The notes beneath the pieces were generated by a model, which did no database searches, had not been told where the DNA came from, and was given only the letters and a program-made list of their open reading frames with translations. Positions 1 to 40,099 of a DNA stretch of 40,099 bases are shown in pieces. This DNA is from an uncultured Phycisphaera sp. (GTDB taxonomy: Bacteria > Planctomycetota > Phycisphaerae > Phycisphaerales > SM1A02), in contig CALFOM010000244.1 of NCBI GenBank assembly GCA_937919685.1, forward strand, positions 1 to 40,099, written 5' to 3'. Position numbers and translations under genes: made by a program. Each line of letters begins with the position of its first letter. The first letter of the stretch is position 1.

Positions 1-2
1 AC

Positions 3-104
3 GTCGTGGAAGTTGATCCCACCAGCGACCTTCAGGGAATCACCGCCGAGCTGGCGGTCGAGTTCGCGGGCATCGCGACCGGTGCATCAATCATGTCCGC
101 TTGA
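3..104 (+). CDS. C-terminal fragment of an unidentified protein (5' end outside window)
   Basis: An open frame enters from the left edge and stops with TGA at 102-104. It gives 33 residues ending in GIATGASIMSA. The sequence looks like a real protein tail, with an amphipathic helix rich in Ala, Val and Glu. Its stop lies only 11 bases from the stop of the convergent cyclase gene, which is the tight spacing expected of two real genes. The fragment is too short to assign a family. Confidence 0.5.
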   Translation, partial: VVEVDPTSDLQGITAELAVEFAGIATGASIMSA

Positions 105-115
105 GCCGGTAGACC

Positions 116-2221
116 TCAGACGTTAACGGGCGATTCCACCTTCGCCGATCGAACCAGCGCGGCGGTATCGACGTCATTTCCCCGCAGCCAGCGCCCGAGC
201 GCCATCAAGGGAAACGTGTGTCGGTAAAGGTGATACCGAAGGTAAAAGACCTTCGGAAAACCTGTACCGGTGAATTCGGTTTCTCGCCAACTGCCCGCCG
301 GGTCGCCGTCGGGATTCCGAAGTGGATCAGACGCGGCATCGGAATCCAATTGCGTGTCGCACAACCACTTGATCGCGCGGGCAAGATCAGGATCGTCGGC
401 TCCACAAATCTCCTGCAGGGTCATCGCCGCCCACGCGGTCTGACTGGCGGTACTCGGTCCGCGGCCCATCCATGCTCGATCCTCATAACTTCTGGCGCTC
501 TCCCCGAAAGAACCATCGGGTTGCTGAATCGACTTCAACCAAGTGGCGGCCGCTTGGATCCAGGGTTGGCGTGGGCTCTCGCCACACCGGATCGGACCGA
601 TGACGCTCTGCCAGGTTCCGTAGATGTAGTTGACCCCCCATCGGCCGAACCAGCACCCTTCAGGTTCCTGACATCGTCGCACGTAGTTGATGGCGCTTTG
701 AACCGTCGGATCGGTATTGCGGAGTCCGTGCCATGAGAGCGATTCCAAAACCCTGCCGGTGATGTCCGGACAGGATGGGTCCTGCATGGCGTTGTGGTCG
801 GCGAACGGAACGTACTCGAGAATCGGCCGATCCTTGGTCCGATCGAAGGCGGCCCATCCCCCGTCTTCGTTTTGCATCGCTCGCATCCACGCGATGCCCC
901 GGGCGCCGGCGGCTCGATCCGACGCGCCACCACATCGCTGCAAGGCCATGGCCACCATCGCGGTGTCATCAACATCCGGATACCACGAGTTGTGATACTC
1001 GAAGTACCAGCCGCTGAATGGAACTTCCCCACGGACGTTCTTGATCCAGTCGCCCTGAAAACGACATTCTTTGCTCCGAAGCCATTTCGCCGCCGCAGCG
1101 CACACCTCGTCGGCGTGATCTAGACCGCAGTCTGCGAGGGCGTAGAGCGCGATCCCCGTATCCCAGACCGGACTGAAGCATGGTTGCAGCCGAATCGGCC
1201 CCGTCTCGTCGCCTGAATCCCCATCTTCGAGCATGAGGGCATCGAGTTCTCGTTCCGCTCGCACGACAAGATCGTGATCTCGCTCGTATCCCATCGCCTT
1301 CAAGACGATCTGCCAATAGACCATCGACGGGAAGATCGCGCCCACCCCGTCGGTCGCGGCGATCCCGTCCTGACCAGCTCGGTCCTCGATCCAGGAAAAG
1401 GCCCGATCGATCGATCGACGCCGCCAGGGCGAACCACCGATCCGATGAAGCATTTTTAGTCCCCGGTCGACGAACGCGAAGAACAGACGCCACCCTCGAG
1501 GCACGTCTTCCCGCATGAGTAATCGATGCCGATCACCTTCGGAACGGAAAAGTTCGTCGATTCCCCGTTCCGGATCGATCCGCCGAACCGGCCGAAGCGT
1601 CACCACCAGCGACAACGGGAGGATCATGGTGCGGGTCCACGCTGAGACCTTGTCGAGATGGAAGTACGACCATCGCGGAAGAAGCACGATCTCGGGTGGA
1701 ATGGAAGGGACGGCGTTCCAGGAGACTTGGCCTAGGCACGCAAGAAAAAAGTTCGTAAACGTGTTCACCCGCTCCGCGCCGCCCAGACCCAGGATCAACT
1801 CGCGGGCCTGACGCATGTGCGGCGCTTCTGGATCATCTCCGTAGAGTTTGAGGACGAAGTACGCCTTCACGGTGGCACTGAGATCGGCTCCGGCTCCGGC
1901 TCCGGGGAACTGCCCCCAACCCCCGTCCGATTGCTGCTGTGCTCGCAGCGTCGCCAGAATCCGCTCGAGGGTTCCGGGATCGCGACCATCCACGAGCGGG
2001 CTCGTCTCTTGCTGGAGGATCCACTTCATGAGGAGGTACTCGCTCTGCAGAATCGAGTCGCCCTCAAGTTCACCGCACCAGTGTCCATCCTCCCGCTGCA
2101 CGGAGGCGAGCCCATCGATCGCGAGCAACATGGCGTCTGATGCCGCGTCGCGGAGAATCGGGTCCGGACCGGCGGTCTTGCCGACGGTCTTGGCGAATTG
2201 TCTCGGACGCGGGGAACTCAT
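116..2221 (-). CDS. shc: squalene-hopene cyclase
   Basis: Membrane-associated triterpene cyclase that protonates squalene and folds it into hopene or hopanol, the entry step of hopanoid synthesis. The 701 residues fit the family (about 630-720). The acid motif DVDDTA lies near residues 416-421 and supplies the catalytic aspartate. Several QW-type repeats are visible, for example QQSDGGWGQF near residue 100, QNEDGGWAAF in the middle and QQPDGSFGE towards the end. The ATG at 2221 is followed by a short charged leader, then the conserved start of the first alpha-barrel (DGHWCGELEGDS). The gene converges on the fragment at the left edge. No other hopanoid genes (hpnC/D/E/H) lie nearby, so squalene supply must be encoded elsewhere. 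Identification is secure from motifs and length. Confidence 0.97.
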   Translation of the reverse strand: MSSPRPRQFAKTVGKTAGPDPILRDAASDAMLLAIDGLASVQREDGHWCGELEGDSILQSEYLLMKWILQQETSPLVDGRDPGTLERILATLRAQQQSDGGWGQFPGAGAGADLSATVKAYFVLKLYGDDPEAPHMRQARELILGLGGAERVNTFTNFFLACLGQVSWNAVPSIPPEIVLLPRWSYFHLDKVSAWTRTMILPLSLVVTLRPVRRIDPERGIDELFRSEGDRHRLLMREDVPRGWRLFFAFVDRGLKMLHRIGGSPWRRRSIDRAFSWIEDRAGQDGIAATDGVGAIFPSMVYWQIVLKAMGYERDHDLVVRAERELDALMLEDGDSGDETGPIRLQPCFSPVWDTGIALYALADCGLDHADEVCAAAAKWLRSKECRFQGDWIKNVRGEVPFSGWYFEYHNSWYPDVDDTAMVAMALQRCGGASDRAAGARGIAWMRAMQNEDGGWAAFDRTKDRPILEYVPFADHNAMQDPSCPDITGRVLESLSWHGLRNTDPTVQSAINYVRRCQEPEGCWFGRWGVNYIYGTWQSVIGPIRCGESPRQPWIQAAATWLKSIQQPDGSFGESARSYEDRAWMGRGPSTASQTAWAAMTLQEICGADDPDLARAIKWLCDTQLDSDAASDPLRNPDGDPAGSWRETEFTGTGFPKVFYLRYHLYRHTFPLMALGRWLRGNDVDTAALVRSAKVESPVNV

Positions 2222-2878
2222 GCCGGCATCACTCCCAGAATCGGATCACGAGCGAAGTTCCGACGAACCTACTCCTGCCGAAGGGCCACAGATGGGGAAG
2301 GCCCGATTCTAGCGGACCGATGCCGGCATTTCATTCGTCGGGGGGAGATGCACGTCGGGAGAACCGTGCCTACGCAACGACCTGCTTCCGGCGGATTCGA
2401 ATCAGATCGGCTCGAATTCCGAGCACCACGCGGAAGAGCACGACCGCCTCCAGTCCAGTCATGCCGTCGTGTAGCGCCAAGCAGGTGCCCAAGCCCGGAT
2501 GGGCTCCGGCGGCCCGCCCGAGGAGATCATCGCTCCCCAGCCGCTGGCCACTTCGCGCACAGAAAAGAAGGAGATCCATCCCGTAAATAATGCGGAATGC
2601 CCTGCAAACCGATTCCACCGAAGAGTCATGATTGACCTTCATCGATCACCGCCTTGTTTGGATTCCCCGGAGTCTCGATCCGCCGAAACACCCTCGGCCA
2701 CGATGCGAGACAGAATCGTCAAACAATCATTGTCTTTCAGCCGTTGTCGAAAATCCCACCGGACGTGATCCCGATCAGGGTTTTCAGATCGTCGTGGCAT
2801 CCGGCAAGAACGGCCTCGGGCCTGCCCAAGACGGCCCCGGCTCGACCCGAACTGCTGCGATACGGAGATCACACAAAC
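2222..2878. other. 657-bp stretch without a confident gene
   Basis: This lies between the start of the cyclase gene and the stop of nuoG, both minus strand. It holds several short open frames. The best is a minus-strand frame of 90 codons at 2370-2642, listed separately. A second minus-strand frame of 77 codons (2639-2872) is Arg/Ser/Asp-rich with no recognisable fold and is probably chance. No clear terminator follows nuoG. The cyclase promoter should lie in the left part of this stretch, but I could not identify a convincing -35/-10 pair. Confidence 0.5.
2370..2642 (-). CDS. possible small hypothetical protein (90 aa)
   Basis: This frame of 90 codons with an ATG start is on the same strand as its neighbours. 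The protein has a hydrophobic stretch (IIYGMDLLLFCARSG), a Gly/Ala-rich centre and a basic tail (DLIRIRRKQVVA). Third codon positions look mostly G or C, as expected of a coding frame here, but this is only an impression. There is no strong ribosome binding site and no family match that I recognise. It could equally be an open frame in the leader of the cyclase transcript. Confidence 0.25.
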   Translation of the reverse strand: MKVNHDSSVESVCRAFRIIYGMDLLLFCARSGQRLGSDDLLGRAAGAHPGLGTCLALHDGMTGLEAVVLFRVVLGIRADLIRIRRKQVVA

Positions 2879-4537
2879 TCAGAGATCGACGACCACCATG
2901 TCGCTCTCGATGGAGACCTTGGCCTCCGGGCGGATGATCTCATTCCTGAAACCGCTCAATCCGAAAAGCGTGGAGATCTCGGCTCGAGTCTGTTCGGGAT
3001 CGAATTTTACGCTGGCTCGGCCCTCCCGGTTCGCCAGGAGATCAATCGCCATCTGCGACTCGCTCTTGCAGTAGTCGATGGGCGTGATGGCCCGCTCGAA
3101 AGCCTGCAATTGATCCGCGGCATTCTGGAATGAACCAGCTTTCTCCATCCAAGTCGCACTGGGAAGGAGAACCGCGGCGGCCTCCGTCAGACGACTGGGG
3201 AGCGTGTCGATAAGCACAAAGGGCTTCGACGCGATCGCCTCGGCCCATTCTGCAGTCACCCATTCGCTGGGATAATTGCCGGTGATCACGGTGGCGGCGA
3301 ACTGGCCTGCCGACGACTGTGATCGGAATGCGTCCGCATCGAGAATCGCTCCCTCGTCACCACCACAGAGTCCGGCGAGTACCCGGCGTACGCCGCGTGC
3401 ATTTGGCGCCTTCTCCGCTCGAACGATGAACCCGCTGTACACCCGGTCTTCGCCGTCGATGGGAACCGGACCGACACCGAAGACCACGCCCGGGTCGATC
3501 GACCGCACCCATTGAGCAAGCAGATAGGCGTCTTCGCAGGAGAGCATCGGACTCACGAGCACCCCGAGCCGACCCTGCCCCGCGGCGACTTCGAGCGTCT
3601 GGTTGGCGGTGGCGATCGAATCACGCCATGCATCGCCCGCTCGATTGTGATCGAACGCATCCAGACCTCGAACCGCAGGCATTCGCAGTCGCCCCTCATC
3701 GTGGACGAATTTCCATCCGTATCGAACCTCGTCGGTGATCCACCACTTGTTGACCTCGGGATTCTCCCGAGGTTTGATGCGATGGACGACGCCTTCGTTG
3801 TGCTCGACCCAGATGTTGTCGCCGCTCGAGGTGATTCCGTCGATCGACGCGGTCTTGGTGAGGAACCACACTCGCTGCTTGAAAAGGAAGTCCTTGTCCA
3901 GCAACGCGCCGACCGGGCAAATGTCGATGACATTGGACGCCAGTTCGTTGTCGAGCGCCATCCCCGGGAAGATGTTGATCTGCCCAGTCGAACCACGGCC
4001 ATCCACCATCAACTCGCCGGTTCCGGTTACTTCGCGAGTGAAACGCACGCATCGAGTGCACATGATGCAGCGGTCGCTGTACAGAAGCACATTGGGACCG
4101 ACGCTCTTCTTCGGTTGCTTGTTTTTGTCCTCGCGGAATCTGCTCTCACCACGGCCATACTGATAGGAGTAATCCTGCAGATGGCACTCACCCGCCTGAT
4201 CGCAGACCGGACAGTCGACGGGATGATTGATCAGAAGCAATTCCATGACCTGCTTCTGGTTGGCCACCGACTTCGGACTGTCGGTATGCACCACCATGCC
4301 GTCGGACGCGGTCTGCTGACAGGTCGGCACGAGCTTCGGCCAGGGTTCGAGTTTGTGGTCGTTGCGGGGGTTCGGCGCCCAGATCTCTGCGAGACAGATC
4401 CGGCAGTTGGCCGCGATCGAGAGACCGGGGTGGTAGCAGTAATGGGGAATCTCGACTTCGTTCCGAAGCGAGATCTGCAGGATGGTCTCACCCGGCTCGA
4501 AGTCGAATGACTGGCCGTTGATGGAGATCGAGGGCAT
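2879..4537 (-). CDS. nuoG: NADH-quinone oxidoreductase subunit G (NuoG-like iron-sulfur protein)
   Basis: Peripheral-arm subunit of respiratory complex I that carries iron-sulfur clusters passing electrons from NADH toward quinone. The N-terminus is a 2Fe-2S ferredoxin domain with cysteines 34, 45, 48 and 73. It is followed by the His-Cys 4Fe-4S motif (CPVCDQAGECHLQ) and by CIMCTRCVRF with a later CPVGAL for another 4Fe-4S cluster. The region that holds the extra N7 cluster cysteines in E. coli NuoG has none here: the segment after CPVGAL reads SIDGITSSGDN and then WITDEVRYG. The molybdopterin-oxidoreductase-like C-terminal domain is short, so the protein has 552 residues against about 900 in E. 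coli. No other nuo gene lies in the window, so this copy stands apart from the usual 14-gene cluster. A distant redox enzyme subunit is possible, but the N-terminal half is typical NuoG. Confidence 0.92.
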   Translation of the reverse strand: MPSISINGQSFDFEPGETILQISLRNEVEIPHYCYHPGLSIAANCRICLAEIWAPNPRNDHKLEPWPKLVPTCQQTASDGMVVHTDSPKSVANQKQVMELLLINHPVDCPVCDQAGECHLQDYSYQYGRGESRFREDKNKQPKKSVGPNVLLYSDRCIMCTRCVRFTREVTGTGELMVDGRGSTGQINIFPGMALDNELASNVIDICPVGALLDKDFLFKQRVWFLTKTASIDGITSSGDNIWVEHNEGVVHRIKPRENPEVNKWWITDEVRYGWKFVHDEGRLRMPAVRGLDAFDHNRAGDAWRDSIATANQTLEVAAGQGRLGVLVSPMLSCEDAYLLAQWVRSIDPGVVFGVGPVPIDGEDRVYSGFIVRAEKAPNARGVRRVLAGLCGGDEGAILDADAFRSQSSAGQFAATVITGNYPSEWVTAEWAEAIASKPFVLIDTLPSRLTEAAAVLLPSATWMEKAGSFQNAADQLQAFERAITPIDYCKSESQMAIDLLANREGRASVKFDPEQTRAEISTLFGLSGFRNEIIRPEAKVSIESDMVVVDL

Positions 4538-4732
4538 GGTGGATTCCGGGCGTGGCAGGACGGCCTAAAACGGCCCCGGATGGTATCAGGAGGACCGTTC
4601 GACGGCTCGTGTTGAACGCCTGAATCCTTAGGGGAAGGAACGCTCATCTCCGGATCAATGGCTCCGGATCAAGGGCTTCGACGGGTCAAACCGACGACCG
4701 ATGTGCCGTCCTCGCATGGTCTCGGGCGATCG

Positions 4733-7700
4733 TCAGCCCATTCCTTCGCTCGGAAGTTCCACCACCAACCCCGCGTCCACCGCGACGATCGCCGCAGAGA
4801 TGGAGGAGGAAGCAATGCCGTAGGACCGGGCGATCGCGCCGCGATAGCCTTCAAGTTGGAGGCGGTGCCGTTCGAGAAGGACCTCGGATGGGACCACCGA
4901 GCCGGATTCGACCCGATCGGTCTTGAAATCGATGATCCTCGCTCCCACCACGCGGCGTGAAGATTCCCCGCCAGCACCCGGTTGAGTCTCGAGGATCAAC
5001 CGGTCGATCGACCCCTGTTGGACACCCTGCGGCCCGGAGATCACGAAACGTCGTTCTCGTCGAACCACTTGTCCGGGCTTCGGACCCGTCAGAACTTCGA
5101 TTATCGACGGTAGTTCACAGGCGGCTCGAAATGCCCTGATGCGATCCGTCCGCCATTCCGCCGATCGGCCGGGGACCGCCCGGCGAATGCACTCATCAAG
5201 CACGGCGTCACCGACTCGACCGAGGTCTGCCGCCCATTCAATGGCTTCAAAGCAGACGTGAATCGCGGTCCCCCGGTCTGCCGCGCCGGCATCTCGCAAC
5301 TCGAAGAGGCGACCCCGATCTTCCTTGCGGGAGGATGAGGGCGGACGCATCGAAACCGCTCGTCGTCGCAGCGCTCGATCCGCGACCTTGATCGACGGGC
5401 GTTCGACACGGCCTCGATCGACGCTCGCGGGCAGATCCTCGACCTCCGAAGTCGATGCACCCGCTCGCCAGACCTCCACCGCGGACATTTCCATCACATC
5501 GTCTTGGTCGCCCGGCCCTTCAATCTGCAAGGCTTCGCGGACGATGCCCGCCGCGGAACCAAGACTCGTCTTCGATTCCTCCCCGTCTTTCTTGATCGTG
5601 GCCGCAGGGACCTGCACCACCAGATCCCGAGCCGCCCTCGTCAGCGCGACGTACAAACCGCACACCGACTCCAGCACCGCCCGATCGGTGGTCTCCTGAT
5701 GCACTTGCTCGACTTCCGCGGGACGAGCCTCTTCGGCATACCAACTCGACACCTGCGGCACCGGCAAGGTCGGCTTCGACGGCGTTCCGCTCGCGATGTC
5801 TGTTTGGTGGCAGAGTCTCCCGGCGAGATCCGTCACCACCAACCCCCGAAATTCCAGTCCCTTTGACTGATGGATATTCATCACCACGACGCCATCACCA
5901 CCTGGGTCCTCTACCGCCAACGTTCGGACGATGCGAGCCAGTTCGCCCGGCCCCCGTGGCACCGATGGGTCGGCCTCCAGCGATTCGATCGACTCCACGA
6001 GTTGACGGAGGCGAACCGCCTCGCGGGCGGTCAACATCGGCTCGAGCCCTCGACGCCACTCGTCGATCACCGGCGCCACCCCGAACTCCGCAAACCGATG
6101 ACGCAAGAGACTGGCCAGGCGACCTCGGGCCTCGGCATCGAGTCGACGGTGGGCCGCGGGAGGTGCGACGTTCAACAAAGCGCCCAGTGGCGATCGTGCG
6201 ATGTCGTCGGCCGCCAATGAGTCTCTGGTATCGCCCGCCAGCCGCATCGCCTGGATCATGATCACCGATGCTTCGGCATCGAGCAGCGAACCCCCACCTC
6301 GACCGGTCGCGGGAATTCCGCAGGCCCGCAACGCCTCGACGATCGGACCGATTCGCTTGTTGCTCCGCACCAGGACTGCGACGGTCGGGCGACCATCGGG
6401 TTCCTCGAGGCCATGACGACCGACGAGCCGCGCCGCAGCCTCTGCCGCACAACGGGCGAGTATTGCATCCTTGGTCTCGTCGTCGTCGGGCAACGGAAGT
6501 CTTTCGACCACCGCGAATCCCGGCAGATCTTCGAGCGCGGTCTCGTGCGTCTTGAAGAGGCCACCGAACGATTTCGCAGCCTCACTCGAATCGGCATGAA
6601 TCGCCGCGTTACCCGCCACATCTTCAAACACGGCGTTGACCAGTTCGATGACCGCCGGACTCGACCGGAATGAACGTTCGAGTGTTTCTTCGACGAATTC
6701 CATCGTCCCCTCACTGATGACCGACTCGAGTTGTTCAAGGATTCGTGGATCACCGCCTCGCCATCCGTAGATCGATTGCTTGACGTCTCCGACGACGAAG
6801 AGCGATCGACTCCCGTCGGCGACGCTGGCGATTTCGCCGGCGATCGGCCGCATCGCCCGCCACTGGGTCGCCGAGGTGTCCTGAAACTCATCCAGCAGAA
6901 GATGCTCGATCCGTGCATCGATCCGATACCAGAGTTCCTCGAGCGCTCCGGCCCCGACGCCACCCCGAAGCGGGTCGAGTGCTCTCGCAAAGTCATCGAA
7001 CTCGGCCAGCCGCCGACGCCGCTTGATCGCTGCACGCCAAGGTCCGATCCGAACGAGCAGATCACGAATGCAGGCGGTGCGTTTCGAGAGGTTGCGAAGA
7101 TTGCCATCCGCGGCGTGTCCGGCGAGTTGGGTCAGGATTTCCACGACCGGCGGCGGGAGTTCTTTTTTGTAGTAGCTCCCGCCGGTATCGGCGATCTTCA
7201 CGAGCGAAGAGCCGCCGATCTCGATCCAACCCGCGCCATCGTGTTGAAGGACGGCATCGGTGCGATGCCCGAGCTTGCGAAGGACTCCAGACAATCGCTT
7301 TCCGAACGGGGTCAAGAAGGACTCATCCAGCAGACGATCGCGAATCGCGGCGATCGCGTCTTTGTCCCGCTCCGGGGCCGGCCATGTCCAGGCGCCGGCC
7401 GTCGACTCCTCGTGCAGCGTCAAGAGTTTGGCGACAGCCCGTTCCACGACCGGCACAATGGTGACCTTGGTCCCACGGCGGCCGAGGGTCTCCAGCGTCG
7501 CAAGCATCGTCTCCTCGTCGGATTCGTCGATCGCGTGATCGATCGCCCGGCGAAGCAACTCGGCCGATTCGTCGGCTTCCACCAGACGGGCGGCATGTGG
7601 AACACCCGAACCTGGACCGAGCCCTGCTGCGATCGAGGCGAACACGCTGTCCAGGGTGCGGATCTGAAGCGCCGGAAGATCGTCGATCAGGCGTTCGAGC

Positions 7701-8047
7701 AGTCGGGTCGCCTCCGCATCGGTCATCGAAGATCTGGCGAATCGACGGTCGCGAATTGCCTTGTCTCGATTGGACTTGTCCAAGACCAATCGAGCGGCAT
7801 CGCAGAAGACCCGATCGCGAATCTCGCCTGCCGCGGCGCGGGTGAACGTGGTGGCGAGGATCGTCTTTGGATCGACCCCGCGATCGACGAGATCGAGAAA
7901 CCGCCCGGCGAGTCGGAATGTCTTTCCGGTTCCCGCCGACGCCTTGATGCGGAGGTGGCGGAGGCCGATCACCGAATCGGGTGGCTTGGAATCGAATTCG
8001 GGATCAGGCACGAATACCAGTTCCCCGCTCGGGTCTTCCGTGGTCAT
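4733..8047 (-). CDS. addA: AddA-type ATP-dependent helicase-nuclease (UvrD/RecB family)
   Basis: Superfamily 1A helicase fused to a PD-(D/E)XK nuclease; it processes double-strand DNA ends for RecA-dependent repair as a heterodimer with AddB. Visible motifs in order: Walker A ASAGTGKT (36-43), motif II DEFQDT (from about 386), motif III VGDVKQSIYGWRG, motif IV ERSFRS, motif V NIHQSKGLEF, motif VI YVALTRA, and the C-terminal nuclease motif DFKTD (Asp about 1040, Lys about 1042). The open frame extends 127 codons further upstream with low-complexity Arg-rich sequence inside addB. The ATG at 8047 is chosen because it forms an ATGA overlap with the addB stop and leads directly into the helicase fold. 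This gives 1104 residues. It is translationally coupled to addB and last in the series. Conventional and apparently intact. Confidence 0.93.
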   Translation of the reverse strand: MTTEDPSGELVFVPDPEFDSKPPDSVIGLRHLRIKASAGTGKTFRLAGRFLDLVDRGVDPKTILATTFTRAAAGEIRDRVFCDAARLVLDKSNRDKAIRDRRFARSSMTDAEATRLLERLIDDLPALQIRTLDSVFASIAAGLGPGSGVPHAARLVEADESAELLRRAIDHAIDESDEETMLATLETLGRRGTKVTIVPVVERAVAKLLTLHEESTAGAWTWPAPERDKDAIAAIRDRLLDESFLTPFGKRLSGVLRKLGHRTDAVLQHDGAGWIEIGGSSLVKIADTGGSYYKKELPPPVVEILTQLAGHAADGNLRNLSKRTACIRDLLVRIGPWRAAIKRRRRLAEFDDFARALDPLRGGVGAGALEELWYRIDARIEHLLLDEFQDTSATQWRAMRPIAGEIASVADGSRSLFVVGDVKQSIYGWRGGDPRILEQLESVISEGTMEFVEETLERSFRSSPAVIELVNAVFEDVAGNAAIHADSSEAAKSFGGLFKTHETALEDLPGFAVVERLPLPDDDETKDAILARCAAEAAARLVGRHGLEEPDGRPTVAVLVRSNKRIGPIVEALRACGIPATGRGGGSLLDAEASVIMIQAMRLAGDTRDSLAADDIARSPLGALLNVAPPAAHRRLDAEARGRLASLLRHRFAEFGVAPVIDEWRRGLEPMLTAREAVRLRQLVESIESLEADPSVPRGPGELARIVRTLAVEDPGGDGVVVMNIHQSKGLEFRGLVVTDLAGRLCHQTDIASGTPSKPTLPVPQVSSWYAEEARPAEVEQVHQETTDRAVLESVCGLYVALTRAARDLVVQVPAATIKKDGEESKTSLGSAAGIVREALQIEGPGDQDDVMEMSAVEVWRAGASTSEVEDLPASVDRGRVERPSIKVADRALRRRAVSMRPPSSSRKEDRGRLFELRDAGAADRGTAIHVCFEAIEWAADLGRVGDAVLDECIRRAVPGRSAEWRTDRIRAFRAACELPSIIEVLTGPKPGQVVRRERRFVISGPQGVQQGSIDRLILETQPGAGGESSRRVVGARIIDFKTDRVESGSVVPSEVLLERHRLQLEGYRGAIARSYGIASSSISAAIVAVDAGLVVELPSEGMG

Positions 8048-10899
8048 TCGTCTTCCCCCCCTTCGTCGTCGACGCCGAGCGTCTGGGTTCGCTGGACTAA
8101 CGCGACCGGATCGCCCTCCCATGGCGCATCGCCGAGATAATCGAAGTGACCCGCGCGAATGTCCCGAACCACTTCGACCGCAGCGTCCATCGCATCCTGT
8201 TGGAACTCGTCGATGCGCTTCGATGGCGTGAATCCGATCTTCGCGGGATCGGCTCCTACGAGGAAGTACCCGGTGGCGATGTCGGACGCCGCGGGCTTCT
8301 CGGGAAGCTGGTCCGCATGGAGCCCCCGATACAGGGGTAACTGCAGATCGATCCAACGGTCCTTGCTTCGGTGTGCTTTGTCCGGCGTCGTACCGGAATC
8401 CGAAGACTTGAAGTCGATCAGTCGCCATCCGAGGTCCGGATGATGATCGATGCGATCGATTCGCCCCGTGACCCGCATCGGCAGATCCCCGGGAATGTCG
8501 AGCATCGCGTCGAGCTTCTCCTCGACGGCATGAATTCGCCAGCCATCCGAGGCCAGCCGCGCCTGCTGCAAGGCGACATGCTCCAGCCTTGCTTCGAGGA
8601 TCCGCTTCTGCAGGCGAAGCCCCGCACCGCGATTCGGCCCGCAGAGTCGATCGATTCCGGCAGACATCGCCGTGACCAGGCTGTCACGAATTTCCTCGGG
8701 GTCGGTGCGGTGCGGCTCACCGCGGCCCTGTCGTTGAATCTCCTCGAGTCCGAACACCTCCACGGCTTCGTGCAGTGCAATGCCGAAAAGCCGCGCGTCG
8801 AGTTCCGCGCCGACGGGGTCGGGGGCCTTGAGCCCGAGGATCGTCCGGAGCCAGAAGCGATATGGCGAGACGAGGTAGTTCTTAAACCCCGTGACCGAGA
8901 GACGATCGAGCGCTGCGGGCCCAGTCGCGCCGTCGATGGCCGCTGGACGGGGTCGACCGAAACGAGAGACGGCGTTGCCGCAGCGGGCCCGGACGCGGGG
9001 TGGCGCGAAGACCTGCACCACACGACGGGCGAGCGAGGTCCCGTGATCACCGAAGATCAACCGCGAGGGCACCCGGGGTTCGCCCCGTGAATCTCGACGG
9101 GGAACGATGAACCTTGCCTCCGGATCACGCCCGAGAATCGTCGACAACACCCAGAGATCCCGGGCGTGCCTTCGTTGTTCATCTTCGATGCCCGCCGCCG
9201 ACCGCAACCGGTCGGGAAGGATCGGATCCACGAATCGGCCGGGCAGCACCGCATCGTGACAGCCGGTCACGATCACCCGGGAGGCTGGATCAAACGGCGC
9301 CTCGAGCCAACCGATCGTCTCGATTGCCCCCGCCTCGGGTGGATCGGGAACCCGGACCCGGGCGATCGCCTCGAGAAGCAGTCGGACCCCGTCGGCGGCG
9401 AGCACTTCGTGCTGGATTTCGGCCGGCGTCGATGCAAGTTCGCACGCCGCATCGTGCACCCGCGTGAGTATCTCCTCAGGCCAGAGATTGTTTTTCGCTT
9501 CTTCATCGAGTCGTCGAAGAAGGTCGAGAACGGCCGCGATGGCGACGTCGAGCGACATGACGGACGTCGAGTGCAGCGGTCCGAGCAGTTCGGTCACGAT
9601 CGCGTCGGCGGCGATCAGAACGACGCGAGATTCCTCGTCCCGCTGGTGCGGGGTGTCCACGGGATCACCGGGATCACCGGGCCAGCCGACGACCAGCGAT
9701 CGCGGCATGTTCCGCTCCGTCCAGGACGACCAGGCCGCTGCGACATTCGCACCATCGAGCCGTCGATCGACCGCGACTGCGAACGACGGATCACCGAGCA
9801 GACGACCGAACGCGTTGGAGTCTCGGCGTTCGAGAAAGTCCGCGAGCACGCCGAGCGTCCGGGCGATCGCCATTCGGCCGATGAGCCGTCCTCCGGCAAG
9901 GTGCGTCCGTACGCCCGCGGCTTCCAACTCGCGACGGAATGATTCCGCCGATGTCTCGTCCGCGACCACGATCGCCAGTGAATCCGGATCCAGCGCCGCG
10001 GATCCCGAGGCCCGTAAGGATGGCTCCGCCAGCATCTCGACCACTGCTTCCGCCTCGTCGATGGGCTTGTCCTCAACCTGCAATGACGCCAGCGGAATCA
10101 CCGGCGGGTTCTTGATCCAAGCTTCCGGCACAAGTCTTCCGAACGCATCGAATCGACCTGCGGCCTGATCCGCGATCACCATGACTCGACACGTCACCCC
10201 GCCAAGCGCCGACTCGTCACGTTTCGAGAGATCGACCACGCCGAGCAGGACGACTTCGTCAATCGGTTTGATCGGGTTGCTGGGGTCGATCGGGTTGATG
10301 GGGTCGCCGGCCGATGCCGCGAGCACCGCACGTTTGGCCATCTCCTTGCTGCAACGTCCGATCTCCGCGAGCCGATTTTCCGTCAGTGCCAGGACGCCAC
10401 CGATTCGGAGGTATCGCTCGGAATCGCCACCGATGTTCGCGGCGATCTCGGCCATCTCCGACCAGGAGACCCCCGCCGCGGAAATGGAACGATCCGCCGC
10501 CAGAATGGAATCGGCGACTGACAAGCGTTCGAGGATTTCGGCGCCCGCGGCGATAATGCCACCGACGACCTCCGGGGCTTCCGAATCGAGAATTGACGCC
10601 ATCGCCGCCCGTAAGGCGACATCGTCGACCACCGGCGTGTCGGGGAGGCCTCGAACCGTGAAGACGAGTTCGCTCGGAGTCACCACCCGTGGTGGGACGA
10701 ACCGTAAACCCAAGCTGGCCGACTCTTCTTCAAGCGAAAGCAGGAACTGCCGCCCCGCCCGGCCACCAGGGGTGACGACCACGATCTTCGAGAGATCGAT
10801 CTCTCCGAGCTCGTCCGGCTCCCGATCAAGCAGCAACCGTGCGGCAACATTCAGCGGCTCGCTCGTTCCCAAGGGTATCGGCGAGGGCTGTTGGGTCAT
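8044..10899 (-). CDS. addB: AddB-type subunit (degenerate helicase plus PD-(D/E)XK nuclease)
   Basis: Partner of AddA in the end-resecting helicase-nuclease. The N-terminus has a Walker A-like loop (TPGGRAGRQF) that lacks the GK(S/T) signature, so ATP hydrolysis by this subunit is unlikely, as in shorter AddB proteins. The C-terminus carries a PD-(D/E)XK nuclease domain of the PF12705 type: RIDRIDHH, then LIDFKSSD, then a Gln-containing helix (DLQLPLYRG). The 951 residues are shorter than Bacillus AddB (about 1150). The C-terminal CxxCx5C cysteines that bind its iron-sulfur cluster are not seen. The ATG at 10899 follows the 217-residue membrane protein gene by 150 bases. The stop overlaps the addA start (ATGA). 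A short Pro/Ile/Asp-rich repeat lies near residues 198-212. Assignment rests on the nuclease domain and the AddA neighbour. Confidence 0.88.
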   Translation of the reverse strand: MTQQPSPIPLGTSEPLNVAARLLLDREPDELGEIDLSKIVVVTPGGRAGRQFLLSLEEESASLGLRFVPPRVVTPSELVFTVRGLPDTPVVDDVALRAAMASILDSEAPEVVGGIIAAGAEILERLSVADSILAADRSISAAGVSWSEMAEIAANIGGDSERYLRIGGVLALTENRLAEIGRCSKEMAKRAVLAASAGDPINPIDPSNPIKPIDEVVLLGVVDLSKRDESALGGVTCRVMVIADQAAGRFDAFGRLVPEAWIKNPPVIPLASLQVEDKPIDEAEAVVEMLAEPSLRASGSAALDPDSLAIVVADETSAESFRRELEAAGVRTHLAGGRLIGRMAIARTLGVLADFLERRDSNAFGRLLGDPSFAVAVDRRLDGANVAAAWSSWTERNMPRSLVVGWPGDPGDPVDTPHQRDEESRVVLIAADAIVTELLGPLHSTSVMSLDVAIAAVLDLLRRLDEEAKNNLWPEEILTRVHDAACELASTPAEIQHEVLAADGVRLLLEAIARVRVPDPPEAGAIETIGWLEAPFDPASRVIVTGCHDAVLPGRFVDPILPDRLRSAAGIEDEQRRHARDLWVLSTILGRDPEARFIVPRRDSRGEPRVPSRLIFGDHGTSLARRVVQVFAPPRVRARCGNAVSRFGRPRPAAIDGATGPAALDRLSVTGFKNYLVSPYRFWLRTILGLKAPDPVGAELDARLFGIALHEAVEVFGLEEIQRQGRGEPHRTDPEEIRDSLVTAMSAGIDRLCGPNRGAGLRLQKRILEARLEHVALQQARLASDGWRIHAVEEKLDAMLDIPGDLPMRVTGRIDRIDHHPDLGWRLIDFKSSDSGTTPDKAHRSKDRWIDLQLPLYRGLHADQLPEKPAASDIATGYFLVGADPAKIGFTPSKRIDEFQQDAMDAAVEVVRDIRAGHFDYLGDAPWEGDPVALVQRTQTLGVDDEGGEDE
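10271..10306. repeat. two 18-bp tandem repeats inside addB
   Basis: The 18-base unit at 10271-10288 is repeated at 10289-10306 with one mismatch. Because 18 is a multiple of three, the duplication stays in frame and encodes the Pro/Ile/Asp/Asn-rich linker (NPIDPSNPIKPID) near residue 200 of AddB. It looks like a small replication-slippage expansion in a loop. Confidence 0.8.
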
Positions 10900-11049
10900 C
10901 GAAAAACCCTCAAAGAAGGAACTGGTCTTGAAAACGGCGGCGCACCAACGTCGAGGCCATCATCCCGGAACACCTCGAATCGCGTCGTCTGACCGCTTCG
11001 TTCGGGAAGATCGTTCGATTCGTCTATATGTCTCCGGAGCCCCTCGTCG

Positions 11050-11703
11050 TCAGCGGAGGGTCCGGAACCGGAGTCCCAACTCGCCCGAAGCGACCTCAAG
11101 ATCCTCAATTCGCACTCGACGCCCGTCCGCAAGATCGAAAGTCCGAGGAACGGAAAGACCGTCCATCGAGACCTCGGGGCCGTGGCCATCGCTCGTTCCG
11201 AACTCCGGGACCATCGAAGCACCCATCGCCAGCGGCACCGGTATCCAGCCGATCGATATTCCGACCAGTTCGAAAATCACCGATTCAAGTTCGAGCCGAG
11301 GTCGGAGATCGATCACCACGACCGAATGCCACGGAGATCTGACGCCGATTTGAATTACGTCGGTTCCGAACCGGATCCGCGGATCGGTCCAGCCGTCCGG
11401 AAACTCCAGATCACCGTCATGCTCGAGCCAAGGAATCAGCCGGGTCGCTAGCCAGACGTTGGCGATGTCGTCCTCGATCACGAAGCCCCAAGGTTCCTCG
11501 GAGTCACGGACCTTGGTGAGGCGACTCACCACGCGCTGTTCGATGTCATTGCCCTGCTGCTTGAGGGATCCACCGTCGGGTGTGAGTCGCCACCAGAAGG
11601 GGCCGGCCAAAGAGAGGATGGTGATCACGACCAGCGCGGGAAGCACGAAAGAGGCGAGGCGGCGAAGCGGCCAGCGTCGACCATCGGGCCGGGTGCATTC
11701 CAC
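11050..11703 (-). CDS. hypothetical membrane-anchored protein (217 aa)
   Basis: I do not recognise this family. There is a basic N-terminus (RRWPLRRLA), one transmembrane segment at about residues 17-37 (VLPALVVITILSLAGPFWW), then about 175 soluble residues rich in beta-forming stretches (VIQIGVRSPW, SVVVIDLRPRL). The positive-inside rule puts the C-terminal domain outside the cytoplasmic membrane. A Pro/Gly-rich hydrophobic stretch at about 140-160 could pack on the membrane. The ATG lies only 6 bases from the fabF stop, so the two are almost certainly co-transcribed. The position between a ketosynthase pair and addBA does not by itself reveal a function. Confidence 0.8.
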   Translation of the reverse strand: MECTRPDGRRWPLRRLASFVLPALVVITILSLAGPFWWRLTPDGGSLKQQGNDIEQRVVSRLTKVRDSEEPWGFVIEDDIANVWLATRLIPWLEHDGDLEFPDGWTDPRIRFGTDVIQIGVRSPWHSVVVIDLRPRLELESVIFELVGISIGWIPVPLAMGASMVPEFGTSDGHGPEVSMDGLSVPRTFDLADGRRVRIEDLEVASGELGLRFRTLR

Positions 11704-11709
11704 CGCCGG

Positions 11710-13038
11710 TCAGTCCTCGAACCTGGAAATGACCAGCGTGTTGTTCTGACCGCCGAAACCGAAGTTGTTCGACAAGGCCACGTCCACCGTCGCCACTCGG
11801 GCGTCATTGGGAACGTAGTCGAGATCTAGGTCAGGATCCGGGTGGTGCAGATTCCGGGTGGGAGGAATCATGCCGTGTTGGATCGCCATGGCGCTGGTGA
11901 TCAACTCCACGGCGCCCGCCGCGGCGATGAGGTGGCCCATCATGCTCTTGATCGAACTCATCGGAATCAACGGTGCCAACTCGCCGAAGACTCGCTTGAT
12001 CGCTCGAGTCTCGATCGAGTCGTTCTCCTTGGTCCCGGTGCCGTGGGCGGAGATGTAGTGGACGGCCGGCCGACCGTCGGCGCCGGTGGCGTGAGGATCA
12101 ATGCCGGCCTCCGCCAGTGCCTGGTGCATCGCGTCGGCGGCCCCGCGGCCGTCGGGTTGGATGTCGGTGATCCGATAGGCGTCGCAACTCGATCCGTAGC
12201 CCCGCACTTCGACCAACGGCGTGGCGCCGCGGGCCTTTGCATGCGTCAGCGTCTCGAGGATGACCATCCCGGACCCTTCGCCCATCACGAATCCGCCTCG
12301 GGTCCGATCGAACGGCCGCGACGCTTCCGTTGGATCGCCTTCATGTTCGGACAGCGCCGTGAGACGATTGAATCCGGTCACGCCGAGCGGATGGATCATG
12401 GTGTGGGTGCCACCCGAGAGCATCATGTCCGCATCGCCACGACGCAGAATGTCGGTCGCTTCGCCGATCGCCTGAGTGCTGGCGGCACAGGCGGTCAGGC
12501 AGTTGTACGCAGGGCCGCGGATTCCGAATTCACGGCCGAGGTGTGCGAGGGGCATGTTCGGTTCCTGCTCGATCTCGCGGAACGCCTGCATCTTCTCCAA
12601 CGCTTCCGCGACCCAGCGATCACCGTCGACCCGTCGCGACTCCTCGTTCCAACCTGCGAGGTTGACCGCCACGTAGTTGTCGAAGTCTAGGACGCCCTCC
12701 CCGGCGCCCAGGTACATCCCGGCACGAAGCGGGTCGAAGGAACCAGCGGCGAGGCCGGCCTGCGTCCAGGCCTGACGGGCGGCGCCAAGCGCGAACTGTG
12801 TGTTCGGGCCGGCATGTTCATGCACGGACGGATCGTCCAAGAATTGATTGACGTCAAAGTCGCGGACCTCCGCGGCAAACTTGGTCGGAAACGTCGAGGC
12901 GTCGAAACGGGTGATCGGCGCCATTCCGCTTCCGGATGCCATCAACTGTTTCCAGACCGTGTCGAGATCATGCCCGAGCGGCGTCACCCAACCCATGCCG
13001 GTGATCACCACCCGCTCGTCGTCGGATCGCTGGTTCAA
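11710..13038 (-). CDS. fabF: beta-ketoacyl-[acyl-carrier-protein] synthase II family (catalytically complete)
   Basis: Condensing enzyme that extends an acyl chain on acyl carrier protein by decarboxylative Claisen condensation with malonyl-ACP. The thiolase-fold protein has the full Cys-His-His set: Cys184 in LTACAAS, His332 in SAHGTGT and His369 in KSMMGHL, with Lys364 beside the last. The tail NNFGFGGQN is the usual FabF end. The open frame runs upstream with Arg-rich sequence, but homology starts at VVITGMGWVTPLG. The chosen start is TTG at 13038, which forms a TTGA overlap with the stop of the preceding ketosynthase gene and gives 442 residues. It is coupled to a ketosynthase homologue lacking both catalytic histidines, so the pair may work as a heterodimer in a dedicated lipid or polyketide pathway rather than in housekeeping fatty-acid synthesis. 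Confidence 0.92.
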   Translation of the reverse strand: MNQRSDDERVVITGMGWVTPLGHDLDTVWKQLMASGSGMAPITRFDASTFPTKFAAEVRDFDVNQFLDDPSVHEHAGPNTQFALGAARQAWTQAGLAAGSFDPLRAGMYLGAGEGVLDFDNYVAVNLAGWNEESRRVDGDRWVAEALEKMQAFREIEQEPNMPLAHLGREFGIRGPAYNCLTACAASTQAIGEATDILRRGDADMMLSGGTHTMIHPLGVTGFNRLTALSEHEGDPTEASRPFDRTRGGFVMGEGSGMVILETLTHAKARGATPLVEVRGYGSSCDAYRITDIQPDGRGAADAMHQALAEAGIDPHATGADGRPAVHYISAHGTGTKENDSIETRAIKRVFGELAPLIPMSSIKSMMGHLIAAAGAVELITSAMAIQHGMIPPTRNLHHPDPDLDLDYVPNDARVATVDVALSNNFGFGGQNNTLVISRFED

Positions 13039-14381
13039 GAATCGTCCTCCCCAACTCGAGTGAGCACGACCGCCGCAGTCTGCCCTCCGAGGCTGGTGGT
13101 GAAGACGAGGACGGCATCGAGGTCGGCATCCCGGGACGGCGTTGCGGCCGCATCGAGTCCCTCGGTCACACCGTCGTTCACCCGGGCCGGCAGCCGTTGG
13201 GACTCGATCGCCTTCGCCGCCAAGGCGATGGCGATGGCCCCGGTGCCTGCACCGCAACAGCCAAAGAATGGAATCGGAAGCATCAGTGGAATCGTGGGGA
13301 GCCGGTCACCGAAGACGGTCTTCATCGCCCGCCGATCCGCGTCATCCATCACCCGGATGCCACTGCCGAATGGAACGATCGCATCAATGTCTTCCGGCGC
13401 GAGCCCCGCGTTGCGAATCGCACTTGCAATGGCATGCGCCACGCCTGGATCATCGTCCGCGAATCGGGCCCCGACGGTGTCGGGACAGGAGGACTGGGCC
13501 GCACCGAACCCCGAGATTTCGGCATAGATACGTCCGCCCCGTTTCCGGACGGAATCGAGCGCCTCGACCACCAGAATGCCGCCGCCTTCGCCGACGAGGG
13601 TTCCGTCCGCGTCTTCCGCATACGGTCGGATCGCCTTCAAGGCGGAGTCGTCATCGGTCGTTTTCGCAATCCGTCCGGCGAACTGCTGACGCAGCAAGGC
13701 CATTGGATTGACCTTTGAATCACAGCCGCCGGAGAGACAGGCGTCCGCACCGCCCCGTTGAATCGCCCGCATCGACTCACCGATCGAAAGCGTCGCACTT
13801 GATTCGGCACAGGTGATCGTGTTGCTGGGGCCCTGACAGTCATGGATGATCGTGACGTGGCAGGCGAGCATGTTGGGGAGGTATTTGAGCAACCAGAGCG
13901 GCGTCAGATGCCCCATCCCCTGCGTTCCCCAGAGCCCGTAATCGAACCGGCCCTCCGCATCGACCGACTTCGTGAGGGCGAGTGTCAATTCATCGACATC
14001 GGCGGCGATCAACCCGGCCCCGATGTGGCAGCCCATGCGATTTGACGGAATGGTCGGGCCGTCGACCGGCTCGTCGGGTTTCGTCAACAAGCCTGCATCG
14101 GCGATGGCGGCGGCGGCGGCGCCCACCGCCAACTCAATGTCGCGAGCCATCACCTTGGTCGCCTTGCGATACGACTTTGGGACCGAATCACGGACCTTGA
14201 AGGCGTCGGCGGGAAGTGTCCCGGCGTGGCGACTCCGGAAACCTGTCGCATCAAATCTTTCGATGCGAGAAATCGCGGAGGCGCCTTCACAGGCGGCCTG
14301 CCAGAGGCTCTCGATTCCGACACCTGCTGCGGTGATCGGACCGAGGCCGGAAAGTACGACACGTCGATCGCTGGTCGTCAT
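13035..14381 (-). CDS. ketosynthase-fold protein lacking both active-site histidines (chain-length-factor-like)
   Basis: Thiolase-fold homologue of FabF, 448 residues, with a clear ketosynthase N-terminus (VVLSGLGPITAAG) and C-terminus (TSLGGQTAAVVL). The nucleophile is kept (Cys191, TITCAESS). The first catalytic His is replaced, with SAHGTGT becoming VPFGSG (Phe338). The second is replaced as well, with KSMMGHL becoming IPFFGCC (Cys375), and the neighbouring Lys is gone. Such a protein should not decarboxylate malonyl-ACP on its own. The known precedent is the KS-beta or chain-length-factor subunit of type II polyketide synthases, which also pairs with a complete ketosynthase encoded next door, although there the Cys is usually Gln. 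It comes first in the series and overlaps fabF by TTGA. The start at 14381 is the only sensible ATG. Confidence 0.88.
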   Translation of the reverse strand: MTTSDRRVVLSGLGPITAAGVGIESLWQAACEGASAISRIERFDATGFRSRHAGTLPADAFKVRDSVPKSYRKATKVMARDIELAVGAAAAAIADAGLLTKPDEPVDGPTIPSNRMGCHIGAGLIAADVDELTLALTKSVDAEGRFDYGLWGTQGMGHLTPLWLLKYLPNMLACHVTIIHDCQGPSNTITCAESSATLSIGESMRAIQRGGADACLSGGCDSKVNPMALLRQQFAGRIAKTTDDDSALKAIRPYAEDADGTLVGEGGGILVVEALDSVRKRGGRIYAEISGFGAAQSSCPDTVGARFADDDPGVAHAIASAIRNAGLAPEDIDAIVPFGSGIRVMDDADRRAMKTVFGDRLPTIPLMLPIPFFGCCGAGTGAIAIALAAKAIESQRLPARVNDGVTEGLDAAATPSRDADLDAVLVFTTSLGGQTAAVVLTRVGEDDS

Positions 14382-14438
14382 GGGGGCGAGGAGTGTATCC
14401 GAAGCGGCGGGATCAACCGCTCCGAACCGTGGACGATC

Positions 14439-15860
14439 TCAAGCCTGTGTATCCCGCATCCGTTTGGCGATCCGCATCGCCATTTCGAGTGATTGCTCGT
14501 AATTGAGCCGTGGATCGACCTGTGAGCGGTATCCGTGGCCGAGATCGGTATCGGCGAGCCCTCGAGCCCCCCCAGTGCACTCGATCACATTCTCGCCGGT
14601 GAGTTCAAAATGAACGCCGCCGAGCCGGGACCCGCATTCCACATGGATCTCGAAGGCCAGTTCGAGTTCCTCGAGGATGTCGTCGAACGACCGCGTCTTG
14701 ACCTTCTCGCCGGCCATCGGTCCAGACTCCGGTACCACGTTCCGGGTGTTGCCATGCATCGGATCACAGACCCAGAGCGGTTTTCGTCCCGTTTCCGCGA
14801 CCGCGCGGAGTATCGGCGGAAGCCCGTGCGCGATGCCTTCGCGACCGAAACGGTGGATGAGGGTCAGTCGGCCCGGCGATCGATGTGGATCGAGCCGTTC
14901 CACGAGGGCCAGAACCTGATCGACCGACATGCCCGTCCCGACTTTCACGCCGATCGGGTTCTGAATCCCACTGAAATACGCCACATGGCCGCCATCCGGA
15001 TCGGCGGTTCGCAAGCCGATCCAGGGAAAGTGCGTCGACAGATTCCACCAACCGGGGCGATGCGGTACCTGCCTCGTTAAGGCCTCCTCGTATTCCAGAA
15101 GGAGGCCCTCATGACTGGTGAAGAAATCAACCTGCGACATCTCGCCGAGTTGCTTCCCGGCAAGCGACTCCATGAATCGCAATGCTTCGCCGATGGCCTC
15201 CACCATCGCCTGATACTCACCCCCGCGAGGCGAATGACTGGCGAAGTCGAGATCCCAGTACTCGGGATGGTGCAGGTCGGCGAATCCACCGTCGATGAGC
15301 GACCTAATGAAGTTGAGCGTCAGGGCTGATCTAGAATGGCCCTCCACGAGCCGGGAGGGATCCGGCGCCCGCTCCGTCGCACCAAAGGACGACGCGTTGA
15401 CGTTGTCGCCTCGGTAACTCGGGAGTTCAACACCGTTTCGCGTCTCGGTCGAAGTCGATCGTGGTTTGGCATATTGGCCGGCGAACCGACCGACTCGGAT
15501 CACCCGCCGCCGACCGCCGTGGGCCAGGACGAGACTCATCTGGAGGAGAATCTTCAAACGAGCCGCGATCGGCTCGGAGGCGCATTCATCGAATCGCTCG
15601 GCGCAGTCCCCACCCTGAAGAAGGAACCGCTGTCCGTCCGCCGCCTCGGCCAACTGCTTCCTGAGACGGTCGATCTCCCAACTCGTCACCAATGGCGGAA
15701 GACTTCGAAGGCTCGCCACCGCCGCCGCGAGTGCGGTCGAATCCGCATATTCCGGTTGCTGGGTGGTCGGAATGGCCCGCCAGAGACCGGGATTCCAATC
15801 CTCGTTTGCGCCGGGTGGCGGGGTCGTCGAGGACGAATGAGGGTCAGGAGGGATGGACAT
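14439..15860 (-). CDS. 3-deoxy-7-phosphoheptulonate (DAHP) synthase, class II
   Basis: First enzyme of the shikimate pathway: phosphoenolpyruvate plus erythrose 4-phosphate gives DAHP in the cytoplasm. The 473 residues match the plant/mycobacterial class II family. Motifs include LLQGGDCAE (metal-binding Cys), RVGRFAGQYAKPRS, the metal/substrate segment ending in CDPMHGNT, and HVECGSRLGGVHFELTGE near the end. The N-terminus is a Pro/Ser-rich leader before the conserved WNPGLWRAIP. The gene lies just downstream of tRNA-Leu on the same strand and 57 bases before the altered ketosynthase gene. It could share a transcript with the ketosynthase series, but nothing in the sequence proves this. No other shikimate genes are present. 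Confidence 0.96.
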   Translation of the reverse strand: MSIPPDPHSSSTTPPPGANEDWNPGLWRAIPTTQQPEYADSTALAAAVASLRSLPPLVTSWEIDRLRKQLAEAADGQRFLLQGGDCAERFDECASEPIAARLKILLQMSLVLAHGGRRRVIRVGRFAGQYAKPRSTSTETRNGVELPSYRGDNVNASSFGATERAPDPSRLVEGHSRSALTLNFIRSLIDGGFADLHHPEYWDLDFASHSPRGGEYQAMVEAIGEALRFMESLAGKQLGEMSQVDFFTSHEGLLLEYEEALTRQVPHRPGWWNLSTHFPWIGLRTADPDGGHVAYFSGIQNPIGVKVGTGMSVDQVLALVERLDPHRSPGRLTLIHRFGREGIAHGLPPILRAVAETGRKPLWVCDPMHGNTRNVVPESGPMAGEKVKTRSFDDILEELELAFEIHVECGSRLGGVHFELTGENVIECTGGARGLADTDLGHGYRSQVDPRLNYEQSLEMAMRIAKRMRDTQA

Positions 15861-15895
15861 GGGCCTGCCGGCTGTGAAGAGAGGAAGAAGATGAA

Positions 15896-15979
15896 TGCGG
15901 GCGACAGGAATCGAACCTGCACGGGTTTTACCCCACGGGAACCTAAATCCCGCGCGTCTGCCAGTTCCGCCACGCCCGC
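15896..15979 (-). tRNA. tRNA-Leu, anticodon UAG
   Basis: On the minus strand the sequence folds as a class II tRNA. The seven-base acceptor stem GCGGGCG pairs with CGCCCGC. The D arm begins TGGCGGAACTGGCAGAC. The anticodon stem CGGGA/TCCCG encloses TTTAGGT with anticodon TAG. A long variable arm (TGGGGTAAAACCCG) and the T arm GGTTCGATTCC follow. The discriminator base is A at 15896. CCA is not encoded. Confidence 0.95.
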
Positions 15980-16113
15980 GTGGGAACGTATCGTATTAGA
16001 TCAAACAGGCCGATGTGCCTCTCTCAACCCGATGAAGTTGATTCAACCACCTTCCTCAACCTCTCCCCGGCTTCGGCCGGTTTTCCCCCCACCACCCGCG
16101 ATGGAGTCCATCC

Positions 16114-16752
16114 ATGGGATTCAGCCGAGTCGCCGCCCTTCACCTCGTCCCCCTGCTCACCAGAATCGTCCTCTGCGCCGTCTTTGTACCGGCGGGGTGG
16201 TCGAAGATCATGGATCAGGTCGAATTCAGCGGTCCGACCGCCGCCACCATCCGGTCCCTCACCGGCACCCCGGAAGCGACGGGAACGCCGGTGGCCTTCC
16301 GCCAGGAACTCACGCCGCCATCTGAGACGGCCCGACGCGCCGCGGAATCGCCTCTCGAGGCCAGACGCCTCTATGGACTCGCGGTGATGCTGCACGACGC
16401 GAATCTTCCCTATCCCGTGATCCAGGCATGGCTTGCCGCGACCACGGAATTGGTCGGAGGCTGCCTTGTTCTGCTGGGCCTGTTCAGCCGGATCTGGACG
16501 GTCGGGCTCGCGGTCGCGATGGGCTTCGCCTTCGTCCTCACGAGCCTGCCGGCGATCCAGGCCTCGGGCCCGTTCGCCCTGGACGTCACGGCGTTCACCA
16601 AGGCATCCGCCCAGCTTGCCCTCTTCATGCTCTCGTTGAGCATCGTTCTGGGCGGTCCCGGTGGCATCAGCCTCGACCATGCGATCTTCGGAGAAGGCAC
16701 GCGCAAGGCCCGCAGCCCCCGCGCGAGCGATGTGGAGCCAGAGGACGACTGA
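16114..16752 (+). CDS. DoxX-family membrane protein
   Basis: Integral membrane protein of the DoxX/SURF4-like family, four helices, of uncertain biochemical role; some members act in thiol or quinone redox. The first helix (VPLLTRIVLCAVFVPAGWSKI) carries the typical FxxxGxxK pattern. Helices 2-4 lie at about residues 108-125, 127-145 and 165-182 (ALFMLSLSIVLGGPGGI). A loop of about 70 polar residues between helices 1 and 2 is longer than in most DoxX proteins and contains ELTPPSETARRAAE. The ATG is preceded by GGAG 8-9 bases upstream. It is the first plus-strand gene after the minus-strand block and lies 107 bases before the vWA gene, so it may be the first gene of that operon. Confidence 0.85.
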   Translation: MGFSRVAALHLVPLLTRIVLCAVFVPAGWSKIMDQVEFSGPTAATIRSLTGTPEATGTPVAFRQELTPPSETARRAAESPLEARRLYGLAVMLHDANLPYPVIQAWLAATTELVGGCLVLLGLFSRIWTVGLAVAMGFAFVLTSLPAIQASGPFALDVTAFTKASAQLALFMLSLSIVLGGPGGISLDHAIFGEGTRKARSPRASDVEPEDD

Positions 16753-16859
16753 TCGATAACAGAGGCTCCACGATTCCCAACGCTGCCGAAGGACCATGTC
16801 CCTGCGTTTTGGCAACTCACACCTCGATCACCGGACGACCCGGCTAGATTCCATCTGCA

Positions 16860-17834
16860 ATGACGACCGAGCCAGCCATCACGTCGCATCCGACGCCCTC
16901 TCGGGACCGCGCCCGCGGTTCGCGACACGCTGGCACACCGGTGGCCTGGGCAATCTCGGTGGTCGTCCACCTGCTCGTGCTTGCCATCGCGTTTCTCGTG
17001 ACCTGGAGCGTCGTTGACTCGGCGGAAAACGAGGCGCCGGACCTCATTTCCGCCCCCTTGCCGCCGCCGATGTTCGAACCGGTCACGATGCTGGAGCGGT
17101 CGGTCGTGTCTTTGCCGAGCCGACCGGCGCCCGCCGCCTTAGAGGCGACCCCAAAAGTTGATTCCAACGACTTGGCGGATCTGCTTCTCGCTGCCGACGA
17201 CCTACTTGCAGGTTCTTCGGCCCTCGACCTCGATCTATCGGGCGAGTCCGCATTGCCCACCATCTCTTTCGGAGGGGTCGCCGCACCAGCCGCTCGACGC
17301 ATTGTGTTCGTCGTCGATGCAAGTGGCTCGATGATCGGCGCCTACCCCGCGGTCATCGATCAGATCGAGCAGTCGTTACGTCGACTCGATCCCCGCCAGA
17401 CGTTCTCCCTCGTCCTCTTCAGGGGCGACGACGCCGACGAACTTCCGCCTCGCGGAAGACTCCGTCCAGCGACGCCCCCAGCGATCGACGACGCCGCGGC
17501 GTGGCTGGCGGGCCGGACGCCGGAAGGCCGAAGCGACCCGGCGGCGGCGCTCCGAATCGCCTTCTCGCTTGATCCCGAAGTCGTCTATCTCGTCAGTACT
17601 GACATCACTGGTGCGGGCGTCTACGAAATCGATCGGGACGCCTTGTTCTCGCTCCTCGACGAGATCAACCCCATCGACAAGACCGGTCGCAGACTCGCGA
17701 CCATACGCTGCATCCAACTGCTCGACGAGGACCGACTCGGGACGCTCCGCGAGATCGCCCGCAAACACGGACCAGGTGACTCCGACGAGACCGGATTCGC
17801 TTTCATCGGACGAAACGAACTCGGTCTCGACTGA
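16860..17834 (+). CDS. TonB-like membrane protein with a C-terminal von Willebrand factor A domain
   Basis: The 324 residues have a TonB/TolA-like layout. A short basic cytoplasmic N-terminus (1-28) is followed by one transmembrane helix (about 29-50). Then comes a Pro-rich periplasmic linker (about 64-98, with APLPPP and SLPSRPAP), an acidic Leu/Asp segment, and a vWA domain from about 146. The helix contains SVVVH (Ser33-x3-His37), the same Ser-x3-His pattern by which TonB couples to ExbB/ExbD. The vWA metal site reads DASGSM (Asp153, Ser155, Ser157), with GRSDPAAAL and STDITG as the later elements. No TonB C-terminal domain is present. It is followed 52 bases later by exbB and two exbD genes. 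Inference: the vWA domain is an output module moved or strained by a proton-driven motor. Plain vWA/BatA-type proteins are the alternative, but they lack the Ser-x3-His helix. Confidence 0.85.
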   Translation: MTTEPAITSHPTPSRDRARGSRHAGTPVAWAISVVVHLLVLAIAFLVTWSVVDSAENEAPDLISAPLPPPMFEPVTMLERSVVSLPSRPAPAALEATPKVDSNDLADLLLAADDLLAGSSALDLDLSGESALPTISFGGVAAPAARRIVFVVDASGSMIGAYPAVIDQIEQSLRRLDPRQTFSLVLFRGDDADELPPRGRLRPATPPAIDDAAAWLAGRTPEGRSDPAAALRIAFSLDPEVVYLVSTDITGAGVYEIDRDALFSLLDEINPIDKTGRRLATIRCIQLLDEDRLGTLREIARKHGPGDSDETGFAFIGRNELGLD

Positions 17835-17886
17835 CTCCCGACACGAAGCAGCTTGATCGCTTCGAATCACGCCCGAGGGGGGCTGA

Positions 17887-18723
17887 ATGGAAACTCCCAT
17901 GACTCGACCGCATCGAAAATCTCGCACGCCTCGCCACGACCTCATGCTGGCGTTCGTCTTCACGCTGCTCCTTACCACGACCGCCACGGCTCAGAACGCT
18001 GTCGAGTCGAGGAGTTTCGCGGAGGCCTTCTTCATCTCACATTCGGTGGATGCCAACGGCGCTCGAAGCGTCGAATGGCTCGGAAGCCTTGTCATCTGGT
18101 TCCTCATGGCGACCAGTGTCGCGAGCATCGGCCTGATCGGCCAACTCGCTTCGGCCAATCGGCGGGCCCGCATCGCGCCCGAGAAGGTCATGCACCGGGC
18201 CAGCGAGTACCTCGATGCCGGGCGATACCGCGAAACCATGACAATGCTCGCGGAACCTGCCGCGAAAAGTGACTTCGCCTCGGTTCTCCTGGGTGGTCTT
18301 GAGCGAGCGCCGTCCGGATTCCAATCGATGGAGGGAGGCTTGGAGCAGGCCGCAACCGAGGTCATCGCACGCCGTGTCCGCAAGGTCGAGATTCTCAACG
18401 TCATCGGCCAAGTCAGCCCGATGCTCGGACTCTTCGGCACGGTCTACGGCATGATCCTGGCCTTCCAGTCGATCGTGGCGAGCGGCGGCAACGCCGATCC
18501 AGTACTGCTCGCCGGCGGCATCGGCACCGCGCTGGTGACGACTTTCTGGGGATTGATTGTCGCGATCCCGGCGCTGGCTGGCTATGCCGCCCTCCGCGGC
18601 CGCCTCGATGCGACGCTCGCCGAGGCGATCTCTGAAGCCGAGACCCTGCTGGAGAAATTCCGGCCGGGGACCAAGGCCGAGACCAAAGCGATGAAGATCG
18701 ATCGTGAGGACGCGGCCTCGTGA
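17887..18723 (+). CDS. exbB: ExbB/TolQ/MotA-family proton channel subunit
   Basis: Inner-membrane channel component that, with ExbD, converts proton motive force into motion of a partner protein. The 278 residues begin with a signal-like segment (LMLAFVFTLLLTTTATAQ), found in some ExbB proteins. Core helix 1 is at about 66-86 (SLVIWFLMATSVASIGLI). A cytoplasmic loop follows, then helices 2 and 3 with the family signature SPMLGLFGTVYGMI and VTTFWGLIVAIPAL. The start ATG has GAGGGG 8 bases upstream. The stop overlaps the GTG of the first exbD gene (GTGA). Its partners are the TonB-like vWA protein upstream and two ExbD proteins downstream. ExbB is called over TolQ on general resemblance; the paralogues cannot be separated by eye. 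Confidence 0.93.
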   Translation: METPMTRPHRKSRTPRHDLMLAFVFTLLLTTTATAQNAVESRSFAEAFFISHSVDANGARSVEWLGSLVIWFLMATSVASIGLIGQLASANRRARIAPEKVMHRASEYLDAGRYRETMTMLAEPAAKSDFASVLLGGLERAPSGFQSMEGGLEQAATEVIARRVRKVEILNVIGQVSPMLGLFGTVYGMILAFQSIVASGGNADPVLLAGGIGTALVTTFWGLIVAIPALAGYAALRGRLDATLAEAISEAETLLEKFRPGTKAETKAMKIDREDAAS

Positions 18724-19211
18724 GTGCCGTCTCCCGACTTGATCCCGGACGTCCCGTCCAAACCGGCGCCAATCTGACGCCGATGATCGACATGACCTTC
18801 CTTCTGATCGTGTTCTTCGTGCTCGTCTCGCGAATCACTGCCGTCGAACAGGTTCCGATGGAACTTCCGGTACCCACCGATCCTGCATCGAGTCCAGCGG
18901 ATGATGCGCCACGCATCGTTGTGAATCTCGCCGCCGGCGAATTCTCTGAGCCTCGAAGCGTGACGCTCGACCAGACGGCGTACCCGCTCGACCCCGACGG
19001 GCTCCGAAGTCTCGAGTTTGAGTTACGACGCCGCCTCGCGATTTCGCCAGAGGTCCAGGTCAACCTTCGAGCCGATCGCCGCTTGGATTACGCCCTCGTT
19101 GCGCCAGTCATCGACACGATCGCTCGATCCGGAAGGGGAACCGGACGGCCGGACGGGGTTCGAGTCAATCTGGTCGTGATGAACGAACAAGAGAACGGGG
19201 CAGCACCATGA
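18720..19211 (+). CDS. exbD: ExbD/TolR-family protein, first copy
   Basis: Single-pass stator subunit that carries the proton-accepting aspartate of the ExbB/ExbD motor. The 163 residues have a short cytoplasmic tail and one helix beginning NLTPMIDMTFLLIVFFVLV with the essential Asp at 24. A periplasmic domain follows (LRADRRLDYALVAPVIDTI is the usual late motif). Translation starts at GTG, 4-base overlap with exbB; the stop overlaps the next exbD (ATGA). Having two non-identical ExbD proteins suggests a heterodimeric stator, as ExbD functions as a dimer. Confidence 0.93.
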   Translation: MSAVSRLDPGRPVQTGANLTPMIDMTFLLIVFFVLVSRITAVEQVPMELPVPTDPASSPADDAPRIVVNLAAGEFSEPRSVTLDQTAYPLDPDGLRSLEFELRRRLAISPEVQVNLRADRRLDYALVAPVIDTIARSGRGTGRPDGVRVNLVVMNEQENGAAP

Positions 19212-19690
19212 GCAGCCGCAGTCGGGCCGGGCGACGACGGGGGAGAACGGATCCGCCCAAGGTCGAACTCAACCTCACCCCGATGATCGATGTGGTGTTC
19301 CAACTCCTCATCTACTTTCTTCTCGGCACGAGTTTCGCGGTGGGCGAACAGACCTTTCGGATGGATCTTCCCGATCGAGAAGGCCGGGGCGAGGTCGACC
19401 CATTCGAGCTCGACGACTCCCCGGTAGTGATTCAAGTGCTTGGCGGCGGTCGGGTTCATGTCGAAGGTCCCTGGACCGGGCCCGATCGAACCAGCAATCT
19501 TGCCGAGTTTCTCGAGCGACAACGGCTTGACCGAGGGGGCCTTCTTCCGTCCGACACACCCATCCACATCGATCCGAATTCTGGAGTCGACTGGGGTGAG
19601 GCGGTGGAGGCGTTCAATGCCGCGGTTCTGGCCGGCTATCACTCGGTGGGCTTCATGGACGACACACCTCAAGCGGGCTCAGATCGTTGA
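19208..19690 (+). CDS. exbD: ExbD/TolR-family protein, second copy
   Basis: Second stator subunit, 160 residues. The cytoplasmic tail is very basic (SRSRAGRRRGR). The helix is NLTPMIDVVFQLLIYFLLG with the proton-carrying Asp at 28. The periplasmic part differs strongly from the first copy in sequence, retaining only the general pattern IHIDPNSGVDWGEAVEAFNAA. ATG lies in an ATGA overlap with the first exbD, and the stop overlaps the start of the repeat protein by one base (TGATG). It is clearly a paralogue rather than a recent duplicate. Confidence 0.93.
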   Translation: MSSRSRAGRRRGRTDPPKVELNLTPMIDVVFQLLIYFLLGTSFAVGEQTFRMDLPDREGRGEVDPFELDDSPVVIQVLGGGRVHVEGPWTGPDRTSNLAEFLERQRLDRGGLLPSDTPIHIDPNSGVDWGEAVEAFNAAVLAGYHSVGFMDDTPQAGSDR

Positions 19691-21960
19691 TGGTGCCGAA
19701 CCTCATCGTGCTGCCCTTGATCCTCGCCAGCGTGATCGCCCGAGGTGAGACGACTCGCTCGGACCCGCCCTCGGCCGCTGTCGAACGACGAGCGATCGAG
19801 GACGCCGCGATCGGGTCGGCTCAGGATCCGATCGACCGGGTCGACCAGCGGCTCGACGCTGCCGCGATCGCGTTCCGAGAAGATCTTCCCGCTCGCATTC
19901 GAACGCGTTTGTCGTGGACTCCGCTCGATCCGACGCTCATCATCAATACCGAAGCCGTTCTCACGCGAATCCAGACCCTGATTGATGATTCGCTCGCCGA
20001 CCTCATCCTTTCGGACGGCCCCGGGCGAGACCGACGACTCGCCCGAGCCGCCGCGATCGAGGCCGCGGCCCAGATATTGAGCGTCCGACTCCGCCGGATG
20101 AGCGTCCTCGAATCGACTGCCGCGATCCAACGAATCCATCAAGAACTTGACGATGCGATCGAGCGAACCAGTGATCTGGACGGACCGACTCTCCTCGTAC
20201 TTGCCATCGCGGCCGCCACGGCCAACGAGGAATCCCCGGCTCGTTCCGCATCGACGTTGCTGGTCCGAGCGGCGGCCGAGCCGAGTGGCATCGATGCCAT
20301 TGAATTTGAATTGATGCAGCGTCTGAACGCCGCCGGCGGAGTCGATCCCGGCCACCGCACCGCAGTCGCCGGAGCGATGATCAAGGAACCACGACGGCCC
20401 GCAGATCGTCTGCTGATCGCGGGAATCCTCCTCGAATCACGCCTCCAATCCGGACGGTCGATCTCACAAGCCAATGATCTCACCCTGCGGGATGCCCTGG
20501 CGGCCCGCGATACCGACTCCGCAGATCGCCCGAGACTCACCCGCGGGCTGGCCATGCTCGCCGCGAATACCGTCGATCCGTCGGCGCCGATCGAGTCGAT
20601 CCCCACGCTTGCGGCCCTCGGACTTTCGATTCGAGGCTCGACTACTGGGGATACCACGACGGCGTTGCGATTCGCGATGCGTGCCTGCGAGACTGGCATC
20701 GCCGACATCGTCGCGGAGGGTCGACTCGAACTCGCGAATTTGCTGCTTCGAGCTGGCGACTCTGCCGGCGCCATGGAAACGATGGTTCTTCTCTGTCGCG
20801 AGGCCCCCTCCCATCCGAGTGCAGAACGAGGAGCCGCCATCGCGGCACGGCTGGCGGCGTCGGGATCGAGCGATACCGACCATGCCATGGTCGTGGAACG
20901 GATCTTGGAGGTCATGCCAGATCATCCCGACCGTGACGTCTGGATGATCACCGTCGGTGATCGCGCGCTCCGGAACGGCGACGAAGACGCGGCGCGAAAC
21001 GCCTGGTCCTCGATCGAAGACCGTTCAGAACTCGGCCAGAAGGCGCTCGTCCGACTGACCGGTCTCCGAGATCCGGGGATCGACGACGCGACGATGCTTC
21101 GCCGACTCGAAGCCTTCGACGAGAACATCTCCCCTGATCCTGCCAACCCGCTGCGGCTCGCCTCGGATCTTGCACGGGTTCGCCTCTTGCTTCGACTCGA
21201 TCGCGTTACCTCCGCCGCGGAGATCGCCGCCCACTGGCTCGAATTCGAGCACATCCCGACCGAATCACGCCTCGACGTCGCCACCCTGTTCATCACCGTT
21301 CTTCAACGGGCGGGTCGTGAAGCCGAAACTGCGATCTTTCTCGCCAGATTGGAGCGGATCGATCCGTCGCTCGCCCTCCGGTTGGCGCAGAGGGAACGGA
21401 AGATAGCGGTCTCGAACGTCATCGCCGCAATTGATGGCGACGACCGCGCCACCGCAGCCCGCGTCGCTCGTGGGATGATCTCGATCACCCCTGGCGCCTC
21501 CGTCGGAAGCGACTGGATCGAGGCCGAAGATTCGACGGCGATGTTGGAGTGGTCATGGATCTTTGCCGCCGCGAATCGCCCCGAAGATGCATTGTCGCTC
21601 CTGAAGAAGATCCTCACTGATCGACCTGGGACTTCCGACGCCCTCATGCTCCAAGCATTTCTTCAAGGCGGTCGACTCTCGACGCCGGAAGGCTCGAAGC
21701 GAACCCCGAGTGCGTCCGACCTCGCGGAAGCCGCGATCCGCACCCTTTCCCGCATCACGGCGGGGACGAGTCGGGACGAGCTCATGTGGTGGCGCTGTGA
21801 GATCGAACGTCTGGAGATCCTCTACCTGCTGGAACGCAGCATCGATCGGATCGGATCCCGCATCGACCGATTGCGCGCGGAAAGACCGGATTTCGGCTCG
21901 GAGGCGCTTCGTCGTCGATTCGACCGACTGAGAACGCAAGTGAGCGGATCGACACGATGA
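19690..21960 (+). CDS. exported helical-repeat (TPR-like) protein of the ExbBD operon
   Basis: 756 residues, no recognised enzyme domain. A signal-peptide-like N-terminus (MVPNLIVLPLILASVIARG) implies a periplasmic location. The rest is almost entirely amphipathic helices rich in Ala, Leu, Arg and Glu, with repeat-like units such as LANLLLRAGDSAGAMETM and WIFAAANRPEDALSLLKKIL, which resemble tetratricopeptide repeats. The ATG at 19690 overlaps the exbD stop; a TTG one codon earlier is also possible. It closes the operon and its TGA is the first part of a 9-bp minisatellite. Such a large repeat scaffold beside an ExbBD motor may bind the vWA protein or an envelope polymer. That is inference from position only. 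Confidence 0.8.
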   Translation: MVPNLIVLPLILASVIARGETTRSDPPSAAVERRAIEDAAIGSAQDPIDRVDQRLDAAAIAFREDLPARIRTRLSWTPLDPTLIINTEAVLTRIQTLIDDSLADLILSDGPGRDRRLARAAAIEAAAQILSVRLRRMSVLESTAAIQRIHQELDDAIERTSDLDGPTLLVLAIAAATANEESPARSASTLLVRAAAEPSGIDAIEFELMQRLNAAGGVDPGHRTAVAGAMIKEPRRPADRLLIAGILLESRLQSGRSISQANDLTLRDALAARDTDSADRPRLTRGLAMLAANTVDPSAPIESIPTLAALGLSIRGSTTGDTTTALRFAMRACETGIADIVAEGRLELANLLLRAGDSAGAMETMVLLCREAPSHPSAERGAAIAARLAASGSSDTDHAMVVERILEVMPDHPDRDVWMITVGDRALRNGDEDAARNAWSSIEDRSELGQKALVRLTGLRDPGIDDATMLRRLEAFDENISPDPANPLRLASDLARVRLLLRLDRVTSAAEIAAHWLEFEHIPTESRLDVATLFITVLQRAGREAETAIFLARLERIDPSLALRLAQRERKIAVSNVIAAIDGDDRATAARVARGMISITPGASVGSDWIEAEDSTAMLEWSWIFAAANRPEDALSLLKKILTDRPGTSDALMLQAFLQGGRLSTPEGSKRTPSASDLAEAAIRTLSRITAGTSRDELMWWRCEIERLEILYLLERSIDRIGSRIDRLRAERPDFGSEALRRRFDRLRTQVSGSTR

Positions 21961-22020
21961 ACACGGTGAACACGGTGAACACGATGAACACGATGAACAC
22001 GGTGAACACGATGAACACGA
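21958..22020. repeat. 9-bp minisatellite, seven units
   Basis: Seven uninterrupted units of TGAACACGR, with the last base G or A, run from the stop codon of the repeat-protein gene into the gap before the convergent gene. A degenerate unit (TCGACACGA) precedes them inside the coding end and TGAACCACC follows. Each unit begins with TGA in the frame of the upstream gene. Tandem arrays of this kind change copy number by slippage. Confidence 0.95.
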
Positions 22021-22073
22021 TGAACCACCGAGAACCACCGAATCGAGCCCGCCGCAGAATCGCGGCTTGATCT

Positions 22074-22880
22074 TCAGAGTTGTCGAAGCTCGTCGCGAAG
22101 AATCGCCGCGAGTTCGTAATTTTCTGACGCGAGCGCCCCCAGTAGCCGCTGCTCCAGATCGTGCCGTTGGCTCATTGGAAGTTGAAGCCGGAGCACATCA
22201 CGCATGCCCTCGAGCATCGGGATTTCCGGGGGTTCCGGGGCGCCGTCCGGATACGCCGCTCGGATGTCGTTGACGGCCGCATCGATGATGTCGCGGGCAA
22301 CACTGGTCTGGCGATTACCGATCGCGATCAGCGAGGCGGCTCGGGCACGAGTCGCCAGAACCTGCGGACGGAACTGTTCCAGAACAGTTCGATCATCGGC
22401 ATCGCACCCGCGATCTCGGCAGAGATCAAACATGCGAAGATTCCTAGAGGTGTCCTCGACGACGAGATCGAAGCACTCCAGCCCAAGCAACGCCACGTAT
22501 CGCTGATGCACCTGCACCGCTTCGGATCGAAGTTCCGCGGCGAGGGGTCCATCGATCTTGAACTCTGGTTCCTTCAACACCATGGCCTCGACCGAACTCA
22601 GTCGATCCTTACCACCGTCCGGCCGCCCCCTCAGCTCCATTTGGAGGATCCCGAGTTCCACTCGGATCTGAAGCAATCGACGATCGCCTTCGAGTTCGAT
22701 AATCCGAGCGACCAAACGATCCGGCTCGAAGGGCCACCTGTCCAAAGGTCCGGTCAAATCGTCGTTCACGGTCTCTCCATCGGGGTTCGATGCAAGTGCA
22801 AGGACGGTGAGGATCGTACCGGTCATCCACTCCGCGACGAGTCTTCCGCCTGGGAATAGCAGATCCAACGCGTTCCTCAT
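22074..22880 (-). CDS. UVR-motif protein of unknown function (268 aa)
   Basis: The C-terminal helix-turn-helix pair HDLEQRLLGALASENYELAAILRDELRQL (quoted by its key parts LLGALASENYELAA and ILRDEL) matches the UVR motif shared by UvrB, UvrC and McsA, which mediates protein-protein contacts. The rest is not recognised. It includes acidic and amphipathic helices and a Cys-bearing stretch (FDLCRDRGCDADD) but no zinc-finger pairs like those of McsA. The ATG at 22880 is used; a TTG one codon upstream is possible. No clear Shine-Dalgarno is seen, as the upstream bases are a T-rich run on this strand. A later start at residue 19 or 20 (MTGTILTV) would remove a weakly hydrophobic N-terminus. It converges on the ExbBD operon and diverges from the sigma factor gene. 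Confidence 0.75.
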   Translation of the reverse strand: MRNALDLLFPGGRLVAEWMTGTILTVLALASNPDGETVNDDLTGPLDRWPFEPDRLVARIIELEGDRRLLQIRVELGILQMELRGRPDGGKDRLSSVEAMVLKEPEFKIDGPLAAELRSEAVQVHQRYVALLGLECFDLVVEDTSRNLRMFDLCRDRGCDADDRTVLEQFRPQVLATRARAASLIAIGNRQTSVARDIIDAAVNDIRAAYPDGAPEPPEIPMLEGMRDVLRLQLPMSQRHDLEQRLLGALASENYELAAILRDELRQL

Positions 22881-23025
22881 CAAAAAAAATTGACCACGTC
22901 AAGAATGGTGATCGAACTGGCCGAAACCCTCATTAGGGAGAAGAAACACCGAACTTCGGCAACCTGAAGTCGGTACCAAAAGAGGAACTCACCACCGACT
23001 TGGCATCAACTCACGAAGTTAACCC

Positions 23026-23053
23026 TTGTTTCGAGATCCGTCACTCCTACAAT
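23026..23053 (+). promoter_or_regulatory. candidate sigma-70 promoter for the sigma factor gene
   Basis: TTGTTT at 23026-23031 and TACAAT at 23048-23053 are separated by 16 bases. The -10 matches the consensus at five of six positions; the -35 is weaker. It would give a leader of about 100 bases before the ATG at 23163. The leader holds a perfect AGGAGG at 23114-23119 that is too far from the annotated ATG to serve it. Confidence 0.5.
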
Positions 23054-23162
23054 CGGAGGTGCTGGTCTGGGAGGGCCGGCTGATTCAAGGGGTACTCCCC
23101 TCTTGGATTCGTGAGGAGGTAACGAGCATCGAAGTGAGCTCGGAAAAAGAGGTAAAGGGATC

Positions 23163-24089
23163 ATGGCTCGAAAAGGTGTCCATACAGAGCTGCAGTTGTA
23201 CCTGCGCGAAATCAACGGACTCCAACTCCTGACCGCACAACAGGAGAAGGATCTCGGGTGGTTAATCGTCAACGACAGCTGTCCTGAGGCCAAGGATCGG
23301 ATGATCAAGTCCAATCTTCGTCTCGTCATCGCCATCAGCAAGAACTATGCGAACCGCGGTCTACCGCTGCTCGATCTCATCGAAGAAGGCAACATCGGCC
23401 TGATTCGTGCGGTCGAGGGCTTCGATCCCGCACAGGGCGCCAGGTTCAGCACGTATGCCTCCTGGTGGATCAAGCAATCCATCAAGCGGATGCTGGTGAA
23501 TGCAACCCAACCAATCCATATCCCGGCCTATATGGTCGACCTCATCGGAAAGTGGCGATATGCCTCGGCCCGACTTGAGGAGGAAATGGGCCGACCGCCA
23601 AGCAACGCGGAGATGAGTGAAGCGTTGCAGATCCCGGACCGCAAGGTTCAGGCGATTCGGCGAGCCTTGAAGGCGGTCTCGACCGGGAATCAGGCTCCAA
23701 CCGGAATCGACGGCGAAGCCGCTGATTTCGCGGAGATCTGCCCGGACTCGCGCAATGGCCAGCCCGAAACGGCGAGCGAACATCGCGAGGACTACGCGAT
23801 GGTGCTCAAACTTCTCGATTCGATCGACGAACGGGATGCCCGGGTAATCCGGCTCCGATTCGGACTCGAGGGCCAGCCTCCACTCACCCTGAAGGAGATC
23901 GGCCAAGAAGTCGGGCTTACGCGAGAGCGGGTCCGTCAGATCGAGATGGAAGCACTGCGTCGTCTTCAGTCGCAGATGATGGACGACCGGCCCGGCCGCT
24001 TCGTTCAGAATCGGGACGAAACGGGCCTTCGACCTAGCACTCGGCGTCGTTGGACAAAGTCGACCGAGAAGCAGCCGGAACGATCTTGA
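23163..24089 (+). CDS. sigma-70 family RNA polymerase sigma factor (group 1/2 type)
   Basis: Directs RNA polymerase to promoters. The 308 residues contain region 1.2 ([23 protein letters not shown]), region 2 with the RpoD-type core binding and -10 elements ([43 protein letters not shown]; cited by key parts), region 3 ([14 protein letters not shown]) and region 4 ([21 protein letters not shown]). Region 1.1 is absent, which argues against the primary RpoD and for an alternative group 2 factor. After region 4 there are about 35 mostly basic residues ([15 protein letters not shown]). The ATG has GAGG 10 bases and AGGG 3 bases upstream. Single-gene transcription unit ending in a strong terminator. 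Confidence 0.93.
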
Positions 24090-24142
24090 TTCGCAAGATC
24101 TCCGCCAGAATCACCGAGCGGTGAGAGGATAAACCAGAATCA

Positions 24143-24180
24143 ACGCGGGCCCGGTCTTCGACCGGGCCCGCGTCGTTTTT
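24143..24180 (+). terminator. intrinsic terminator after the sigma factor gene
   Basis: A perfect 14-bp stem (24143-24156 with 24160-24173) encloses a TTC loop and is followed by TTTTT at 24176-24180. It lies between the convergent sigma factor and gcvT genes. The run of T is on the plus strand only, so it serves the sigma gene; the hairpin may also slow transcription from the other side. Confidence 0.95.
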
Positions 24181-24253
24181 CCATCTTGTGAAAGCAGGAG
24201 AACGCGCCTCGAACGATGAGCTGCGTCGGCTCGTCTTCCCGCGTCAGATTCGA

Positions 24254-25384
24254 TCAGGGCCGCTTGTAGAGCGGTAATTTCACGATCTCGGCGTCAGTTC
24301 CGCCGCCAAGGTCGATTCGAACGGTGGTCCCGACCTCGGCCATCTCCGCGGGCACGTAGGCCATGCCGATCGGATGTCCGAGCGTCGGACTCGGGCAGCC
24401 ACTGGTGACCGTTCCCACCACGCGATCGCCATCGAAGACCGACATTCCCTGGCGAGGACTTCGGCGACCATCCAGTTTCAGACCGACCAGTTTTCGCTCG
24501 GGTCCGTTCGCGGCGATCCGCTGCAACGCGTCCTGGCCGATAAACCGTCCTTCTTGTTCGTCCGACTCGCCCTTGTCCAATTTGACGGCGAATCCCAGTC
24601 CGGCGGAAATCGGATCGGTCTGCTCGTCGAGTTCATGACCATAGAGCGGCATCCCCGCCTCCATGCGGAGGCTGTCACGGGCACCCAGACCCGCCGGTCG
24701 GACGACGCCACCTTCAACCCCAATATCCTTGAGCAGCATTCCGAGCGCCTGACGAGCGAATTTGGCACCGAGAATCACTTCGACGCCGTCCTCGCCGGTG
24801 TATCCGGTCCTGCTGACGATGATCTTCATGACCAGGACGTTCTTCACCGTGAAGCGATAACGCTTGAGCGTCGGCACCTCCCGGGAGACCTTCCCGAGGA
24901 GCTCCATGACTTTGGGCCCCTGGATCGCACACATACAGGTTGATTCCGTCTCATCCACCATCTTGAAGACGAGGCTCTCGTCCGCCTTGACCCGGTTGAA
25001 GTGCGTGGTGATCTTCTCTCGATTCGCACCGTTGCAGACGACCATGTAATCGTCATCCGAAAAGCAGTAGACGAGGACGTCATCGAGGCAGCCGCCTGTC
25101 TCATTGCAGATCAGGCCGTAGCGACACTGCCCCTCCTGCATTCCCCGGACCAGCCGCGTACAGACGCGATCTAGGAACCTCCGGGCATGTCGGCCAGAAA
25201 TGCGAAGTCGGCCCATGTGCGAGACATCGAAAATACTGCCGCTGGAACGCGTCCAGAGGTGCTCTTCTCCGATTGACCCGTAGTGAAGCGGGAGTTCCCA
25301 GCCCGCGTATTCGACGATCTTCGCCTTGTGCTCGACATGGAAGTTATGGAGCGGAGAACGCGTCAGAGTGGTGGTTTCTGGCAT
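24254..25384 (-). CDS. gcvT: glycine cleavage system T protein (aminomethyltransferase)
   Basis: Transfers the methylene group from the aminomethyl-lipoyl H protein to tetrahydrofolate and releases ammonia. The 376 residues fit the family (about 365). Visible signatures are HYGSIGEEHLWTRSSGSIFD (N-terminal folate domain, quoted in part), FDVSHMGR, GGCLDDVLVY, SRTGYTGEDG, ARDSLRMEAGMPLYGHEL and VGTVTSGCPSPTLGHPIG. The open frame continues 40 codons upstream. MPETTTLTRSPLHNFH at 25384 is chosen because it is where GcvT homology begins. GcvH and GcvP are not in the window, so the gene is separated from the rest of the system. A GcvT-like YgfZ protein is less likely given the full-length folate motifs. 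Confidence 0.93.
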   Translation of the reverse strand: MPETTTLTRSPLHNFHVEHKAKIVEYAGWELPLHYGSIGEEHLWTRSSGSIFDVSHMGRLRISGRHARRFLDRVCTRLVRGMQEGQCRYGLICNETGGCLDDVLVYCFSDDDYMVVCNGANREKITTHFNRVKADESLVFKMVDETESTCMCAIQGPKVMELLGKVSREVPTLKRYRFTVKNVLVMKIIVSRTGYTGEDGVEVILGAKFARQALGMLLKDIGVEGGVVRPAGLGARDSLRMEAGMPLYGHELDEQTDPISAGLGFAVKLDKGESDEQEGRFIGQDALQRIAANGPERKLVGLKLDGRRSPRQGMSVFDGDRVVGTVTSGCPSPTLGHPIGMAYVPAEMAEVGTTVRIDLGGGTDAEIVKLPLYKRP

Positions 25385-25574
25385 TGCCGCACGGTAGCGG
25401 TCCCCCGGGTCCTTCGCCACCACGGGTGCTCTCTTCCATCCCTTCCGATCATGCGGCCTGTGACGATCGCTCCATGCCTCGGAGCTGCAAATTTGACCCC
25501 CCAATCTTGCATCCCGTCAAATCGAATTGGACCTTCTCCGTGTGGGATGTGAATCTCAGAAAGTCCACCAATTC

Positions 25575-25584
25575 GAGGAGAAGG
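25575..25584 (+). promoter_or_regulatory. strong ribosome binding site of the 34-residue gene
   Basis: GAGGAGAAGG is almost fully complementary to the 16S rRNA 3' end and lies at good spacing from the ATG at 25589 (8 bases from AGGAG). It is among the best Shine-Dalgarno sequences in the window and is what makes the very short downstream frame credible. Confidence 0.8.
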
Positions 25585-25588
25585 CCTG

Positions 25589-25693
25589 ATGTCCAACAAG
25601 AGCACCACCACCGCACGTGGCGATCGAGATGTCCTGTTCCGCCTGGCCATGACCGCCGCGGGAATCGGACTCCTGCTCTCGGTTCTGATCTGA
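25589..25693 (+). CDS. small single-pass membrane peptide (34 aa)
   Basis: The frame runs ATG to TGA for 34 codons. The peptide has a polar, basic N-terminus (MSNKSTTTARGDRDVLFR) and one hydrophobic helix (LAMTAAGIGLLLSVLI) up to the C-terminus. The layout suits a small tail-anchored inner-membrane peptide, probably with the N-terminus inside. Support comes from the strong ribosome binding site, mostly G or C third positions, and a place of its own in the gap between gcvT and bamA. No family is recognised. It may modulate a membrane complex, as many such small proteins do, but nothing in the sequence identifies a partner. Confidence 0.65.
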   Translation: MSNKSTTTARGDRDVLFRLAMTAAGIGLLLSVLI

Positions 25694-25821
25694 GCCATTT
25701 TCGAGCCGCCGATGCCCTCTTAATCGGGCGGGCGGCCGGATGAACGATTCGCCCCGACGGAACGTGCTTCCCACGATCCGGCGGGGCGTTCGCATGCCCT
25801 CCGAGGTAAACTCCGAGGTTC

Positions 25822-28359
25822 ATGCCGACCGGCTCATTGATCTTCGACGATGGATCGCACCTCAAGTCCGAGCAGCTGCGCGCCAAGAGGTCCCGAACCG
25901 GATTCCACGATCACGACGGCCTCCGGGCCAGATATCGAAGATTTCCGGGGCGATTGACCCTTCTGGCGTGGCTGGGCGTCCTGAGGATCCTTCTCGGCTC
26001 ACTGATCGTGGCCGGGGTGAACCCGACGTACGCGACGCCTGTCATTCCCGCTCAGGACATTGACGACGAGACCTTCGCGGATCGACCGATCTCCGAGGTC
26101 GAATTCAAGGGCCTTGAGCGAGTCGAGATGCGTCTCGTGCAGAACAATATTCGCACCGCCTCAGGCCAGCCGTTCGATGCGCAGTCGCTCCGAGACGATG
26201 TCGCCACCCTGTACCGGCTCGGCCAGTTCCAGACGGTGACCGCGGATGCCGTCCTGCAAGCCGACGGAAGCGTCAAGGTCGTCTACCGCGTCACCGAACA
26301 ATCCATCATCCGAGATGTGCAGACCGTCGGGAACACGCTGGTCTCGGACCAGGAACTTCGAGCGCAGATCCCGCTCTACGCGGGCGGTCCACGCGACGAC
26401 TTCCTCGTCGAACAATCTCTGCTCCGGATCAAGGACCTCTACCGCGGAAAAGGCCATTACCTCGCCGAGGTCCGAGTGGACGACTCCCGACTCACCGATG
26501 CGGGCATCCTCATCTTCGTGATCGTCGAGGGGCCCCGGGTCCGGATCAAGGAGATCGAATTCGTCGGGAACCGCAACATCCCCACGAACATCCTGGGCTC
26601 ACAGATCTCGACCAAGCCGGCCATTCTCTTCTTCCGAAAGGGGGAGTTGGATCCGAATCGGTTGATCGATGATGCCGCGACGCTTGACCGGTTCTACAAG
26701 GATCGTGGGTGGATCGACGTCCGAGTGGACAGTCGAGTCCTGCTTGGGCCTGACTCCAAGGAAGCGAAGGTCGTATTCGTGATCGATGAGGGCCGGCAGT
26801 ACCGACTCCGTCGAATCGACATCGCCTCCGTCGGTGGCAACGATTCCCCCCTCGACGTCTTCAGCAACGAGCAGCTTCTCGCGCTGGCCGCGTTTCGTCC
26901 GGGAGATCCCTACGAACGACCCAATGTGGACAAAACGGTCGAGAGGATTCGAGACGCGTATCGTCAGATGGGATTCGTCGATGCGAGAGTCACCGCTCGG
27001 AACCTCCGGGTCGGGGAGCAGCCCGAAGTCGACATGATCATTCAGATCGTGGAAGGACCGTCCTTCACCGCCGGTCTCATCATGATCCAAGGCAATTTTC
27101 TGACCAAGGACAAGGTCATCCGGCGCCTGGTCAAGGTCCGCCCGGGTCGCCCCCTTGACGGAACCCTCACGGAACGGGCGAAGGTCTCGATCGATCGATC
27201 GCAGCTCTTCAATGATGTGCGGGTCTCGATCCAGCAGCCCACCAACGACTCGCCACGAGTCCGTGACATCATCATTGAGGTGAAGGAACGAAACACGGGT
27301 TCCTTCAACTTCGGTGCTGGCCTCGCGTCCGACAGCGGAATCTTCGGCGAATTCTCTTTTCGCCAGACGAACTTCGACGTCGCAGATTTCCCGCTCAGCG
27401 TCGAGGAGCTGATCAGCGGCCGCGCATTCCGCGGCGCAGGCCAGAGTTTCAACATCACGATCGCCCCGGGTACCGAAGTCAGCATGTTTTCGCTGTCGAT
27501 CACCGAACCGCATCTCTTCGAGAGCAATATCTCCGGGCAGTTCGACAGTTTCTACCGAAATCGCATCTACAACCAGTACACCGAGGAACGACTCTCCGCG
27601 GGTGGGAGCGTTGGCCGGCGACTGGGCGACGTCTGGGTTGGAAACATCTCTGCGAACGTAGAACGGGTGGAACTGACGGACTTCGATTCAACCACGCCAA
27701 TCGAGGTGTATGACGACCGAGGGCCGGATGTTTTCGCACGGATCAGCGCCTCGCTTCGACGCACCACGGTCGACAATCCCTTCCGCCCGGGCAAGGGTTC
27801 GGCCATGAACATCGGCGTCGCGAAGGCAATGCCGATCAGTGGAAACGTGGATTACTGGAGCGTCAACGCCGAGCTGGCAAGTTTTCTCACCCTCTATGAG
27901 GACTTCCTCGGACGCAAGCATGTGCTCAAACTTCAGACCGAGGTTGGCTGGATCTTCCAGGGTGAAGCCCCCACCTTCGAGAAGTACTATCTCGGTGGCC
28001 GCACTTTCCGCGGATTCGGATTCCGTACGGTGAGCCCGAAATCCGACACCACCGTCGGGCAGCCGCAAGGAACCGGCGACTATGAACCCATCGGCGGCAG
28101 TTGGCTCTTCTTTGCGGGCGCCCAATATGAAGTCCCGCTCTTTGGCGAAGGTCTCGCCGGGGTGATGTTCGTCGACTCGGGAACGGTGACGAATACCCCG
28201 GGATTCGACGACTACCGGGTCTCGGTCGGCATTGGACTCCGCCTCTACCTTCCGATACTGGGCCCCGCTCCCCTCGCCTTCGACTTCGGGTTCCCGATGC
28301 TTAAGCAGGAGAACGATGAAACCCAGGTCTTCAGTTTCAGCGCCGAACTGCCCTTCTGA
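25822..28359 (+). CDS. bamA: BamA / Omp85 outer-membrane protein assembly factor
   Basis: Core of the machine that folds and inserts beta-barrel proteins into the outer membrane. The 845 residues begin with a long basic n-region (about 1-43) and a hydrophobic signal (LLGSLIVAGVNPTYATPV). Five POTRA domains follow to about residue 490, with typical pieces such as VEFKGLERVEMRLVQNNI, VQTVGNTLVSDQELR, IEFVGNRNIPTNIL and IMIQGNFLTKDKVIRR. A 16-strand barrel carries the loop 6 motif as RTFRGFGFR (about 723-731). The C-terminus FSFSAELPF ends in Phe, the usual barrel signal. The long N-terminus is odd; GAGG sits only 3 bases from this ATG, and no later ATG precedes the signal. It begins the bamA-skp-skp-lpxD-lpxC/fabZ run. 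Confidence 0.96.
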   Translation: MPTGSLIFDDGSHLKSEQLRAKRSRTGFHDHDGLRARYRRFPGRLTLLAWLGVLRILLGSLIVAGVNPTYATPVIPAQDIDDETFADRPISEVEFKGLERVEMRLVQNNIRTASGQPFDAQSLRDDVATLYRLGQFQTVTADAVLQADGSVKVVYRVTEQSIIRDVQTVGNTLVSDQELRAQIPLYAGGPRDDFLVEQSLLRIKDLYRGKGHYLAEVRVDDSRLTDAGILIFVIVEGPRVRIKEIEFVGNRNIPTNILGSQISTKPAILFFRKGELDPNRLIDDAATLDRFYKDRGWIDVRVDSRVLLGPDSKEAKVVFVIDEGRQYRLRRIDIASVGGNDSPLDVFSNEQLLALAAFRPGDPYERPNVDKTVERIRDAYRQMGFVDARVTARNLRVGEQPEVDMIIQIVEGPSFTAGLIMIQGNFLTKDKVIRRLVKVRPGRPLDGTLTERAKVSIDRSQLFNDVRVSIQQPTNDSPRVRDIIIEVKERNTGSFNFGAGLASDSGIFGEFSFRQTNFDVADFPLSVEELISGRAFRGAGQSFNITIAPGTEVSMFSLSITEPHLFESNISGQFDSFYRNRIYNQYTEERLSAGGSVGRRLGDVWVGNISANVERVELTDFDSTTPIEVYDDRGPDVFARISASLRRTTVDNPFRPGKGSAMNIGVAKAMPISGNVDYWSVNAELASFLTLYEDFLGRKHVLKLQTEVGWIFQGEAPTFEKYYLGGRTFRGFGFRTVSPKSDTTVGQPQGTGDYEPIGGSWLFFAGAQYEVPLFGEGLAGVMFVDSGTVTNTPGFDDYRVSVGIGLRLYLPILGPAPLAFDFGFPMLKQENDETQVFSFSAELPF

Positions 28360-28467
28360 GAGGCTCGTCTCCTCCTGATCACCTGATCCCCCCTTCGGCG
28401 GCTCGTCTTCGTACAATTCCCAACATTCACCTCAAGGTCGCATCACCTCCATCAGGAGCCTCGTCGC

Positions 28468-29121
28468 ATGTCCGTGGATCGCTCGCCCTCGACGCATCGT
28501 CTCTCTCGTCTGGCCGCCCCCACCGCCCTCGCGGTGAGCCTGGTCCTTCTCGTGCACACCATGTCGGTCAACGCATCGCGTCCCACGACCGTGCAGGCCG
28601 ACCCGACCTCGGTCGCGGTGGTGGAAGTCTCTCGGGTTCTTGACCAGATCGACGAGAAATCGGAATGGGAGATTCGGATCGATGCGCTCAAGTCCGCCAT
28701 CCAGCAGGAAGGCGTAAGCCGCCAGCAGGCGATGGAACGACGACTCGCAGAGAGCGAGAGCGCCACATCGCCTGAACAGCGACAGGATATTCGTGACGAG
28801 GTCGCCCTCATGCAACTTCGACTCGAACAATGGGCGAACATGAAGGCCGTCGAAGTAGATCGCGAGCAGTCGCTCATGTGGCGGAGCATCTACCGGAATC
28901 TTCGCCGGGAAGCCGAGCGAGTCGCCGAGGCCGAAGGCTACGCACTGGTCCTTGTCGATGACTCGGGGGGAGAAATCCGTACCCAGTCAGGGACTCAGGT
29001 TCCCTTGCAGACCCAGGTGCTCCAGCAGATCACCAGTCGCCGGATTCTCTTCGCCGCGAACATAACCGACATCTCGGATCAGATCATCGTCCGCATGAAC
29101 AACGCCGTCGTGGCGCCCTGA
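28468..29121 (+). CDS. Skp/OmpH-family periplasmic chaperone, first copy
   Basis: Binds unfolded outer-membrane proteins in the periplasm and hands them to BamA. The 217 residues comprise a signal peptide (about 15-37, LAAPTALAVSLVLLVHTMSV), a short beta stretch (VAVVEVSRVLDQI), a long coiled-coil hairpin rich in Glu, Gln and Arg (about 60-145) and a closing beta/helix part (GYALVLVDD, RRILFAANITDISDQIIVRM) that matches the OmpH C-terminal pattern. AGGAG lies 9 bases before the ATG. The skp position right after bamA is the norm. Two copies in tandem differ greatly in sequence. Confidence 0.85.
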   Translation: MSVDRSPSTHRLSRLAAPTALAVSLVLLVHTMSVNASRPTTVQADPTSVAVVEVSRVLDQIDEKSEWEIRIDALKSAIQQEGVSRQQAMERRLAESESATSPEQRQDIRDEVALMQLRLEQWANMKAVEVDREQSLMWRSIYRNLRREAERVAEAEGYALVLVDDSGGEIRTQSGTQVPLQTQVLQQITSRRILFAANITDISDQIIVRMNNAVVAP

Positions 29122-29160
29122 TCGCCTCCCGACCGCCCGTCCCTTGGAAGATCTTCACTC

Positions 29161-29769
29161 ATGAACCGCTCGACCATCCGACTCACTCTCGCCGGAATCG
29201 TCACCTTCATGGTGCTCGCCGGCGCCTCGCGACTGATGTTCGCACCACCGACCGCGCCCCCACTGGTCGCGACCATCGATCTTGAAAAACTCTTCAACGG
29301 CCTCGATGTACAGAAGACCGAGGGCGCCCGAGTTGACGCGTTCGCTGTCAAGTACGACAAGCAACTCGATGTGCTCCGTGGCCGAATTGAAAATCTTCAG
29401 GCCGAGTTGGAGAACTTCGAGCAGGGAGGCGAAGCGTGGCTCAAGACGAGCCGGGACGCCGAGGCCGCCATCAGCGAGTACCAAGCAATCGAGCAATTCG
29501 CACGACTCAAGGTCGAAGCGGAACGGGCGAAATCGATGCGGAACGTCTACGAACGCATCAAGTCAGAGATCGAGGACTTTGCCAAGGCACAGACACCGCC
29601 CCTCGACCTCGTCCTCATCGACGACACCATTCCGGTACTGGAACCTTCGACCGCGGAAGCGATGCAGAAGCAGATTTCGGCGCGTCGACTGATCTACGCC
29701 TCCAGCGCCTTTGACATCACGGACATCCTGCTTGCACGCATGAACGCCACGGGTGGAAACGGCGGGTGA
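29161..29769 (+). CDS. Skp/OmpH-family periplasmic chaperone, second copy
   Basis: 202 residues with a signal or anchor helix (about 7-27, LTLAGIVTFMVLAGASRLMF), a beta strand (LVATIDLEKLFNGLD), a coiled-coil hairpin (about 55-140, including LQAELENFEQGGEAW) and a C-terminal part (LDLVLIDDTIPVL, then RRLIYASSAFDITDILLARM). The end resembles that of the first copy (both have RR(I/L), DI(S/T)D and RM). It starts 39 bases after the first copy and its stop overlaps the lpxD start by GTGA. Both copies may trimerise separately or together. Confidence 0.87.
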   Translation: MNRSTIRLTLAGIVTFMVLAGASRLMFAPPTAPPLVATIDLEKLFNGLDVQKTEGARVDAFAVKYDKQLDVLRGRIENLQAELENFEQGGEAWLKTSRDAEAAISEYQAIEQFARLKVEAERAKSMRNVYERIKSEIEDFAKAQTPPLDLVLIDDTIPVLEPSTAEAMQKQISARRLIYASSAFDITDILLARMNATGGNGG

Positions 29770-30833
29770 GCGAATTCGGGCTCGGAGTCGACACCATCCG
29801 CACTGCGGACGGAATCGCCCTTCTGGTCGATGGAGAGGTCGAGGGTGACGGCGGCGTCGTCGCCCGAGGTATCGAAGCGATCGATCACGCTGGCGAAGGT
29901 GATCTCACCTTCATCGGTGATGCTCGGCACGCCAAGCACTGGGCGACCTCCAGCGCGAGCATCGCAATGGCGACACGAGGCATCGATCTCGGCGACTGGT
30001 CGACCAACGGGCGTGCGGTGATCCGTGTCGCCAATGCCGACCAGGCGATGATTCTGGTGCTCGAATTCGTGGAAGCTGCGACCGCGGACCTCCTGGAGCG
30101 TCCGACCGCCGGGATCAACGCGGGGGCGTGTGTCGATCCGACCGCCACCATCGAAGAAGACGCCGTGATTGGACCATTCGCGGTGATCGGCGCAAGATGC
30201 CGGATCGGATCGGGGACCATCGTGGAATCGGGCGTCCGGATCTATTCGGACGCGATCATTGGAGACAACGTTCATCTGCATTCCGGAGTCATCATCCGGG
30301 AACGATGCGTGGTCGGTGATCGATCCATCCTTCACGCCGGAGTGGTGATCGGCAGCGACGGCTTCGGATACCGGCCCGATCCCGGAGGCGTCGGCCTCCG
30401 AAAGATCCCCCACATCGGGCACGTGAAGATCGGCGCAGACGTCGAGATCGGGGCGAACTCCTGCATCGATCGAGGCAAGTTTGGAGCGACGATCATCGGC
30501 CAGGGCTCGAAGATCGACAATCTGTGCCAGATCGGGCACAACGTCAAGATCGGAAAATACGTCGTGATCAGCGGGTTGACGGGAATTGCCGGGAGTACAA
30601 CCGTCGGAGACGGTACGCTCATCGGTGGCGGCGTCGGACTCAGCGACCATATTCGAATCGGTGTCGGCTGCCAGATCGCGGGACGATCTGGTGTGATGAA
30701 CGACATCCCCGATGGTGAGGCATGGGCGGGGATGCCCGCCAAGGACGCCCGCGACGCCATGAAGGAATGGGCCGTCATCCGTAGACTGCCCGAGTGGTCC
30801 AAACGACTCCGAGGACTGCTCGAACCTCGCTGA
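29766..30833 (+). CDS. lpxD: UDP-3-O-acylglucosamine N-acyltransferase
   Basis: Third step of lipid A synthesis: transfers a hydroxyacyl chain from acyl-ACP to the 2-amino group of UDP-3-O-acyl-glucosamine. The 355 residues comprise an N-terminal uridine-binding domain (GIEAIDHAGEGDLTFIGDA) and a left-handed beta helix of hexapeptide repeats from about residue 118 (ATIEEDAVIGPFAVIGARC), with the family signature VVIGSDGFGY and the catalytic-His segment QIGHNVKIG. The C-terminal helix is present (KDARDAMKEWAVIRRLPEW). Start GTG overlaps the stop of the second skp gene. Confidence 0.96.
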   Translation: MSEFGLGVDTIRTADGIALLVDGEVEGDGGVVARGIEAIDHAGEGDLTFIGDARHAKHWATSSASIAMATRGIDLGDWSTNGRAVIRVANADQAMILVLEFVEAATADLLERPTAGINAGACVDPTATIEEDAVIGPFAVIGARCRIGSGTIVESGVRIYSDAIIGDNVHLHSGVIIRERCVVGDRSILHAGVVIGSDGFGYRPDPGGVGLRKIPHIGHVKIGADVEIGANSCIDRGKFGATIIGQGSKIDNLCQIGHNVKIGKYVVISGLTGIAGSTTVGDGTLIGGGVGLSDHIRIGVGCQIAGRSGVMNDIPDGEAWAGMPAKDARDAMKEWAVIRRLPEWSKRLRGLLEPR

Positions 30834-30848
30834 ACCTCATCAATCGCC

Positions 30849-32285
30849 ATGTCGGCGATTCAAGTTCGATCCGAGTCCCTCAATCGAATCCACAGACCGA
30901 TGCTCAGACCCGAGACCGATACCGAACCGAACACCGAGACCGGAAGCGATGAATATTCGCCGCCAGCAGCCTCGATGCGCCAACACACGCTTCGCGGTCC
31001 GATCAAAGTCGAAGGGCTCGGGCTCCTGCTCGGTGATCCCGTCCACGTCACGATCGAACCCGCAGGCATCGATCATGGCATCGTCTTTGAGCGCATCGAT
31101 CTGGATCCACCCGTTCGGATCCCCGCACTGGTAGAGAACGTGGTTCCGAGGGGACGGCGGACGACGCTCAAGTCTGGTGAAACCACGATCGAGACCGTCG
31201 AGCATTGCATGTCCGCACTGGCGGGCCTCGGCATCGACAATGCTCTGATCCGAATCCACGGCCCGGAACTCCCCGGAGGGGACGGTTCGGCGCGACCCTT
31301 CGTGGACCCACTGCTCGAGGTCGGCGTCACGGAACAAGATGCGGCACGTCGAACTTTCGAACTGCAAGAGGCGATCGTGATCGACGAAGGAGATGCGATG
31401 ATCGCCGCCATCCCTCACAAGACGCCCGGAATGCGAGTCATCTTCGATCTCGACTACAACGCCTTGGGCGGTCGCATTAAGCGACAGGTCCTGAACTGGG
31501 ACACGTCCGTACAGGACTACATCGGAGACCTATCCTCCGCCCGCACCTTCAGCCTCGAGGAAGAGGCGCAGGCGATGTGGGAACGCGGCATTGGGCGCCA
31601 TCTGACTCCCAAGGACGTGCTGGTCATCGGAGACGAAGGCCCGATCGACAATGCATATCGCTTTGAAGACGAGCCGGTCCGGCACAAGATCCTCGACATG
31701 CTCGGCGACCTCTACCTGGTGGGATGCCCGGTTCGGTGCAGGGTGGTGGCGTATCGATCGGGCCACAGCTTGAATCGCCGGCTCGGGATGGCGATTCGTG
31801 AACAGATGGCGGCCGTGGATCGGCGCTTCAGCATCGAGAACGGACGGGTGATGGACATTCGCGCCATCCAGCGCACGCTCCCGCACCGCTACCCGATGCT
31901 TCTGGTGGACCGCGTGATCGAAATGGATGGCGAACACCGGGCGGTCGGCATCAAGAACGTCACGATGAACGAACATTTCTTCCAGGGCCACTACCCCGGA
32001 ACGCCGATCATGCCAGGCGTGTTGATCATCGAAGCAATGGCACAACTCGGAGGGCTCCTCCTCAGTCAGCGGCTTGAACACACCGGCAAGATCGCGGTGC
32101 TCCTGAGCCTCGACAAGGTGAAACTTCGGAAGCCGGTGGGACCGGGCGATCAACTCGTGCTCGAGGCCCTGAGCCTGAGAGTCAGCGCTCGACTCGGCCA
32201 CATCCGCTGCAAGGCCACCGTCGACGACAAGATCGCCGCGGAAGCGGACATCAAGTTCATGCTGGTCGATGCCGAACAAGAGTAG
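30849..32285 (+). CDS. lpxC-fabZ: bifunctional UDP-3-O-acyl-N-acetylglucosamine deacetylase / 3-hydroxyacyl-ACP dehydratase
   Basis: The 478-residue fusion joins the committed, zinc-dependent deacetylation step of lipid A synthesis (about 43-320) to the dehydratase of fatty-acid elongation (about 335-478). LpxC metal and catalytic residues are kept: His119 in VEHCMSAL, His279 and Asp283 in HKILDMLGD, and His306 in SGHSLN. FabZ has LPHRYPMLLVDRV, His381 in QGHYPGTPIMPG and Glu395 in IIEAMAQLGG, with the usual spacing of 14. The same fusion order is known in Bacteroidetes. The first 42 residues are polar and acidic and not part of LpxC. Met43 (30975) is a plausible alternative start, and neither start has a good ribosome binding site. 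lpxA, normally next, is absent. Confidence 0.96.
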   Translation: MSAIQVRSESLNRIHRPMLRPETDTEPNTETGSDEYSPPAASMRQHTLRGPIKVEGLGLLLGDPVHVTIEPAGIDHGIVFERIDLDPPVRIPALVENVVPRGRRTTLKSGETTIETVEHCMSALAGLGIDNALIRIHGPELPGGDGSARPFVDPLLEVGVTEQDAARRTFELQEAIVIDEGDAMIAAIPHKTPGMRVIFDLDYNALGGRIKRQVLNWDTSVQDYIGDLSSARTFSLEEEAQAMWERGIGRHLTPKDVLVIGDEGPIDNAYRFEDEPVRHKILDMLGDLYLVGCPVRCRVVAYRSGHSLNRRLGMAIREQMAAVDRRFSIENGRVMDIRAIQRTLPHRYPMLLVDRVIEMDGEHRAVGIKNVTMNEHFFQGHYPGTPIMPGVLIIEAMAQLGGLLLSQRLEHTGKIAVLLSLDKVKLRKPVGPGDQLVLEALSLRVSARLGHIRCKATVDDKIAAEADIKFMLVDAEQE

Positions 32286-32325
32286 GCGGTTCCAGATCCC
32301 AAGAATCGCGAAGTCCGCCGAATCG

Positions 32326-32364
32326 AGGGGCGGAATCGAGAGAATGTTCCGCCTCTGCATTTTT
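32326..32364 (+). terminator. probable intrinsic terminator after lpxC-fabZ
   Basis: The arm at 32326-32335 pairs with 32347-32356 (10 bp, one G-T pair) around an 11-base loop. TTTTT follows at 32360-32364 after three unpaired bases. It lies 40 bases after the lpxC-fabZ stop, so the outer-membrane operon probably ends here. Confidence 0.6.
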
Positions 32365-32410
32365 CGGGTCGATACCCCGCTCGTTCACCTCCCGATGAAA
32401 CCCCTGATCC

Positions 32411-32430
32411 TTAAGGTCATTTAAGGTCAT
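32411..32430. repeat. 10-bp direct repeat upstream of the 206-residue gene
   Basis: TTAAGGTCAT occurs twice in immediate tandem, AT-richer than its surroundings, about 100 bases before the start of the next gene. It is one helical turn per unit and could be a binding site for a regulator, but two copies can arise by chance slippage. Confidence 0.7.
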
Positions 32431-32529
32431 TTCCTCGGATTGAGGGCGGGATTCCCTGAACCTCGCTCCTGCCATGGTCGATGACCATGAGACGTTACCG
32501 CTCCTTCCCCCTCTTTCGGAACAAACCAC

Positions 32530-33150
32530 ATGCGCGTCCTGCTCGATGAAACCCCCTGTGACATCCAGGCGAAATCCATCGGCGAAGCCATCGCCGCGGC
32601 CGCTGACGAAGCGGAACGCACGGGCAGACTCGTGGTGGAAGTGCGAGTGGATGGAACGATGCTCTCGGAAGATGACCTTCAGGCCGATGCCAAGCTTGCC
32701 GAGATGGCCGACGAGGTCCAGATGCTCACCACCACACTCGATCAACTCCTTCGAGAAACCTTCCTCCAGGCCGCGGAAGCGATCGCCGAGGTTGATACCG
32801 TCCAGCGGACCGCCGCCGAGGCCTTGCAGCAAGGGAAAGCCGCGGACGGAATGCGATCGTTGATGGGTGCGTTGGAAACTTGGGCGAGCATCAAGGATGC
32901 CGTCGTGCAAGGCCTCTTGCTTGCGGAGATCTCGCCCGACGAGGTCGGCTTCGATGGTGTCCAACTCTCCGAAGCCATCGTCATTCTGCAGGATCGCCTC
33001 GGCAAGTTGAAGGATGCGATGGTCGCCGAGGACACATCGGCGATCTGCGACTGCCTACTCTACGAACTCCCCGAAGCGACCAGAGACTGGCGGATCATTC
33101 TTGCCGGACTCGCTGGTCGTTTCGATACCGCGTGCAAGTCGAATTCCTGA
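32530..33150 (+). CDS. hypothetical cytoplasmic protein (206 aa)
   Basis: I do not recognise the family. An N-terminal alpha/beta part of about 50 residues (MRVLLDETPCDIQAKSIGEA, then RLVVEVRVDG) is followed by about 150 residues of acidic helices (TTTLDQLLRETFLQAAEAIA, AIVILQDRLGKLKDAMVAED). No signal or membrane helix. The ATG opens after the gap that holds the terminator and direct repeat. The next gene starts 25 bases after the stop on the same strand, so the two are probably co-transcribed. The beta-strand start followed by helical bundle suggests a regulatory or scaffold protein; this is a guess. Confidence 0.75.
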   Translation: MRVLLDETPCDIQAKSIGEAIAAAADEAERTGRLVVEVRVDGTMLSEDDLQADAKLAEMADEVQMLTTTLDQLLRETFLQAAEAIAEVDTVQRTAAEALQQGKAADGMRSLMGALETWASIKDAVVQGLLLAEISPDEVGFDGVQLSEAIVILQDRLGKLKDAMVAEDTSAICDCLLYELPEATRDWRIILAGLAGRFDTACKSNS

Positions 33151-33175
33151 ACAACTCGATCCGGCCCAACCCCAC

Positions 33176-33820
33176 ATGACCACCCAAGCCGACATCCGAC
33201 GAATCGATGCCCTGCTCGAGAAGACCGAGGAAGCCATGAAACAGGCGTCCTGGTATGCCGCCGAACGGCATGCGGTCACCGCTCTGGACGCCGCACTCGA
33301 AGCGGGTGACCACGAGCTCGCCGCACGAGCTTGCCTCCCGCTTCAGGAAGCCCGTCGCCAGCGAGCCCTGGATGCGATCGATGCCGCCAACGGCACGGTC
33401 GTGATGCTCGATCATGTGCCGGCGGAGATCGAATCCGCCGAACCGGGCGTGTTTCTTCTCCATCCGAATGCCGTCGGCGCTGACGCGCGACGTCTGCGAA
33501 TCGCCGCCCTTCAGTTCGAGGTCCCGGTCTTCGCGGTCTGCCGCGAACCGGATACTCGACTCGGCATGGTCCCCATCGTCGCACTCGGCGGAAGAACGAT
33601 CCGCACGAGGATCGACCCTCCCGCGGATCCCGACAACCCGACCCTCGACTGGGTGATCAACGCCATGGAACAGTTGGGGGACGCGGCCATCGACGGCCTG
33701 GACCCGGGCCTGAGCGGACCACAGCGAATTGACGCGCTTCGTACCGCACTCGACTCCGTTCCTGATCACGAGCGACTTCATCAGGCACTCGCTGAAGCGC
33801 TTCGTGACGCGGCGGGCTGA
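33176..33820 (+). CDS. hypothetical protein with helical N-terminus (214 aa)
   Basis: Not recognised. The first 65 or so residues form TPR-like helix pairs (LLEKTEEAMKQASWYAAERH, LEAGDHELAARACLPLQEA). The middle has strands and loops (VVMLDHVPAE, GVFLLHPNAVGADARRLRIA, VPVFAVCREP) that suggest an alpha/beta domain, and the C-terminus is helical again (LHQALAEALRDAAG). The frame is open upstream to 33014, inside the previous gene. The ATG at 33176 is chosen because the earlier part is shadow of that gene. It likely forms a two-gene unit with the 206-residue protein and converges on the M24 peptidase, 12 bases between stops. Confidence 0.78.
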   Translation: MTTQADIRRIDALLEKTEEAMKQASWYAAERHAVTALDAALEAGDHELAARACLPLQEARRQRALDAIDAANGTVVMLDHVPAEIESAEPGVFLLHPNAVGADARRLRIAALQFEVPVFAVCREPDTRLGMVPIVALGGRTIRTRIDPPADPDNPTLDWVINAMEQLGDAAIDGLDPGLSGPQRIDALRTALDSVPDHERLHQALAEALRDAAG

Positions 33821-33832
33821 GCCGTTGAAGAA

Positions 33833-34993
33833 TCAACGCCAGTCGAGACCTTCGGGCAGCGTATTCACATTCACGCAACCGTCGGCGGTGACGATGACCA
33901 GATCTTCAAGACGGATTCCTCCCACCCGAACGTCATAGAGCCCTGGCTCGATGGTGAGCGCATCGCCGACCATCAGTTCAGGCCCCTTGAAGTCGAGTAG
34001 CGGCGACTCATGCACGTCAAGCCCGAGCCCGTGGCCAGTTCCATGAACCATTCCGCAGTAGTCGCCTCCACCCGCCGGTGGAAGGCCAACCCCGAACCCA
34101 TGCGCTCGAATCTCGGCCAATCCCGCTTCGTGCACCGCCTGACCCGTCACTCCAGCGCGAGTCGCGGCCTCTGACGCCGCCTTCGCCGCCGAAACCGCGG
34201 CGTGCATCGCCGCCAGTCGTGGCGAGATGTCTCCATGCACGACCGTCCGAGTGCAATCACCGTTGTACCGCGTCTTCTTGTCCTGCGGAAAGATGTCCAC
34301 GATCACCGGTTCCCCGGTCCGCAGTGGCCCGGATCCCAACTCGTGACAGTCCGCGCCCATTGGGCCGCAAGCAACGATCGCGGGACGAGGCGAGAAACCC
34401 AGTTCGATGAGATGGAGGTCGATCATCGAGCGGACCATTTCACTGGTGAGGATCCGCCCTTCATGAAGCAGGGTGCCGGCCGCGTCCACGTCTGCCCTCG
34501 CGATGGTCTCGCAGGCGAGTCTCATCGCCGACTCCGTCGCCAACTGCGCGGCACGAAGATGCTGGATCTCCTCTTCGTCTTTAGACCGCCGATCGACAAT
34601 TCCAAGGTCGCGGTCACAGACCACGTCGATTCCTCGTTCGCGGAAACACTCTGCAAAGAGCACCGGGAGATCCCGATGGACGATCGCCCGGCCGATGCTG
34701 TGTCGAACTAGAAACTCCGCCGTGGCCTGGGCCGTTGCGATGCCTCGATCGCCCGAGAGACCTCCGGGCGGCTCAAATTCGGAGGGGCATGTGACTTCAT
34801 CCGCCCGGGCAGTCCGACGAGCACGGTCCATTTCGATATCTCTGACCATCAAGGCGGAGCGCTGCTCGCCGTCCTCCTCCCAGCTGATCCACGCGGAAGG
34901 ATCGCCAACTAGGAAACGGATGCGGTGATAGAGCGACATGTCGACGGCGGGAATTCCCGCGATCACGATGCCAGTACGGGGTTCTGAATTCAC
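33833..34993 (-). CDS. M24-family metallopeptidase (Xaa-Pro aminopeptidase-like)
   Basis: Pita-bread-fold dinuclear metal peptidase that probably removes N-terminal residues before proline. Five metal ligands are visible: the Asp pair in VIVDIFPQD and YNGDCTRTVV, His in HGTGHGLGLDVHE, Glu in TIEPGLY and Glu in RLEDLVIV. The N-terminal half is the creatinase-like domain. The frame is open to 35155, but the start chosen is GTG at 34993, which has GGAGAA 6 bases upstream and gives 386 residues, normal for the family. A GTG start with this site is better supported than any upstream ATG. Substrate could also be another Xaa-Pro dipeptide (PepQ-type). Confidence 0.88.
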   Translation of the reverse strand: MNSEPRTGIVIAGIPAVDMSLYHRIRFLVGDPSAWISWEEDGEQRSALMVRDIEMDRARRTARADEVTCPSEFEPPGGLSGDRGIATAQATAEFLVRHSIGRAIVHRDLPVLFAECFRERGIDVVCDRDLGIVDRRSKDEEEIQHLRAAQLATESAMRLACETIARADVDAAGTLLHEGRILTSEMVRSMIDLHLIELGFSPRPAIVACGPMGADCHELGSGPLRTGEPVIVDIFPQDKKTRYNGDCTRTVVHGDISPRLAAMHAAVSAAKAASEAATRAGVTGQAVHEAGLAEIRAHGFGVGLPPAGGGDYCGMVHGTGHGLGLDVHESPLLDFKGPELMVGDALTIEPGLYDVRVGGIRLEDLVIVTADGCVNVNTLPEGLDWR

Positions 34994-35213
34994 AGGGCGT
35001 TCTCCGGCGACGGGACGTTCCCCGACGGCGTCCCGATGGTATCGAACCTCGCCGGATTCCATCGCCACAACGCACCGATCAGTCTCTCCCCTCGCCGTTG
35101 GACGGATTGAAGCGACCGATGACTTGTGAACATTCGCCGAAGAGGGCATGATCACCCTCAGGCCGACCCGATCGGCCGGTTCCTCTCTGATTCACCACTT
35201 ACCGGAATTCAAC

Positions 35214-35564
35214 ATGCGACATGTTCTCCCATCCACCATCCTCATCGGAATCGCCACGCTGGCAGGATGCAACGCGACGTCCAACACCGTCGTCGGAACC
35301 TGGGAGGGACGAGCGACCGCCGACGAGGCGCCGTTCTCCTTTGGGGCGGTGACCTTCGCGCCCGACGGCACCTTCACCGCTGAAGCGAGATACGGCGAGA
35401 CCACGCGAGCCGTCAACGGCCGCTACACCCGGGAAGGCGATCAGATCATCCTCGACGGTCAGGGCATGCCTCCCCGTACCTACACCGTGGCGACCGGCGA
35501 CGGCACCGCGATCTTCACCGATCCGGTGAGCGGAAAGTCCATGACCCTCGACCGTTTCAAGTGA
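35214..35564 (+). CDS. small predicted lipoprotein
   Basis: The 116 residues begin with a lipoprotein signal: MRHVLPSTILIGIATLAGCN, with the lipobox LAGC so that Cys19 would be lipidated. The mature part is short and beta-rich (VVGTWEGRATADEAPFSFG, FTAEARYGETTRAVNGRY), reminiscent of lipocalin-like or META-type single-domain lipoproteins, but I cannot assign a family. The ATG at 35214 is chosen over the upstream open frame because the signal starts there. It converges on the ABC-F gene with a bidirectional terminator between. Confidence 0.82.
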   Translation: MRHVLPSTILIGIATLAGCNATSNTVVGTWEGRATADEAPFSFGAVTFAPDGTFTAEARYGETTRAVNGRYTREGDQIILDGQGMPPRTYTVATGDGTAIFTDPVSGKSMTLDRFK

Positions 35565-35610
35565 TTCCCTCGTTGGCTACGGGAGTCGCCCGCGGTTCAA
35601 GCCAGGAACG

Positions 35611-35651
35611 AAAGACGCCGGTCCTCCCTCAAAGGGGGGACCGGCGTCTTT
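35611..35651. terminator. bidirectional intrinsic terminator
   Basis: A 14-bp perfect stem (35611-35624 with 35638-35651) has AAA on one side and TTT on the other, extended by a further CCC/GGG pairing around a short TCAAA loop. It lies between the convergent lipoprotein (plus) and ABC-F (minus) genes and can stop transcription from both. Confidence 0.9.
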
Positions 35652-35670
35652 ACTCCTGCGGTATCCGGAT

Positions 35671-37359
35671 TCAATCCCGGACCAGTCGCCGGTACTTGAT
35701 CCGGCTTGGATTCGTCGCGTCCTCGCCAAGGCGTTGACGGCGATCCGCTTCGTAACTCGACCAGTCACCTTCCCACCACCGGACCTGCGAGTCACCCTCA
35801 AACGCGAGAATGTGCGTGGTGATGCGATCGAGGAACCACCGATCATGGCTAATCACGACCGCGCAACCGGCGAAGGACTCAATGGCCTCCTCGAGTGCCC
35901 GCAGCGTATGGACATCGAGATCGTTGGTCGGCTCGTCGAGAAGCAGGACGTTGGATTCGCTCCGGAGCATCCGCGCGAGATGCACGCGGTTCCGTTCGCC
36001 TCCCGAAAGATCGTCGACGCACTTCTGCTGATCGGTTCCCGTGAAGCCGAATCGGCTGACATAGGCGCGACTGTTGACGGTGGCGTTGCCAAGTTTCAGT
36101 TCCTCGTCGCCGTCGGTGATCGCCTCCCAGATCGACTTGCCTTCGGGAAGTGAGTCCCGCCCCTGCTCGACGTAGCCGAGCTTGACGGTCTCACCCACCT
36201 CGAAGCTGCCGGAATCCACTTGGACATCTCCGGTGATCATCTTGAACATGGTGGTCTTGCCCGCGCCATTCGGCCCGACCACGCCGATCACGCCGCCCGG
36301 CGGCAGTGCGAAGGTGAGATCGTCGAAGAGCAATTTCTCGCCGAAGGCTTTGGAGACGGACTTCGCCGTGATCACCCGATCGCCGAGGCGAGGGCCAGGC
36401 GGAATCCAGATCTCGATTTCTGCGAGTTTCTCCCGCCCCTGTTCGCCGAGCATCCGCTCGTATGACGCGATTCGAGACTTATTCTTCGACTGTCTCCCCT
36501 GAGGATTCTGCTGAATCCACTTCAACTCCCGTTGAAGTGACTTTCGACGTTTGTCCTCGCCGCGAGACTCGACCGCGAGCCGTTTGTCTTTCTGCTCGAG
36601 CCAGGACGAATAATTCCCCTTCCAGGGAATTCCCTCGCCTCGGTCAAGCTCGAGAATCCAACCTGCGACGTTGTCGAGGAAGTAGCGATCATGGGTGACC
36701 GCAATGACGGTGCCTGCGTATCGCTGCAGATGCTGTTCGAGCCAAGCGATGCTCTCGGCATCGAGATGGTTCGTCGGCTCGTCGAGCAGCAGGATGTCCG
36801 GCTTGGTCAGGAGAAGTCGACACAGCGCGACTCTGCGTTTCTCACCGCCCGACAACGTGTTGCACGACTGATCCTCGGGTGGACAACGCAATGCATCCAT
36901 CGCCTGCTTGAGCCTGCTGTCGAGTTCCCAGGCATCGAGTGCGTCCAATCTCTCCTGAACTTCCCCCTGCTTCTCGAGAAGCTTTTCCATCTCCTCCGGC
37001 GTCATCTCCTCCGCGAATCGTTCATTGATCTGCTCGAACTCCTTGAGCAGGGCCACCGTCTCTCCGGCTCCCTCCTCGACCATCTCCCGAACCGTCCGGG
37101 TCTCATCGATCAGCGGTTCCTGCTCGAGGTAGCCGATGGTGAAGCCACGCTTCATGTGGGTATGTCCGTCGAAGTCGACGTCGGCTCCCGCGAGGATCCG
37201 AAGCAAGGTCGACTTTCCCGAGCCGTTGAGCCCGAGCACACCGATCTTCGCGCCGTGGAAGTAGCTCAGGGAGACATCCTTGAGGATGTCCTTCTTGCCC
37301 ACCCGTTTGGTGACCCCTGCCATGGTGTAGATGATGTTTTCCGAGTTGACCGCCGCCAT
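35671..37359 (-). CDS. ettA: ABC-F family translational ATPase (EttA-like)
   Basis: Soluble twin-ATPase protein that binds the ribosomal E site and tunes translation to energy state. It has two ABC domains and no membrane segments. Walker A motifs are GLNGSGKST and GPNGAGKTT. Signature motifs are LSGGEKRRVALCRLL and LSGGERNRVHLARML. Walker B motifs are ILLLDEPTNHLD and VLLLDEPTNDLD. The inter-domain linker is basic and helical (RRKSLQRELKWIQQNPQGRQ). The start MAAVNSENIIYTMAGVTK at 37359 matches the family N-terminus and has GAGGAG 8 bases upstream. This gives 562 residues (E. coli EttA 555). The 110 codons of open frame further upstream are not translated. The N-terminus, with its EttA-like YTMxxVxK pattern, supports EttA over other ABC-F members. 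Confidence 0.93.
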   Translation of the reverse strand: MAAVNSENIIYTMAGVTKRVGKKDILKDVSLSYFHGAKIGVLGLNGSGKSTLLRILAGADVDFDGHTHMKRGFTIGYLEQEPLIDETRTVREMVEEGAGETVALLKEFEQINERFAEEMTPEEMEKLLEKQGEVQERLDALDAWELDSRLKQAMDALRCPPEDQSCNTLSGGEKRRVALCRLLLTKPDILLLDEPTNHLDAESIAWLEQHLQRYAGTVIAVTHDRYFLDNVAGWILELDRGEGIPWKGNYSSWLEQKDKRLAVESRGEDKRRKSLQRELKWIQQNPQGRQSKNKSRIASYERMLGEQGREKLAEIEIWIPPGPRLGDRVITAKSVSKAFGEKLLFDDLTFALPPGGVIGVVGPNGAGKTTMFKMITGDVQVDSGSFEVGETVKLGYVEQGRDSLPEGKSIWEAITDGDEELKLGNATVNSRAYVSRFGFTGTDQQKCVDDLSGGERNRVHLARMLRSESNVLLLDEPTNDLDVHTLRALEEAIESFAGCAVVISHDRWFLDRITTHILAFEGDSQVRWWEGDWSSYEADRRQRLGEDATNPSRIKYRRLVRD

Positions 37360-37450
37360 GCCGATGCTCCTCTGGTGGGTTTCGCCGCCCGCTGAACAAT
37401 CGGCGGGGTCCGAGATGCTACCGTCCACAAGCCCTCCTGCGGAGCCCTCG

Positions 37451-38170
37451 ATGACCACTCGCCCGGAACTTCCGACCAGACCCGCCGCAGTCATCATGAC
37501 CTGGGCGAACATCGCCTTCGCCCATTGGCCGGTCCCGGTCGACGTGATGCGACCGCTCATTCCTCGTGAACTTGAGGTCGATCTCCACGGCGGGGTCGCC
37601 TGGGTCGGACTGATCCCCTTCGAGATGCGTGACTGCCATTTTCGAGGCGTTCCCCCCCTGCCCGGGCTCGGTCGCTTTCTTGAGTGCAACGTCCGGACCT
37701 ACGTCCACCACCGGGGAATACCCGGGGTCTGGTTCTTTTCGCTCGATGCGGCGTCGCGGATCGCCGTGATCGGCGGCCGAGTCGCCTGGGGATTGAACTA
37801 CCGGCTCGCGCGATTCGAGCATGAGCAGTCCGAGACCTCGACGCGGTATTCGCTCTCCAGGAACCGAGGCGACGGATCGGGGCGACTCGATTGGACGCCG
37901 GGCGAGGCGATGCCGAGCCCCCCACCCGACTCGCTCGAGCACTTTCTGGTGGAGCGATATCACCTCTATTCGAAGCGACGAGGCAAGTTGCTCCGCGGCC
38001 GGGTCGCCCATCCGCCCTGGGAGCTGCGAGCCGCTCGGATCGATTCGATCGATACCGGGCTCGTCACCGCGACAGGGATCGAGGTCAACGGGGATCCGAT
38101 CGCTTTCTGCTCGGCAGGCGTCCGGGTCTCTGGATTCTCTCCCGTCGACGCCGATCGCCCGGAGGATTGA
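37451..38170 (+). CDS. DUF2071 family protein
   Basis: 239 residues of the YqjF-like DUF2071 family, whose function is unknown. Typical pieces are ITWANIAFAHWPV-like at the start (MTWANIAFAHWPVPVDVMR), VGLIPFEMRDCHFRGVP, CNVRTYVHHRG, GVWFFSLDA and FLVERYHLYSKRRGKLLRG. The start ATG at 37451 has GGAG about 7 bases upstream. The open frame extends 40 codons further but overlaps the divergent ettA leader. The gene diverges from ettA (91 bases between starts) and the next gene follows after 24 bases on the same strand. Confidence 0.88.
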   Translation: MTTRPELPTRPAAVIMTWANIAFAHWPVPVDVMRPLIPRELEVDLHGGVAWVGLIPFEMRDCHFRGVPPLPGLGRFLECNVRTYVHHRGIPGVWFFSLDAASRIAVIGGRVAWGLNYRLARFEHEQSETSTRYSLSRNRGDGSGRLDWTPGEAMPSPPPDSLEHFLVERYHLYSKRRGKLLRGRVAHPPWELRAARIDSIDTGLVTATGIEVNGDPIAFCSAGVRVSGFSPVDADRPED

Positions 38171-38194
38171 CCGAAGACCCCGTATCATTCGAAA

Positions 38195-38617
38195 GTGCCC
38201 GATTCTCCGTCCATCCCAGAGGGTGCGACCGCGGTCGTCTTCTATGACGGCGAGTGCGGACTCTGCGAACGATGCGTCGATTGGTGCTTGACGAGGGATC
38301 GTCATCGACATCTTCGGTTCGCACCTCTCCAAGGGACGACCTTCGCGTCGATCGACGCACCCATGAAACCGACCGACCTCTCGACGATGGTCGTCTGGGA
38401 TTCGGGTGGGTTGCATCAGGAGAGCGACGCTACGCTGGCCCTGCTGGAGGGCATCGGCGGACACTGGCGGCGATGTGCATCGATCGGCCGGATGGTCCCC
38501 CGATCACTTCGAAACATCGTCTATCGATTCATCGCCAAACGCCGGTATGGCTGGTTCGGCACCGCTGATGCGTGCCGCCTTCCCTCGGAAGACGACAAGG
38601 CACGCTTCCTCCCCTAA
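38195..38617 (+). CDS. DCC-family thiol-disulfide protein (DUF393)
   Basis: 140 residues with the family's N-terminal strand and thiol motif FYDGECGLCERCVDW (D-G-x-C-x-x-C) near residue 20, a thioredoxin-like fold. The C-terminal helix (VYRFIAKRRYGWFG) is also typical. The GTG start is 24 bases after the DUF2071 stop, so the two are probably co-transcribed. The exact redox partner is unknown. Confidence 0.88.
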   Translation: MPDSPSIPEGATAVVFYDGECGLCERCVDWCLTRDRHRHLRFAPLQGTTFASIDAPMKPTDLSTMVVWDSGGLHQESDATLALLEGIGGHWRRCASIGRMVPRSLRNIVYRFIAKRRYGWFGTADACRLPSEDDKARFLP

Positions 38618-38633
38618 AACCCTCGCGGCCCGA

Positions 38634-39032
38634 TTACCCGTCGACGGCGTGAGCCTGAAGCCGCTCAAGGGGAACGATTTCCAGCGTCCTGCGATGGGTT
38701 GCGGCAAGCACCACCTGGGGTGCCTGCCCGGCAAGATCCGCCTCCATCCAACGAGCGGCACAGAGGCACCATCGGTCTCCGGGATTCACCCCTTCGAATC
38801 CCCACTCCGGTCGCGGCGTCGACAGGTCGTTCCCTGAGGCCTTGCTGAACGCCAGAAACTCCGTGGTCAGAAGACAGCAGACGCTGTGAACGCCCAGATC
38901 ATCCGCGCCGGATCGGCAGCAGCCGTCGCGGTAAAAGCCCGTGATCGGATCGAGACTACACATCTCTAACTTCCCTCCCAGCACATTTCGGTCGAGGGAG
39001 TCGGTTCGAGCATCGTTGGCGGCACGGATCAT
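38634..39032 (-). CDS. DUF2237 family protein
   Basis: 132 residues, conserved and Cys-rich: NVLGGKLEMCSLDPITGFYR, DGCCRSGADDLGVHSVCC, GNDLSTPRPEWGFEGVNPGD and RWCLCAARW are all strongly conserved in this family of unknown function. The ATG at 39032 has AGGAGAG 7 bases upstream. It converges on the DUF393 gene with 16 bases between stops. The many cysteines suggest metal binding or redox, but the family has no assigned activity that I know. Confidence 0.93.
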   Translation of the reverse strand: MIRAANDARTDSLDRNVLGGKLEMCSLDPITGFYRDGCCRSGADDLGVHSVCCLLTTEFLAFSKASGNDLSTPRPEWGFEGVNPGDRWCLCAARWMEADLAGQAPQVVLAATHRRTLEIVPLERLQAHAVDG

Positions 39033-39189
39033 TCGTTTCTCTCCTGTTCGGTCTCGGCAGTTGATGGGTGATATATCGCCCGAGTGGCACTCGACCCGGC
39101 GGGATCGGAATCCCCGCGTTCCTTTGACACCACCGGGAAGACGCCTTTGGCGAGCGTCACTTCGAGGATTTCTTCCCGGTCGAGGTCGG

Positions 39190-39934
39190 TCACTGCGTTG
39201 GGTCCGCGCTCGTCAACGGCGGGGTATCGAGCCTCTCGTCGAGCACTTCCTCGACCTGATCGACGATCTTGGGAACGATGCTTGTCACGCCACTTCCCAA
39301 CGACTGCTGAAAACCGGTGAGCATCATGTCAGACGCGATCGCGACGAGAATCAGGCCCATGGAACCGCAGGATGATCTGCTGGGCGCCGTCAGTGAGGAA
39401 CCGCCCAATAAAGCCACTCATGGCAAAACAGCCCCCCATGATCAAGGTGAGCGCGGCGGTTCCTGCAGCGACACTCACGCTCCCCTCAAACGTCGGATAC
39501 GCCGCCGCCACCGTAATGACGGCGGCGATCGAGCCGGGCCCGCCGAGGATCGGCATGGAAAGCGGGACGATGAGCGTTGCGTTGACCGATTCTTCTTCCT
39601 GCTCGAGGTTCGAGAGTTGATCATCCCCAGCAGCTGTCCGATGGGTCGAGTTCTCCCCACCGTGCAGCATCTTGAATCCGATCCCCAGGACGATGAGTCC
39701 GCCGGCGAGTTGGAACGCCGGAAGGGAGATTCCAAATGCGTTCAGAATGGCGGTACCTCCGAACACGGCCCCGATCAGGATGATCAAGACGGTGATCGTC
39801 ACCTTCAACGCGGCCTTCGCTTTGAACGCTTGCGAAAGATCTCCAGTCATCGAAATGAAGATCCCCGTATTGCCGATGGGGTTCATCATTGCGAAGAGCG
39901 CGAGAAACGCTTTGAGGAAGGCTGCATAGTCCAT
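39190..39934 (-). pseudogene. MarC-family membrane protein with a frameshift near its C-terminus
   Basis: MarC/UPF0056-type inner-membrane protein. From the ATG at 39934 (MDYAAFLKAFLALFAMMNPI) the frame covers helices 1-5, with a polar loop (ENSTHRTAAGDDQLSNLEQE) in the middle, and runs to AQQIILRF. It then shifts to a short unrelated tail (HGPDSRRDRV, stop near 39329). The expected continuation (MGLILVAIASDMMLTG) is in another frame, from about 39360 down to a stop at 39190. One extra base around 39361-39362 accounts for this. The rejoined protein would have about 247 residues, including a charged tail of about 35 after the last helix. Either a real mutation, a sequencing error or, less likely, programmed shifting. 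An open frame to 39967 upstream adds 11 poorly supported residues. Confidence 0.8.
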
Positions 39935-40024
39935 GCCTGCATGATCTCTCATTAGGGAATGACTCACAACCCCAACCGACTCGTTCTCGTCCGTCTGGCG
40001 GTTGGGTTCTGCGCTACCAAAACG

Positions 40025-40056
40025 ACCTCGGCCCGTCTGCGATGACGGGCCGAGGT
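40025..40056 (-). terminator. probable intrinsic terminator at the right edge
   Basis: A 13-bp perfect stem (40025-40037 with 40044-40056) encloses a TGCGAT loop. On the minus strand the stem is followed by a CGTTTT stretch (40019-40024), while on the plus strand the T-run is 14 bases away. It would serve a minus-strand gene ending just beyond the right edge; marC starts to its left. Nothing else is recognised in 39968-40099. Confidence 0.7.
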
Positions 40057-40099
40057 GGCATTGTCTACGTTTTGTCTGAAAGGATCGAAACCCGGTCGA

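Follow-up and report, generated by a model that had tools for sequence, protein, structure and literature searches.

A gene for a probable 34-residue tail-anchored membrane protein divergent from gcvT in a family of marine Phycisphaerales

AcrZ, CydX, KdpF and SgrT are small single-helix proteins that serve as regulators or subunits of membrane complexes. Genes of this size are usually absent from annotation, above all in uncultivated lineages. DUF883 proteins of the ElaB/YqjD type have about 100 residues and a long soluble part, and type I toxins form another class of small, hydrophobic, single-helix peptides. Insertion of the 27-residue protein YohP into the membrane is post-translational and involves recognition by the signal recognition particle (PMC7549839, in part). 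Proteins of the ElaB/YqjD type have a cytoplasmic polar part and a C-terminal helix and lack a signal sequence (PMC6389858, in part). Arrest peptides linked to protein localisation show a patchy distribution (PMC10987492, in part).

Here we describe a small gene from a family of uncultivated marine planctomycete bacteria within Phycisphaerales. It lies in a 40,099-nucleotide stretch of DNA from an uncultured Phycisphaera sp., referred to as the window. The features of the locus are as follows.

24254..25384, minus strand: gcvT, the divergent neighbour and the locus's constant partner across genera (family search, comparison of genera)
25391..25396, minus strand: TACCGT, a -10-like TAnnnT box 6 nt upstream of the ATG of divergent gcvT, invariant in 8/8 same-genus sequences
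25575..25584, plus strand: ribosome binding site GAGGAGAAGG, a purine-rich site kept in 8/8 same-genus genomes
25589..25693, plus strand: 34-codon gene for a predicted tail-anchored membrane microprotein, stop included (translation, conservation, alignment)
25640..25690, plus strand: codons 18-34, with the boundary residue Arg18, the uncharged hydrophobic helix 19-34, the invariant Gly27 and the small residue Ser31 (alignment and structure prediction)
25750..25788, plus strand: strong hairpin downstream of the small gene, without a T-run, a possible transcript end (folding; double changes in the inner pairs preserve the pairing)
25807..25812, plus strand: TAAACT, a -10-like TAnnnT box 9 nt before the bamA ATG (read by eye from alignments)
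25822..28359, plus strand: bamA, the downstream neighbour within this genus (family search)

The open reading frame begins with an ATG at 25589-25591, ends with a TGA whose last base is 25693, and translates to MSNKSTTTARGDRDVLFRLAMTAAGIGLLLSVLI (34 aa). Within the ribosome binding site, GAGGAG ends 8 nt 5' of the ATG. Both strands of the 40 kb window were scanned for an ATG with a purine-rich site within 17 nt, opening a frame of 28-60 residues whose hydrophobic segment ends no more than 3 residues from the C-terminus. This frame was the sole match, and 0.02 matches are expected per window, the mean of 100 dinucleotide-shuffled windows. The encoded peptide has one hydrophobic helix of membrane-spanning length at its C-terminus and no signal peptide, as judged by sequence and prediction, and AlphaFold2 places a helix at residues 7-33 with a mean pLDDT of 81. 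The preliminary description of this DNA had reported the binding site and 34-residue frame, a position between gcvT and bamA, and a polar stub followed by a single hydrophobic C-terminal helix, all of which are confirmed here. From sequence evidence, the status of this frame as a real gene is well supported.

A protein search covered 61 genomes, the window's own (G000) and 60 relatives. The peptide was matched in 7/7 genomes of the window's genus (g1) at E-values of 5e-12 to 9e-7. Records of this genus carry the names Phycisphaera sp. TMED9 and Planctomycetes bacterium TMED75, the others being Phycisphaerales MAGs and one MAG labelled Planctomycetaceae. The remaining 53 genomes gave nothing or marginal matches. 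Each of the seven copies has divergent gcvT on one side and bamA on the other, and keeps the strand, start, purine-rich binding site and stop. Among the eight same-genus genomes, the binding site reads GAGGAGGAAG or CAGGAGGAAG in the second subclade and GAGGAGAAGG in the others. The peptide alignment has 16 invariant residues, and length differences consist of whole codons only, confined to the Thr-rich stub. The dN/dS ratio is below 1 in 28/28 same-genus pairs (range 0.10-0.86; dS is noisy on 34 codons), and variable sites number 17, 8 and 22 at codon positions 1, 2 and 3. The helix codons average a pairwise identity of 0.85, compared with 0.63 and 0.70 for the gaps on either side. These patterns point to protein-level selection on the reading frame, indicating a small protein under purifying selection. 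The conservation check proposed with the preliminary description thus found the frame kept in 7/7 same-genus genomes and in three orthologs from a neighbouring genus, g50, bearing out its reading of a small membrane-protein gene, which is conserved among related Planctomycetota.

A profile built from the eight same-genus peptides was searched against 181 genomes of the family, 12 of which matched at E <= 1e-5: the eight of the window's genus, genome G179 and three of genus g50. The g50 orthologs (E 1e-8 to 4e-6) occupy the same locus position as in the window's genus. G179 carries two gcvT-peptide loci, one near the window's genus (L117, G179:C21) and one like its own genus (L144, G179:C105), and this unlike pair suggests that C21 is a contaminating contig from the window's genus in that assembly. 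At E <= 2.4e-8, an order-wide profile search of 400 genomes returned 22 places, spread over 21 genomes and all within the family; nearly all of these had been built into the profile, the extra one being the C21 copy of G179, which is of the window's-genus type. Outside the family, nothing in the 400 genomes rose above noise, and four order-level outgroup loci have no such ORF adjoining gcvT. Noise set in from about 1e-3 and included candidates from G009 (0.0076) and G029 (0.02), both correctly placed.

The regions upstream of gcvT were also scanned for small ORFs of this kind. The first, stricter scan, whose limit the window's own peptide misses, found 10 forward copies in 66 regions, all ten outside the window's genus, with 0 in reverse and 0/6600 in shuffles. 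After the thresholds were relaxed, 24 copies were found on the strand leading away from gcvT, with 0/66 in reverse and 2/6600 in shuffles. The ATG lies 181-216 nt from the gcvT end of the region in 21 of the 24, the exceptions being G026, G029 and G109, which are among the scan copies. In a held-out profile test, only 15/24 peptides scored above every one of 200 shuffled versions of themselves; these were all of g7, g14 and g20, two of three in g29, two of three in g50, two of eight in g1, and G029. The G109 peptide (g25) scored no better than its own shuffles. Homology beyond g1 and g50 therefore appears to be carried by a short hydrophobic helix plus position.

Weak candidates left out as profile members are those of G109 and G029, together with G009, a protein of 68 aa with a C-terminal tail, and G027, G028 and G031, which have tails after the helix. 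The G009 candidate is backed by its top score and by its branching as sister to the gene-bearing clade in a tree. In this tree of GcvT and BamA, G009 branches deepest in the clade that unites it with g1, g50, g7 and g14, and g29 (G035) falls in a neighbouring clade; local support is 0.79 for the group without G009's sister split and 0.95 at the next node. No small ORF of this kind was found in 42/66 gcvT-adjacent regions, in several of which the gap is too short, so that the gene has there been lost, moved, changed beyond recognition or was never present. Across much of the family, the small gene may be dispensable or beyond recognition.

The gene that follows the peptide varies between genera. 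It is bamA, on the same strand, in g1, g50, g7 and g14. In g29 (G035, G202 and G203; 3/3 examined) it is a same-strand, dihydrouridine-synthase-like gene, read from its translation as a tRNA-dihydrouridine synthase. In G009 and G026 a convergent lpxD follows, recognised as an LpxD-type acyltransferase by its hexapeptide repeats, and the weaker g25 candidates likewise have an LpxD-type acyltransferase gene oriented toward the small ORF. Among these regions, which were selected by gcvT, gcvT appears to be the sole constant neighbour, and profile searches of the 181 family and 400 order genomes gave no copy away from gcvT at a convincing E-value. The preliminary description suggested that the peptide may be a small regulator of a membrane complex; no membrane-protein gene is a constant neighbour of the peptide loci across genera. 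Any link to bamA that the preliminary description implied is not supported by this variable set of downstream genes, on the grounds of which a bamA-specific regulator is also rejected.

Several family members have an LpxD-type acyltransferase gene in the interval from gcvT to bamA, encoded on the opposite strand to bamA, at loci L088, L089, L092, L093, L094, L096, L100, L101, L102, L104 and L107. In the window, an LpxD-type gene (29766-30833) instead comes after bamA, and two OmpH/Skp-like genes are also present. On the other side of the locus, a 269-codon ORF at 22074-22883 on the minus strand has a weak match only to a UvrB/UvrC motif, and an ORF with a similar C-terminus adjoins gcvT in G014 (L092, start).

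The small gene is most likely transcribed separately from bamA, as the intergenic sequence suggests. The RNA between the two (25694-25821) has a folding z of -3.55. Its hairpin at 25750-25788 is conserved within the genus, with three inner pairs switched on both sides between subclades, perhaps through few events. At the same place, different and unrelated strong hairpins occur in the three g50 genomes. Counterparts of the TAAACT box are TATTCT in the second subclade and TATCCT in g50, about 9-10 nt before the bamA start, suggesting that bamA has its own near-leaderless promoter at this box. A standard promoter scan found no promoter in 25380-25900. The hairpin, the -10-like boxes and the variable downstream gene agree with the earlier statement that the small gene stands alone, in the sense of a unit of its own. 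The bamA and gcvT mRNAs may be leaderless or nearly so in this lineage, whereas a classical binding site precedes the small ORF. Rfam gave no match at E <= 1 in 22000-29000, and the idea that a glycine riboswitch or another known RNA family occupies the interval from gcvT to the peptide is rejected.

Residues of the peptide follow a simple pattern across an alignment of 22 copies. Gly27 is found in 22/22 and Arg18 in 20/22, residue 31 is always Gly, Ala or Ser (22/22), and no copy has a charged residue after position 18. Under the positive-inside rule for membrane protein topology, charges that extend only up to Arg18 would place the stub in the cytoplasm and the end of the helix at the periplasmic face. 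A chain of 34 residues is about the length of the ribosome tunnel. It would be too short to emerge before translation ends and would therefore be inserted after release. A Gly-xxx-small face usually signals that helices pack closely; GxxxG/S faces also occur commonly in helices without a special role.

The explanation we favour, with somewhat better than even confidence, is that the gene is transcribed separately and encodes a 34-residue tail-anchored inner-membrane protein that packs against a partner helix through Gly27-xxx-Ser31. The conserved start, binding site and stop would yield a protein with a charged N-terminal stub and an uncharged helix running to the last residue. The stub would stay cytoplasmic and the helix would cross the inner membrane, ending flush with its periplasmic side, with insertion following release from the ribosome as reported for YohP. 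The Gly27-xxx-Ser31 face might then pack on a transmembrane helix, either in a partner or in a second copy of the peptide, and such packing might stabilise or tune the partner complex, as with small helical subunits elsewhere. By analogy, the most likely role is that of an accessory helix of a membrane complex. The partner is probably not BamA, because BamA resides in the outer membrane, out of reach of a peptide that has no periplasmic tail. A more specific picture is speculative and improbable: an ultra-short tail-anchored family, old within one Phycisphaerales family, that forms an auxiliary subunit of membrane insertion, lipid or respiratory machinery, is expressed from the gcvT divergent region and is tied to one-carbon/glycine metabolism.

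Other explanations account for parts of these observations. Translation of the small ORF could control translation or transcription of bamA in cis, the ORF then encoding a leader or arrest peptide that would act in the manner of Sec/YidC-related arrest peptides, which govern genes downstream of them. Such a role would suit a frame that lies directly upstream of bamA on the same strand in g1, g50, g7 and g14, the structured RNA between the two in g1, and the patchy occurrence of arrest peptides tied to protein-localisation machinery. We consider it improbable, as the dihydrouridine-synthase-like gene of g29 and the convergent lpxD of G009 and G026 leave bamA no constant target and the ORF no constant cis linkage to a controlled gene, the -10-like box before the bamA start lies beyond the hairpin, and the conserved part is a membrane helix without an invariant motif at its extreme C-terminus. 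It is extremely improbable that the frame is open by chance within a conserved DNA or RNA element between two important genes. The region does contain conserved promoter-like boxes and a hairpin, but identity within the genus is higher in the helix codons than in either flanking gap, second codon positions are spared from change, and other genera likewise have the helix, the start and the binding site.

Among protein-level alternatives, a membrane-damaging small peptide of the type I toxin kind, silenced by an antisense RNA, would fit the size and the single hydrophobic helix (PMC8309996, in part). Against it stand the one convincing copy in G000 at a fixed chromosomal place, the lack of any match in 50,697 phage records or in viral contigs, and an Rfam search for antisense RNA that gave nothing, making this reading highly improbable. 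On the same negative phage and viral searches, a phage or viral origin is rejected. The peptide could also be a miniature of a known tail-anchored or one-helix family, of the DUF883 ElaB/YqjD type or SecE, reduced to its anchor. Weak Pfam scores of one member each hint at this: DUF883_C in G035 (E 0.17, 12.0 bits vs a cut-off of 27; one of 22 members, none in the other 21) and SecE in G013 (E 0.029, 14.7 bits vs a cut-off of 22.7). Both fall well below the curated cut-offs, the window peptide itself matches nothing, and a separate SecE exceeds the cut-off in 8/9 genomes tested, G000 among them (G000:C97). Such a derivation is accordingly improbable, with DUF883 membership unsupported in Pfam and the role of a SecE substitute rejected.

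As a gene for a probable small inner-membrane protein, this locus can be recognised by its divergent position about 200 nt from the gcvT start, its strong ribosome binding site and its Arg...Gly-xxx-small pattern. These marks allow its inclusion in gene models and its tracing in relatives through proteomics. The locus also shows that a neighbour seen in a single genome, here bamA, can mislead on function, and that comparison across genera may reveal another fixed partner, here gcvT.

The peptide appears to be a new family within a known kind, the small single-helix membrane protein. No Pfam, NCBIfam, Rfam or PDB-sequence family matches the window peptide, and a search of open-licence literature found no description of the gene. 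Sec/YidC-related arrest peptides resemble it in that it, too, is a short ORF, which in some genera precedes an envelope-biogenesis gene, but here the downstream gene is inconstant, an invariant C-terminal motif is absent and bamA has a separate promoter-like box. With SecE it shares a short cytoplasmic segment followed by a single helix. Like the DUF883 proteins ElaB and YqjD, it combines a polar cytoplasmic part with a C-terminal helix that has a glycine pattern (Pfam names a glycine zipper for DUF883_C) and has no signal sequence, whereas its soluble part is only about 17 residues. Unlike AcrZ, CydX, KdpF, SgrT and YohP, it has no Pfam or NCBIfam match and adjoins neither a transporter nor an oxidase, yet it shares with them a length below 50 residues, one membrane helix and a gene easily overlooked in annotation.
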